DNA of 64,000 nt. Source: Flexistipes sinusarabici DSM 4947 (lineage in GTDB: Bacteria; Chrysiogenota; Deferribacteres; Deferribacterales; Flexistipitaceae). The notes below the pieces were generated by a model. It did not search any database. It had not been told where the DNA came from and saw only the letters and a program-made list of their open reading frames with translations. The DNA is taken from positions 1,426,001 to 1,490,000 of the forward strand of contig NC_015672.1 of NCBI RefSeq assembly GCF_000218625.1, read 5' to 3'. The position numbers were made by a program, and so were the translations under genes. Shown one piece after another: positions 1 through 64,000 of this stretch (its first letter is position 1; every line of letters starts with the position of its first letter).

Positions 1-215
1 TAAAATGCTGCCGCTGATTTAACCAGAATTACAGAAACACCCAGTGCAGAAAGCGCAGCATGGAAAAAAAGACCGGAACATATGCCTGTTGTTGTCAAAA
101 GTCCCCGGCTGGCGTTGGAAGATATAACATTTCTTATAACCAGCATTGTATCAGCACCTGGTGAAATGGTAAGTAATGCAGCAACAATAAAAAACGTAAT
201 CATCTGCTCATTCAT
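1..215 (-). CDS. LysE/RhtB-family amino-acid exporter, N-terminal part
   Basis: The gene runs off the left edge, so only the first 71 codons are visible. The ATG is at 215. The protein begins MNEQMITFFIVAALLTISPG and continues into GADTMLVIRNV, the N-terminal signature of LysE/RhtB exporters (first membrane helix followed by a conserved PGP/PGA-type turn). This family exports amino acids or homoserine lactones across the inner membrane; the substrate cannot be told from the sequence. It is transcribed leftwards, away from the CRISPR locus. Confidence 0.75.
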   Translation of the reverse strand, partial: MNEQMITFFIVAALLTISPGADTMLVIRNVISSNASRGLLTTTGICSGLFFHAALSALGVSVILVKSAAAF

Positions 216-316
216 AATACTTTAAGTATCATAATATTTTTTTTATTTGCAACGGCTTTTTTCCGGCTGCAGATAAATTTTCACATTTATGAAGCCGTAA
301 TGGGTGATGGGTGAGT

Positions 317-520
317 TCAATGTTTAATGTTTAATGTTTAATGTTTAATGTTGAATGCCCAATCAACCAATACACAAATTAACAAATATACTACTCAACA
401 ATCTCAACCCCGGTGAAATAGGCTTTCGCATTTCACGGGGCAGGCCGTCTCAACTTCCTCAACCTTTACCTTTACCTTTGCCTCTGCTTTTGATTTTAAC
501 TTAGTACTTAATACTAATAA
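317..520. repeat. Modular low-complexity repeat, copy A
   Basis: Tandem TGTTTAA heptamers (about 320-355) are followed by a fixed segment starting AATGCCCAATCAACCAATAC, then CCTTTA/CCTTTG hexamers, then an ACTTAG/ACTTAA tract. The same module order is present at 23124-23370, and pieces recur near 26036-26096, 43975-44015 and 52380-52500. Relative to the 23-kb copy, this copy has a 42-nt palindromic insertion at 409-450, with arms GTGAAAT and ATTTCAC. Function is unknown. Confidence 0.7.
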
Positions 521-551
521 GTTTGTTACCTTTTTGACTGCAACTTGGTAT

Positions 552-707
552 CAACGTTTTAAAACTAAATAAGCACTGTTTTTGAAAACTGCCGTCTGTC
601 TTCTAACTTCTGTTTGCTGTACTCTGTTATGTCGTAATCCCTTCAAAACATTTGCGCAATATCCCATCGCAAATGTTTCTGTTCAGAGCTTGCTGGAAAT
701 CAGGTCA
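552..707. repeat. Duplicated copy of the CRISPR trailer flank
   Basis: This roughly 155-bp block is almost identical to 738-757 joined to 2302-2443. It includes the first part of a CRISPR repeat (from 631) broken by the same hairpin-bearing insertion seen at 2384-2435. After GGTCA (707) it diverges from the array. The copy at 738-757/2302-2443 carries the IS insertion and this copy does not, so it shows the empty target site (CTAAATAAGC, 565-574). Confidence 0.75.
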
Positions 708-757
708 AAATTAGTTCAAGGTTCAAGGTTCAACGTTCAACGTTTTAAAACTAAATA

Positions 758-2301
758 GTTAGCCCTGAGAAACTAGATAACTATTTGATAATACTTGAGT
801 TAACCAAGGAAATATGCTAAAGTAATCCCACAGAAAAGTAAAGGAATAAGCAAAAAACCCGGGGGATTATATGCGTCCTAAGAAGCAAGATTCGACGACA
901 CAAGAGCTTTTAGAACCACTGCTTGTTAACATTATAGATATGAAACATCCATTAATACAATTAGCAGATAAAATAGACTGGGAATATTTTGAGAAAGAAT
1001 TTGGCAGTCTTTATCACCGTAACGATGGTCGCCCAGGAATTCCAATGCGTATGATGGTTGGGTTTCATTATTTGAAATACACGTACAATTTGAGTGATGA
1101 AGACGTGGTGCATGGCTGGAAAGAAAACCCTTACTGGCAGTACTTCACTGGAGAAAAGGTATTCCAGACAAAGGTGCCGATAAATCCAACCAGCATGACA
1201 AGATTTCGGAATCGTTTAAAAGAAGAAGATTTGTTGAAGTTTTTAGAGGAGACAATTAACACTGCTTTTCGTAGTGGTTATCTTAATAAGAATGACGTAA
1301 AGAAAGTAGCTGCAGATACGACGGTGCAGGAAAAGAACATAACGTTTCCAACGGACATAAAACTTTTTTATACAATGATCAAATATCTTGTGAAATTTTC
1401 AAAGAAGCATGAGATAAGGTTAAAGGAGACACATGAATATTCCGGCAAGAAGCTATTGATGAAATATAGTGGCTATGTTCATGCGAAACAGTACAAGAGA
1501 GCGGGTAAGGCAGTAAAAAAGATGAAGACAAAGATGGGCAAATTATATCGTTCTATAGAAAGGGTTTTACCTGAGGAATTGAGGAATTCGGATGAGTTTC
1601 AACAGCTAAAGTTATTTTACGAGAGTTTGTGGAATCGGAGTAAAAAGAGCAAGAACAAACTTTACAGTCTTCACAGTCCAGAGGTTGAGTGCATTAGCAA
1701 GGGCAAGAGCCATAAGAGGTATGAGTTTGGTAACAAAGTAGGTTTTGTTGGTACATTGAAGAAGAATTTTATACTGAGTTGCAAATCATTTCACGGCAAT
1801 CCTTATGACGGTCATACATTAGAAGAGAATTTATGTGAAGCAAAAACCCTTTTGGGTAGTAACGGTACAATAGATACGATATTGGTAGATTTGGGTTACA
1901 GGAAGCACAATTATAGAGGGGATGCAAAAGTCCATGTAGTTCCACGCAGTATGAAGAAATTCAAAGTTAATTTTAAGAGGTTATTGAAAAGACGAAGTTG
2001 TGTTGAGGCGACGATAGGTCATACTAAGCGAGATAACCGGATGGACAGAAATTATCTGAAAGGCAAAGAGGGAGATAAAGCTAATGCGATTTTGGCAGCA
2101 AGTGGACATAATTTAAGGCTGATACTGGCCTTTCTTTTATTTTTTCTCAAAGAATTTATGGATAATATTGCAAAAAAATTAGCAAATTTTGCAAACGAAG
2201 TGTTTCTGGATAAAAAGTATGCCAAAATATATGTATAGTTTACATTTAATAAACAAAAATATTGGCAAATTTTAAGAAAATATACCTTTTTCAGGGTTAA
2301 C
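758..2301 (+). mobile_element. IS5-family insertion sequence, copy 1 (1544 bp)
   Basis: The ends were set by comparison with the reversed copy at 9338-10881, which has the same length. Terminal inverted repeats are GTTAGCCCTGA at the left and GTTAACCCTGA (reverse complement of the right end), 10 of 11 matching. A 6-bp direct repeat TAAATA flanks it (752-757 and 2302-2307); reading the end one base shorter gives CTAAATA. It contains one transposase gene and sits in a duplicated piece of CRISPR-trailer DNA. Confidence 0.88.
871..2238 (+). CDS. IS5-family DDE transposase (copy 1)
   Basis: A 455-residue transposase. The N-terminal region has the DUF772-type block GRPGIPMRMMVGFHYLKY and NPYWQYFTGE, typical of large IS5-family enzymes. 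AADTT (around residue 147) is a candidate first catalytic Asp region, VDLGY a second and RSCVEATIGHTKRDN the C-terminal Glu-containing block. It differs from the 9.4-kb copy at only two residues that I noticed (Met/Ile near residue 59 and Glu/Lys near residue 428), so both copies are probably intact and recently mobile. The ATG follows a GGGGG stretch that may serve as ribosome binding site. Confidence 0.9.
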   Translation: MRPKKQDSTTQELLEPLLVNIIDMKHPLIQLADKIDWEYFEKEFGSLYHRNDGRPGIPMRMMVGFHYLKYTYNLSDEDVVHGWKENPYWQYFTGEKVFQTKVPINPTSMTRFRNRLKEEDLLKFLEETINTAFRSGYLNKNDVKKVAADTTVQEKNITFPTDIKLFYTMIKYLVKFSKKHEIRLKETHEYSGKKLLMKYSGYVHAKQYKRAGKAVKKMKTKMGKLYRSIERVLPEELRNSDEFQQLKLFYESLWNRSKKSKNKLYSLHSPEVECISKGKSHKRYEFGNKVGFVGTLKKNFILSCKSFHGNPYDGHTLEENLCEAKTLLGSNGTIDTILVDLGYRKHNYRGDAKVHVVPRSMKKFKVNFKRLLKRRSCVEATIGHTKRDNRMDRNYLKGKEGDKANAILAASGHNLRLILAFLLFFLKEFMDNIAKKLANFANEVFLDKKYAKIYV

Positions 2302-2366
2302 TAAATAAGCACTGTTTTTGAAAACTGCCGTCTGTCTTCTAACTTCTGTTTGCTGTACTCTGTTAT

Positions 2367-4685
2367 GTCGTAATCCCTTCAAAACATTTGCGCAATATCT
2401 CATCGCAAATGTTTCTGTTCAGAGCTTGCTGGAAATCAGGTCATTAATTCCAATTGAAGATTAATGACCCGAAGCAAATCCAGATTTTAGAAGAGTCGTA
2501 ATCCCTTCAAATCAGGTCATTAATTCCAATCATAGGCTCATTAAAGGGCATGTAAGCATGGAGCTTGTGTCGTAATCCCTTCAAATCAGGTCATTAATTC
2601 CAATGCAAAATACAACTGAAAACACAAGTAAAGTAAAACTAAGTCGTAATCCCTTCAAATCAGGTCATTAATTCCAATAAAAGGGTCAATGATTTCTTAT
2701 TTAAAAAGATACAGCTGTCGTAATCCCTTCAAATCAGGTCATTAATTCCAATGCGCCGCCGTAAGTTTTTTAACGGCGGATATAAGGCTGTCGTAATCCC
2801 TTCAAATCAGGTCATTAATTCCAATAGTTAAAAGCTGTTTTCACTCTCCTGAAATGGGAGAGTGAAGTCGTAATCCCTTCAAATCAGGTCATTAATTCCA
2901 ATCAAAAATCTGCGTGAGCCAGAGATAGAAGAAGGCAGTACGTCGTAATCCCTTCAAATCAGGTCATTAATTCCAATAAGATATGTATAACGTAGCCTTC
3001 GAACTGTACTGTGAGAAGTCGTAATCCCTTCAAATCAGGTCATTAATTCCAATGAAAATTGTCATGGCAATTCTATTTTTTGGCGGTCTAGGTCGTAATC
3101 CCTTCAAATCAGGTCATTAATTCCAATAAAATTTAGTATTAACAACAAGTGGAAACAAACTCTATGTGTCGTAATCCCTTCAAATCAGGTCATTAATTCC
3201 AATACCATTGTTCAACACACTATTCAATGCTGTGACAAAGAACGTCGTAATCCCTTCAAATCAGGTCATTAATTCCAATAAAATATGGCGCGAGGTTTGC
3301 AGACTTGCAGCCTCACGCTGTCGTAATCCCTTCAAATCAGGTCATTAATTCCAATATTAATTTTCTTATCAGGGGGGGAAGAAAAAATAAAGTCGTAATC
3401 CCTTCAAATCAGGTCATTAATTCCAATAAAAAGGTAAAAAAATATACAATTAAAGACGAGTTGGGAGTCGTAATCCCTTCAAATCAGGTCATTAATTCCA
3501 ATTCCATGGTCAGAGCTCGAATCCGCAATCGGGCACCCGGAGTCGTAATCCCTTCAAATCAGGTCATTAATTCCAATTAGATGTTGCAAAGCAGCCGGTT
3601 AAGCTCCGGCTGCTATGTCGTAATCCCTTCAAATCAGGTCATTAATTCCAATCATAAGTGCATCTGAATTTTGGGAGCGCGCAGTAAAAGTCGTAATCCC
3701 TTCAAATCAGGTCATTAATTCCAATTAATATTACAAAATGTTATATTAATAATAATATTGATAGTCGTAATCCCTTCAAATCAGGTCATTAATTCCAATA
3801 AAATCAAATAAATTTAAGAAGTCTGCAAAGCGCAGGGTCGTAATCCCTTCAAATCAGGTCATTAATTCCAATCGAATCCGCCATCGGGCACCCGGATACA
3901 GCCCGGGTGCGTCGTAATCCCTTCAAATCAGGTCATTAATTCCAATCTTAAAAGCTTTATGGAACAAAATGGCCTGGCGGAAATGTCGTAATCCCTTCAA
4001 ATCAGGTCATTAATTCCAATAGATTAAAAGATTTATATAAAAAGTACGGCGCTGAGTATGTCGTAATCCCTTCAAATCAGGTCATTAATTCCAATTACTT
4101 CCGCGTAGAAGTACTTTAAAAAAATAAAAACCGTGTCGTAATCCCTTCAAATCAGGTCATTAATTCCAATCGGCGGGTATAAAGCAGTCCTCAGATACTT
4201 TGAGGAGTCGTAATCCCTTCAAATCAGGTCATTAATTCCAATATAATAAGCGCCTTATCCAATCAAAAAATTTTTCTTTTGTCGTAATCCCTTCAAATCA
4301 GGTCATTAATTCCAATTCCCGGGGAGAAAAGAGACATAGCAAAGCAGCCGGTTAAGTCGTAATCCCTTCAAATCAGGTCATTAATTCCAATAAGCAATAA
4401 GCTTACATAAAAATTCTTTCTCTCCTTTGTCGTAATCCCTTCAAATCAGGTCATTAATTCCAATAGATTGTTCTACTCTTACCTTTATTCGTCTTTATGA
4501 GTCGTAATCCCTTCAAATCAGGTCATTAATTCCAATAAAATGAGAAATGAAATAATTGTAAATAAGATTTCAGAAGTCGTAATCCCTTCAAATCAGGTCA
4601 TTAATTCCAATGGAAGGGGCAACAACCCTTCCGGAGGGTTTTAAAATGAGTCGTAATCCCTTCAAATCAGGTCATTAATTCCAAT
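2367..4685 (-). CRISPR. CRISPR array: 30 intact 36-bp repeats plus one interrupted repeat, 30 spacers
   Basis: On the plus strand the 36-bp repeat begins GTCGTAATCCCTTCAAATCA and ends TTAATTCCAAT. Intact repeats start at 2495, 2569, 2643 and so on to 4650; spacers are 36-41 bp. The leftmost repeat (2367-2454) is split by a 52-nt insertion. I orient the array to the minus strand for four reasons. The degenerate repeat is at the left end. A good promoter pointing left lies at 4696-4724. The minus-strand repeat ends GGGATTACGAC, giving an 8-nt handle like other type III repeats. The csm operon also reads left into it. Repeats are otherwise identical by eye. Confidence 0.97.
2384..2435. repeat. 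52-nt hairpin-bearing insertion inside the terminal CRISPR repeat
   Basis: The repeat is intact up to 2383 and resumes at 2436. Between them is the inverted repeat ACATTTGCG ... CGCAAATGT (11 bp counting flanking A/T pairs) followed by about 20 nt of tail. The same insertion with one base change is in the duplicated copy at 648-699, so it predates the duplication. Confidence 0.8.
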
Positions 4686-4695
4686 AGCCCCTATT

Positions 4696-4724
4696 TTTAT
4701 ACCTTAAGTTTTAGTAAGTTACAA
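4696..4724 (-). promoter_or_regulatory. Candidate sigma-70 promoter for the pre-crRNA
   Basis: Read on the minus strand, TTGTAA (4724-4719) and TATAAA (4701-4696) are separated by exactly 17 bp. Predicted initiation falls about 7 nt further, at the leader-repeat boundary. This is the main evidence for leftward transcription of the array. Confidence 0.6.
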
Positions 4725-4922
4725 TGCCATTTTTTAGGAAGGGGGGGTATCCGGTTTTTCTACTTTTCAAAATCAGCCCCCCTAATTCATAAGCTATTAA
4801 TAATATTGAACAAAAAATTTATTGTGGATCTTTGTTTTATTTTTCATAACTTATTGTTAATAAAGTAATTTCATATAACTTAGATTCACTCTAAAATCCA
4901 CACGAAATTTTGCAATTTTGTA

Positions 4923-4949
4923 AAACAAAACGTACGACTCGTTTTGTTT
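4923..4949. terminator. Inverted repeat downstream of csx20, possible terminator
   Basis: AAACAAAACG (4923-4932) and CGTTTTGTTT (4940-4949) form a perfect 10-bp stem with a 7-nt loop, 45 nt after the csx20 stop codon. It could separate the csm operon from the array leader. The stem is AT-rich and the following U tract is poor, so termination is only a suggestion. Confidence 0.4.
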
Positions 4950-4993
4950 GCACTTATCTCTGAATGCCATATTATTTTTCCAAACAACAATAT

Positions 4994-5377
4994 TTATTTT
5001 ACATATCTTCTAAAATTAACATGCTCAAAAACACTCTGTTTTCCAACTTCACTTGCAGAAATACTTTCTTCCGATGCAATACGTTTTGTTGTAGAATAGA
5101 CAGGAATCAATCCCATATCAAAGCACCTATTAACTATATAATAAGTTGCACCAAAATCACCTTGAACCAACGCAAAATCCCCCTTGCTTGAGTTAGCATC
5201 AATCCAGTCGACTATTCGATCTAGATCTGAAACCGGTAAATCACCCTCAGGTCTTATATTCGACCAAATGTTCTGAAGCTGTGCTGGGAAATAAAAAAAA
5301 TTTTCTACGCCCATTGATTTAGCGTCTTCAATCTGAACATTGGTCAGAGAATGCGAAAAAACTAAAAAAAAATTCAT
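4994..5377 (-). CDS. csx20: Csx20-family CRISPR-associated protein
   Basis: A 127-residue protein starting MNFFLVFSHSLTNVQIEDAK, with LQNIWSNIRPEGDLP and the block LVQGDFGATYYIVNRCFDMG followed by PVYSTTKR, features I recognise from the Csx20 family. The start chosen (5377) overlaps the csm5 stop as ATGA, giving translational coupling; a longer upstream reading would run into csm5. Csx20 is linked to type III systems and has been proposed to be a ring nuclease that removes cyclic oligoadenylate. That role is family knowledge, not visible here. It is the last gene of the csm operon. Confidence 0.75.
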   Translation of the reverse strand: MNFFLVFSHSLTNVQIEDAKSMGVENFFYFPAQLQNIWSNIRPEGDLPVSDLDRIVDWIDANSSKGDFALVQGDFGATYYIVNRCFDMGLIPVYSTTKRIASEESISASEVGKQSVFEHVNFRRYVK

Positions 5378-6507
5378 ATTAGTATGATCCAACCAAGAGG
5401 GTATAGTAAATTTGGTACAGATAGTTCTTTTTTCTGAGAAAAATACCAAGTTGTTGTAGAAGTTTTAGCATCATACTTAGCGTCTTTATTTTTTGATCCT
5501 TTAATAAAAATAGCTCGGTCTTTGAAAGTCACCCCTTCTGCACCACTATGTTTACCAACTTTTAATACAGCATATTCATTTGATTCCAATTTTTCTAAGA
5601 AATTTTTTTGTTCAATAATTTTAAAAAAATTGCTTTTCGGATTTTTCTTTTTGAAAAAATTATATTCTTGTTTAAACAAGTCCAAATAATGCCTATTCAA
5701 ACATTTAAAAATATTGACTTTAGTTTTTGTAATATCATTAAATTGTTTTTCAAATTGATGCCTTTTTTCTTTTGGGAATATGTTTATTTCTCCTTTAAAA
5801 ACTTGAAAGGGCCTTAAAACTTCTGTAGCAACATCTATTTGATTATTCTGAGAAATTGATTTCTCCATTTTACTTTTTGGATAATTTTTAAAGTACCCAA
5901 TCCATTTACCAGCATTTTCTTTATGAAAATCAGATATTTTTAACATATCGAAAATATCATTCTGATATGATAAGTCCATATCTCTCATCAACTTTTTATA
6001 ACTATATCTACCTTTATCAACTCTTATATTATTATCTTCAATTAATTGATTGATAATTGCCGTCCTAATTGATCCTTTTAAAGAGGAGCCTGGAATTATT
6101 GGAAATCCTCCCGAAGAATAAGTTTGTTCTATTTCCAAAAGATTGATTGCTTTATTTCTTGGGTCTTTGTTAGCCAAATCACTCAGCTTCTCTTCGTAAT
6201 CTTTAGGAAAACTCGACTTTGATAGATCAATTTCATCAATTATAATATCTTTCATTACATCAGCGTCAAAATTATTATAGATGAATTCTCTGGATTTTAA
6301 AATTGAATCCCTTGAAGGATTTTTTAATATATAAGTAAATTGTTTTGTCTTTTCTGATGACAAGTTACTTAGAAAAGCAGCAGTTTCGAAATGATAAAAA
6401 ACATTACCTTTTATTACATATGAAAATGGATCATACATTTCACCAGTTCCTATATGAACTGGTGACGCCAAAAAAGCCTGAATATTATACTTGCAAATCA
6501 TTGACAT
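5374..6507 (-). CDS. csm5: Csm5, type III-A RAMP subunit
   Basis: A 377-residue RAMP protein. It opens with a ferredoxin-like strand and the motif PVHIGTGE (near residue 17), and has the RAMP glycine-rich loop PIIPGSSLKGSIRTAI, both typical of Csm5, the subunit at the crRNA 3'-end side of the Csm filament. I placed the start at ATG 6507 because GGAGG precedes it in the end of csm4; an upstream ATG at 6522 has no such site. It follows csm4 and is coupled to csx20. Confidence 0.88.
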   Translation of the reverse strand: MSMICKYNIQAFLASPVHIGTGEMYDPFSYVIKGNVFYHFETAAFLSNLSSEKTKQFTYILKNPSRDSILKSREFIYNNFDADVMKDIIIDEIDLSKSSFPKDYEEKLSDLANKDPRNKAINLLEIEQTYSSGGFPIIPGSSLKGSIRTAIINQLIEDNNIRVDKGRYSYKKLMRDMDLSYQNDIFDMLKISDFHKENAGKWIGYFKNYPKSKMEKSISQNNQIDVATEVLRPFQVFKGEINIFPKEKRHQFEKQFNDITKTKVNIFKCLNRHYLDLFKQEYNFFKKKNPKSNFFKIIEQKNFLEKLESNEYAVLKVGKHSGAEGVTFKDRAIFIKGSKNKDAKYDAKTSTTTWYFSQKKELSVPNLLYPLGWIILI

Positions 6508-6508
6508 A

Positions 6509-7435
6509 TTAAACCTCCACATCTATGGGGACATAAAGAGAGTAGCCTTGATGTACCGTTTCTTGATGATATGATAATCCTTTGAGAGACTTCCCAATAA
6601 AAGGTTTTTCAAATAATTTATCACTAACATCAGTTATCAAAGCACCTTGTTTAGCCATGACTACAGGGTTTTTATATGGATTTCCGGTAACAGAAAGAAT
6701 GTTTCCATGTTTTCCGAAACGAGTAAAAATTTCATAATAACAATTTTTATAATCGTTAATACCGTCAAGTACAACATTACCAAGTGTATAGATAGAGTTT
6801 TTATTATTATGAGAAAAATTTATTTCTTCAAACTTATCAACGGAAAACCTCCCCTTGCCAATAGATGCGTCTTTTCCAAAACCAATTTTCCCCATCAAAA
6901 TTAAAGCATCTTTAATCTTTTCAACATGTTCATTCTCTGAAACATAAAAGTAACATGTAAAAAAAGTATCTTTTTTATACACCGTTTCAATTACAGAATA
7001 AGGATCAAAACCATTCCCAGTGGTTCCTGTTAACCTATTCAAAGAACAATGTACGGTCTCATTAATTTCATCATGATTTTTTTTTATTGAATTATCGATT
7101 ATTTTTTTACTATCAATTTTCTGCATCTTATAAAGTTTATCTAAATCTATTTTTGACCTTTTTTTAAGTTCTTTTCTGTCTAAAATTTCTTGTATTTTTT
7201 CCATTTTAGACTTCCCAAGATTATATGTAGTGGGCATTTTAGGTGCTACGCCCTGATTGTTTGCAATAAAATCAGAAACCACAAAACAAGGGTTGGAATC
7301 ATAGGTTGCGAGCATTTTGGCAACATCTTCCCCAAGATCATTCAACATCCATATTAGCTGACCAAATAATGTATCTGACATTGGAGGGGTAGCAAATGGT
7401 GATTTAGGAAAAATAGTTGCTTTATAGTATTTCAT
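6509..7435 (-). CDS. csm4: Csm4, type III-A RAMP subunit capping the crRNA 5' end
   Basis: A 308-residue protein starting MKYYKATIFPKSPFATPPMS. It has TLFGQLIW, the usual Csm4 motif near residue 22, and GKDASIGKGRF, a glycine-rich RAMP loop around residue 190. Csm4 binds the 5' handle of crRNA and docks onto Cas10. AAGGGGG is 5 nt before the ATG. Order csm3-csm4-csm5 is the standard III-A order. Confidence 0.88.
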   Translation of the reverse strand: MKYYKATIFPKSPFATPPMSDTLFGQLIWMLNDLGEDVAKMLATYDSNPCFVVSDFIANNQGVAPKMPTTYNLGKSKMEKIQEILDRKELKKRSKIDLDKLYKMQKIDSKKIIDNSIKKNHDEINETVHCSLNRLTGTTGNGFDPYSVIETVYKKDTFFTCYFYVSENEHVEKIKDALILMGKIGFGKDASIGKGRFSVDKFEEINFSHNNKNSIYTLGNVVLDGINDYKNCYYEIFTRFGKHGNILSVTGNPYKNPVVMAKQGALITDVSDKLFEKPFIGKSLKGLSYHQETVHQGYSLYVPIDVEV

Positions 7436-7444
7436 TTTTCCCCC

Positions 7445-8143
7445 TTATATTTGGATAGAGTCAAATTGCTTTTGAGTTTCCTCTTGATCAAATTTCATAT
7501 TAACTTTCCCATAGCCTCTACTGCCAGATCCACCCAACGCATCAAAAGTGAGAAGCTTAAATCCTTTGAGTAATGTACCCATTAAATTTTCTTCATTATC
7601 TTTTGGAAATAACCTTATTGACACATCAAAATCAAAAATAGCACCTTTTGGAACACGCTCAATAAAACGTGGGGACTCTGCTGTCCCATTTACCCTGTCT
7701 ATGGAATTTTCAGCTTTAATTTCCGTTAGTTTGCCAACTTTTTTTAATAATTCTTCCTCAGAATCTTTATTTAAATAGCAATCTGAAAATATAACCCGGG
7801 TAATAGCATAGTCGGGATTAAAATTATCCCTGTTTTTTTCACTACCACCGGTACCAAAAAGTTTTACAATGTTTTTCTCTTCTTCATCGCTTGAGTTCTC
7901 AAGATTATTATATTGCAAAGGTTTACCATCAGTTTTTAATTGTGCATTTACAAAATACTCCAGTAAACTTCTGACCTTTCCCTTTAAGCTACTACCGGGA
8001 ATGTAAGGAGCTTTTGATAAAGAATCCTTAATTACTGAATTATCAACCCCACCAATATGCATTTCAGTATCACCACCACTAATATGCAATCCACTCTCCA
8101 AAACAATCTTTCCAGTAATGTTTTTAATTTTTAATTTTTCCAT
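7445..8143 (-). CDS. csm3: Csm3, backbone RAMP and target-RNA nuclease
   Basis: A 232-residue protein, the normal length for Csm3. The block GLHISGGD ... HIGGVDNSVIKD contains the conserved Asp (residue 34) that in characterised Csm3 proteins cuts target RNA every 6 nt. It is followed by PYIPGSSLKGKVRS (RAMP loop) and a C-terminal GGSGSRGYGKV glycine-rich loop. A strong AGGAGG lies upstream. All visible key residues are intact, so backbone assembly could still occur even though cas10 is broken. Confidence 0.93.
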   Translation of the reverse strand: MEKLKIKNITGKIVLESGLHISGGDTEMHIGGVDNSVIKDSLSKAPYIPGSSLKGKVRSLLEYFVNAQLKTDGKPLQYNNLENSSDEEEKNIVKLFGTGGSEKNRDNFNPDYAITRVIFSDCYLNKDSEEELLKKVGKLTEIKAENSIDRVNGTAESPRFIERVPKGAIFDFDVSIRLFPKDNEENLMGTLLKGFKLLTFDALGGSGSRGYGKVNMKFDQEETQKQFDSIQI

Positions 8144-8153
8144 TATACTCCTC

Positions 8154-8576
8154 CTAATTTTCTTTTGGATTCAAATATCTGTAATATCCTAAAATAGCTT
8201 CAAAATAGGATATAAATTTCTCAAAATCATCTAATGTATCTATTGTTGTAATATTATTAGATAAAAAATTGTAAAAATTTTGTCCTATATGCTTTCTACC
8301 TTTGGCATAGGCACCTTTTGACGCTACGAGATAAATCATCGGTAAATTTTCGTTAAATGACTTTTCTTTGTCACTGGAAGAGTCAATAGTATTTTTAACA
8401 GAATATAAATCATCGAAGAATTTACGAATTTGACTGTTTTTATTTATTTTTCGGTCATCATGTTCCTTTTTCATCAACTCTGCTACTTCTTTTGCTTTCG
8501 TTTTAATCAAATCACTAAACTCATACTTTTTAAAAGATGTTTTCACTACATCACTGCTATTTTCTTGTCTAGCCAT
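8154..8576 (-). CDS. csm2: Csm2, small subunit of the Csm complex
   Basis: A 140-residue helical protein. NSQIRKFFDDLYSVKN and LPMIYLVASKGAYAKGR, ending in FEKFISYFEAILGYYRY, are the characteristic Csm2 blocks. It lines the crRNA-target duplex in the effector filament. Its ATG overlaps the csm1 stop by 8 bp with AGGAGG as ribosome binding site, the arrangement expected in an intact III-A operon. Expression now depends on transcription crossing, or starting within, the IS element in csm1. Confidence 0.9.
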   Translation of the reverse strand: MARQENSSDVVKTSFKKYEFSDLIKTKAKEVAELMKKEHDDRKINKNSQIRKFFDDLYSVKNTIDSSSDKEKSFNENLPMIYLVASKGAYAKGRKHIGQNFYNFLSNNITTIDTLDDFEKFISYFEAILGYYRYLNPKEN

Positions 8577-9337
8577 TTTGACCTCCTAATATTTTATATT
8601 TTTTTGCATACAAGAACTTTGTTATCAGTGCCCTTAAAAGGGAAGGATTTCTATCAGTCATTGTGTATATAAATTTTTTGAATTCACTCTCAGTTTCCTT
8701 GTTCTTATTTGGAAATGATCTGGCAAATAGATACTTCAGTCTTGGCATCCACATTATATTTCTAATATTTTCATTAATATTTATTCGCATATCTAAAATA
8801 CCAAGTAACTTATACCAAAATGAAGTGTTGTTTTGTAAATGATTAAGGATACTGCTTGAAATAAAATTATATAAATTATCAAACTCATCCTTGAATTCTT
8901 CAGTTTTTTCTGTTGCGCCAAAAACATGTGTATAGCCTTTACTTAACGGGTTATCAGGATAATTTTTAGAAATATTTAAATTATTTTCAGCCATTTCTGA
9001 TATAAAGAATAAAGGTGTGTTGTGTTTTGCAATACTTATACCAGAGGATAATGTTAGTTCTTCGTTGCACCCACTAAATTTAAAAAACTCATGATTTATC
9101 AAAAAATTTAATTCTAAAATTTCATCATAAGGACCTATTAGAAACAGATCATCACCACCTGCAAAAACAGTATAAACATTCCCAAAATATTTTTTGCAAA
9201 TATGTGGAAGGTAATAAGCAAAAAACATATTCAGCATTCGTGACATAGAAGCTAATCTTGAAAAAGTTAATCTATAGTTAATATCCTCTAAATGTTTTTT
9301 TGGTTCTAACCCAACTGCAAAAATAGCTCCTAAATTA
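8569..9337 (-). pseudogene. csm1: csm1/cas10 3' fragment (palm domain with GGDD)
   Basis: Downstream of the IS, the frame resumes as NLGAIFAVGLEPKKH and continues for about 253 residues to the stop at 8569. It contains FAGGDDLFLIGP, the GGDD motif that makes cyclic oligoadenylates from ATP, and the C-terminal domain. Removing the IS and one target duplicate joins it in frame to the 5' fragment (KADVDNL-GAIF) for a protein of about 798 residues, normal for Csm1. The first in-frame ATG after the IS is at about 9252, beyond the start of the palm fold. Confidence 0.9.
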
Positions 9338-10881
9338 GTTAACCCTGAAAAAGGTATATTTTCTTAAAATTTGCCAATATTTTTGTTTATTAAATGTAAA
9401 CTATACATATATTTTGGCATACTTTTTATCCAGAAACACTTCGTTTGCAAAATTTGCTAATTTTTTTGCAATATTATCCATAAATTTTTTGAGAAAAAAT
9501 AAAAGAAAGGCCAGTATCAGCCTTAGGTTATGACCACTTGCCGCCAAAATTGCATTAGCTTTATCTCCCTCTTTGCCTTTCAGATAATTTCTGTCCATCC
9601 GGTTATCTCGCTTAGTATGACCTATCGTCGCCTCAACACAACTTCGTCTTTTCAATAACCTCTTAAAATTAACTTTGAATTTCTTCATACTGCGTGGAAC
9701 TACATGGACTTTTGCATCCCCTCTATAATTGTGCTTCCTGTAACCCAAATCTACCAATATCGTATCTATTGTACCGTTACTACCCAAAAGGGTTTTTGCT
9801 TCACATAAATTCTCTTCTAATGTATGACCGTCATAAGGATTGCCGTGAAATGATTTGCAACTCAGTATAAAATTCTTCTTCAATGTACCAACAAAACCTA
9901 CTTTGTTACCAAACTCATACCTCTTATGGCTCTTGCCCTTGCTAATGCACTCAACCTCTGGACTGTGAAGACTGTAAAGTTTGTTCTTGCTCTTTTTACT
10001 CCGATTCCACAAACTCTCGTAAAATAACTTTAGCTGTTGAAACTCATCCGAATTCCTCAATTCCTCAGGTAAAACCCTTTCTATAGAACGATATAATTTG
10101 CCCATCTTTGTCTTCATCTTTTTTACTGCCTTACCCGCTCTCTTGTACTGTTTCGCATGAACATAGCCACTATATTTCATCAATAGCTTCTTGCCGGAAT
10201 ATTCATGTGTCTCCTTTAACCTTATCTCATGCTTCTTTGAAAATTTCACAAGATATTTGATCATTGTATAAAAAAGTTTTATGTCCGTTGGAAACGTTAT
10301 GTTCTTTTCCTGCACCGTCGTATCTGCAGCTACTTTCTTTACGTCATTCTTATTAAGATAACCACTACGAAAAGCAGTGTTAATTGTCTCCTCTAAAAAC
10401 TTCAACAAATCTTCTTCTTTTAAACGATTCCGAAATCTTGTCATGCTGGTTGGATTTATCGGCACCTTTGTCTGGAATACCTTTTCTCCAGTGAAGTACT
10501 GCCAGTAAGGGTTTTCTTTCCAGCCATGCACCACGTCTTCATCACTCAAATTGTACGTGTATTTCAAATAATGAAACCCAACCATCATACGTATTGGAAT
10601 TCCTGGGCGACCATCGTTACGGTGATAAAGACTGCCAAATTCTTTCTCAAAATATTCCCAGTCTATTTTATCTGCTAATTGTATTAATGGATGTTTCATA
10701 TCTATAATGTTAACAAGCAGTGGTTCTAAAAGCTCTTGTGTCGTCGAATCTTGCTTCTTAGGACGCATATAATCCCCCGGGTTTTTTGCTTATTCCTTTA
10801 CTTTTCTGTGGGATTACTTTAGCATATTTCCTTGGTTAACTCAAGTATTATCAAATAGTTATCTAGTTTCTCAGGGCTAAC
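9338..10881 (-). mobile_element. IS5-family insertion sequence, copy 2, inside csm1
   Basis: 1544 bp, same length and sequence as copy 1 but opposite orientation. The flanking 7-bp direct repeat TAAATTA (9331-9337 and 10882-10888) is a target duplication made of csm1 sequence. Ends are GTTAACCCTGA at 9338 and its inverted partner ending TCAGGGCTAAC at 10881. The perfect duplication and near-identity to copy 1 indicate a recent insertion. Confidence 0.92.
9401..10768 (-). CDS. IS5-family DDE transposase (copy 2)
   Basis: A 455-residue transposase matching copy 1 except for two substitutions noticed by eye (Ile at about 59, Lys at about 428). The reading frame is intact and transcribed in the same direction as csm1, so IS transcription could feed csm2-csm5. 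Domain layout is as in copy 1: DUF772-type N-terminus, then the DDE region. Confidence 0.9.
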   Translation of the reverse strand: MRPKKQDSTTQELLEPLLVNIIDMKHPLIQLADKIDWEYFEKEFGSLYHRNDGRPGIPIRMMVGFHYLKYTYNLSDEDVVHGWKENPYWQYFTGEKVFQTKVPINPTSMTRFRNRLKEEDLLKFLEETINTAFRSGYLNKNDVKKVAADTTVQEKNITFPTDIKLFYTMIKYLVKFSKKHEIRLKETHEYSGKKLLMKYSGYVHAKQYKRAGKAVKKMKTKMGKLYRSIERVLPEELRNSDEFQQLKLFYESLWNRSKKSKNKLYSLHSPEVECISKGKSHKRYEFGNKVGFVGTLKKNFILSCKSFHGNPYDGHTLEENLCEAKTLLGSNGTIDTILVDLGYRKHNYRGDAKVHVVPRSMKKFKVNFKRLLKRRSCVEATIGHTKRDNRMDRNYLKGKEGDKANAILAASGHNLRLILAFLLFFLKKFMDNIAKKLANFANEVFLDKKYAKIYV

Positions 10882-12516
10882 TAAATTATCAACATCCGCT
10901 TTCAAAATACCAAGAGGTTTCTTTCTTTCAGAATTATTATTTTCAACTATTTCTTCAAAAGACATTATTTCATAATTATTCTTAGGAACATAATTGTTAA
11001 TATAAACTATACTGCCGCCTTCATAGGATTTTAGTGGCTCTAAATCCAACACATCAATATACTCATTTGATAGTTGAATTTCGTTAGAAAATTTAATTGA
11101 ATAACGCTGAAAAAACTCCCCTTTCTTCTTTTCATAAAGATGCAGGTATCTATTGTTTACCAACTGTTTTCCAATATCTATGAAAGTATTACACATTTCA
11201 CAGTTATTGTTATTTGTAGCTGACCTTTTACCACAGGTATTGCAACTCCCCGAAACATCAAATTCTTTATGGTAATCTTCAAATAATGATTTCCTCTTTG
11301 TTAAATTAAATTTTGCATATTTTTCATGCTCCATCAAAGAAATTAAATCTAACCATAGCTTTTCGAATCTTTTGTCAATATAATCTTTCGGTGATGATTC
11401 CACGTTAACTATGCCAAACGATACCTCACCATAGAAAGTATCATATAGCCAATCATTTATTTCAGCTTTTATGTCTTTAATTTTTTGTTTAACTGTCTCT
11501 TTATTAGGAGCTAAAATAACAAACATGCCCGCCGCATTAAGCATGATGTTAAAAGATGGTAACTTTATTTCTTTAATAATATGGTAAGCTGTTAATTGAG
11601 ACAATATTGATACATAAAAAGATTTTCCTCTTAATGCTTTTGCGGTATTCTGACTATTTTCTGTGTCATCACCAAAAATGAATTTCTGAATTCCAAAGAA
11701 TTCCCCTCTTATTAACATATAAAGATTTTTATCTTTAATTTGGTTATAATTTAACTTATCAAGATTTTCTTTTGAAAAATAATCATATGTAGAGGCTGCA
11801 AACGCAGCTGAAGTTTTAGAATGGTCGAATAAAGATATTTCATCATATTCATCTAATGTACTGGAAGGTACGAAAGAAAAGTACTTCTCGAAAATTGTCT
11901 GAATTTCTGATATAAAAATGTCAAACTTTTTGTTTGCAAATATTTTTTTCAAATCTTTTTCAAAATTATTGACCAAATTTTCATATTTTTCTTCGACTTT
12001 TATATTGCTGAGTTCATTTTTATGAACCGGAAAGATGCTATTTACACTAATCTCTTCTAAATTATATCTATAATCCTTATCAACTATATCTTTTTGTAAA
12101 GATACATGTTTAAGCAAAGGGGCTAAATGAACTTTTCTATAATCATAAGGCTTCTTATTAGACCTTATTTCATATCTTTCTCTGTCAAAACCTGAGGCAA
12201 TCTGATCTGATATTGCAACAATCTGGGTTAAATAATCCTGAGGATTATGATGCCCTGCAGAAGCTTTTTGCATTGAAATTTCCGGAAAAGATTCAGACCA
12301 TAATTTATTAATATAGCTATTCTCTATTTGATTATCAAAAAATTCTGCAGTATGGAGAGAGTGGTAATGGGAATATTTATTTAATAAAATCTGCCATTCT
12401 TCTGTGTTTTTATATTTTGATGAAAGCTTTTTGCCCGACCTTTGATAAGCTTTGCCAATATCGTGAAGTAAGGCAGCTAAACCAACCAAGGTGTTTTTTA
12501 GTGTATTATCGTCCAT
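10819..12516 (-). pseudogene. csm1: csm1/cas10 5' fragment (HD and first palm domain)
   Basis: Native csm1 sequence covers 10882-12516 (545 codons); the frame then reads 20 more codons of IS sequence to a stop at 10819. Visible parts are LAALLHDIGKAYQR (HD nuclease motif, residues 13-26), HH and HD-like metal positions around residue 90, and GEFFGIQKFIF with SFYVSILSQLTAYHI (first palm-like domain). A zinc-finger pair CNTCGKR ... CEMC follows, and then the start of the second palm at KPLGILKADVDNL, where the IS begins. The fragment lacks GGDD. The ATG is at 12516 directly after the card1 stop, with GGGGG upstream. Confidence 0.92.
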
Positions 12517-13689
12517 CTATTCCCCCTTATTAAAAATTTCTTTAATAATATTTTCTAATCCTTTTTCCTTAATATCTTTCCACCCAAAGAATTTTAACCT
12601 GTAATATCTGACACTATCTTTATATTTTGCTTGCAGTTCGCCTTTCTTATCGTATAGAACCTTATCATCCAGAGATATTAAAGCATTTGTCATGCCCAAA
12701 CCAAAATTCTCATTATCTTTTAAATGTGAAAGCTTATAAAAGGTTCCTGTCAAAACATCTCTCTCTTTTTCTCCAAGTCCTGTTTTGCATTCAAGGTAAT
12801 AAAGGTTATTGTTATAACAAACAGCCACATCCAGTTCGTTTTTGCCACCATGCTCTATTTCCATCCCGATTTGGATATATTCATTATTTTCAATTTCTAA
12901 AAACTCTTTTGTTTTAAAATATATCAGTTCTTCAAACCATCCGCCGGTGAGATATTCAATCCAATGTTTAAGGCGTTTTTTTGTTTCATTATCAAAATTG
13001 AGGTTTAATTTATTTATAAAATAAGAAGCATTAGTCTTTAACTCTTCAATATTTATCTTTTTTTCTTTTCCTTTCACTTTGCTGGAATTAAAATATGTTC
13101 TGATTTTCTCAGCATTTTCCTTAATTTCAGAAGGATTGTTATTAAATAAGTTCCAAATCTGATAAGTTAATTCTTTTCGCTTTTCTGCACATTCTTTCTT
13201 GTTTTGGAGCTTATCTTTATTACTTATATTAACCCCATAAGCATCAAGATATTCCTGAATTGTAATCTTATTTTCAACTCTATAGGTAGCTCCTGATAAA
13301 ATATTTACAAACGTATCCTTACCAAAAGTGAAATAATACAAATTCTCTGATTTCACATAATTTTTGGCAAACTCAAAAAGTGCAAGGCTCATTATTTTGG
13401 TTCCGGTGGTTAAATTTGCATAGATTTTATCACTGTTTCTTATATCAAGACTATTGAGTTTTTTGAGATTGTCATTGAAATCATCACTTTCAACCACTAA
13501 TACTTGCAAACTCTCATCACTCAAATTACATACTTTTTGAATATTTTTCGTTTTATTTTTCTCTTTCATCTCTTTTGTAGTAACAAATACAAATTTGTTA
13601 CACCCGAATTTATCAATTGCTTCTTTAACAAATACAATATTAGGAACAGTTTGATCACTTACCATAGTAATAAGAATATTATCAGCCAT
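12517..13689 (-). CDS. Card1/Can2-type CARF nuclease (DUF1887)
   Basis: A 390-residue ancillary effector. Residues 1-145 form a CARF domain, with NLTTGTKIMS (92-101) as the ligand-loop motif. The C-terminal half has a PD-(D/E)xK nuclease core: ELTGG-type segment WIEYLTGGWFEEL (243-255), then NELDV (Asp 287) and LECKTG (Glu 300, Lys 302). Family members Card1 and Can2 bind cyclic tetra-adenylate and degrade DNA and/or RNA. I chose ATG 13689 because GGAGG precedes it and it overlaps cas6 by 8 bp. It is co-transcribed with csm1, whose product would make its activator. Confidence 0.85.
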   Translation of the reverse strand: MADNILITMVSDQTVPNIVFVKEAIDKFGCNKFVFVTTKEMKEKNKTKNIQKVCNLSDESLQVLVVESDDFNDNLKKLNSLDIRNSDKIYANLTTGTKIMSLALFEFAKNYVKSENLYYFTFGKDTFVNILSGATYRVENKITIQEYLDAYGVNISNKDKLQNKKECAEKRKELTYQIWNLFNNNPSEIKENAEKIRTYFNSSKVKGKEKKINIEELKTNASYFINKLNLNFDNETKKRLKHWIEYLTGGWFEELIYFKTKEFLEIENNEYIQIGMEIEHGGKNELDVAVCYNNNLYYLECKTGLGEKERDVLTGTFYKLSHLKDNENFGLGMTNALISLDDKVLYDKKGELQAKYKDSVRYYRLKFFGWKDIKEKGLENIIKEIFNKGE

Positions 13690-14593
13690 CCGACACCTCC
13701 ACTGAAACATTACCGAAGCCAAAAGCTGTGTTTTTACCCAGACCAAAAATTTCGCAGAAATTAAAAAGGGAAAGTTCATAACTGTTAAAATTCCCTTCAA
13801 TATCCATTGTGCCCAAACATCCGCCTAATTTCATTTTTTGTTTCTGCCTCGCTGAATATCGGTCATAATCCTTCCAGTATATACAAATGTTTTCCGATTT
13901 TTCTGACAATTTTTTTGTCAGATGCGTATCAACGTTATTAATCCCATATTTGGAGGATAATATTTCAGCTCTTCTTACAGCCGCGTATAAAAAATCTCTG
14001 TATGTTATTTTGTCAGTATATTTTCCGTTAATTTTTAACCGTAACGGAGAATCCATATTTATACTTATTTTTTTATAAATTTCACTTGTACCTGTTGACA
14101 GCTCCCAATCTTTTGGCTCGGGGATCCCCAGTTCTTCACTTTCACCGTCATTCACCATCTTCCCGTCAGCAAAAATGCTGACAATGTCATACTTTGTTTT
14201 TCTGCGGAAGAGTCCACTCTCTCCACCTTTTTTGAAGGCATAAAATATATAAGGAAAATAATCGATACCTCTGCCAAATAATGTAAGGCGGAAATGTAAG
14301 CTATCAAGTTTTTTGTCAGCATCCTCGCTGCAAGAAATCGTAAAAGGATGGGAAACTTTATCTCGTCCTTTTAAAAATTCGTTGTCTTTGGATATGGGTG
14401 ATTCAAAGATATAAGAGTAGGCGCATTGAAATTTAAGGGGGCATCCTTCGCATTTTCTTCTTCTGAGTACACAGGCAAATGATTTGAGTTCTTTTCCCAA
14501 TACAGATCTCAACAAAAAGGCCGGAAATACATCAGAATAAGTGGTTTCTGAAAATTGGATTGTAAAATCATATTTTTGGTACTTGATAAACAC
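13682..14593 (-). CDS. cas6: Cas6 pre-crRNA endoribonuclease
   Basis: A protein of about 303 residues with tandem ferredoxin-like folds. The C-terminal glycine-rich loop GLGKNTAFGFGNV is the Cas6 hallmark, and CEGCPLKFQCAYSYIFE near residue 50 is common in Cas6 of this type. Cas6 cuts the repeat transcript to leave an 8-nt 5' handle. I start at GTG 14593, five bases after GGGAG; a TTG four codons upstream (14605) lacks a ribosome binding site. First gene of the effector operon, with a candidate promoter at 14622-14649. Confidence 0.85.
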   Translation of the reverse strand: MFIKYQKYDFTIQFSETTYSDVFPAFLLRSVLGKELKSFACVLRRRKCEGCPLKFQCAYSYIFESPISKDNEFLKGRDKVSHPFTISCSEDADKKLDSLHFRLTLFGRGIDYFPYIFYAFKKGGESGLFRRKTKYDIVSIFADGKMVNDGESEELGIPEPKDWELSTGTSEIYKKISINMDSPLRLKINGKYTDKITYRDFLYAAVRRAEILSSKYGINNVDTHLTKKLSEKSENICIYWKDYDRYSARQKQKMKLGGCLGTMDIEGNFNSYELSLFNFCEIFGLGKNTAFGFGNVSVEVSDG

Positions 14594-14621
14594 AAAGACT
14601 CCCAAAAAATAAGTTAGCTAT

Positions 14622-14649
14622 ATTATACCACGCTTTTATTAATAAACAA
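14622..14649 (-). promoter_or_regulatory. Candidate promoter of the cas6-csm operon
   Basis: On the minus strand TTGTTT (14649-14644) and a perfect TATAAT (14627-14622) are 16 bp apart, 29 bp before the cas6 GTG. The -35 match is weak. Confidence 0.5.
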
Positions 14650-14830
14650 AAAAAAATTCAGATTCTGACAATATAATTTCGTACAATTATTAGATGTAAT
14701 TGAGGCTGCTTTGGCAGATGATGTTGTAAAAACTGGTTTTTTTGCACAAAATTCGACCTTAAACAAATGCAATGCAGCTATTTTGTCAGGAATATCAATT
14801 TATAATGTTATGATATATATTGGTGAAGAT

Positions 14831-16126
14831 ATGGAACAACTGCAGGAACTCAGAAAAAAAGCAAACAACTTAAAAGATAACCGCAAATATGAACAAGCGA
14901 CAGAAATCTATAAACAAATTATAGATAATCATGAATCCCACTGTAATGATTGGGATTATTGGAATTATGCATTTTGCTTAAAAAAACAAAGAATGTATAA
15001 CGCAGCTTCTGAAATCTGCAAAAGTTTGCTGCGTATAAATAAGGATTTTGTTCCGGCTAAAAATCTTTTGTGTTGGTGTCTCTTCTACTCAAAAATAAAA
15101 AACAAAAAATCTGAAGATGAATTCCTTGAGGCTTCAAGAAAAGTTTTGAAGCTATGCATCCAAAAAGACAAATACTCCCCTTATACTATAACAGTTTTTA
15201 AGGTTTTGGAGCATTTTAAGCATAAAAATGATTACCCTGCAGAAAAAATTCTTAAGTGTACAAATATGCTTGATCCCGAACTTTTAAATGTTGAACCTTA
15301 CCGAATAAAAGAGAATGATAAAGAGATAGAGTTAGCCTCTCAATTAGAGCTTTATTTTATGCATCGGACAAAAGCTTTACTTAACTGCAGTAAATATGAT
15401 CAATGTATCAACGAATGTGAGCATGCTTTAAAATCTTTAAACAAATTTCATTACAACAATGACATTTGGTTTAAATGGCGTATGGCTTTGTCATACAAAG
15501 CTCTGGCAAAATATAAAGAATCAATTGAAGGATTGTATGAAATTGCAACCAGAAAAAAGGACTGGTTTATTCTTAAAGAAATCTCAGAAAATTTATACCA
15601 CCAGAATAAAGTTGAAGAAGCTTTTATGTATGCTGTAAAAGCTTGTCTCAGAAAAGGTGATATAGATAAAAAGTTAAGTTTATTCCTATTAATTGCAGAT
15701 ATACTTATCAATTTAAATGACAAAGTAAATGCTCAAAAGCATGTTGATTTCGTCTACCATTTTAAAATAAAAGAGCAAAAAGAAACAGGTGCATATTTAA
15801 ACAATCTCATTTCTGCCAATAATTTTGAAATTTCAGAAGATCTTGACTTAGACATGCAGTATAAACAACTGGTAGAGTTCTGGACACAGATTAAGGCATC
15901 AAAGCAGAAAAGATATGCAGGTTTTATAAAAAAGCTTCTTCCGAATAGAAAATCCGGATTTATAGAAGCTTCTGACGGCAAAACATACTATTTTCAGATT
16001 AGGAATATAAAAAATAATCCGGCTAATCTGCATGAAAGTCAAAAGGTAACTTTTTGTATAGAAGACGGCTTTGATGCTAAGAAAAATAAACCCAGTAAAA
16101 TTGCTGTGGAAATAAAAACAGAGTAA
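14831..16126 (+). CDS. TPR protein with C-terminal cold-shock-type OB domain
   Basis: About 431 residues. The first 350 or so are helical repeats of TPR type (for example YEQATEIYKQII and KLSLFLLIADILINLNDKVN). The last 65 residues, GFIKKLLPNRKSGFIEASDG followed by KTYYFQIRNI and VTFCIEDGFD, read as a cold-shock/OB nucleic-acid-binding domain. It lies divergently from cas6 and converges on cas2 with no gap, inside the CRISPR island. I prefer ATG 14831 (weak GGTGA upstream), because an upstream ATG at 14711 would add 40 residues without TPR character. Function is unknown; RNA or ssDNA binding is inferred. Confidence 0.6.
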   Translation: MEQLQELRKKANNLKDNRKYEQATEIYKQIIDNHESHCNDWDYWNYAFCLKKQRMYNAASEICKSLLRINKDFVPAKNLLCWCLFYSKIKNKKSEDEFLEASRKVLKLCIQKDKYSPYTITVFKVLEHFKHKNDYPAEKILKCTNMLDPELLNVEPYRIKENDKEIELASQLELYFMHRTKALLNCSKYDQCINECEHALKSLNKFHYNNDIWFKWRMALSYKALAKYKESIEGLYEIATRKKDWFILKEISENLYHQNKVEEAFMYAVKACLRKGDIDKKLSLFLLIADILINLNDKVNAQKHVDFVYHFKIKEQKETGAYLNNLISANNFEISEDLDLDMQYKQLVEFWTQIKASKQKRYAGFIKKLLPNRKSGFIEASDGKTYYFQIRNIKNNPANLHESQKVTFCIEDGFDAKKNKPSKIAVEIKTE

Positions 16127-16408
16127 TCAAATAATAGTTAAATCTTTTTCTTCGTGTGTAGGAGTGTTTCCTGCTGTTTCTATCATTTGAACGCAGTGTT
16201 TACACAAAAAATAGTACCTTATTGAATCTGTATCGAAATCGATATATTTTACCAGTCGATCTTTCAGCCTCAAAAACTCAGCTTCTGTGATTATGCACTC
16301 AAATACACTCTTTTGAACCCGTACACCTTTGTTTTTAAGAAGCTGATCTATTTTATTTCTTTTTCGGTCATCACTGATATCATAGCAAATAACGTAGTGT
16401 TTTTTCAT
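16127..16408 (-). CDS. cas2: Cas2
   Basis: A 93-residue protein with the Cas2 ferredoxin fold start MKKHYVICYDISDDRKRNKI (conserved YDI-D) and VRVQKSVFEC, the second strand and dimer-interface motif. With Cas1 it forms the spacer integrase. Its ATG overlaps the cas1 stop by 4 bp. It ends exactly where the convergent TPR/cold-shock gene ends, so the two transcripts would be antisense at their 3' ends. Confidence 0.93.
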   Translation of the reverse strand: MKKHYVICYDISDDRKRNKIDQLLKNKGVRVQKSVFECIITEAEFLRLKDRLVKYIDFDTDSIRYYFLCKHCVQMIETAGNTPTHEEKDLTII

Positions 16409-17415
16409 AAACTGACTCTGAAACCTTTATACTCAACTTTATCCACCAATGACTTGCTAAACAGGTAACACTGATATCTTATAATATCTCTTAAACTCAT
16501 ATTTCTCATTTTTGTATCGTGCCAGAATTTTTGATTAAATCGTTTTTCAAGCAAACTGATAAACTTTTTCCTGCCAAATACTGTGAGCTGTACAGGCAGT
16601 TTGTCGGGATCGCCGTCTGTATTCCAAACAAAATCCGACTTTTGCATTATATTTTTATTAACTGAAGAAATAACCGGGAAATCCACAGCAACCGGCCTGA
16701 ATTCCTCCATTAAATCGAGAACCAAGGACGGCCTCCCGTATTCTTCCGCATGGTATGCGCCGTAATACGGATCCAGGCCTACTGTATTTACAGATGTTCT
16801 CACCAGGTTTAATAAAATAGTATAACCAAAGCTGAGCATAGCGTTAAACTCATTTTGAGGCGGTCTGCGGGTACGTTTTTCAAAGAATATCGGTCCTTTT
16901 AATAAATGATCAAATGCCCGGAAATATAAATTTGCTGTCCTTCCCTCAAACCCTAAGAGAGAAGAGATATTATCAATTTTGTCAATTTCCTTCAACGATG
17001 CAGTTAATTGATTTAAAATTTTCGATACCTCTCCGGACTTATGATAGTAGTTAAATTTTCTAAGCGTTTGAATACAATTTTTGACCTTTGAGCCTATTAT
17101 TGATCGGGCAAGGCTCAGCTTGATGTTTTCATCAGACAATGTTTCAAACTGCATTCTTCTCAACACTATATTTTTGCCGAGTTCAGCAACTAACCTGCCG
17201 AGATATTTACCGGAATAAGTTGTAAATACTGTATCAATTTTATTTTTGAGCAGGTGCTTCATTGCCTGAGTAGTAATACTTATATTTCCCATTATAACAA
17301 TCTGATCCAAATCCTTTGAAAGAAAAGTTCCGATAATACTGCCGTTTTTCCTGATTACTAACCTTTCTCCCGCTATTGTGATATATGCTCCCTGCTCTGT
17401 AATATAAACTATCAT
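16405..17415 (-). CDS. cas1: Cas1 integrase
   Basis: A 336-residue protein of normal Cas1 length, with no reverse transcriptase fused. The metal-binding residues are in place: Glu157 in GFEGRTANLYFRAF, His222 in GAYHAEEYGRPS and Glu237 in LMEEFRPVAVD. Cas1 cuts and joins prespacers into the leader-proximal repeat. Its start overlaps the upstream primase-polymerase gene by 4 bp, so the two are translationally coupled, which suggests they act together in adaptation. Confidence 0.95.
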   Translation of the reverse strand: MIVYITEQGAYITIAGERLVIRKNGSIIGTFLSKDLDQIVIMGNISITTQAMKHLLKNKIDTVFTTYSGKYLGRLVAELGKNIVLRRMQFETLSDENIKLSLARSIIGSKVKNCIQTLRKFNYYHKSGEVSKILNQLTASLKEIDKIDNISSLLGFEGRTANLYFRAFDHLLKGPIFFEKRTRRPPQNEFNAMLSFGYTILLNLVRTSVNTVGLDPYYGAYHAEEYGRPSLVLDLMEEFRPVAVDFPVISSVNKNIMQKSDFVWNTDGDPDKLPVQLTVFGRKKFISLLEKRFNQKFWHDTKMRNMSLRDIIRYQCYLFSKSLVDKVEYKGFRVSL

Positions 17416-19169
17416 ACGTCCAGTTTATACGTAACATTCCCGTTTTCATCTACTACACGCCTGAATTTGCCTATAGCCGTACTGAACGTATCCACACCTG
17501 AATTTTTAAAAAGTTTTTCAAATTTCTCTTCATATTCTTTCATTATAAGTTTTGTTTCATAAGTCTGCTTTTTCAGTTTGATATAATCTTCCAGCGCATT
17601 TTGAAAATTCACAGAATTTATGTCTAATCCACGGGGAATTTTAGAGGGAATGTCCTGCTCCTGAAGATGTAAAACCGGTGTGGGATAAAGCCCTTCCGCA
17701 TAAACAAACTGACAGTTGCAATCCATTTTTGATGTTATATCCGGAACCTTTGAACGAATTTTTGCACAGCTGACAGGATTGCCTTTAAGTTTTGATTTTA
17801 AAAATTTTTCCTGCTGAATATTAAAACACTTTGCGAATATAGAATTTACCGCTTCTACTCCGTTTTCCAAATGCCCAACTGTGTGAGTAAGAACAATCAT
17901 TTCGTCATATGAAAGTTCATTTTTACATATTGCATTATTGAAAATTTCTTTAATCACGGGGCATTTATAAATAAGATACTGAAATTCCTTATCACTATCA
18001 ATGTTGTATTGAGTGGTATGAACAGGGATTTCCATTTTTTCCGAAGGTGCCATCTGTTTTGTGCCTGTATTCTCATAAATACCGCTCAGCCGGTAATAGT
18101 TTAGATAATCCAAAATTTCCGATTCAGAAGCTTTTTGTATGTTTTTTAAATAATTATCGACATCTGTTATCTCTCTGCCTTTGCTGTCAAGAAAGCAGCT
18201 TCTTTTCCCATTGGCAAGATGTATTCCCAGTGGCATTTTAACCAGATTCCCAACTCCGTTTGTTTTTACAAAATTTTGTTTAGGAAAAAGCTCTATGGCT
18301 ACCTCCGGTATTTTAGAAGGGATATTGAGCTTAATGTGTTCGCCAAACCTTTTAGCAAGCCTTGCAGGCAATGGCTTTACTAAGAATATCCAGCAGTGTC
18401 TTCCTTTGTAACCGCTGTGTTCAATATAAACTGGAATGTTAAATTTTGAACATTCATCAGCAATTGATTTTGCTGTATTTTGTGTTGCAATATCAAGCTC
18501 TTTCCATTTTTCATCATCTGGAAGTGCTTGTTTTAAGGCAAATTTTGCAATATCCACGTCAATACAAATCCAATTAATAGTACTGTCCAGCCGGTGCTGA
18601 TATATACCTATTGTTATGTTGCCATTTAAATGATTTCTTATGACTTTCTCACTCAGCGGCTCATAAACAGGTATATATCCGGCTTTGCCTTCGGGGCTTT
18701 TCCACTGCCTTGCGTAAACCCCTTCTCTGCCGCTAAAAAGTGAAAAAAGCATCGTTAATGTTGTATCGGAGAATTGTTTCTGTATCAGATAGTTTGGGTT
18801 TTTATCCTCGAATATATTTTTAAAATAACTGTTGTTTGTCTGCTTAAAAGCGTATTTTGCTAATTTTTCTGCTGATTCTGCATTGTCAATTTCCAAAAGT
18901 ATATTTACAGCCTGCTTGTAATAACCGGCGTTTTTTGGCTCTATTTTTATCAGTGACTTCAATATTTTTAACGCTCTTGTGGGATTTGTATCGTTAAGAT
19001 GGTATTCAAGTAGTTTTTCAAGTATTGGCTTTTTATTATCAGTTTGTTGAAGAGCCATGTTAAGATATTTAAGCGTAGCCTGAATATCACCTTGATTTTC
19101 GGCTTCTTCAGCAAATTTCAAATATTCTTCACAAGATTTTTGAAAACCGAGATCATTACTTTGGGGCAT
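17412..19169 (-). CDS. CRISPR-associated primase-polymerase (CAPP) with N-terminal TPRs
   Basis: About 585 residues. Residues 1-125 are TPR-like helices. Residues 130-340 form an archaeo-eukaryotic primase domain of the TOTE type. It has the catalytic pair in NWICIDVDI (Asp206, Asp208, counted from the TTG at 19175), SGYKGRHCWIF (Ser254, His260) and GNLVKMPLGIH. The C-terminal part has spaced cysteines (CPVIKEIF, SCAKIR, CNCQF) and YPTPVLHL, resembling the PriL-like region of these enzymes. Described CAPPs have primase and polymerase activity and interact with or are fused to Cas1 in type III loci. Start: ATG 19169 with AGAGG 8 nt upstream; TTG 19175 is too close to it. Leads the CAPP-cas1-cas2 operon. 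Confidence 0.85.
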   Translation of the reverse strand: MPQSNDLGFQKSCEEYLKFAEEAENQGDIQATLKYLNMALQQTDNKKPILEKLLEYHLNDTNPTRALKILKSLIKIEPKNAGYYKQAVNILLEIDNAESAEKLAKYAFKQTNNSYFKNIFEDKNPNYLIQKQFSDTTLTMLFSLFSGREGVYARQWKSPEGKAGYIPVYEPLSEKVIRNHLNGNITIGIYQHRLDSTINWICIDVDIAKFALKQALPDDEKWKELDIATQNTAKSIADECSKFNIPVYIEHSGYKGRHCWIFLVKPLPARLAKRFGEHIKLNIPSKIPEVAIELFPKQNFVKTNGVGNLVKMPLGIHLANGKRSCFLDSKGREITDVDNYLKNIQKASESEILDYLNYYRLSGIYENTGTKQMAPSEKMEIPVHTTQYNIDSDKEFQYLIYKCPVIKEIFNNAICKNELSYDEMIVLTHTVGHLENGVEAVNSIFAKCFNIQQEKFLKSKLKGNPVSCAKIRSKVPDITSKMDCNCQFVYAEGLYPTPVLHLQEQDIPSKIPRGLDINSVNFQNALEDYIKLKKQTYETKLIMKEYEEKFEKLFKNSGVDTFSTAIGKFRRVVDENGNVTYKLDV

Positions 19170-19286
19170 ATTCAAATCCTCTATAAAATTAGGATAACTG
19201 TTTCATATATCAACAAACAAACACTACCGACATTTTCTGACAAATTTTTATCTGGATTTTCCACTTAATATAAATTATAAAAAAGT

Positions 19287-19841
19287 ATGTTTAATCTTGG
19301 AGACTTGGAAAGCTTCAGAGAATTAAAGAAACATTATCGCTTAAATGATGCAGAAATATACGTTGTTAATGTATGTTTAGCATACCACTGTTTCAAGCAA
19401 CTTTTAGCAGGTGATATCGAGTATCTATCAAGAAATAAAACAAAAAAACGACCTATTGTAATTTATCAGTCTGAAGGTAACAAAGCCTATTTTTTCCCGC
19501 TTTCCACAAACCAAAATACCTTTAGAGACAAAGATATTTTATTCGATTACAGCAAATGCTCCATTCAATCCACCTGCAATGACAGTATTAACCGTAAAAA
19601 AGCAATAGTTTTCACAAACTATCAAATTATACGTTACAAAAAAAAGAAGATAAAAAAGCCGGCTAAATTTCATATCGATTTGTTTTTGTTAGATGAAATA
19701 TTAAGAGAAGAAGGGGTTTATAAAGAAGCTGCAGAATCTTGTAGGGACTCTACCGGAAAGATCCCCCAGGTAATAAAATACTGTGGTTTGTGCAATAAAG
19801 ATTACGTAAATTCGATTAAGAGAAAAATCTATGAGAAATGA
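19287..19841 (+). CDS. 184-residue protein of unknown function, first gene of the Calp operon
   Basis: I do not recognise the family with confidence. Basic protein (KTKKRPIVIYQSEGNKAYFF at about 50-69, RYKKKKIKKPAK near 125), with a C-terminal CGLCNK pair. The arrangement RPIVIY, then a beta-rich stretch, then IVFTNYQIIR is reminiscent of PemK/MazF folds, but that is weak. It overlaps calpS by 11 bp, so it belongs to the same transcript. It could be an extra partner, a target, or a regulator of the sigma/protease module. No good ribosome binding site is seen before the ATG. Confidence 0.65.
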   Translation: MFNLGDLESFRELKKHYRLNDAEIYVVNVCLAYHCFKQLLAGDIEYLSRNKTKKRPIVIYQSEGNKAYFFPLSTNQNTFRDKDILFDYSKCSIQSTCNDSINRKKAIVFTNYQIIRYKKKKIKKPAKFHIDLFLLDEILREEGVYKEAAESCRDSTGKIPQVIKYCGLCNKDYVNSIKRKIYEK

Positions 19842-20496
19842 CAAAGAGATAATTAAATTTTTAAAAAGACCTGAGAGCTCAGAAGAAGGTTATCATTCAC
19901 TCCTGCAACTGTTTTCATATTCCTTTTATAAGTTTGATGTAATTAAAAACAACTATGAGTGCGACGCTGTTTTTCACGATTTTCTGCTTAAAAATATATT
20001 CCACAATAAAACCTTTTTCTTATTTCTTCACAGTTCGGATGAGAAGGATATTATGCCTTATTTAAAGAAAATGATCAGAAATTTTTTAATAAATCTTCGC
20101 AACAAAACAATTAGAAAAGGTACTGATTTATCTTTGGATGAAACTTTAAATGATGACAGTAATGACACCTTTGCAGATATGCTGAAAAATGAGAGAGTTT
20201 CTCATGAGCTTATTTTTGAAGCAAAATCTATATTATCTATTTTCCTTAACACCTTAACAGAAAAAAATAAGAGAATCTTGTGCCAGTATCTATATTCTAA
20301 AGAATATCAATTTATATCAGGAATAAACAGAGACGCTTTCGATAAAGCTGTGGAACGTATTAAAAAGAAGGTGCGGGAAATTGTCGAGCAAAACAAACTG
20401 TCGTTTGATAGCATAAAAGTTTTTTTTGATTATATTTATGTGTCAGAAGTGTGCGACAAAATGCGTTTAGATAATGGAGACACTGATGAAAAGTAA
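19831..20496 (+). CDS. calpS: CalpS-like ECF-type sigma factor
   Basis: 221 residues. IMPYLKKMIRNFLINLRNK (about 72-90) looks like sigma region 2, and LTEKNKRILCQYLYSKEYQF with DAFDKAVERIKKKVREI (about 146-185) like region 4. The C-terminus is longer than a minimal ECF factor. In the characterised system, CalpS is held by CalpT and released when CalpL cuts CalpT, redirecting RNA polymerase. The assignment rests on fold-like sequence plus its place between a MazF-like gene and a SAVED-Lon gene. It overlaps both neighbours. Confidence 0.7.
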   Translation: MRNDKEIIKFLKRPESSEEGYHSLLQLFSYSFYKFDVIKNNYECDAVFHDFLLKNIFHNKTFFLFLHSSDEKDIMPYLKKMIRNFLINLRNKTIRKGTDLSLDETLNDDSNDTFADMLKNERVSHELIFEAKSILSIFLNTLTEKNKRILCQYLYSKEYQFISGINRDAFDKAVERIKKKVREIVEQNKLSFDSIKVFFDYIYVSEVCDKMRLDNGDTDEK

Positions 20497-21409
20497 CAGC
20501 AATCTTGAAGAACTTTTCAGAATATATCTGGAACATAAAAATGACGAAGAAGTAGAACGTTCCGGCTTTGAGCGGGACGGAATGGTTGGAAAAATGCAGG
20601 GAGATTATTCAAAATTTATGTCGTTATTTAACACCAGCTCCCGCTCCGGGGCTGGGCCTGACAAACCTTCCAATTATGAGCTTGGTGAGCTTTACATTGT
20701 GGATGACATGATATTTTTGCTTGCCGGAGAACACGGAAATTTTTATTTTGGTTATAAAGTAACCGAATGGGTTGAATTCGCCACACATGAAGATTTCGTG
20801 TTTAAATTCAGCGGTAACAGCTGGATGGTTATCCTTTCCACGGAATTATATATATCGAGAGAAAAATTGGGCTCTTTTATTGGTGCATTGGATGAGGAAT
20901 ATGCAGATGCTCTCTATGAATATATGGTAAATGATTATTTAGAAGAAAAATTCACCGGTCGTAAAATCCCCATTGATGATTATAATTATTTGGAAAATCA
21001 ATTCAGAATACTGGAGTTAAAGAAAGTTGCTGATTATTGTTTCGGTCAGTTTATTGCTATGGAAGAAGATATTAGAAAAAATGAAAATGAGATTATTAAC
21101 CTGAACGATCTTAAAGAGCGATTATCTTTTATGCTGAAAAATACCGATCTGCCAAATGCAGCTTTTGATGCAAGACAGAGTGCAATCGGTGAAAATTTTA
21201 TCCTGATTTTTGATCCGAATGATAAAATATTAACAATAACGATAAGCGAAAAACTTTTATTAAAGCGGTTTGCTAAAATGGAATTTTTTGGGAATACTTT
21301 TTACTTTTATATAGAAAAGCCGCAAATTGAGATTGAGGTACCTTTTGACTTTATAAATGTTGATTATTTGGCGGAAAATATCAGAGTAGTCGATGAAAAC
21401 GATATTTGA
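20486..21409 (+). CDS. calpT: CalpT-like MazF-fold protein, predicted CalpL substrate
   Basis: About 307 residues. Residues about 45-140 look MazF-like: GELYIVDDMIFLLAG, WMVILSTELYISREKL and FIGALDEEYADAL. A long helix (EEDIRKNENEIINLNDLKER) links to a C-terminal domain of about 90 residues. That matches CalpT, whose cyclic-tetra-adenylate-triggered cleavage frees a C-terminal piece bound to CalpS. ATG 20486 is chosen because GGAG sits 6 nt upstream; ATG 20474 has none. It overlaps calpS by 11 bp and calpL by 17 bp. Whether it keeps any toxin activity cannot be seen. Confidence 0.65.
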   Translation: MKSNSNLEELFRIYLEHKNDEEVERSGFERDGMVGKMQGDYSKFMSLFNTSSRSGAGPDKPSNYELGELYIVDDMIFLLAGEHGNFYFGYKVTEWVEFATHEDFVFKFSGNSWMVILSTELYISREKLGSFIGALDEEYADALYEYMVNDYLEEKFTGRKIPIDDYNYLENQFRILELKKVADYCFGQFIAMEEDIRKNENEIINLNDLKERLSFMLKNTDLPNAAFDARQSAIGENFILIFDPNDKILTITISEKLLLKRFAKMEFFGNTFYFYIEKPQIEIEVPFDFINVDYLAENIRVVDENDI

Positions 21410-22910
21410 CAATATTCAAGAAGGCAGAAATCACAAAATTATTGAACAATGTATAAAAGATGGCAGCATAAACCAAGACTCACTCCCGTACTGCTACTCA
21501 TTATTTTCAAAAACTGAATTTTCCAGGTACCGCAGCCTAAAATCGTACTTTCTCCAATCCATATTTACTTATGATCATTTATTTAATATAGAATATTTAT
21601 GTAAACATTTGCAAATAACGGAAAATGACAGTTATGCTCTGAAAACTGCAAAAATCAAAAGAGCATATTTCCCGGTTACTTCTCACAATAATGGTAATGA
21701 ATCGGAAATACAGGAGCTGATTTTTTTCGACGTAGAGCTTGAAAGCAGTACATTGACATTTCCAAACGAAAATAATCATGTAAAAGATGCACTCATATCC
21801 GTTTCAAAAGCGTTAAAACGGAATTTTTTTATTATGTTTGACAATTATTTTGCGGGCAGGTCTTTTTCTCTTGCAGCCGCAGCAGCTGGATTGCTGAAGG
21901 AAGATAAGCTTAAATATTTTGCTTTCTCAGGCGAGGTTAAAGAAAACGCAAATATTGCAAAAGTAGAAAATTTACCTGCAAAAAGAAAAGTCTCCGAAGA
22001 AAAAGATCTGTTTTTTGTCTCACCGGATTCGGTGGATAATTTAAACCAGTTGACAAAACTGAATGCTGAAACCGTAGATATTCCTTTCATACAGCTTTTC
22101 GGAAAACAAAAAACCGAGTTAGAGAAAAACCTTGAAAAAATTTCGGGTAATGAAATTGTTAACGATTATAAAATTTGGGTTGGAATACTTGGCGGTGATA
22201 AATCTCTCGTTTTTACACATACAGAGGAAATGCTGGAAAATACTACAGAAGTTTGGGATGAGTTACTTCTGGATTTTTATGAAAAGATAAACAAATTATA
22301 TCAACTGCCATATTATGTTAATATTCATTTTTTAGGAAGTCTGTCTGCTTTCGCATTTTTATCGGGTATTGTATTCGGGGCTAAAAATAAAATCACAATT
22401 CACCACTACCAGGATGGCAGTATTTTTAGAGTTATGGATTTTTCGGAAAAATCTGTCCGACTGTTAAAGAGCAAAACAAAAAAGTACGAAAAAGTAAAAT
22501 ATAGTGTCGGGTATACAGAAACGGAATCAGAAGATGCAGCCATTGTTATTTATCTTGCAAGCCATAATCCTAAAAATGATGCACAAGAATACATTAAATC
22601 AAATCTAAAGTGCAGTATGCTGTTTTTATGTTTAGAAAATAATCAAGGCAATATTGATTTGAATGAAGAGGACTGGATCAAAACTGTAGCCGAGATTTAC
22701 TCTCTTGTGGATGAAGCCAGTGAACTTATTGGCAAGAGTATTAGAAAGTATCATTTTTTTATGAGCATACCGGTTCCTGTAGCTTTTGGTTTTGGGATGG
22801 CTTATGGGGATTATAAGAAAATTGCCGTGTACAATTATGACAAAAGTCTAAGCACTTACAAAAAAGTTGCTGACAGTGATTTGTCAAAAAACCTAAAAAT
22901 GGCTTTTTGA
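21393..22910 (+). CDS. calpL: CalpL-like SAVED-Lon protease
   Basis: 505 residues. The middle part (about 105-240) is Lon-protease-like: AGRSFSLAAAAAGLL supplies the candidate nucleophile Ser157, and VENLPAKRKV the candidate Lys197, about 40 residues apart as in Lon Ser-Lys dyads. The C-terminal 270 residues match a SAVED sensor: WVGILGGDK, NIHFLGSLSAFAFLSGIVFG, and the terminal YHFFMSIPVPVAFGFGMAYG with IAVYNYD. In the known system cyclic tetra-adenylate oligomerises CalpL, which then cuts CalpT. Last gene of its operon, next to a III-A locus that should provide the signal. Confidence 0.82.
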   Translation: MKTIFDNIQEGRNHKIIEQCIKDGSINQDSLPYCYSLFSKTEFSRYRSLKSYFLQSIFTYDHLFNIEYLCKHLQITENDSYALKTAKIKRAYFPVTSHNNGNESEIQELIFFDVELESSTLTFPNENNHVKDALISVSKALKRNFFIMFDNYFAGRSFSLAAAAAGLLKEDKLKYFAFSGEVKENANIAKVENLPAKRKVSEEKDLFFVSPDSVDNLNQLTKLNAETVDIPFIQLFGKQKTELEKNLEKISGNEIVNDYKIWVGILGGDKSLVFTHTEEMLENTTEVWDELLLDFYEKINKLYQLPYYVNIHFLGSLSAFAFLSGIVFGAKNKITIHHYQDGSIFRVMDFSEKSVRLLKSKTKKYEKVKYSVGYTETESEDAAIVIYLASHNPKNDAQEYIKSNLKCSMLFLCLENNQGNIDLNEEDWIKTVAEIYSLVDEASELIGKSIRKYHFFMSIPVPVAFGFGMAYGDYKKIAVYNYDKSLSTYKKVADSDLSKNLKMAF

Positions 22911-22917
22911 CTAATTA

Positions 22918-22958
22918 GTTAATCCTGGAAATGGCATATTTTCTTAAAATTTGCCATT
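22918..22958. mobile_element. Solo IS-end remnant related to the two IS5-family copies
   Basis: GTTAATCCTGGAAATGGCAT and the following ATTTTCTTAAAATTTGCCAT closely resemble the transposase-distal end of the IS at 9338-9378, with a handful of substitutions. No transposase sequence follows, so this is a decayed end or a related miniature element. Confidence 0.65.
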
Positions 22959-22997
22959 ATAACCCATTCCAGAAAATTCTAGTCTTAAAAATATATG

Positions 22998-23120
22998 GGG
23001 TCAGGTAAATTATGCTTTGTAGCCATGGCGGGACTGAAGCCCCACTTCCAAAAAATAACATGCTTTTTTGATTTTCTTATTTTCTTGACTGTAATAAATT
23101 GGGTCAGGTAAATTATGCTT
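22998..23120. repeat. Pair of 20-bp GGGTCAGGTAAATTATGCTT direct repeats
   Basis: The identical 20-mer occurs at 22998-23017 and 23101-23120. GGGGTCAGG motifs of this kind often border REP-associated (Y1) transposase genes; none remains here, so this may be a transposase scar. Confidence 0.55.
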
Positions 23121-23123
23121 CCA

Positions 23124-23370
23124 ATGTTTAATGTTTAATGTTCAATGTTGAATGCCCAATCAACCAATACACAAATTAACAAATATACTACTCAACAATC
23201 TCAACCTATTCAACTTCCTCAACCTTTACCTTTACCTTTACCTTTGCCTTTGCCTTTGCCTTTGCCTCTGCCTCTGCTTTTGATTTTAACTTAGCACTTA
23301 AAACTTAACACTTAACACTAATTAACCATCTCACTACTTCACTCTCTCAGCACTCAGCACTTAACACTAT
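23124..23370. repeat. Modular low-complexity repeat, copy B
   Basis: Same order as copy A: TGTTTAA heptamers, the fixed AATGCCCAATCAACCAATAC segment, an array of CCTTTA then CCTTTG then CCTCTG hexamers, then ACTTAA/ACTTAG heptamers. This copy lacks the palindromic insertion of copy A and has more hexamers. Confidence 0.75.
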
Positions 23371-23372
23371 TA

Positions 23373-24242
23373 CTAATACTTTGTCGCAAGAAAGATGCCC
23401 GAAAAAACAGCGGCAATCCCAGCAAAATGATAAGCGGCAAATGTTTCACCGAGAAAAATTACTGCCAGAATACTGCCGAAAACGGGCATCAGATGTATAA
23501 ATGGAGCCACTTTTGAAGCTCCTACTTCCCTGACAGCCCTGTTCCAGCTGAGGAAAGCAGCCAGAGAAGCAAAAATACCGGTATATGCAATACTGAAAAA
23601 AGTCAATACACCAATCTGAATCTGTTTATCTAAAACAAAATTTTCTATCATAACAAAAGGTGTTAAAATAATCAGGCCAACAACAGCTATACATTGCATA
23701 AAAACAACAGGATTTAGCTCTTTTGGATATTTTTTCAGAAGGTTGGAATAAAATGCCCAGCAAAATCCGGCAATAAGCACTAAAATATCCCCTCTGTTAA
23801 CATTCAACGCAAAAAGCAGAAACGGATTACCCTCTGTCAAAACAATTATAACACCGGAGAACGAAATCAAAATACCGAGCATTTTCAACAAAGATATTTT
23901 TTCGCCAAACATAAAGAATGATACTATCAGAATAGAAATAGGGATGAAGGAGTTAACAAGTATGGCATTAATTGCTGAAGTATAGTGCACAGCCGTATAA
24001 ATCAGTGTATTAAACATGGCAACGCCCAGAAGCCCGATTAAAACAATATAGCCCTTATTGGCCAGTATGATTTTACCCTGGCCTTTAAACAGTCTGTAAG
24101 AAAATGGTAAAAGAATAATACAGGCTGTAAGCCACCTGAAATATCCCAAACTTATCGGCGGGATTACAAGAGATGCCCCCTTCCCCACGACAAAATTTCC
24201 GGACCACAAAAGTGCACTCAAAGCCGCCAGCAAATAAGGCAT
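23373..24242 (-). CDS. EamA/DMT-superfamily transporter
   Basis: 289 residues with about ten hydrophobic helices in two homologous halves. It starts MPYLLAALSALLWSGNFVVG and has GYFRWLTACIILLP, the typical EamA opening. The second half starts at GDILVLIAGFCWAFYSNLLK and ends with PVFGSILAVIFLGE. This family exports small metabolites across the inner membrane; substrate unknown. It lies 62 bp after tupC on the same strand and may be co-transcribed. Confidence 0.88.
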   Translation of the reverse strand: MPYLLAALSALLWSGNFVVGKGASLVIPPISLGYFRWLTACIILLPFSYRLFKGQGKIILANKGYIVLIGLLGVAMFNTLIYTAVHYTSAINAILVNSFIPISILIVSFFMFGEKISLLKMLGILISFSGVIIVLTEGNPFLLFALNVNRGDILVLIAGFCWAFYSNLLKKYPKELNPVVFMQCIAVVGLIILTPFVMIENFVLDKQIQIGVLTFFSIAYTGIFASLAAFLSWNRAVREVGASKVAPFIHLMPVFGSILAVIFLGETFAAYHFAGIAAVFSGIFLATKY

Positions 24243-24304
24243 TCAAAAACCTCATTAAAGTTTAATCTGATGTTTTGCACTAATGAAAGAAAAAGTCAAA
24301 GAAA

Positions 24305-25318
24305 TTATTTATACCATTTGGCAGATGAGGCTTTAAAAACAACATAAACTTCTTTATTTTTTGACAAATCAAGCTCGAGCAAAGCTTTTTTGGATATATA
24401 GGATACAAGCCGAAGATCATCTTTTACCAAACCAACTTTTACTTTTTTCTCCTGTATCTCGATATCATTTACCTTCATTTTAATAACATTTCGGGCAGAT
24501 ATATTTATAGGCTCATCCAGGGCGATAAGAATATCTTCAGGATTTATATAACAGCCTTCATCCACAGGTTTTTCAGGTGAGGAAACTATAACATCCGTTT
24601 TTGCAAAACATTTATGATACAATCCTGAAGCAAAATATTCAAACCCCCTTCCCAAATCATTTTCATATTTTTGCGTGTAAAGACGGCCGTTATTAAGATA
24701 ACAAATTTTGTCAGCAGTGGCAGTGAGCCATTCATAATCGTGACTGCTTACAATTATGCACTTATTCTGCTTTTTCAGTTCAGTAAGAAAACCGGTAATA
24801 ATCGACAGACTTTTTGAATCCACGTTAGCAGTGGGCTCATCCAGCAGTATAATATCCGGGTTAAAAATAAGCTTCTGAGCAAGAGAAAGTCTTTTCTTTT
24901 CACCACCGGAAAGTTCGAGAGGTTTTTTATGAAGAAATATATGAGGATCAAATGAAAGTTTTTTAAGTATTCTGTTAATATTTTCCAGATGCACTGTTTC
25001 ATTCCTTAATTTTAAAGGATATATCAAGTTATCTTTTACTTTTCTTTTTAAAAGTTTCGGCTCCTGAAACACAAAACTCATTTTTCTCTTTATTTTTAAA
25101 TTATTGACAGATGCACTATATCCGTTAATAAAGATTTCGCCGGAATCAGGAGCCATAATAAGACCGAGTATTTTCAGAAAAGTGGTTTTGCCACTACCGT
25201 TAGGACCGTAAAAACCGTACACTTTCCCATATGAAGCATTGAACTGAGAAACAAAAAGGCTGAAATCAGAATCAAATGTTTTTTCAATGTTTACACCCGA
25301 AACAGCCGTGCTATTCAC
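24305..25318 (-). CDS. tupC: Tungstate/molybdate ABC importer, ATP-binding subunit
   Basis: 337 residues. ATPase domain: Walker A GPNGSGKTT (about 39-47), signature LSGGEKKRLSLAQ, Walker B IILLDEPTANVD, and switch His in SSHDYEW. Residues about 245-337 form a TOBE-like domain (NISARNVIKMKVNDIEIQ), common in oxyanion importers. The start is GTG 25318, five bases after GAGG and overlapping the tupB stop. Tungsten fits anaerobes with tungsto- or molybdoenzymes. Molybdate cannot be excluded. Confidence 0.85.
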   Translation of the reverse strand: MNSTAVSGVNIEKTFDSDFSLFVSQFNASYGKVYGFYGPNGSGKTTFLKILGLIMAPDSGEIFINGYSASVNNLKIKRKMSFVFQEPKLLKRKVKDNLIYPLKLRNETVHLENINRILKKLSFDPHIFLHKKPLELSGGEKKRLSLAQKLIFNPDIILLDEPTANVDSKSLSIITGFLTELKKQNKCIIVSSHDYEWLTATADKICYLNNGRLYTQKYENDLGRGFEYFASGLYHKCFAKTDVIVSSPEKPVDEGCYINPEDILIALDEPINISARNVIKMKVNDIEIQEKKVKVGLVKDDLRLVSYISKKALLELDLSKNKEVYVVFKASSAKWYK

Positions 25319-26007
25319 TACATCCTCTCTGTTAAATACATGCTGAAAAAATTAATAATAATGGCAATACTCATAAGGACAATGCCAAGAGCTATTCCCA
25401 TTGCAAACTCACCTTTACCCGTCTCAAGTGCTATGGCTGTAGTCATGGTTCTTGTGGCCCATTTAATATTCCCACCAAGCATCATGGAAACGCCTACTTC
25501 GGCAAAGACCCTGCCGAAGGCTGTAACTGCCGCCGCAAAAATTGCCGGTTTGGCTTCATACATATATGTCAAGGACATCTGCAGCCGTCCTGCTCCCATA
25601 CTGGACAGTTCCTCTGCCAGTCTTCTGTCCATAGAGCCAACCGCAGAAGCGGTAAGTGCAATGACAATAGGAACAGCAAGAAAAAACTGCCCGATGGCAA
25701 TACCTTTTATAGTAAAGAGTAAATCAAAATCCCCCAAAGGGCCTCTGCTGCTTATAAACATATAAACAAAAAGCCCAATAACTACCGTTGGCAAAGAAAG
25801 CAATGAATTTACAATATTTTGAATAATTTTTCTGCCTTTAAAATTATAAAACCCCAAAATAAAACCCAAAGGCAAACCGATTGTTAAGCTTGCCAAAAGA
25901 GACAGAGTCGAGGCACTCAGTGAAGTAAAGATAGCAGAATAAGTTTCCGCATCAAGTGTAGCAATCAGTATAAATGCATTTTTAATACCATTCAGAAAAT
26001 AATCCAA
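25318..26007 (-). CDS. tupB: Tungstate/molybdate ABC importer, permease subunit
   Basis: 229 residues with five or six membrane helices. The permease EAA-like loop is seen in SSMGAGRLQMSLTYMYEAKP. RVFAEVGVSMMLGGNIKWAT is typical of TupB. The start is TTG 26007 with GAGG 9 nt upstream. A 95-bp spacer of heptamer repeats separates it from tupA, unusual within an importer operon. Confidence 0.87.
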   Translation of the reverse strand: MDYFLNGIKNAFILIATLDAETYSAIFTSLSASTLSLLASLTIGLPLGFILGFYNFKGRKIIQNIVNSLLSLPTVVIGLFVYMFISSRGPLGDFDLLFTIKGIAIGQFFLAVPIVIALTASAVGSMDRRLAEELSSMGAGRLQMSLTYMYEAKPAIFAAAVTAFGRVFAEVGVSMMLGGNIKWATRTMTTAIALETGKGEFAMGIALGIVLMSIAIIINFFSMYLTERM

Positions 26008-26035
26008 TCTACTCTACCTCTATCTTTACCTGTGC

Positions 26036-26096
26036 CTTAACACTTAACACTTAACACTTAGCACTTAGCACTTAGCACTTAGCACTTAGTACTTAA
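26036..26096. repeat. Tandem 7-bp repeat between tupA and tupB
   Basis: CACTTAA twice, CACTTAG four times, then TACTTAA form an uninterrupted heptamer array. The same heptamers close repeat copies A and B. Here the array lies inside an apparent operon. Confidence 0.75.
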
Positions 26097-26102
26097 AACT
26101 AA

Positions 26103-26915
26103 TCATTTCGCATTTGGTATAAAAAGCTTCTTACCCAGCAATCTGTAATCTGCAATTGCCTGCTGAATCTTATCAGAAGTCATCCATTTTATAAATTTCT
26201 CAGCCAGCTTTATTTTGACATCAGGACATCTTTTCTTGTTGACAGGGATAAGGCTGTATTGATTGTACAGAATTTTATCCCCTTCCACCAATATCTGCAG
26301 AGGAGCTTTGCCGTCATAATTCGACTGGTATTTTATATATGTACCCCGGTCTGTCATGGTGTAACCGTTCATTTCAGTAGCAATATTAAGTGTGGTTATC
26401 ATCCCCTGCCCCGTTTCTTTGTACCAGCTTTTTTTATTGTAATCATTTATACCTGCTGAATCCCAAAGCAAAATTTCTTTTTTGTTTGTTCCGGAATCAT
26501 CACCCCTACTCACAAATGTTTCACTTTTATCATAAATAGCTACAAGCGCCTCTGTAACACTCTTACCCTCAATATTCGCAGGATCAGAGGCAGGCCCTAC
26601 AATTACAAAATCATTATACATGACCTCTTTCCTGTAGACACCGTATCCATTGTTGATATATTTCTTTTCAGCTGGTGGAGCATGAACAAGCAGAATATCG
26701 GCATCACAGTTTTTACCCAGTTCAAGGGCTTTACCAGTGCCCGTTGCGGTCCATTTCCAGTCAATGCCGGTATCTTTTTCAAAGATGGGCTCCAGATACT
26801 CAAGAAGGCCGGTGTTATCGGTACTTGTTGTTGTTGCCATGAGAAGACTTTTCTCCGCAGCAAATACATTTGCACTCATTAAAGATACAGCCAACATAAC
26901 TAACAAAAATCTCAT
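26103..26915 (-). CDS. tupA: Tungstate-binding periplasmic protein
   Basis: 270 residues with a signal peptide (MRFLLVMLAVSLMSANVFAA). The mature start has MATTTSTDNTGLLEYL, the TTTS oxyanion-binding motif of TupA, followed by GTGKALELGKNCDADILLVH and FVIVGPASDPA. It captures tungstate in the periplasm for TupBC. AGGAGG precedes the ATG. A small palindrome TTAAA-CGC-TTTAA (26927-26939) overlaps the ribosome-binding region and might be an operator. Confidence 0.88.
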   Translation of the reverse strand: MRFLLVMLAVSLMSANVFAAEKSLLMATTTSTDNTGLLEYLEPIFEKDTGIDWKWTATGTGKALELGKNCDADILLVHAPPAEKKYINNGYGVYRKEVMYNDFVIVGPASDPANIEGKSVTEALVAIYDKSETFVSRGDDSGTNKKEILLWDSAGINDYNKKSWYKETGQGMITTLNIATEMNGYTMTDRGTYIKYQSNYDGKAPLQILVEGDKILYNQYSLIPVNKKRCPDVKIKLAEKFIKWMTSDKIQQAIADYRLLGKKLFIPNAK

Positions 26916-26945
26916 AATTTACCTCCTTAAACGCTTTAATAAGTT

Positions 26946-27848
26946 TTATATTTTAATTTTTCCCGTATTTACTGAAGAATATCCCTTAAAACTGTCTATT
27001 GCAGACCTGATATCCTCTTTTTTTAAAAATTCCAGGAACAGCTGATATTCTTCACTGAAATAAAAGTCTTTTTCCAACACCATATCAAAACTCTCCGTTT
27101 TAACCCTGTCAAAGTTCAGACCGAATAAATCAACATAAAATGCATTACTTATACCGATATCTGCTTTACCTTCAGCAATATGTTCCGCTATCTCAAGGTG
27201 GGAGCTAACTTCTTTATCATATCCGGCAATATTTCCTGGGTTGAGTTTTTCCCGATTTAGAATATAGTCCGCCAATATCCTTGTACCTGAATTCTGAGGT
27301 CTGTTAATAAATTTTAATTTTTTATCAGCAATTTCTCTGAATGAATCCGCTTTATTATCTCTGTATATAAAACCGAGTTCTCTATCAAACAGGTTTACAA
27401 CGACAAAACTGTTATTATTTTTATCTACTTTTTTTACCGCTTCAGTATTGTAAGTATCTTCAGAAGGGTCATATATATGGCTTAATGCTATATGGGACAA
27501 ACCATTTTTCAGAATATTCAACCCCTTTCTGCTGCCTACATTTGAATAAAACACCAGCATTTCAGGATATTCCTTATTAAACCATCCCAAAATAAGCTGT
27601 AACAGTGGATCATCAGAACCCGTCATAAGTATTAACTTTCCGGCAGAAGGTGTGAGTTTATACCTGAATTTTAGATTTTTAAGGCTGCTGAGATTCAGAA
27701 ACTTAACCAGCTCATTAAAAGGAAACAGCCATTTCCCCGTAACCTTGGTGGCAGGAATGTCACCGTCATGAGCAAGTTTGTAAAGTTTTTTCTCGTTGAT
27801 CTGCAGCAACTCTGAGGCTTCTTCGGCATTCAGGAATTCTTTATCCAT
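26946..27848 (-). CDS. One-component regulator: excisionase-type HTH fused to a binding-protein domain
   Basis: About 300 residues. Residues 1-55 are a MerR/excisionase-like HTH (FLNAEEASELLQINEKKLYK ... TGKWLFP). Residues 70-300 resemble a periplasmic binding protein of the TupA/ModA type (LILMTGSDDPLLQLI, RPQNSGTRILADYIL, ADIGISNAFYVDLFG), used here as an intracellular ligand sensor. Position 30 bp before tupA implies control of tungstate or molybdate uptake. Start: ATG 27848, with GAGG 6 nt upstream; the TTG at 27860 overlaps that site. Confidence 0.75.
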   Translation of the reverse strand: MDKEFLNAEEASELLQINEKKLYKLAHDGDIPATKVTGKWLFPFNELVKFLNLSSLKNLKFRYKLTPSAGKLILMTGSDDPLLQLILGWFNKEYPEMLVFYSNVGSRKGLNILKNGLSHIALSHIYDPSEDTYNTEAVKKVDKNNNSFVVVNLFDRELGFIYRDNKADSFREIADKKLKFINRPQNSGTRILADYILNREKLNPGNIAGYDKEVSSHLEIAEHIAEGKADIGISNAFYVDLFGLNFDRVKTESFDMVLEKDFYFSEEYQLFLEFLKKEDIRSAIDSFKGYSSVNTGKIKI

Positions 27849-27862
27849 ACAGCACCTCAATC

Positions 27863-27882
27863 ATTATAATTAGTCTTATAAT
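27863..27882. promoter_or_regulatory. Candidate operator upstream of the tup regulator
   Basis: ATTATAA (27863-27869) and TTATAAT (27876-27882) are a perfect 7-bp inverted repeat with a 6-bp centre, 15 bp upstream of the regulator start in the divergent intergenic region. Position fits autoregulation; there is no direct evidence. Confidence 0.35.
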
Positions 27883-27996
27883 TACCAATAATAACATATA
27901 ATAACTTTTCTGTCAATAAACAGCGTTTTAATTTTAATTAACAAAAGTTTTATTGCAAAATAAAATTTATACTGTAAAATTTTATAAGGAGGACTG

Positions 27997-29658
27997 ATGA
28001 GCCCGTATAAGATATTTTTATTCTCTCTTTTATTTTTGCTCTCAACTACTTTGATTCCGGCATGGGCACAAAATGAAGATATTTCAAAATATCCGGAAAC
28101 CATCAGAAAGGGCATAGTTAATGTTAAAAACAATTTCAGCAGCCGCAGTATAGATAAACTTTACACCGAGTTTACACGCCATAAAGGCATAGATGATCCG
28201 ATTATAGCTTATTCACTTGTAGAAATAGCTTTAAACCATGAGGACAAACTCAACGGCAATATTATTGATTCGATAACAAGGTTTGCCCCCGGAGAAAGCA
28301 GCAAAATCCGGGCTGTTCTCTCAGGCAGTTTCCTTTACAAACTTTTCCACTATTATAGTTTTTTTAATTCCCATATACTTTTACAATCAGCTTCTATAAT
28401 AGCAAGCATTTTTGTTTTTATTCTTTTTGTGTACTTACTAATAAAGAATATACATATCTTTTTCCATTCGCACAAAAATATTCCCATTCTGTTTAACGGA
28501 ATAAAATTTGTTCTTTTTTTTGGTCTGTTAACATCAATGTTATTAATATTCCCATTAAATAAAATGCTGGTTTTTGCAATTTTCACCTTAATTCTTTTAA
28601 TTCCTGAAACCGGCGCAGGCAGATATTTTTGCATAATTGTTATTATTTTGTGTGTATCAGTGCTGCCTTTTAAATCAAACATAAAAACAAATGAAGAGTT
28701 GCAAATTTACAATGATGTTGCCTTAAAACCTCTAAGTACTGAATATATGCAAAAAATCTGGGAGGAAAGCGGTGAACCCCCTCTTTTAAAAACGATGCTA
28801 TTTCTGAAAGCACCGGAAACATTCAGCTATAATGCTGCTCAGTTTACCCCCCAAAACAAAACCGAAGCTGTGAATTTTGCATCTTCAGCTCTGTATAATG
28901 GCAACACGGAAAGGTTTAATAAAATAGTATCCGACTTTTCTCTTTCCGATAATCCCGTTATCATAATGAACATGAATGCTTTTTTTATGCAAAACTTTAT
29001 GTACGAACAGTATGAGAATTATATTGAAAAGCTGTATAAATATCCTAAATATTACAATGTGTTTCAAAACAATCAGCTTAAACTGGGAAGAACTTCTTTC
29101 TTCCCCTATCATAAAGATACTGTCATCCTGCAACCGAGTTATTCATTCAACTGGTATGCTTCTACAATTTACGCTTTTTTGCTCCTTATGGCCATTATTC
29201 TGCATTTTGCTTTCAGCCGCCGCCGGATTGTAAAATGTAAAAGCTGCGGAAAAACGTTCTGTCGTATCTGTGACGAAGGTCACTTAAATGAATCGACATG
29301 TTCATTATGCAGAAACATTAACAGCAGATACTCCACAGCAGATCCTTCAGTACTGGTAAAGAAAAAAATTCAAGCAGAAAAATACAAATCTTTTCGCGGC
29401 ACTCTCAGCTTCTTCCTGACACTCCTGCTGCCCGGCTGCGGTCTCATTTACAACGGCTATTTGGTTCTCGGTGTTATATTAACATTAATATTCTCAAAAG
29501 TTATCTTTATTCTTCTTCTCAAGTTTAATGTGTTCCTATGGCCTCTTAACCTGGGAATTCAATACGCTGTGATGCCAGGAATAATTGTATTGTTTATAAT
29601 TTTTACAGCAGTTTATCTGCTTAGTTTTCTGTTTATCAGGAGAAATTATGGCTCTTAA
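27997..29658 (+). CDS. Secreted/membrane protein with zinc ribbon, unknown function
   Basis: 553 residues. A signal peptide (MSPYKIFLFSLLFLLSTTLI ... PAWA) is followed by an N-terminal helical region, several membrane helices (about 120-230) and a soluble TPR-like middle part. Another membrane helix near 385 leads to a zinc ribbon CKSCGKTFCRIC with a later CSLC, and two or three final helices follow. I do not recognise a named family. It overlaps the next gene (DUF4388 protein), so they form an operon ahead of ftsEX. AAGGAGGA precedes the ATG. Confidence 0.7.
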   Translation: MSPYKIFLFSLLFLLSTTLIPAWAQNEDISKYPETIRKGIVNVKNNFSSRSIDKLYTEFTRHKGIDDPIIAYSLVEIALNHEDKLNGNIIDSITRFAPGESSKIRAVLSGSFLYKLFHYYSFFNSHILLQSASIIASIFVFILFVYLLIKNIHIFFHSHKNIPILFNGIKFVLFFGLLTSMLLIFPLNKMLVFAIFTLILLIPETGAGRYFCIIVIILCVSVLPFKSNIKTNEELQIYNDVALKPLSTEYMQKIWEESGEPPLLKTMLFLKAPETFSYNAAQFTPQNKTEAVNFASSALYNGNTERFNKIVSDFSLSDNPVIIMNMNAFFMQNFMYEQYENYIEKLYKYPKYYNVFQNNQLKLGRTSFFPYHKDTVILQPSYSFNWYASTIYAFLLLMAIILHFAFSRRRIVKCKSCGKTFCRICDEGHLNESTCSLCRNINSRYSTADPSVLVKKKIQAEKYKSFRGTLSFFLTLLLPGCGLIYNGYLVLGVILTLIFSKVIFILLLKFNVFLWPLNLGIQYAVMPGIIVLFIIFTAVYLLSFLFIRRNYGS

Positions 29659-30685
29659 AGGATCGATAAAAGAATTCAGCCTTGTGGACATTCTGCAGCT
29701 GCTAAGCCAGACATCTAAAAGCGGCATACTTCACATAACAACCGAATCGCAGCATATAAAAGTTTTCATAAAAGACGGAATGCTGGTGGAAGTTAAAAGC
29801 GATTCCGACGATTTTATGATTAAGATAGGTAATTATCTCACCTCCAGGGAGTTTATTACAAAAGAGCGGCTGAATGAGCTACTCAGTAAACAGAAAAAAC
29901 TTCCCGTCAGATTTGGAAAACTGCTTGTCAATGAAGGGATACTTTCTAATGATGAATTAAAAAACATTCTGACAGAGATTACAAAGGAAAACTTTGCTAA
30001 AGTACTTTCAATCGACTCCGGTCAATATAACTTTGAACAAACAATAGTAGAGTACAATGAAGACGAAAGAGAACTCCTGGATATCAACAACATTCTTCTT
30101 GATGTATTAAAAGATATCGATGAGTTGAATGTCTATAAGAAAAAAATTTCCAGTTTTCTGGTTAAGTACTATAAAACTGATACAAACAAAAAGATAGTAG
30201 TGGATAATAATATTTCGGACGAAGAACCGGTTATTATTGCAGAGAAAACGATCAAACTGAATAACGACTCTTATCTGGTATATAATAAAATAAACGGCTC
30301 AAACTCTGTAGCAGATATCATAGAACAGACAATACTGCCGGAACATTTTGTTTTAAAAGTTATCTACTTTTTAATAAAAGAAAAACAAATCGCTCCTGCC
30401 CAACCTGAGAAACTTAGAACTCCGCTGCTCAGCATAAAAACCATTCAAATAACAGGATTAGGCCTGCTTTTTATAGCAATTTTAACAGTGCTGACCATGA
30501 ATATTTCCACCCTTTTTTCAACAAAACTTTTTACTTTTCCCACGGAGGGACAAAGAATCCCAGAAAAAATTTATTATGAACAATTAAAAGAGGTAAACAG
30601 TCTCACTTATATAAACGGAGAAATCGGCATAGATCAAATGAACCTTAATCATAAAAATTATATGAGGTATTTCACAATTGAGTAG
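29648..30685 (+). CDS. DUF4388-domain protein with C-terminal membrane anchor
   Basis: 345 residues. It starts MALKGSIKEFSLVDILQLLS, the hallmark of DUF4388 (PatA N-terminal-like) domains, with SGILHITT and FIKDGMLVEVKSD. RFGKLLVNEGILSNDELKNI resembles an MshEN-type element. A single membrane helix lies at about 265-285. Such proteins are often linked to signalling and gliding or polarity modules in deltaproteobacteria and relatives; no specific role is evident. It overlaps both flanking genes. Confidence 0.75.
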   Translation: MALKGSIKEFSLVDILQLLSQTSKSGILHITTESQHIKVFIKDGMLVEVKSDSDDFMIKIGNYLTSREFITKERLNELLSKQKKLPVRFGKLLVNEGILSNDELKNILTEITKENFAKVLSIDSGQYNFEQTIVEYNEDERELLDINNILLDVLKDIDELNVYKKKISSFLVKYYKTDTNKKIVVDNNISDEEPVIIAEKTIKLNNDSYLVYNKINGSNSVADIIEQTILPEHFVLKVIYFLIKEKQIAPAQPEKLRTPLLSIKTIQITGLGLLFIAILTVLTMNISTLFSTKLFTFPTEGQRIPEKIYYEQLKEVNSLTYINGEIGIDQMNLNHKNYMRYFTIE

Positions 30686-31319
30686 TAACCATCTTCATAT
30701 AATTGAAGATTCCCTTTTAACTCTGCATATCTTAACAAATTCACTTGAAGAAATTTATTCAATATCGGTGAGTTCTGATAGAAGAGAATTCATTGACTTC
30801 CTTAAGCGTGGAACGAGTCCGGATATATACCTGATTGATATAACGCTGCCAGATATAGACGGTTTTGAAATCTTAAAGATTCTCAAAGGCACGAGTTCTG
30901 CAAAGATAATTTATTCGGCAAAAACAAACCCTGAGTTAATTGAAAAGGCTTTTGAACTTGGAGCTCACGATTTTATAAAAAAGCCGACACCTGTTCAGGA
31001 ACTGAAGGCAAGACTGTCAAAGACACTTTTATTTTTCAACATCCTTAAAGATAACAAACTGAATCTGGAGGAAGTCAAAGGCACAATCGCCCACTATTTC
31101 GGTCAACCCTTGACTGCCCTCGGGGCTGAGCTGTATACTTTAAAAAAATCTTTACCGGCAAATGAACTGAATGATTCTGCGTATTCATCAATAAAAAGAT
31201 TTGAGCAGGCATTTGAAATACTTGTGGAGATGTACAACAAGTTTAAAGATATTGATACTCCGGTAAAAGTTGACTACTTAAACAATAAAAAAATATTGGA
31301 TTTAAATGGTGACAGGTAA
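30678..31319 (+). CDS. Response-regulator receiver protein with unknown output domain
   Basis: 213 residues. Receiver domain over about 1-120: HIIEDS acidic pocket, PDIYLIDITLPDIDGFEIL with the phospho-accepting Asp, SAKTNPELIEKA and KKPTP with the conserved Lys. The rest (about 125-213) is helical, starting GTIAHYFGQPLTALGAELYT, resembling a histidine-kinase dimerisation segment whose His is in IAHYFGQPL. Starts with TTG (30678) after GAGG. Part of the DUF4388 operon. Confidence 0.8.
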   Translation: MSSNHLHIIEDSLLTLHILTNSLEEIYSISVSSDRREFIDFLKRGTSPDIYLIDITLPDIDGFEILKILKGTSSAKIIYSAKTNPELIEKAFELGAHDFIKKPTPVQELKARLSKTLLFFNILKDNKLNLEEVKGTIAHYFGQPLTALGAELYTLKKSLPANELNDSAYSSIKRFEQAFEILVEMYNKFKDIDTPVKVDYLNNKKILDLNGDR

Positions 31320-31512
31320 TTTTAATACAAATATTAAATATAACGGCAAAATATACCATATCCAAACAGAAATTATCAGAGGTAACATAATCACACAGGT
31401 TTTCGATGGCGGCAAAATTCTTATTTCCCGAAAAAATCCTTATGAAGATTACAATAGTTCGGTAAAACAACATAAAGAAGTTGAAGATTTAGTGAAATGT
31501 GGTAAATTTTAG
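31306..31512 (+). CDS. Small conserved-type hypothetical protein (68 aa)
   Basis: 68 residues, MVTGNFNTNIKYNGKIYHIQ then TEIIRGNIITQVFDGGKIL. Its HIQTE ... GG.I..R core recurs in small proteins of deltaproteobacteria-like genomes as far as I recall. Overlaps the response regulator by 14 bp and ends 3 bp before ftsE, so it is expressed with them. Function unknown. Confidence 0.65.
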   Translation: MVTGNFNTNIKYNGKIYHIQTEIIRGNIITQVFDGGKILISRKNPYEDYNSSVKQHKEVEDLVKCGKF

Positions 31513-31515
31513 CTG

Positions 31516-32187
31516 ATGATAAAAGTTTATAATCTCAGCGTAGCTTTTCTTGGCGAAAAAAAGGCACTGGACAATGTCTCATTTAAAATCCCTAAAGGTG
31601 AATTTGTCTATATAACCGGCGAAAGCGGTGCAGGGAAAACAACATTGTTGAGACTCTTTTATGCAGATATCCTGCCGTCAAGGGGGATAGTTCTCATATC
31701 CAATAAAGATATCTCAAATATCACAAAAAAAAGCACCCCTTTTTTAAGGCGTAATATAGGTGTAATTTTCCAGGATTTTAAGCTGCTTGAAAACAAGAGT
31801 GTTTATGAGAATGTGAAGCTTGCACTCGAAGTTTTCTACCTGGAAAAAAACAATATGGAAAACAGAATTCTGCCTCTATTAAGACGGCTTGGAATATACA
31901 GCCGCAGAAGCACTCTGGTCAGGAAGCTTTCAGGCGGGGAAAAACAAAGAGTGGCAATAGCCAGAGCATTAATCAATAACCCCGCTATTATTTTAGCAGA
32001 TGAGCCCACGGGTAATCTTGATCAGGCAAAGGCTGAAGACATAATAGACCTGCTTTATGATACCGCAAAATCCGGAACAACGGTAATTGTCGCAACCCAC
32101 GACCCTAATGTTTTAAACAGATATAAAGATGCAAGGGTACTGGAACTGAAAAACGGCAAAATAATCAAGGATACGCATAATATATGA
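31516..32187 (+). CDS. ftsE: Cell-division ATP-binding protein FtsE
   Basis: 223 residues. Walker A GESGAGKTTLLR, Q-loop IFQDFKLL, signature LSGGEKQRVAIARAL, Walker B IILADEPTGNLD. The short length with no extra domain and position before ftsX identify FtsE. With FtsX it couples ATP hydrolysis to periplasmic murein hydrolase activation at the septum. It ends 4 bp into ftsX. Confidence 0.92.
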   Translation: MIKVYNLSVAFLGEKKALDNVSFKIPKGEFVYITGESGAGKTTLLRLFYADILPSRGIVLISNKDISNITKKSTPFLRRNIGVIFQDFKLLENKSVYENVKLALEVFYLEKNNMENRILPLLRRLGIYSRRSTLVRKLSGGEKQRVAIARALINNPAIILADEPTGNLDQAKAEDIIDLLYDTAKSGTTVIVATHDPNVLNRYKDARVLELKNGKIIKDTHNI

Positions 32188-33077
32188 CAAAGTTTTTATT
32201 TTTGATTAAAAGAGGATTTAATTTTTTTTCCACTAATATCTCTCTTAATCTTGCCTCAATCCTTACAACTACCACCATTCTGTTTGTATTCCATATATTC
32301 TTTACAATGAGTGTTTCCCTGGACAGTTTTTTTTCTGAATTGACCAATATCCAATCCATCAGGCTTTATTTAAAAACTGAAGATACGAAAAAAATAGATG
32401 AGTTTATGAAAAAAATACAAAAACTGGAGACTGTAAAGGAAGTAAAATATTATTCTCCTGCCGAAACACTTAAATACTTGCGCAAAAACACCAATAATAT
32501 AAATTATTTAAACAATATCCCTGCTGAATATTTTCCTCATTTTATTGAAGCAAAAATAAAAGAAGAATACAAAAACCTGGAAAATATCAGAGAGCTGGAA
32601 GAAACACTCAATGATTACGACATTGTAGATGTAGCTTCCTATGGTGAAAAGTGGATTGTAAATTTTACGACACTCAATTACAGTATGAAATTTTTCCTTT
32701 TCATATTAACAGCGCTTCTTGCAGCTGCTCTGTCAACCATACTTTACAATACTATAAAAATAAATCTTTACAGATATATAGACGAAATTAAAATTTACAG
32801 TCTGGTGGGAGCCTCACGGACATTCATCATTCTTCCCATTCTGATTTCCGTTATGATAGAATCCACAATCAGCTACTTAGCGGCCACCGGTCTATCTTTC
32901 GGAGCTTTTTATCTGCTTAATGAAAAACTATTGTATAATATCGGAATCTATTTGATTGAGCTGCCGGATATTTTCATGCTGCTGATAATTTTCGCAGTCC
33001 TGCTGTGTGTGTCTATTCTGGCCGGGCTTATAAGTATAAAAACTTTTCTTAATAACATGGGTGCAATAAATGAGTAA
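32184..33077 (+). CDS. ftsX: Cell-division protein FtsX
   Basis: 297 residues. An N-terminal membrane helix (NISLNLASILTTTTILFVFH) is followed by a periplasmic domain (about 55-160) with LYLKTEDTKKIDEFMKKIQ, and then three more helices with EIKIYSLVGASRTFIILPIL, the usual FtsX loop. It transmits the FtsE ATPase signal to EnvC-type activators. Overlaps ftsE and envC. Confidence 0.92.
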   Translation: MTKFLFLIKRGFNFFSTNISLNLASILTTTTILFVFHIFFTMSVSLDSFFSELTNIQSIRLYLKTEDTKKIDEFMKKIQKLETVKEVKYYSPAETLKYLRKNTNNINYLNNIPAEYFPHFIEAKIKEEYKNLENIRELEETLNDYDIVDVASYGEKWIVNFTTLNYSMKFFLFILTALLAAALSTILYNTIKINLYRYIDEIKIYSLVGASRTFIILPILISVMIESTISYLAATGLSFGAFYLLNEKLLYNIGIYLIELPDIFMLLIIFAVLLCVSILAGLISIKTFLNNMGAINE

Positions 33078-34212
33078 GGCAGTCTCAGTCCTTTTGTTTG
33101 CGATTATTCCGCTTTTAAGTGCAGCCGTGTCAATAAATGATATAACCTCGGCAAACAAATATTTGGAAAAACTGAAAAATGAAATAAACAGAGAGGAAAA
33201 AGAACTTAAAACAATAAAAAACACAAGAGAAAAGATATTAAAACAGGTCAGACACATCGAAAAAAAAATTTCATATAACGAAGAAGTCCTTGAAAAACTT
33301 GACGAAAGGATGTCAAAGCTTAAAAAAAACAAACAAAAATTAACACATGAAATAAGGGAGACGAACAAGAAAATCCACCGGCTTAAATCCCGTCTAAAGC
33401 GAAGCAATATATATATCATCGACAATAAAGGATATACTAAACTTAAACTGCTTATGTTCTCACAAACATACCATAATACTATAAAAAATATGGAAATTCT
33501 GGAAATAATTAATAACAAGCTCCTTGATGAAATTAAAGAATTGAAAAAGGCAACCCAAAAAATCGAGGACCTTAAGGCAAAATATGATACTGCAGAATCA
33601 AATCTTAAAAATATCTATGCAATGAAAAAAAATGTGTCCGATGAGCTTGTAAATCAGAAAATTAAATATAAACAAACTCTTGCACTACTCAAAGAAGATA
33701 AAAAAAGCAAGGAAGAATACATAGAAATTCTGAATGAAAAGCGCAATGCACTGCAGAAAAAAATTGAAGAACTTGAAAAGAGTGAGAATAAAAGTGACAG
33801 TATTTCCGAAAGCGTCTTCGCCAAAGCAAAAGGTACACTCCCATGGCCGGCCGAAGGAAAAGTAATAGAAGAATTCGGACCTAAAAAAATCGAGGGTTTC
33901 AGAGGAAAGGTTTTCAATAAAGGAATTAAGATTGCACTGGAATCCGAAGGGGTAAAATCCGTTTTTGACGGTACTGTTAAATATGTAGACTGGATAAGGG
34001 GTTATGGAAATATAATTATTGTAAAACACGACAAAAATTATTATACTCTCTACGCAAATCTTGACAAAATATATGTAAGCACAGGTCAGGAGGTATTAAG
34101 AGGGGAACAGATAGGTTCCATTAATATTAACTCTGGAAATAAAAAATCTACACTCTATTTTGAAGTAAGAAAACAAAATGAAGCTGTAAACCCTTCTTTA
34201 TGGCTTAAGTAA
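33070..34212 (+). CDS. envC: EnvC-like murein hydrolase activator (coiled coil plus degenerate LytM)
   Basis: 380 residues. Signal peptide, long coiled coil (about 25-235), then an M23/LytM-fold domain from PWPAEGKVIEEFGPK. The zinc ligands of active M23 enzymes are missing: the usual HxGxD position reads NKGIKIA, and the usual LHFEVR position reads LYFEVR. This resembles E. coli EnvC, which activates amidases rather than cutting peptidoglycan. Gene order ftsE-ftsX-envC supports the role. Confidence 0.87.
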   Translation: MSKAVSVLLFAIIPLLSAAVSINDITSANKYLEKLKNEINREEKELKTIKNTREKILKQVRHIEKKISYNEEVLEKLDERMSKLKKNKQKLTHEIRETNKKIHRLKSRLKRSNIYIIDNKGYTKLKLLMFSQTYHNTIKNMEILEIINNKLLDEIKELKKATQKIEDLKAKYDTAESNLKNIYAMKKNVSDELVNQKIKYKQTLALLKEDKKSKEEYIEILNEKRNALQKKIEELEKSENKSDSISESVFAKAKGTLPWPAEGKVIEEFGPKKIEGFRGKVFNKGIKIALESEGVKSVFDGTVKYVDWIRGYGNIIIVKHDKNYYTLYANLDKIYVSTGQEVLRGEQIGSININSGNKKSTLYFEVRKQNEAVNPSLWLK

Positions 34213-34225
34213 CCAGGAGGTATTG

Positions 34226-35539
34226 ATGAATAATAAAAAGAAACTGATTCCGATACTGTTTGCATTTGTAATAATCACAGCATCGGTCTTCGCAACTTTT
34301 ACTGTTAAAATAACCGACGTTTATGCTGCAAAGAAAGAAAACAGATACGAGAATCTTGAAACACTTACCGATGCCATTAATATTATTGAGAAAAATTATG
34401 TTGAAGATGTGAAAATGGAAACCCTCATTCAGGGTGCCGTAAAAGGTATGCTGTCTGAGCTGGATCCTCACTCCTCGTATCTAACACCTGAAATGTTCAA
34501 AGAGTTCAAAGTTGAAACCAAAGGCGAATTCGGCGGCCTTGGTATCACGATAAGTATAAAGGACAACATACTCACTATCATTTCCCCCATTGAAGATACC
34601 CCAGCCGACAAAGCCGGTTTGAAAGCTGGCGATAAAATAATAAAAATTGAAGGTAAACCTACAACAAACATTACACTCGAGGAAGCAGTTGATAAACTGA
34701 GGGGCAAACCCGGGACAAAGGTTACCATTACAATTTTCCGTGAAGGCAAAGACAGGCCTTTTGACGTAACAATAACCCGTGACATCATCACAATTAAAGC
34801 CGTCAAGTCAAAAGTAATTGATAATCTGGGATACTTAAGATTAACTCAATTCAAACAGGAAGCCTCAAAAGAAATGTCAAAAGCATTGGAGGAACTGAAA
34901 AAACAAAATGTTAAGGGTCTTATACTTGATTTGAGGAACAACCCGGGCGGACTTTTATCAGAGGCTGTGCGTGTTTCAAGCATATTTCTTCCTGAAGATA
35001 AAACCGTTGTCTACACCAAAGACAGAGACGGAACGGAAAAACATCTTAAAACGCGGGAAACTGACACCAATGCGGAGGATATTCCCATGGTTGTACTTAT
35101 AAACGAAGGCAGTGCTTCTGCCTCGGAAATCGTATCAGGAGCGCTTCAGGATTACAAACGTGCGTTGGTGATAGGACAGACATCTTTTGGCAAAGCTTCG
35201 GTACAAACAATAATACCTATGGGGAACGATTCAGCAATAAAAATAACCACGGCAAGGTATTACACCCCCAAAGGACAATCCATACAGAATGTAGGCATAA
35301 AACCTGACATTATGGTAAAACAGGGTACGGTAAATTATGAAGAAGAACACCCGTTTTTAAAAGAAAGTGATCTGGAGAACCATCTCAACAATGAGAAAAT
35401 TAATAAAAGCAGGCAAAACAGCAGTGACAATGTAACCGTTACGGACAATAAAACACTTGAAGATGACTTGCAATTAAAATTTGCCGTTGATATGTTAAAA
35501 GGATTGATAATTTATGGCCAGGAAAAAGCAGCCAAGTAA
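34226..35539 (+). CDS. ctpA: S41 C-terminal processing peptidase
   Basis: 437 residues. Membrane/signal segment, then PDZ (about 95-180, GLGITI, DTPADKAGLKAGDKI), then the S41 protease core. Catalytic residues: Ser in NEGSASASEI (about 298) and Lys in SFGKASVQT (about 323), 25 residues apart. It trims C-termini of periplasmic proteins and often tunes murein hydrolases, which fits its place after envC. ATG 34226 is chosen because AGGAGG lies 5 nt upstream. Confidence 0.93.
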   Translation: MNNKKKLIPILFAFVIITASVFATFTVKITDVYAAKKENRYENLETLTDAINIIEKNYVEDVKMETLIQGAVKGMLSELDPHSSYLTPEMFKEFKVETKGEFGGLGITISIKDNILTIISPIEDTPADKAGLKAGDKIIKIEGKPTTNITLEEAVDKLRGKPGTKVTITIFREGKDRPFDVTITRDIITIKAVKSKVIDNLGYLRLTQFKQEASKEMSKALEELKKQNVKGLILDLRNNPGGLLSEAVRVSSIFLPEDKTVVYTKDRDGTEKHLKTRETDTNAEDIPMVVLINEGSASASEIVSGALQDYKRALVIGQTSFGKASVQTIIPMGNDSAIKITTARYYTPKGQSIQNVGIKPDIMVKQGTVNYEEEHPFLKESDLENHLNNEKINKSRQNSSDNVTVTDNKTLEDDLQLKFAVDMLKGLIIYGQEKAAK

Positions 35540-36707
35540 AAAAAGAAAACCACAAAACAGACGCAAAAAAAACAGCGGATTTAAAATCCCCCCTGTGATA
35601 ATAGTGGGGGGGATTTTTTTGATAATGATTGGAATCATTGCTGCATCCATTATCAATATAAGACTGCAAAAACTTCAAACGGAATATTCCGGCAATAGGG
35701 ACGCCACAGTAAAAGTTCAGTCTCCGGCTGAGGTTGATAAGAAAATCAAACTTTTTTTGTACGACCACGAAATAAGTAAAGAAAGGGTTTTAAGTAAAAA
35801 TATTAAAAATACGAGCGAAACTGATTATATTGAATATACAATTAGACTCAGTGAATATGAGTTGGGTTCTTTAAGGAACTCTTTGATAAATTTTTTCACT
35901 AAAAACAATTTTGACTTCAGTGAAGATGATGCTTTATTTTTCCACAAACCCGGTTTAAATATCACATTCAATTTAAAAACCACACCCATGAAAGAAAACT
36001 ATACAGATAATTATGACATTAATAACGGTAATATCGATTATAAGGCAAATATGGCAATAATTTTGGATGATTCAGGGTATAATCTGGATTTGGCTGAAAA
36101 AGCTGCATCCATAAAATATCCGCTGACACTTTCCATTATTCCATATACACCTTATGACCGAGAAACTGCAGAAATTGCCAGAAAACATGATAAAACCGTC
36201 TTTCTTCATCAGCCTATGCAGCCGAAATCATACCCGGATACTGAGCCCGGGAAAGGCGCCATTCTTTTGAATACACCTGAAACATTAATCAAAATACTGA
36301 TTGATAAGAATGTGGAGCAAATAGGCAAAATTGACGGAGTGAACAATCATATGGGATCAGCACTGACAGAAAACAGACTGAAAATGAAAGAATCCCTGAA
36401 ATACATAAATAAATATACAGATACCTTTGTGGACAGTCACACTTCAGCTGATACTGTAGCGTATAAAATATGTAAAGAAATGAAGATGAACTGTGGCATC
36501 AGTGATAAATTTATTGATAACAGCGGAAACCTGAAATATATAAAAAACAAACTTATAGAAAGCGCCGAACTTGCACTCAAACAAAAAGAATTAATAGTAA
36601 TCGGACATCTTAGACCCAAAACGGTAAATGCTCTGATCAAATTCCTCCCCGAGATAGAACAAATGGGGGTTAAAATAGTGCCAGTTGAAAAGGTTATACA
36701 ACAGTGA
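35514..36707 (+). CDS. Divergent polysaccharide deacetylase (YibQ/DUF610 family)
   Basis: 397 residues. Lys/Arg-rich cytoplasmic N-terminus, one membrane helix (GGIFLIMIGIIAASIIN), a linker domain, then a NodB-like divergent deacetylase domain starting MAIILDDSGYNLDLAEKAAS. It includes LSIIPYTPYDRETAEIARKH, FLHQPMQP and VNNHMGSALTEN. It likely acts on cell-wall glycans in the periplasm. It overlaps ctpA by 26 bp; the envC-ctpA-yibQ order is also seen in proteobacteria. Confidence 0.85.
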   Translation: MARKKQPSKKRKPQNRRKKNSGFKIPPVIIVGGIFLIMIGIIAASIINIRLQKLQTEYSGNRDATVKVQSPAEVDKKIKLFLYDHEISKERVLSKNIKNTSETDYIEYTIRLSEYELGSLRNSLINFFTKNNFDFSEDDALFFHKPGLNITFNLKTTPMKENYTDNYDINNGNIDYKANMAIILDDSGYNLDLAEKAASIKYPLTLSIIPYTPYDRETAEIARKHDKTVFLHQPMQPKSYPDTEPGKGAILLNTPETLIKILIDKNVEQIGKIDGVNNHMGSALTENRLKMKESLKYINKYTDTFVDSHTSADTVAYKICKEMKMNCGISDKFIDNSGNLKYIKNKLIESAELALKQKELIVIGHLRPKTVNALIKFLPEIEQMGVKIVPVEKVIQQ

Positions 36708-37696
36708 TTTTTCTGGGAATTGAAACTTCATGTGATGAAACCTCGGCAGCAGTTTATGATTCCTGCAGCGGAATAAAATCCAGTGTAATATCTTCTCAGA
36801 TTGATATTCATTCACGTTACGGAGGTGTAGTCCCGGAAATTGCTTCGAGAAACCACGCACTTAAAATAGAAACTGTTTTTTATGAAGCAATTGAGAAGGC
36901 TTCAATCTCTGTAAGTGATATTGACGCAGTAGGTGTAACAAGAGCCCCCGGATTGATAGGTGCACTTTTTGTCGGTGTTTCTTTTGCCAAAGGACTTTCA
37001 TATGCTTTAAAAATCCCGCTGATTCCTGTTAACCACCTTTCGGCACATATAATTTCCGCCGAACTCACACATCCGGAATTGGTACCACCGTACACAGGAC
37101 TTATTATTTCAGGAGGTCATTCACATATTTATCAGGTGGACAAATCATATAACTTTCGTTTGTTTTCATACACTGTGGATGATGCTGCTGGTGAAGCCTT
37201 TGACAAAGTTGCAAAGATGATGGGGTTGGCCTACCCCGGAGGACCGGCCATAGAAAATCTTTCAACAAAAGGGAATCCGGATGCCGTGAAATTTCCGGTT
37301 GCAATGAAAGCTCAGAGCAACATGAGCTTCAGTGGACTGAAAACAGCTGTTATGAACTGTTTAAACCAAGGATATTTCACAAAGGCTGACATAGCTGCAT
37401 CCTTTCAAAGTACACTGGTGCAAACACTTATAAATAAATCTCAAATAGCATTAAAACACTTCAATTCTGACAAACTTGTTATTTCCGGCGGTGTTGCCTG
37501 CAACGGATATCTCCGGGACAAATTTCTCGAATATTTTAAAGACTCCTGCGACATTTATTTTCCTTCAAAATATCTTTGTACAGATAACGGCGATATGATA
37601 GCCTATGCCGCATATAAATTTATGCATTTTAGAAAATTTTTAGATATAAAAGGTACCGCCAGAGACAATGAAAGCAGCATTAACACAATCATCTGA
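36704..37696 (+). CDS. tsaD: tRNA N6-threonylcarbamoyladenosine transferase TsaD
   Basis: 330 residues. It starts IFLGIETSCDETSAAVYD, has VNHLSAH (metal-binding histidines), ISGGHSHIYQ, DDAAGEAFDKVAKMMGL and GGVACNGYLRDKF, with a terminal CTDNGDMIAYA. All are TsaD signatures. It transfers threonylcarbamoyl to A37 of ANN-decoding tRNAs. The start is GTG, overlapping the upstream stop by 4 bp. Confidence 0.95.
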   Translation: MIFLGIETSCDETSAAVYDSCSGIKSSVISSQIDIHSRYGGVVPEIASRNHALKIETVFYEAIEKASISVSDIDAVGVTRAPGLIGALFVGVSFAKGLSYALKIPLIPVNHLSAHIISAELTHPELVPPYTGLIISGGHSHIYQVDKSYNFRLFSYTVDDAAGEAFDKVAKMMGLAYPGGPAIENLSTKGNPDAVKFPVAMKAQSNMSFSGLKTAVMNCLNQGYFTKADIAASFQSTLVQTLINKSQIALKHFNSDKLVISGGVACNGYLRDKFLEYFKDSCDIYFPSKYLCTDNGDMIAYAAYKFMHFRKFLDIKGTARDNESSINTII

Positions 37697-38645
37697 TTTA
37701 AAAACCTTATTGAAAAATGAACCCCTCGTTGCAGCACCTATGGCAGGGATAACAAACAGAAGTTTCCGTAAAATTCTGAGAAAGTTCACAAGAGGTCTTA
37801 TATACACTGAAATGGTATCAGTGGAGGGGCTAAAACGGCAAATCGATAAAACAGTCGATTATATAAGGTTGACCCCTGAAGATAATCCCATAATTGTCCA
37901 GCTATTTGGCTTCAATGAAAACTCATTCCACGATGCTGTTAAAATAACTGAAGAAATTTCATCCCCCTATGGTTTTGACATCAACATGGGCTGTCCGGTG
38001 AAAAAAGTATTAAAAACAGGCGGAGGCTCAAATCTCCTGAAAAACATAAAACAGGCTGAACGGATTATAAAAAATGCCAGAAAAGCCACAGAAAAAAAAC
38101 TGACGGTTAAAATACGTCTGGGATGGGACAGAGAAAATCTTGTCTTCAGGGAACTGATAAAGATGGCTGAAAATGAAGGTGTGGATGCAGTATGCATTCA
38201 TGCCAGGACAAAATCTGAACTGTTTACAGGAGAGGTGGACTATGGGGCTTTAGAAACTGCTGCGGAACTGGCAAAAATACCAGTAATCGGAAACGGCAAT
38301 GTCTGCGACCCCAGTGGATATAAAAGAATGCTGAACACCGGTGTCTCAGGGGTGATGATAGGAAGAGCGATTATGAAAACACCCTGGATTTTTCAGGCTT
38401 TACGGGAAAATAAACATCCTGAAAACTTCCTCAGCAAACAAGAGCTTTACAATCTTTTGATGGAGCTTAAAGATTTTGAATATGAGGAAAAAGGTGCCCA
38501 CTATATAAATCTCCTGAAAAAATATGCGGTGTTTTTCTCCAAAAGCTCCCCGGGGGCATCCAATTTCAGAAACCGGCTTTACTCCACCAATAATGAAAAA
38601 GAATCTTTAAAGATAATAGAAAATTTTTTCAATTCAAACACATAG
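37668..38645 (+). CDS. dusB: tRNA-dihydrouridine synthase DusB
   Basis: 325 residues. FMN TIM barrel: VAAPMAGITNRSFR, LIYTEMVSVEGL, QLFGFNENSF, NMGCPVKKVLKTGGGSNLL with the catalytic Cys, HARTKSELFTGEVDY, IGNGNVCDP and GVMIGRAIM. DusB reduces uridines in the tRNA D-loop. It overlaps tsaD by 29 bp, forming a tRNA-modification pair at the end of the operon. Confidence 0.93.
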   Translation: MKAALTQSSDLKTLLKNEPLVAAPMAGITNRSFRKILRKFTRGLIYTEMVSVEGLKRQIDKTVDYIRLTPEDNPIIVQLFGFNENSFHDAVKITEEISSPYGFDINMGCPVKKVLKTGGGSNLLKNIKQAERIIKNARKATEKKLTVKIRLGWDRENLVFRELIKMAENEGVDAVCIHARTKSELFTGEVDYGALETAAELAKIPVIGNGNVCDPSGYKRMLNTGVSGVMIGRAIMKTPWIFQALRENKHPENFLSKQELYNLLMELKDFEYEEKGAHYINLLKKYAVFFSKSSPGASNFRNRLYSTNNEKESLKIIENFFNSNT

Positions 38646-39064
38646 ACTTTTACAAGTCTTTACAAGCATTGACAACGACGAAGCAATCTCATCTACAGGG
38701 TATGAGATCGCCATAGGCTTCCGCCCTCGCGATGACAGCATTGAGGCCTTGAGTAACAGCCTTATTGTCACCCTGTAGCATCTGAGCATAGCGAAGATAA
38801 GCAGTTGTTCCAGGGTTTCATAACTTACTGATAATAATAGATCCCGAAACAAGTTCGGGATGACTTTTTTTATTAGTTATTCAAAGGTCTTGCCTTTTGT
38901 CAGTCATCGCAAGAATCCGCCCTGGACCGTTGTCTTGCAGACGTGGACAGAGAGAACTGGCAGTGTTTTTTCATCCCCCGAGCGAAGGCGAGGAATCTCC
39001 ATCTATAATAATTTCTACGTTTCTGCTAATCACAAATCAAGGTATGTATGTATGTATGTCTGAC
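38646..39064. repeat. Gene-free 419-bp mosaic of dispersed-repeat sequence
   Basis: No gene seen. It contains the 16-mer ACGACGAAGCAATCTC (38675-38690), whose reverse complement is in the MITE at 52638-52653. It also has CCTCGCGATGACAG and AGCGAAGGCGAGGAATCT motifs of the type found in dispersed bacterial repeats, a terminator-like hairpin (38841-38868) and a short GTAT tandem (about 39044-39058). Confidence 0.6.
38841..38868. terminator. Terminator-like hairpin between dusB and the NFACT gene
   Basis: ATCCCGAA (38841-38848) and TTCGGGAT (38854-38861) are a perfect 8-bp stem with a 5-nt loop, followed by GACTTTTTT. It could end the dusB transcript, although it lies 195 bp downstream inside repeat DNA. 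Confidence 0.5.
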
Positions 39065-40666
39065 TTACCCACTTCTAATTAACCTGCGAAACTCTTCCCT
39101 GCTCATAGGAGCCACTGTAACCGTCTTAAACTTATCATAAATCACAAAACCTTCCGGAGTGTGTTTGGGCTTTTTAACATATTTTTTCAGTGTGTAATCA
39201 ACATTTACCTTTGAGTCCAGCCTGGCCTTACTGAGACAGGCCACAACTCTTGCAGCTGTTTCGATTTCCTCTTCCGTGTAAGGCTCATTCTTTCTGATAA
39301 TCGCATGTGAAGAAGGGATACCCTGTGCATGCAGCCACAAATCTTCTGGGGAAGCAAAGTCGAAAACAAGCTCATGATTACCGCGGCTGTTTTTCCCCAG
39401 ATAAATATCCGCCTCACTTAATTTGATGTGATATATACGTTTAACCTCTTTTGTTTTTGTTTTTTTCACTTTGTATGAACCAAATGTTTCACTATATTCT
39501 TTGAAAAGCTCCCGCTCATCAGGTTTTATTGACTCATCTTCCATATAAAAGAGTTTTTCTTCAAACCAGAATATGCGATTTTGTATTTCATTAATTCTCT
39601 TTCGGATTTTTTCTAAAGATCGTTCGAGCTTTCTGCTTTTTTCATAAAGTTTTTCTGCTTTTTCCTCAGGCTTATCACCTCTTCTAACGAAATAATTCAC
39701 CTTTTTTATGCCATCCTCAGAATAATCGATAAGCTCGTACCCCCCTTCCCCTTGCTTTAAAATATGCAGATTATTTTTTATCAGATCCGCTTCATGTCTC
39801 AGCTGATGAAATTTTTTTGCATTGCTTAGGTCATCTTTTAGTTTTTCCAGAAGTTTCTTATCTTTCTTGATTCTTTTTCTGTAATGTTTGATAAGTCTGC
39901 TGCGTACTAAATTATAATCATCCTCATCTTTACGTTCTGCTACAGAGCCAAATTCATCAAATGTTATCTTCTTAAGATTATTTTTAAGTTTAAAAGGATA
40001 AATTTTCCCTTTTTCATCTGTGTAAAATCTTTTGTCAGCTAACTCTTCTTTAAGATATTCGATAGCAAACGGTAATTCTTCAAAGCGATTAAAAATCTTT
40101 TCAGCATATTCAGCAGTCTTCGGATAAAAACCTATAAAATTGTTAAAATTCAAATCTTCCGGCGATAATTTGTATGCACTGTCCAGATCATATCGCTTGT
40201 TTAGTTTAAAAAATCTGTACACATCCCCGGTATCAACCTTTCTTTCAGGATCTATGTTGTTATTATTCAACTTAAAAATAATATGGTCACTGTCTGAAAT
40301 AACAAAAATATTGGAATTGTTTCCGGCAAGTTCGTAAACGATCCTGTAGGTCACTTTTTTACCGCTTGGCCGTCTTTTGGCAGCATAGAGAATCAGAATT
40401 CTGTCGTAACTTCTCTGTTTAATATCAGTAATGCAGGCACCGTTCAGTATTTCCAGTGCCGGGGCTTTCCCAAGTTTCTCAAAACTACCTGCCCGGAATA
40501 CCCCTTTGAGGTTCAATCCTGCTTTAAAATCAATACGGCTGGAATTATTATCATCATAAAGATGTAGAATAAATGTATCTTCAGATACAGTAGCACTGTT
40601 TATTACAGTATATCGTATTTTTTCATCAAAAACGTATGTGAGTTTTCTTAATGTCAGCCCGTCCAC
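39065..40666 (-). CDS. NFACT/RqcH-family ribosome quality-control protein
   Basis: 533 residues. NFACT-N domain (about 1-190), a central coiled coil with paired helices (about 230-360), and NFACT-R domain (about 405-520). The last has IYLGKNSRGNHELVF, DLWLHAQGIPSSHAIIRK and VDYTLKKYVKKPKHTPEGFV, ending with MSREEF. RqcH binds stalled 50S subunits with tRNA and adds C-terminal tails. A fibronectin-binding label is sometimes used for the same family. Starts 4 bp after pilT. Confidence 0.88.
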   Translation of the reverse strand: MDGLTLRKLTYVFDEKIRYTVINSATVSEDTFILHLYDDNNSSRIDFKAGLNLKGVFRAGSFEKLGKAPALEILNGACITDIKQRSYDRILILYAAKRRPSGKKVTYRIVYELAGNNSNIFVISDSDHIIFKLNNNNIDPERKVDTGDVYRFFKLNKRYDLDSAYKLSPEDLNFNNFIGFYPKTAEYAEKIFNRFEELPFAIEYLKEELADKRFYTDEKGKIYPFKLKNNLKKITFDEFGSVAERKDEDDYNLVRSRLIKHYRKRIKKDKKLLEKLKDDLSNAKKFHQLRHEADLIKNNLHILKQGEGGYELIDYSEDGIKKVNYFVRRGDKPEEKAEKLYEKSRKLERSLEKIRKRINEIQNRIFWFEEKLFYMEDESIKPDERELFKEYSETFGSYKVKKTKTKEVKRIYHIKLSEADIYLGKNSRGNHELVFDFASPEDLWLHAQGIPSSHAIIRKNEPYTEEEIETAARVVACLSKARLDSKVNVDYTLKKYVKKPKHTPEGFVIYDKFKTVTVAPMSREEFRRLIRSG

Positions 40667-40670
40667 TTAT

Positions 40671-41729
40671 CTATTTGTCCATAAAACGTTCAAAAGATTT
40701 TTTATCATTAGCTTTCACATAAGCTTCCTGAGGAGTTACTGTTTTATTCATGAGAAACTCCATAATGGCCTGGTCCATCAGTTGCATCCCGTCTCCTTTG
40801 CCCGTTTGAATCATGGAAGGAATCTGAAATGTTTTTCCTTCTCTGATAAGATTGGCAATGGCACTGTTGACAATTAACAGCTCAAGAGCAGCCACACGCC
40901 CCTTACCGTCAGCTTTCTTTAGAAGCTGCTGCGCTATGACACCTTTTAGAGATTCAGACAGCATTGCCCTTATCTGTGCCTGTTGTCCTGATGGAAATGC
41001 GTCGATGATTCTGTCAACAGTTTTTGCAGCCGAATTTGTATGTAATGTACCGAAAACCAGATGTCCGGTTTCAGCGGCTGTAATTGCAAGTTCTATCGTT
41101 TCAAGGTCTCTGAGCTCTCCCACAAGAATAACATCCGGGTCCTCCCTGAGAGCAGCTCTCAATGCGGCAGAGAACGATTCGGTATGCGTTTCCACTTCTC
41201 TGTGGTTGATCAAACATCCCTGGCTATGGTGTACAAATTCCACCGGATCTTCTATTGTTAGAATATGCTCTTTTCTGGATTTGTTTATATAATCAATAAT
41301 CGCAGCCAGCGTTGTTGATTTCCCGCTGCCTGTAGGACCGGTAACCAGTACAAGCCCCCTTGAAAGTTTTGCAAATTTTAACACCTGGTTGGGTAACCCC
41401 AGGTCATCAGCGGTGAGAATTTTACTGGGAATAAGTCTGAAAACAGCGCATGCTCCTCTTTTCTGCATAAAATAATTTGCCCTGAAGCGCGCTTTTCCGG
41501 GCACTTCATAGGCAAAATCCAGATCTTTTGTTTTCTCAAATTTCTTTTTCTGCTCCTCTGAAATTATTTCATATAGCAGCGGTCTTAAAATTTCATCACT
41601 CAGCTGCTGGTACTTAATCTCTTCAAGTTCTCCATGTTTTCTGACCATCGGTTTGCATCCGGAGCTCAAATGGAGGTCACTTATATCATTTTCCAGCATA
41701 TATTTGAAAAAAGCATCTATTTTAGCCAT
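40671..41729 (-). CDS. pilT: Type IV pilus retraction ATPase PilT
   Basis: 352 residues. Walker A GPTGSGKSTTLAAIIDYIN, Asp box ILTIEDPVEFVH, Walker B DPDVILVGELRDLETI, His box ETGHLVFGTLHTNSA and the PilT-type AIRNLIREGK equivalent (AIANLIREGKTFQIPSMIQT). It depolymerises pili for twitching motility. It is followed by the MshEN-domain and TPR genes on the same strand (upstream in transcription). Confidence 0.94.
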   Translation of the reverse strand: MAKIDAFFKYMLENDISDLHLSSGCKPMVRKHGELEEIKYQQLSDEILRPLLYEIISEEQKKKFEKTKDLDFAYEVPGKARFRANYFMQKRGACAVFRLIPSKILTADDLGLPNQVLKFAKLSRGLVLVTGPTGSGKSTTLAAIIDYINKSRKEHILTIEDPVEFVHHSQGCLINHREVETHTESFSAALRAALREDPDVILVGELRDLETIELAITAAETGHLVFGTLHTNSAAKTVDRIIDAFPSGQQAQIRAMLSESLKGVIAQQLLKKADGKGRVAALELLIVNSAIANLIREGKTFQIPSMIQTGKGDGMQLMDQAIMEFLMNKTVTPQEAYVKANDKKSFERFMDK

Positions 41730-41755
41730 ACCAAACCCCTGAAAACATTCTATTT

Positions 41756-42820
41756 TTAAAAATTTGCACTAATATCAGAAATCTTTATATTGTCGTTTAA
41801 CTTTTCAAAGCGATAACCGAAATTATTGCATTTACTACAACCTTCCCCATCACAGGAGCCGCATTTTGAAGGAATATAGCCTGCATAAAGAATTTCCCCG
41901 GCGTCATCGGCTGAGTTAACCGGTACATTATCTACAATATTCACTGAATTCTCATAATAACAAAAGGAGTTGAACGAATAATACGGGTACCCTTTTACTG
42001 GCAAATCGCTTCTGAAAATCATTTCTGAGCCATGGAAATCTAAATCTGTAAAAGCCGCACCTTCTGCTTTCCCAAGGCCAAAACTTCCCAAAACAACCGG
42101 GACTTCAATCTTTGCTGATTCGGAGATTAGGGGATAAATCTGGAAGAAAAAACCATTTTCCAGGTGGTATTGATTGTAAAAATAATGAATATCCATCTCC
42201 TCAAGTGCCTGCATTATCTGATACTGACTGTATTTTTCCGCCAGGACAGTGTAATTTTGTAACAAATTAAATCCGAATATGTTTATTTCCAAAACACCGG
42301 AATGACCGCAAAAATCCAGCCTGTAGAAAGAAGTGTTCGAAATATCCTTTATGAGTTTATCCAAGATATTTACAAGCTTATTTTTATTGCCCTCTGAAAG
42401 GACTGATTTTAATATCCTTTCAATTTTTTCGCCGTGTGAAACGGTTAAGTTGACACTTTTTTTTGTAATTTCCCTCATCTTCTCAAAAGCTTTCAAGTTA
42501 AAAGGGTCGTCGGTAACAATAGTTATAGATTCGTCGCTCTCGTATATAGGCAAAATACGGTTATTAACCAGTAATTCACTGCTGTATTTACGGATAAGAG
42601 TAGTATCGATATTAATGTCATCCAATATAATAAAGGGCTCATCCACCTGTCTGCTGAGTATATAGTCTATCTCATCCTGTTTGACTTTCCCCAGTTGAAC
42701 AAGTGCCTGCCCCAGTTTCACACCATTTTCTTTCTGAAACTCCAAAGCTTCATCCAGATCTGCTTCAGTAATCATCTTATAATCCAATAAAAGACTGCCG
42801 ATGTTTTTTCTTTTATTCAT
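41756..42820 (-). CDS. MshEN-domain protein without ATPase, C-terminal Cys cluster
   Basis: About 354 residues. NIGSLLLDYKMITEADLDEAL through QDEIDYILSRQ is an MshEN/GspE N-terminal domain, followed by PIYESDESITIVTDDPFNL. The ATPase domain of PilB/GspE is absent; instead there is a region of unknown fold and a final CGSCDGEGCSKCNNFGY cysteine cluster, like the zinc site of PilB-type proteins. It may be a c-di-GMP-binding partner of the pilus machine. Start: second ATG (42820), 6 nt after GGAGG. Confidence 0.7.
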   Translation of the reverse strand: MNKRKNIGSLLLDYKMITEADLDEALEFQKENGVKLGQALVQLGKVKQDEIDYILSRQVDEPFIILDDINIDTTLIRKYSSELLVNNRILPIYESDESITIVTDDPFNLKAFEKMREITKKSVNLTVSHGEKIERILKSVLSEGNKNKLVNILDKLIKDISNTSFYRLDFCGHSGVLEINIFGFNLLQNYTVLAEKYSQYQIMQALEEMDIHYFYNQYHLENGFFFQIYPLISESAKIEVPVVLGSFGLGKAEGAAFTDLDFHGSEMIFRSDLPVKGYPYYSFNSFCYYENSVNIVDNVPVNSADDAGEILYAGYIPSKCGSCDGEGCSKCNNFGYRFEKLNDNIKISDISANF

Positions 42821-43853
42821 CATCCCCCTCCGGATCTGTATTGTCAAAAAAATAGTCGATATTAAGCTCATAATAAGACATAAGCTGATTATTCAGCTCT
42901 TCAAGTTCAACAGGTGCTTCAGAGCGTATTAAATCTATATTCTTCTTTAACTGATAGAGAGTTGTATTGTAATAATTCACGATAACTTTTTTAATAGACT
43001 CACTCTCTCCGATAAAATCTGAAATAAAATATTCCACAGCAGCAGCAAGTCCTTCAGCTTTACTCACATCCAGCCTTTTAGAACTCAGGGCAACAATAAA
43101 GTCGGAAGCTTTCTCAATCTCAAACTGAAAATATCCTCTCAAAGTCATTCCTTCCACTGTTTTCCTAAGCGCAGCAGAATATATTTTCTGCCTGAAGCGG
43201 ATTAACCGGAGTTTCTTAAAAAACAGTTCTTTCCTGTAGTAATATAAATTTTCTTCAATCTCACGCATTTCATAAAATGCGCTTTCAACAAATATATTTT
43301 CAGGAAAATTGGAAAGTGCGTTAAAAATGATTCTTTTGGCTTCCCTGAAATCACCCTTAAGTATGTATGCCATACCTAAATCAATAAAACCCTGGGGGTC
43401 AATGCCTCTAAAACTTTGGAGTTTGTGGTATATGTTTCCTGCTTCTTCGTATCTGTCAAGCAGAATCAGGCACCAGGCTCTCTGAATCAGGTAGCTGAAT
43501 TTGCCGGGGGATATGCTGAGATTTTTTTCGATATATGATAAAGCTTTATGCACATCCTGTTCTGACATATATAAATTGCTCAGATAAAAATTAGCATCTT
43601 CATTTTGAGAGTTAAGCCTTAATGCCGAATTCAAGAATCTTTTTGAAGTATCGAATTTGCCCTTTTGAAAATTAATTCTCCCTAAATAACTGTACAAAAG
43701 TGACTTGGAAGGCATATCGTATGCTGCATTCTTCAGAGCACGCTTAATTGAAACTTCTGCCTTGTCAAATTCTTCATTATTAATAGCTTTTTCTATTTTC
43801 TCCATAAAACGCTTAACAAATTTTTTTTCATTAAAAATTTTTTTGGTATTCAT
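42813..43853 (-). CDS. TPR-repeat protein
   Basis: About 346 residues. TPR helices cover about 15-210 (SLLYSYLGRINFQKGKFDTS, NEDANFYLSNLYMSEQDVHK, GFIDLGMAYILKGDFREAKR). The C-terminal 130 residues are helical without recognised motifs. It overlaps the MshEN gene and may be part of a pilus-related operon with pilT. ATG 43853 is preferred because GAGGTGG precedes it by 6 nt. Confidence 0.75.
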   Translation of the reverse strand: MNTKKIFNEKKFVKRFMEKIEKAINNEEFDKAEVSIKRALKNAAYDMPSKSLLYSYLGRINFQKGKFDTSKRFLNSALRLNSQNEDANFYLSNLYMSEQDVHKALSYIEKNLSISPGKFSYLIQRAWCLILLDRYEEAGNIYHKLQSFRGIDPQGFIDLGMAYILKGDFREAKRIIFNALSNFPENIFVESAFYEMREIEENLYYYRKELFFKKLRLIRFRQKIYSAALRKTVEGMTLRGYFQFEIEKASDFIVALSSKRLDVSKAEGLAAAVEYFISDFIGESESIKKVIVNYYNTTLYQLKKNIDLIRSEAPVELEELNNQLMSYYELNIDYFFDNTDPEGDDE

Positions 43854-44034
43854 TAATTTCCACCTCTGCATATAAATAACACAAAAATAAGTTGCTTAAA
43901 AGATAAAAGCTCCTTCAAAAATAAAACTGTGATGCGTAAATTCCGTAATGCTTTAAGCGTTATGTTTGATATATTCAACGTTCAAGGTTGAATACTCAAT
44001 CAACCAATACACCACTCAAGTCAGAAAAAATTTA

Positions 44035-44062
44035 TTGACAACTTATTTGATTTTGCTATATT
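44035..44062 (+). promoter_or_regulatory. Strong sigma-70 promoter with no downstream ORF
   Basis: Perfect TTGACA (44035-44040), 16-bp spacer, TATATT (44057-44062). Predicted start at about 44069. The only feature before the terminator is a C-rich non-coding stretch. Confidence 0.7.
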
Positions 44063-44068
44063 AGGGAT

Positions 44069-44147
44069 TAATATAAAGAATTAGCAAGACCCTCCTCCCC
44101 CTCCTTAAAATATATGGAGATTGCCGGCCAAGGGAGCCGGCTTTTTT
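44069..44147 (+). ncRNA. Candidate small RNA with C-rich anti-Shine-Dalgarno-like segment
   Basis: About 79 nt between a near-consensus promoter and a rho-independent terminator, with no start codon followed by an ORF. The single-stranded part contains ACCCTCCTCCCCCTCCTT (44089-44106), which would pair with GGAGG ribosome binding sites, a common seed type in bacterial trans-acting sRNAs. No known family recognised. Confidence 0.55.
44121..44147 (+). terminator. Rho-independent terminator of the candidate sRNA
   Basis: GCCGGC (44123-44128) pairs with GCCGGC (44136-44141) across a 7-nt loop and is followed immediately by six T residues. Confidence 0.8.
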
Positions 44148-44290
44148 AATATCTAAAACTGTTAAAATCATCATGCCCTGATTTATAGAAAATAAACGTC
44201 TCCACAAAAGTATAAGCATTTTAATAATGTGGCGACAACTATTTTTAAAAAATATTTTCAAAATACAAATAATATGTTAAAAAATAATCT

Positions 44291-44788
44291 ATGAGTGAAA
44301 AGTTATATCTGCCACATTCAACCAGATGCTTTATATGCGGCTCAGAAAACCCTGTGGGTTTGAAACATATTTTTTACGTTGCAGGAGACTCCGTATCTTC
44401 GGATATTCTTATTCCTGACGGTTTCAACGGCTTTAAAGATATTGTCCACGGAGGCATAGTTTCCGCTCTTCTGGATGAAACCATGGGATGGAACGCATTT
44501 GTTTTCGGTAAAGGACAAAACCTTTATTTCACAAGGGATCTCAATGTTAAATTCAGAAAGTCTCTTAATACCGATACCCCCTACCTCTTAAAAACAGAAT
44601 TTATTTCCGAAAAAAGGATGTTTGCCATCACCAAAGGCTATATAATAGATAAAGATAATAATATTTATGCCGAAGCCGAAGGAAAATTTATAGAAATTCC
44701 CGATGAAAAAATGCAGGAAACAAAACAGTACCTTCTTTTCGACAACAACAAAAACTACCACCCTAAGACAACAATATTTCGCAAATAA
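44291..44788 (+). CDS. PaaI/4HBT-family hotdog thioesterase
   Basis: 165 residues. Hotdog fold with VHGGIVSALLDETMGW (about 56-71), the catalytic motif of PaaI-like thioesterases, preceded by CFICGSENPVGL, a short Cys pair common in this subgroup. It probably hydrolyses acyl-CoA thioesters; substrate unknown. It converges with the cytochrome operon, ending 1 bp before it. Confidence 0.8.
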   Translation: MSEKLYLPHSTRCFICGSENPVGLKHIFYVAGDSVSSDILIPDGFNGFKDIVHGGIVSALLDETMGWNAFVFGKGQNLYFTRDLNVKFRKSLNTDTPYLLKTEFISEKRMFAITKGYIIDKDNNIYAEAEGKFIEIPDEKMQETKQYLLFDNNKNYHPKTTIFRK

Positions 44789-44789
44789 A

Positions 44790-45584
44790 TTATTTACCGA
44801 AAGTCTTCTCAATCTCTGCAAATTCCCTTTCTGACAGTTCCAAAACCGGCATTAATGCATTACTGTTTAATTCCCTGGGATTTTTAAGCCATTTTTTTAA
44901 TAACTTGGCATTCCATTCTTTCCCATTGATATTTCTGGGATAATATTGAGAAAGCAATCCGCTTAGATTGGGGGCAACGTAGCCACTGCCAACCGGCCCG
45001 CGTAACGGTGAAATCATTTTATGACAATTTCCGCATTTTTCTGAAAAAGTATTGGATTTTTTCGTACCGATATGAACCATCTGTGTAAAATTCTTCTCGA
45101 CATCTCTGTCAGTAAAAGAAAGATATAAAAGGCCGTTGATAATGTAAGTTATTTGCTCTGAAGTGAAATTAAAATCAGGCATGAATTCACTCGGCTCTTT
45201 TATTGTCTTGACGATTTCTTTTACTGCAATATTTTCTATGGAGCTGTCCAAATTTACCGACAAAGTGCTACCTTTCCCGCCTATACTGTGGCACCTTCTG
45301 CAGCCGCTCAACTTAATCAACTCTATCCCTCTTTTTCTATCCGAAAAAACATTTAACAGGAATTTAGCATATTTTCCTTTAATAAGATTTTGATGAGCCA
45401 AGTCTTTTCTCCTGGTTTCAGGTATTCCTCTGTGACATGTAACGCAATCGGCGATATCTGTATAATGGCTGTTATGGCAGTCCACGCAAAAATCGTTATT
45501 TTGAGCATTGCCGTTGGCAGAAATTACTAATAAAAGTATGAACAACAGAAAGACAGAAAGATTTTTCAAATAGTGAGCCGCCAA
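44790..45584 (-). CDS. Periplasmic tetrahaem cytochrome c
   Basis: 264 residues with a signal sequence (LSVFLLFILLLVISANGNAQ) and four CXXCH motifs: CVDCH, CVTCH, CRRCH and CGNCH. The C-terminal part (WLKNPRELNSNALMPVLELS) is like mono/dihaem c domains that supply a Met ligand. Start is TTG 45584, 6 nt after GAGG and overlapping the cytochrome-b-type gene. It likely carries electrons to or from the membrane quinone complex encoded here. Confidence 0.85.
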   Translation of the reverse strand: MAAHYLKNLSVFLLFILLLVISANGNAQNNDFCVDCHNSHYTDIADCVTCHRGIPETRRKDLAHQNLIKGKYAKFLLNVFSDRKRGIELIKLSGCRRCHSIGGKGSTLSVNLDSSIENIAVKEIVKTIKEPSEFMPDFNFTSEQITYIINGLLYLSFTDRDVEKNFTQMVHIGTKKSNTFSEKCGNCHKMISPLRGPVGSGYVAPNLSGLLSQYYPRNINGKEWNAKLLKKWLKNPRELNSNALMPVLELSEREFAEIEKTFGK

Positions 45585-45979
45585 AATTCACCTCTGAAAA
45601 AATATGCAATAACCGTCAGGAAAACAATACCCAAAAAAACCAACAGTGTAAATATATCCAGCAGTCTGTACTCCTTACGAAACCAAACAGCCTTCTCATC
45701 TGTTGAGGGGGCGAGGTAAGGCAAAAACAGATAGACTATAAACAATATTACCGGACCGTAAATGAAATAACTTGAATAACTTACAATTTCCTGAAACCAA
45801 AGTAAAAACCATGCGGCTTTTGAAGGATTAGGAACATTAGAAGAATCTGCTGGAGCTTTTAAAGGTGCATCTATAAAAAGTCCAAGAACAATAACGGCAA
45901 TTATCACCAGCAAAGCTGATACGATAATCATGCGAAAAAAATAAGGGTCACTTTTTATATATTCATTTTTCTTTTTCAT
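45566..45979 (-). CDS. Cytochrome b C-terminal domain / PetD-like membrane subunit
   Basis: 137 residues, three membrane helices. LKAPADSSNVPNPSKAAWFL then LWFQEIVSY matches the subunit-IV/cytochrome-b C-terminal pattern (usually PPHIKPEWYF). It is normally paired with a haem-b-carrying N-terminal half and a Rieske or multihaem partner, as in Cbc-type complexes; none of these is beside it now. It overlaps the tetrahaem cytochrome gene. Confidence 0.75.
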   Translation of the reverse strand: MKKKNEYIKSDPYFFRMIIVSALLVIIAVIVLGLFIDAPLKAPADSSNVPNPSKAAWFLLWFQEIVSYSSYFIYGPVILFIVYLFLPYLAPSTDEKAVWFRKEYRLLDIFTLLVFLGIVFLTVIAYFFRGEFWRLTI

Positions 45980-45997
45980 AAGTAAGGAAGAACTCCC

Positions 45998-46069
45998 TTA
46001 TCCTTTCTGATTTTGTAAAAATGAATAGTACACAAAATCATTAATCAGGAGTTTATCAGTTATAATCAA
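45998..46069 (-). pseudogene. Detached 3' end of the 9-haem cytochrome gene
   Basis: The last 23 codons and stop, reading LIITDKLLINDFVYYSFLQN then QKG, are in frame with the truncated cytochrome at 48057 once the inserted element (46070-48056) and one copy of the 6-bp duplicate are removed. They end 18 bp before the PetD-like start, as expected for an operon. Confidence 0.65.
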
Positions 46070-46209
46070 AAATGTAGTCCTAAACTGACTTAGTTTTTTG
46101 AAGAATGGCGTCAAATCGGGATTTAATTTTTTCCATGCGGGCTGATTTGTAGTACGTGTATATATGCATTTATTGTTGACATTTATGTTTTTGTGGTTTA
46201 TACATAAGT

Positions 46210-46437
46210 ATGTTTTTGAGAAAAGTAGAGTCCAAAAGAAAATCAGGGTATACGCATACAACCGTGCAGCTGGTGGAATCATACAGAAATGAAGAGGGTA
46301 AGAGCAGAACAAGAATTCTTTATCATTTCGGTCCATTGGATAAATTTCTTCAGGCTGATGCTGACAAGCTTGTAGACAGTGTATTGAAGATGAAGGGCGA
46401 GTTTAAGATTGCATTAGGAGTTGCAAGCCACCTTTAA
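46210..46437 (+). pseudogene. IS1634-like transposase, N-terminal fragment
   Basis: 75 codons, MFLRKVESKRKSGYTHTTVQ, LVESYRNEEGKSRTRILYHF and GPLDKF, the typical N-terminus of IS1634-type transposases (normally about 500 residues). It stops at 46437, shortly before the IS1380-like ORF; no C-terminal half was found in the window. Confidence 0.65.
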
Positions 46438-46495
46438 GATGTTGTAGATTAAGGTTTTAAGAAAACAAAAACCACAACCAAAAAGGTGACTTACA

Positions 46496-47814
46496 ATGAG
46501 CAAACTAAACTACAAATTAGAAAGAAGCAATGATAAAATTACCCCATTTGGTGGAATATCTTTGTTAATCCCACTGTTAGATAAGATGGGCATCCGAGAT
46601 TTCCTTGATAAAGAACTTGATCATCCAGGCTCTAACAGAGGCAAACCGCCATCTTCTAAAATAATTCCTGTTATTCTATCGATGATATGCGGTGGCAGGA
46701 GTTTCAGTGATATCGACAAACTTTCTTTTGATAAGGTTTTAAGCTATATCAGCGGTATTGAAGATATCCCGGATAGTTCCAGCATCAGTAGGTATTTTTC
46801 AAAAACAGAAAGCATGTTGGATGAAGTAGCAGTTAATAAAACAATCAGCAAACTGGGCAGTCTCAACTATAAAATAGTGAAAGATGCTTTAAAAAGAGAA
46901 AATTTATTTTCAGTTACTCTGGATCAGGACGCCACTTATGCAAAGGTGTATAAAAGGGATGCCAAGTATTGTTATAAGAATTTAAAGCATACAGTTCTAT
47001 GACGTGTTTTATAGGAGAGAGCGGTTATTGTATAGACGAGGAATTTCGGGAAGGCAATGTAAGTGCCCAGGTTGGCATACTTGAACAGCTTCAGAGAGTC
47101 CATAAATATCTTGAATCTTGTGGTATAGAAGTATCCAATGTTCGTAATGATTCTGCCGGTTACCAATCTAAAGTATTGGATTACTGTTTTGATAACGATT
47201 TAACGTTTTTTATAGGAGGTGACCTTGATAGTTCAGTTCGTAAAGGAATAAATCATATACCATCTGATTCATGGAAAAGATATAGAAATAGGTATGGAGA
47301 TGAAAGCGATAATGAGGAAATAGCAGAGTTTATTCACTGTATGGAAAACACTAAGGAGAGTTTCCGTATAATAGTTGTTCGTAAGAAAATTGAGTCAGAC
47401 AACCCCACAGTTCCGGAGCTTCTTGGTGATAAATATGAATATCGTGTTATTGCAACTAATTCAAAACTGGATGCAGAAAAGGTGGTACATTTTTATAATT
47501 TGCGCGGTGTTTGTGAATACAATATAAAAGAAGCAAAGTATGGTTTTAATTTAAAAAGCTTTCCTTCGGGTAATCTTGCGGGTAACGGCTTATGGTTTAA
47601 GACAGGAATACTGGCATATAATCTGATTATGTACCTCAAACGAATCATAATGGGAGGTGTCTATAAAAATAAAGAGATGGGTAGTATACGTTATCAGGTC
47701 ATATCTATAGCGGGGAAACTTGTGTCCCACGGCGGTAATAAACTGAAGTTGTGCTGCAGTGTGGATATGTTCAAAAAAATGGAACAGTGGAGGACAGAAT
47801 GTTTAACGTTGTGA
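46496..47814 (+). pseudogene. IS1380-like transposase with a frameshift
   Basis: Two overlapping frames (46496-47002 and 46999-47814) together give a transposase of about 438 residues. The first part has KITPFGGISLLIPLLDKMGI and VTLDQDATYAKVY (first catalytic Asp region). The second has YEYRVIATNSKLDAEKVVHF, YNLRGVCEYNIKEAKYGF (catalytic Glu) and LWFKTGILAYNLIMYLKR. The shift lies near 46976-46990, where FKAYSSM is in the other frame. IS1380 elements are not known to use programmed frameshifting, so this is probably inactive. Confidence 0.75.
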
Positions 47815-48038
47815 CCTTTTTTCTTTACTTATGTTAACTTTGTGGACAATTCAGGCAATAGGCAGTATTGCTGTGTCTAAAAACGGTGTAAATGGAGAAA
47901 ATTTATGCTTTAGTAAAGTATGAATGAAGTAATATTTGGAAAATCTTTTCTTGTATTTTAAAAACAACAGGAAAAATATCAAAATCGGAGTTTGTTATTT
48001 TCTAATGCAAAATTAAAGTTTCAAAAAATGCTTGACTT

Positions 48039-48974
48039 TTAACACGGAACATTGCGAATTAAAGAGAAGATGTTGATGAACATTGGTCTGATGGGTGCAT
48101 ATATACCATCCTTATTCAGACCTATATGAGGCCTTCTGTTGTATCTCTTATAACTACTTTTTCTGTAATCTTCACTGGGAGACTTAATCCATTTAAAATA
48201 ATCTTTTCTGGCGTCTCCTTCAAATTTTATCCAGAATGTTCCGTATTCCACAGGTGCCCATGCTGCATGACATGTGGAACAGGCCATTTTTTGCAAATGA
48301 GCATCAATGGAATGTTCAAGCACATCCTTATCAGGATTATGGCAGTCTCTGCACACTTTGCTGGACGGTTTGCCCGAAGCCAGACTTTTCATAGAGTGGC
48401 ATTCTCCACAATCCATACCCTTTTCATAATGAACATCAGGCAGCATCTTTTGATGGTATTTCCCTGCAACCTTAATTCCCCTTTGATACCTTTCGTGGTC
48501 TTCCCTTATGCCAAGCCCGGTGTAATCTGCTCCGATATAATAATCATTATGACACTTCAGGCAAATACCCGTTTTCGGTTCAGTTATTGTATGCGGAGTA
48601 CTGTTTTCCGCATGACAATCCACACAGCTGCTCACATGACATCCTTCACAGTTTTTTCCAAAAAACTCAGGGTCATATTGCTCAAAAATATCCTTCACAT
48701 AACGCTTTTCTTTATATCTTGTATGCATGGGGGATTTTAACATTCCCTTATATTCTTCATGACATTTAACGCATCCTTTGGCATTGATTTTAAAGTCAGC
48801 TGCCAATGCATAATGATCGCCTTCGGGCTCGTGGCATTCGATACAGTTAAGACTTTCGTGACTGACGGAAACAGTAATCTTCTTATGACATTCTTCACAG
48901 TTTTCTTTAGCATTGGCACTAGTTGTTAATATTAACAAGATCCCTGTGAATATCGTCATTAAGTATCTTTTCAT
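48039..48974 (-). pseudogene. 9-haem c-type cytochrome, 3'-truncated by the insertion
   Basis: Signal peptide MKRYLMTIFTGILLILTTSA, then nine CXXCH motifs (CEECH, CIECH, CVKCH, CEGCH, CVDCH, CLKCH, CGECH, CRDCH, CSTCH). Native sequence runs to 48057 (IRPMFINIFSLI); the frame then adds RNVPC from the inserted DNA. The missing tail is 22-23 residues and has no haem site, so the protein might still fold. Start ATG 48974 matches the signal peptide; an earlier ATG at 48992 is possible. Confidence 0.75.
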
Positions 48975-50754
48975 AATCAATTTTTTCTCCATAAATATCA
49001 TCATCCGCCTTTTCATGGCATGTAATACATAAATTGGCCTTGATCATTGATTTTATAACATTCTTGCCCATTAAATCACTCTTTTCACGAACAATTTGAG
49101 AAGATTTCCTTAACCTGCCGTTTTTCATACTGTACAAAGCGGTCAGTGGATTACCGGTCTTATCACACAATATGGAACTTGTAATGTTTTGTTGTTTAGT
49201 CGATACAATAGCTTCACCAAAACCGGCAAAGGTTAGATTCATGTGGCACTCCCGACAGGAAACAGCATTTTTGCCTGTGTTGTGACCGTAAAAAGGTGCA
49301 AACTTAAAATTTTTCCCATTTTTAAAATTAAAAATATAATCATCTTTTGACGTTTTTCCGTTTTCCTCAATAACAGTTAACAGTGTCTGACACCCCGGTG
49401 TAACCGGAGAAATTTTCCCCTTTTGATTTACAGCGAGGGGAAAAGGATAATAAAGCCTGATATCTTCTTTCTCACTGAATTTTCCTTTCGTCACTTTGCC
49501 TTTTATCCAATCCATGGATTTTTCCCTTTTGTCATAGATGGTATGGCAACCGTAACACTGAACCACCATTTTGGAATGACACGTGTAACACTCCAGTCTG
49601 TCATGTCCATAAACCTGATGTTCATCAGTATTCATAATTGTGGGAATTTCCAATAATTTACCGCTTCTTTTTAGCATAAGATAGTATTTACCATCTTTTT
49701 TAAATACATTGCTGAACATATTCCCTTTATCTGTTAAAACCATTTCAGTGCCAAACGCTATTTGCCTTGCATAGTACTTGCTTTCATACAAAGGGGCTGC
49801 ATTTTCTGTAGTTATTCTTTTTGTTTCGGGCAATTTATTCTCATCACCGTGACAGCTTGCACAGCTAATTTCAACCTGATTATACATATTTTCGTAAACA
49901 TAACCGTCACCCATTAATTCCCTTGAAGTATGGCAGTCTATGCACTCCATACCGGCACGCTTATGGATGTCAGCTGCGGTATGCCTTATATTGCGGACAC
50001 CACTCATAATCTCCGGACCAGGATATATCCCGTTAAGTGGAACCAGCGAATTATTGCCGTCATATTTGCCGGCGTATGACAAAGCAATACGTCCGCTTCG
50101 ATTGTGGCACCTGAGACAAACATCATCACCGGGCAATGTATTCATTTCGTGTGATTTGGCATAGAGTTTTTCACCCATTAGCTTTTTGTCATTCCCCAAA
50201 TACTTCCCGCTTTTATCGTGGGAATAATGGCATGCTGCGCAGCCAGCAGAATGATGAGCCCTATAGCCTTTCATTCTGTCAAAACCCACATGACAGGCAG
50301 AGCAGAATTTTCTGTAAAGCTCATCGGCCATTTTTTCACCATTTGCTATAGGTTTAATATCAAATTTTTCTCCTTTTGCGTTATAACTTACGATATCTGT
50401 AGTGGAATAAAGTTTTCGGTTGAAGTCATTCCAGGCCTTTTGAGTATTTTTAATCATACCTGTATTGGTAAACATAACTGTTGTTTTAACACGGTCTAAC
50501 TGGTACTGATGACAATTCCCGCATGTTTTATCCCATACAACAGGATCAGAGGGGTTTCTCCCCCCATACATACCCTTATGTGCCTCATCCTTTTTTTCAG
50601 CGGTATTATCTCCACTATGACATTCAATACAGGCAAACTGATGATTCTCCGAAGGCGCCTCAATACCCTCATGGCATGAAACACATGTGGAAGCTGAAAC
50701 GTGATAGGCAAATACAGCAAAAAACAGAATAAAAAGATATTTTAAAAAGCTCAA
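48919..50754 (-). CDS. Dodecahaem c-type cytochrome
   Basis: 611 residues with a signal peptide (MSFLKYLFILFFAVFAYHVS) and twelve CXXCH motifs, from CVSCH near residue 24 to CITCH near residue 581. Extra histidines (HHSAGCAACH) can give bis-His ligation. It lies upstream of the 9-haem cytochrome, overlapping its start, and of the PetD-like and tetrahaem genes. Together they look like a Cbc-type periplasmic/outer electron conduit linked to the quinone pool. Terminal acceptor unknown. Confidence 0.87.
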   Translation of the reverse strand: MSFLKYLFILFFAVFAYHVSASTCVSCHEGIEAPSENHQFACIECHSGDNTAEKKDEAHKGMYGGRNPSDPVVWDKTCGNCHQYQLDRVKTTVMFTNTGMIKNTQKAWNDFNRKLYSTTDIVSYNAKGEKFDIKPIANGEKMADELYRKFCSACHVGFDRMKGYRAHHSAGCAACHYSHDKSGKYLGNDKKLMGEKLYAKSHEMNTLPGDDVCLRCHNRSGRIALSYAGKYDGNNSLVPLNGIYPGPEIMSGVRNIRHTAADIHKRAGMECIDCHTSRELMGDGYVYENMYNQVEISCASCHGDENKLPETKRITTENAAPLYESKYYARQIAFGTEMVLTDKGNMFSNVFKKDGKYYLMLKRSGKLLEIPTIMNTDEHQVYGHDRLECYTCHSKMVVQCYGCHTIYDKREKSMDWIKGKVTKGKFSEKEDIRLYYPFPLAVNQKGKISPVTPGCQTLLTVIEENGKTSKDDYIFNFKNGKNFKFAPFYGHNTGKNAVSCRECHMNLTFAGFGEAIVSTKQQNITSSILCDKTGNPLTALYSMKNGRLRKSSQIVREKSDLMGKNVIKSMIKANLCITCHEKADDDIYGEKIDYEKILNDDIHRDLVNINN

Positions 50755-50818
50755 TTCAACCCCTCTCTCACCATCTCCCTACCTTACTATTTCACTCTCA
50801 CACAATAAAATAATAGCA

Positions 50819-51270
50819 GAAGAGAAAGTCTGTAAGCCGGGTTCTGTCGGGGATGACCATTTCTCTGGGACGACCGTTACCGGTCGACTCTAGCAGCCTA
50901 CCCGTGAGCCTCGGACGAGCAACCCTCAAACGCTCACCTATTTGGCCTTGCACCGGACGGGGTTTACCATGCGTTACCTGTCACCAGGCAACCGGTGGTC
51001 TCTTACACCACCATTTCACCCTTACCTGAGCACTTAATTGTACAATATTAAGTGCTCGGCGGTATATTTTCTGCGGCACTTTCCCCGCCTCACGGCGGGT
51101 CGGCGTTACCGACCATCCTGCTCTGCGGTGCCCGGACTTTCCTCCCCGCCACTAAATGATGAAAAACGTTTTATAAACTATTTCATAACACCTGGAATAT
51201 TCACTTAATATTTCCAACATCGTGCTCTATACATCATTTAGTGGCGGGGTGGTCATCCGACTTTCTCTTC
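50819..51270 (-). ncRNA. rnpB: RNase P RNA
   Basis: The minus strand contains the conserved GAGGAAAGTCCGGGC block near the 5' end and the 3' block ACAGAACCCGGCTTACA. P1 is AAGAGAAAGTC (51269-51259) pairing with GACTTTCTCTT (50830-50820). P2 is GGATGACCA pairing with TGGTCATCC. P3 is unusually long: an 18-nt arm beginning CCCCGCCACTAAATGATG repeats in inverted form across 51146-51249. Length about 450 nt. Catalytic RNA for tRNA 5'-end maturation. Its 5' end overlaps the upstream glycosylase gene. Confidence 0.93.
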
Positions 51271-51921
51271 CGCTTTGTACTCACAAATATATGCCAAAAA
51301 ACACTCTTTGCAAACCGGTTTTTTTCTGCAGAATGTTTTTGCATGTTTCACAATCAAACCATGATATTCTGCATACAAATACACATCTGCCGGCAGTTCA
51401 TTCTCAAAAATATACTGAAGTTTATCGTAATTATCCTCTGCGGAAATACCAAGGCGGCTCACAATCCTTTTTGTATAAGCATCAATAACAAAAACGGGAT
51501 GATAACCACAATACAGCAAAATGGAATCAGCGGTCTCTTTTCCTATTCCTTTGATATTCAGCAGTTTATCCCTTAACTCAGCAGTGTCCATTCTTTTCAG
51601 CAATTCAAAGTTCCCGTTAAACTCTTCATTTATAAAACGACAAACCCTTATAAGAGTGGAGTATTTCTGATTGTAAAATCCGGCAGGTCTTATCATTTGC
51701 TTCACCAAATCTTCTTTCTCATGAAGAATTTTAGCATAATCCAGCATACAATTGTTTTTGAGATTATTTAATGCCTTTTCAACATTCAGCCAGTTTGTAT
51801 TCTGAGTCAGAACTGCCCCCACAATAATTTCGAAAATGCCCTCGGCAGGCCACCAATTTGTTTTGCCGTAATAATCTTCCAATTTTGTATACAGTTTATA
51901 AATTGTTAATTGCAACTTCAT
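51253..51921 (-). CDS. HhH-GPD DNA glycosylase, endonuclease III-like
   Basis: 222 residues. IVGAVLTQNTNWLNVEKALN, HhH motif LLNIKGIGKETADSILLY, VIDAYTKRIVSRLG with the catalytic Asp, and a C-terminal iron-sulfur motif FCRKKPVCKECFLAYIC. The position of the endonuclease III catalytic Lys (RKTA) reads KETA, so the protein is probably a monofunctional glycosylase. The stop codon lies inside the rnpB 5' end, overlapping by about 17 nt. Confidence 0.85.
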   Translation of the reverse strand: MKLQLTIYKLYTKLEDYYGKTNWWPAEGIFEIIVGAVLTQNTNWLNVEKALNNLKNNCMLDYAKILHEKEDLVKQMIRPAGFYNQKYSTLIRVCRFINEEFNGNFELLKRMDTAELRDKLLNIKGIGKETADSILLYCGYHPVFVIDAYTKRIVSRLGISAEDNYDKLQYIFENELPADVYLYAEYHGLIVKHAKTFCRKKPVCKECFLAYICEYKAEEKVG

Positions 51922-51945
51922 ATTCCCTCATGGTATAAATTTAAT

Positions 51946-52320
51946 ATGGACCTATCACAACTGGAAACCGAAATCAATAAAATGAAAGCCGATACACTCT
52001 CAATGTACGGGAATAAAATTGAGCTGACACGTCAGTATATAAAAAAAGAAAAAAGATTAATCAGGAGAAAAGAAAAAATCCTTTCAAAAGTTGAATCAAA
52101 ACTTCAAAGAAAATTAAAGAGAAAAAAAAAGAAAACTTTAAAAAAACTTCAGGATAAACTTCAAACGGATATCCAAAACCATAAAAACCAATACAAAAAG
52201 CTTCAAAATCTGGAAAATAAATTCATCGATGAATATAAAGAGCAGAGAGAAGCTCTCGGATTATACGACCATTCTTTTGTCGATAAATACTTTGATAAAA
52301 ATAGTCAATCACAGCAGTAG
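51946..52320 (+). CDS. Small coiled-coil protein of unknown function
   Basis: About 124 residues, highly charged, almost entirely coiled coil (KKEKRLIRRKEKILSKVESK, LKRKKKKTLKKLQDKLQTDI). No recognised family. Divergent from the glycosylase gene by 24 bp. The ribosome binding site is weak, and an ATG at 51910 (overlapping the divergent start) is also possible. Confidence 0.5.
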   Translation: MDLSQLETEINKMKADTLSMYGNKIELTRQYIKKEKRLIRRKEKILSKVESKLQRKLKRKKKKTLKKLQDKLQTDIQNHKNQYKKLQNLENKFIDEYKEQREALGLYDHSFVDKYFDKNSQSQQ

Positions 52321-52775
52321 GAACAGCATGCATAATGGGTAAAGACCGTAACGCGTGATGCGTAATAAGAAACGTTTAAAGTTCACCGTTCAATGTTCAA
52401 GATTCACTTTCAGCGTTAAATGCCCAATTAACCAATACACAAATTAACCAATATACCAATACACTGTTCAACAAATTTCTACTTCCCTATTTCACTATCT
52501 CACCAATAAATTGGCGCAGCCCTTAAAAAAATCCTTTTCCCGTGCTATAATTAATTATTCAAGTTTCGCACTTCGTTTTGTCATTGCGAAACCCTGTGGA
52601 AACAGGGTTGTGGCAATCTCAAAACAAGAAAAGCAGAGAGATTGCTTCGTCGTTCTCACTCCCTGCCCTGTTAAATGTCACAGGCAATCAGCGAAGCTGA
52701 TATTTAACAGGGTGAACAAAGACGTGAAAACAGTGTAAGTGCGAAACTTGAGTAATTATTTATAAGGAGGTTAAA
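52321..52775. other. Gene-free region: modular repeat fragment plus MITE
   Basis: From 52379 to about 52505 is a degenerate modular repeat (AATGCCCAATTAACCAATAC, then CACTATCTCACC). From 52560 to 52752 is an inverted-repeat element. The exporter operon begins right after. Confidence 0.7.
52560..52752. mobile_element. 193-bp MITE with 8-bp target-site duplication
   Basis: Terminal inverted repeats CAAGTTTCGCACTT (52560-52573) and AAGTGCGAAACTTG (52737-52750). TAATTATT occurs directly on both sides (52552-52559 and 52753-52760). Internal inverted repeat CCTGTTAAAT/ATTTAACAGG. No ORF. It sits 23 bp before the exporter start and may supply or block its promoter. Confidence 0.8.
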
Positions 52776-53963
52776 TTGGGGAAAAAGGCGTTACTAACCG
52801 TCTTTATTTTAATTTTTATTGTTGTTGTAAGCGCTGTTCTTATCGACTATTACAAACAGCCTCCTGGCAATATTCTTGAAATAAGCGGACGGATTGAGGC
52901 TGATGAGATAGATTTGGGATTCACAATCCCGGGCAAAGTGGAAGAATTTACCAAAGAAGAGGGTGACCTGCTGGAAAAAAACGAGTTAGTTGCACAACTT
53001 AACTCCGAAGGGTTGAAAGCTAAAGTCAAGCGGTACAAAATTGAAATACAAAATGCAAGGAATATTCTTAAAACCAAGAGGGAAAAGTTGACATCATACC
53101 AATTAAATCTCGAAAAACTTATGATACAACGAGATTTACTCACAAAAAATATTGAAACCGGCATAAGGATTGCAGAACAAAACTTAGAAAGTGCAGTAAA
53201 AAAACTGAGTGCAGAGAAAGCTGCTTATGAAAAAATAAAATTCCATCTGGATAAAATAGAAAAAGATTATGAAAGAATTTCAAATCTTTATAAAAAAGGT
53301 GCTGTTTCTAAACAAAAATATGATGAAATTTTCACACTGAAAAGTATCACAAAAAGTGAGTTGGAAGCTCAAAAAGCACTGATATCAATAGCTGAAAGCG
53401 ATATTGAAAAAGCCAAAGAGAATCTTAAGCTTGCACAGTCCAGAAAGGACGAAATCAAGATGTTGAACAAAGAGATAAGCTCAACAGAAAGCAGCATTTC
53501 AGCAGCAAAGGAAGAGATTAAAATTGCGGGAAACAACGTCATCAAAGCAGTACAGGCATTTAAAGAAGTGAATGACAGACTCTCTGATGCCACAATCAAA
53601 TCACCCGATAACCTGATCATTCTGGAAAAATATGTAAATGAAGGGGAGATTGTTGCAGCAGGTCAGCCTGTTCTTTCTTCATACAACCCTGAAAACAAGT
53701 ATTTCAGAGGATACCTCCCCGAACCCGACCTTTCAAAGGTAAAACCTGGAGACACAGCTTATCTGAAAGTAGACGGACTCCCGAATAAAAAATTCCCGGC
53801 CAAACTGATTTATATCAGTGATAAAGCTGAATTTACTCCGAAAGAAGTTCAGACGAAACGAGAGCGCGTCAAACAGGTTTTTTTAATAAAAATGAAAATT
53901 GCGGATGATAAAAATATATTAAAACCGGGTATGCCGGCTGACTGCTTTATCAATATCAAATGA
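52776..53963 (+). CDS. HlyD/YbhG-type membrane fusion protein
   Basis: 395 residues. An N-terminal membrane anchor (LLTVFILIFIVVVSAVLI) is followed by a biotinyl-lipoyl half (IDLGFTIPGKVEEFTKEEGD), a long alpha-helical hairpin (about 80-265), then the second lipoyl half and beta barrel (VNEGEIVAAGQPVLSSY). It links the inner-membrane ABC transporter to an outer-membrane channel. Start is TTG 52776, preceded by AAGGAGG. First gene of a four-gene exporter operon. Confidence 0.85.
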   Translation: MGKKALLTVFILIFIVVVSAVLIDYYKQPPGNILEISGRIEADEIDLGFTIPGKVEEFTKEEGDLLEKNELVAQLNSEGLKAKVKRYKIEIQNARNILKTKREKLTSYQLNLEKLMIQRDLLTKNIETGIRIAEQNLESAVKKLSAEKAAYEKIKFHLDKIEKDYERISNLYKKGAVSKQKYDEIFTLKSITKSELEAQKALISIAESDIEKAKENLKLAQSRKDEIKMLNKEISSTESSISAAKEEIKIAGNNVIKAVQAFKEVNDRLSDATIKSPDNLIILEKYVNEGEIVAAGQPVLSSYNPENKYFRGYLPEPDLSKVKPGDTAYLKVDGLPNKKFPAKLIYISDKAEFTPKEVQTKRERVKQVFLIKMKIADDKNILKPGMPADCFINIK

Positions 53964-63983: not shown

Positions 63984-64000
63984 ATGAAACTGATTTCAAT
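63984..64000 (+). CDS. Possible start of a gene leaving the window
   Basis: ATGAAACTGATTTCAAT begins an open frame at the right edge (MKLIS). It is divergent from the receiver-domain gene. Too short to identify. Confidence 0.2.

Follow-up and report, generated by a model that had tools for sequence, protein, structure and literature searches.

A predicted C-rich small RNA gene with an anti-Shine-Dalgarno-like tract is conserved in Hfq-encoding Deferribacterales alongside a second C-rich RNA family

The closest described systems are the alpha-r14/NfeR1 sRNAs, which are related to the cuckoo family and whose ultraconserved anti-Shine-Dalgarno (SD) loop motif is the nonamer CCUCCUCCC; NfeR1 has a sigma-70-type promoter (PMC10746234, PMC3927594), and in CcsR-like cuckoo members linkage to a DUF1127 protein is frequent (PMC10253847). 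In Firmicutes, FsrA, RoxS/RsaE and CsfG pair with target RNAs through C-rich regions, and in Bacillus a G-rich sponge, RosA, in turn binds C-rich sRNAs (PMC8216469). Here we describe a locus with the same nonamer in Flexistipes sinusarabici DSM 4947, at positions 44035-44147 of the 64,000-nucleotide stretch of DNA that was analysed (the window), which encodes a predicted sRNA (class I), and a second, differently built RNA family (class II) that shares the motif. As in alpha-r14, NfeR1 and CcsR, the motif lies in unpaired or loop regions of small, putatively trans-encoded RNAs, and class I resembles NfeR1 in having a sigma-70-type promoter. However, the alpha-r14/cuckoo RNAs of Alphaproteobacteria repeat the motif in each of three or four hairpins, whereas class I and class II come from a different phylum, have no Rfam match and hold one motif per RNA, which class I places in an open tract and class II in the loop of the terminator hairpin. 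A Pfam scan found no DUF1127 among six proteins flanking class I. The best reading of this comparison is that class I and class II would work like alpha-r14/cuckoo sRNAs while not being members by the features tested.

By the same kind of comparison, FsrA and RoxS of Bacillus are functional analogues, although FsrA, RoxS/RsaE and CsfG carry several C-rich regions per RNA and have another architecture. With Hfq-dependent sRNAs of the enterobacterial type, the RNAs described here share a terminator U tail (U6-U8), an AU-rich stretch near the terminator and the presence of Hfq in the same genomes; they differ in their C-rich, 16S-like seed, and Hfq binding is a prediction here. We found no earlier description of class I or class II in Rfam or the open-licence literature, and no paper on sRNAs of the phylum in the latter.

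The elements of the locus are as follows:

44035..44062, + strand: sigma-70-type promoter TTGACA-N16-TATATT, read from the sequence, 11 of 12 consensus matches
44069..44147, + strand: predicted sRNA of about 75-80 nt, start inferred to within a few nt of 44067-44070
44090..44106, + strand: C-rich anti-Shine-Dalgarno tract CCCTCCTCCCCCTCCTT, the best-kept part of the transcript
44101..44119, + strand: small hairpin CUCC (44101-44104) / GGAG (44116-44119) from RNA folding, partly hiding the 3' half of the C-tract
44123..44147, + strand: intrinsic terminator, stem-loop GCCGGCCAAGGGAGCCGGC then TTTTTT, from a terminator scan and compensatory changes

The promoter consists of TTGACA (44035-44040), a 16-nt spacer and TATATT (44057-44062) with TG directly 5' of the -10, and it ranks first of 23 promoter-like sites in the 4.5 kb scanned. 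The predicted start of the sRNA follows from its distance to the -10, and the predicted 3' end is the end of the T run behind the terminator stem, which has six GC pairs. Positions 44089-44106 read ACCCTCCTCCCCCTCCTT, within which 44091-44099 is CCTCCTCCC and 44100-44106 is CCTCCTT. A promoter-terminator pair of this kind, enclosing a C-rich stretch and ending in a GC stem and six T, was what an earlier note on this DNA had described; all of these elements lie where it placed them. Taken alone, a promoter-like site next to a terminator-like site is weak evidence, because 15.5 promoter-like and 2.9 terminator-like sites are expected by chance per 4.5 kb and the single-sequence fold of the sRNA is ordinary (z -0.3). 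The class I gene is single-copy in the genome. A 4HBT thioesterase gene (44291-44788) follows on the same strand, with its start codon about 140 nt past the T run. A small ORF in the 3' part of the sRNA (ATGGAGATTGCC...TAA) was rejected, its ATG being absent from the f3 and f8 sequences (families of the comparison are labelled f1 to f10). Elsewhere in the window, two 455-aa frames in opposite orientation with identical upstream sequence (871-2238, +, and 9401-10768, -) are probably two copies of one insertion sequence, and a transposase-like gene at 46496-47814, split into the overlapping frames 46496-47002 and 46999-47814, is probably frameshifted.

The earlier note had staked its proposal on conservation in related genomes and suggested a covariance search in relatives. 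By blastn against 51 genomes of the phylum we obtained 12 clear homologues (E of 4e-8 or better), which are all 12 genomes of families f1-f4. A first covariance model added both f8 genomes and a second added 8 of the 12 f5 genomes (G020-G023 and G025-G028), so that class I is carried by 22 genomes in six families of Deferribacterales, with model E-values down to about 1e-22. This conservation across genomes makes the locus more than a chance arrangement. In 21 homologues the contig covers both promoter and terminator in full; each of these, those of f5 and f8 included, has TTGACA, and every complete homologue retains the terminator hairpin. We aligned 11 of the sequences from the -35 on, leaving out the twelfth, G007, which a contig end truncates. 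TTGACA does not vary among them; the C-tract, the terminator, UUAAAAUAUAU and the -10 bases TATA are retained as well, and the parts that drift are the 5' leader and the spacer. Compensatory changes were found in 3 of 11 consensus pairs, all three in the terminator (GC to AU, GC to UG and CG to UA). Deviations from the CCUCCUCCC motif occur in G015, in G020-G023 and in the class II copies of f2. In the class I promoters of f2 (L005, L007 and L010) a perfect palindrome, GTTTAATATATTAAAC, overlaps the -10 and is a possible repressor operator.

The genes around class I vary. The neighbours include a TPR/MshEN/pilT operon in f1 and f3; in f2 and f4 they include, as identified by eye and not at every locus, a meaB-like gene that is sometimes accompanied by a SAHase-like gene; in the congener G015 a MarR-like gene and then TPR replace the thioesterase, and no 4HBT thioesterase was found within 15 kb around the sRNA. 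Because of this variation we regard class I as an independent gene rather than a leader, and the presence of conserved promoter, C-tract and terminator amid changing flanking genes bears out, at the level of sequence, the C-rich sRNA gene that had been proposed. Class I thereby shows the general characters of a trans-encoded sRNA: its own promoter and intrinsic terminator, conservation, an intergenic position and independence of its neighbours.

Covariance models detected no class I in any of the 20 f6/f7 genomes, and neither class was found in f9 and f10, which lie outside the order; the weak model matches inspected in f6, f7, f9 and f10 were plain terminators or unrelated units. A pattern search of 290 genomes (239 outside the phylum) found the class I core only in Deferribacterales, the pattern being exact and therefore liable to miss distant relatives. 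Viral contigs and plasmids gave no match, nor did Rfam at gathering score, and a relaxed Rfam search with representatives of both classes gave one weak, unrelated match only. Dispersed copies of CCTCCCCCGCCCTCCTT in G020 and G022 look like palindromic intergenic repeats rather than homologues. A palindromic intergenic repeat unrelated to the sRNA, CCTCCCCCGCCCTCCTTTGCAAAAGGAGGGGG, is found at G022:C1:761724-762184 and scattered in G020 and G022, and includes a tandem array with a 111-bp period.

Weak model matches also led us to class II, a different unit in which the C-rich motif (CCCUCCUCCCC or CCCTCCTCCCC) sits in the apical loop of a two-helix terminator hairpin. This hairpin has the form CCCGGCTA...TAGCCGGG followed by T6-8, with an inner stem such as TGCTTTA/TAAAGCA and the loop TCCCTCCTCCCC(CCT). 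A model built from five members detected class II in each of the 26 f1-f5 and f8 genomes (E of 2.3e-10 or lower), including the F. sinusarabici copy outside the window:

G000:C1:727468-727536, minus strand: class II copy (L308), from the class II model

Two-sided changes affect 10 of 16 class II pairs against 3.5 expected from shuffles, a count from an alignment fitted to the model that leans towards structure and in which the inner helix of the f2 rows is visibly out of register; sliding the register destroys the pairing. Class II often lies directly downstream of another gene on the same strand (by eye, citramalate-synthase-like in f4 and f5, panD-like in f3 and glycosyltransferase-like in f1), so some copies may double as the terminator of that gene; a promoter-like sequence precedes it in several genomes, again by eye. 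In f8, class I and class II adjoin on opposite strands and are convergent (G049:C4, L090; G050:C31, L091). A promoter with a two-hairpin sRNA-like unit that has an AAAGCAT/ATGCTTT stem and lacks the C-rich loop was seen in the Hfq-lacking family f7 (G039:C9:24963-25085, minus strand, L274).

The distribution of both classes follows that of Hfq, which all 26 f1-f5 and f8 genomes encode and all 20 f6 and f7 genomes lack. Every genome with class I and/or class II (26) encodes Hfq, and the class II model found nothing in the nine Hfq-lacking f6/f7 genomes scanned with it; Hfq is also encoded in f9 and f10. This pattern fits Hfq-dependent RNAs that were lost together with Hfq, and it is phylogenetically confounded, since a single joint loss, or two, may account for f6 and f7. 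Neither class II nor the co-occurrence with Hfq figured in the earlier note. In many genomes, one frame of about 170-200 aa with two Hfq-like stretches occurs besides the normal hfq (for example G000:C1:322172-322603, minus strand) and apparently encodes a tandem-Hfq protein.

The 3' end of the F. sinusarabici 16S rRNA reads GGATCACCTCCTTTCTA and contains CCTCCTT; the CCTCCTT of the sRNA therefore mimics the anti-SD. As RNA, the C-tract holds CCUCCUCCC, which is complementary to AGGAGG-type sites extended by G, plus CCUCCUU. Folding of 17 class I RNAs with inferred ends predicts that the two halves are displayed differently: the 5' nine bases are mostly unpaired (0.56-1.0), as is the motif at 44091-44099, whereas pairing prevails over the 3' six bases (unpaired 0.15-0.47) in all but f8 (0.89-1.0). 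In most homologues the predicted fold thus leaves CCCUCC(U)CCC, the 5' half, accessible and encloses the 3' CCUCCUU. The hairpin that buries it is weak and is missing in f8, and its partner strand varies, being GGAG or GGAGG downstream in some sequences and AAGGA upstream in f3 (AAGGA can also be read in the f5 copies of G020-G023). With the partner changing from family to family, the 5' half appears to be kept on display by different means. This arrangement suggests that CCUCCUCCC is probably the portion that acts as seed, and that only some genes would belong to the regulon.

The earlier note had read the complementarity of the C-rich stretch to GGAGG sites as the mark of a global translational repressor. 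GGAGG indeed precedes 10 of the 56 predicted genes of the window (18%, against 0.6% of random 22-mers), and many SDs could pair with the sRNA over about 5-7 bp. As judged from the sequences, this complementarity is real but generic, as it is automatic for any C-rich RNA. The global part of the claim gained no clear support: the 9-mer AAGGAGGGG is not enriched genome-wide (13 against 14 for the reversed control), its sites number about 10 per genome with few at start codons, no mRNA start region was found complementary to the whole C-tract, and a comparison of SD matches across genomes found no conserved target set. The best single lead, suggestive and chosen post hoc, is an actP-like symporter, whose SD in f1 (CTAAAGGAGGGGGAATTTATG) holds a 10-nt match, AAGGAGGGGG. 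The SD contrast between f1-f4 and f5 for this gene (p 0.0075) is invalid, because f5 carries the RNAs too, the genomes are related and the gene was picked afterwards. Two further candidates were rejected: the SD of the MshEN gene beside the sRNA (window position 42820) lies inside an upstream coding region and is not kept in G015, and TTAATAAGGGGGAGGAG, with eight copies in the genome, is not a target SD, the inspected copy lying inside a transposase-like reading frame.

Several other explanations of the locus were weighed. That promoter-like site, C-run and terminator are juxtaposed by chance and have no RNA function gains something from the expected site numbers and the ordinary fold given above, and we consider it scarcely credible, as it is contradicted by order-wide conservation that extends to the promoter and by the model E-values. 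A cis-acting leader or attenuator of the 4HBT thioesterase gene would account for the shared strand and the short distance between T run and start codon; it is very unlikely, because families, and even members of the genus, have different genes downstream, the relative L032 has the thioesterase with no C-tract near it, and the terminator hairpin is kept in every complete homologue.

Two alternatives would keep an RNA and change its partner. C-rich ligands of proteins such as Rho and CspA-like proteins are long, pyrimidine-rich and largely unpaired. The tract is likewise long and pyrimidine-rich with a 5' half predicted to be largely unpaired, so class I could, instead of acting as an antisense RNA, serve as a decoy for a protein such as Rho or a cold-shock-type factor that binds C; yet a ligand recognized by composition would be expected to drift, whereas the exact order CCCUCCUCCCC is kept in two unrelated scaffolds and set in a defined apical loop in class II, and the CCTCCTT in common with 16S points to base pairing, which makes a decoy improbable. 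Class I could also be a sponge, titrating G-rich RNAs or other sRNAs and leaving mRNAs unrepressed; this has a precedent in RosA, with which C-rich RNAs do pair (PMC8216469), and several class I members hold an internal GGAG(G) complementary to the shared seed. This, too, we judge unlikely, if a little less so than the decoy: being C-rich, the two classes are poorly suited to pairing with one another, and no conserved G-rich partner RNA turned up in searches aimed at other questions.

We therefore favor, with a probability of roughly 0.74, the reading that a single-copy gene with transcription of its own lies at 44035-44147 and encodes a trans-acting, Hfq-binding sRNA that represses mRNAs with G-rich SDs, with class II overlapping in its targets. 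In the proposed mechanism, the strong sigma-70 promoter would drive synthesis of a transcript about 75-80 nt long that exposes the C-rich seed CCCUCCUCCC and ends in a terminator with a U tail. Hfq would bind this RNA and assist pairing of the seed with the G-rich SD regions of a set of candidate mRNAs, so that 30S binding would be blocked, and the CCUCCUU part, mostly held in the weak hairpin, may limit indiscriminate SD binding. Class II, which likewise presents CCCUCCUCCCC, though in the loop at the tip of its terminator hairpin, would be expected to act on an overlapping set of targets. More tentatively, and at a little short of even odds, the two RNAs may form a system ancestral to the Hfq-bearing Deferribacterales, with a shared 16S-mimicking seed and joint control of mRNAs with G-rich SDs, kept or lost with Hfq, in which CCUCCUCCC was reached independently of Alphaproteobacteria.

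The recurrence of CCUCCUCCC outside Alphaproteobacteria offers a case in which convergence of anti-SD seeds can be tested, and the C-tract, with one half on display and the other hidden, bears on how an SD-complementary RNA may spare overall translation. Class I and class II, order-wide and tracking Hfq, would provide a first handle on riboregulation in this phylum.
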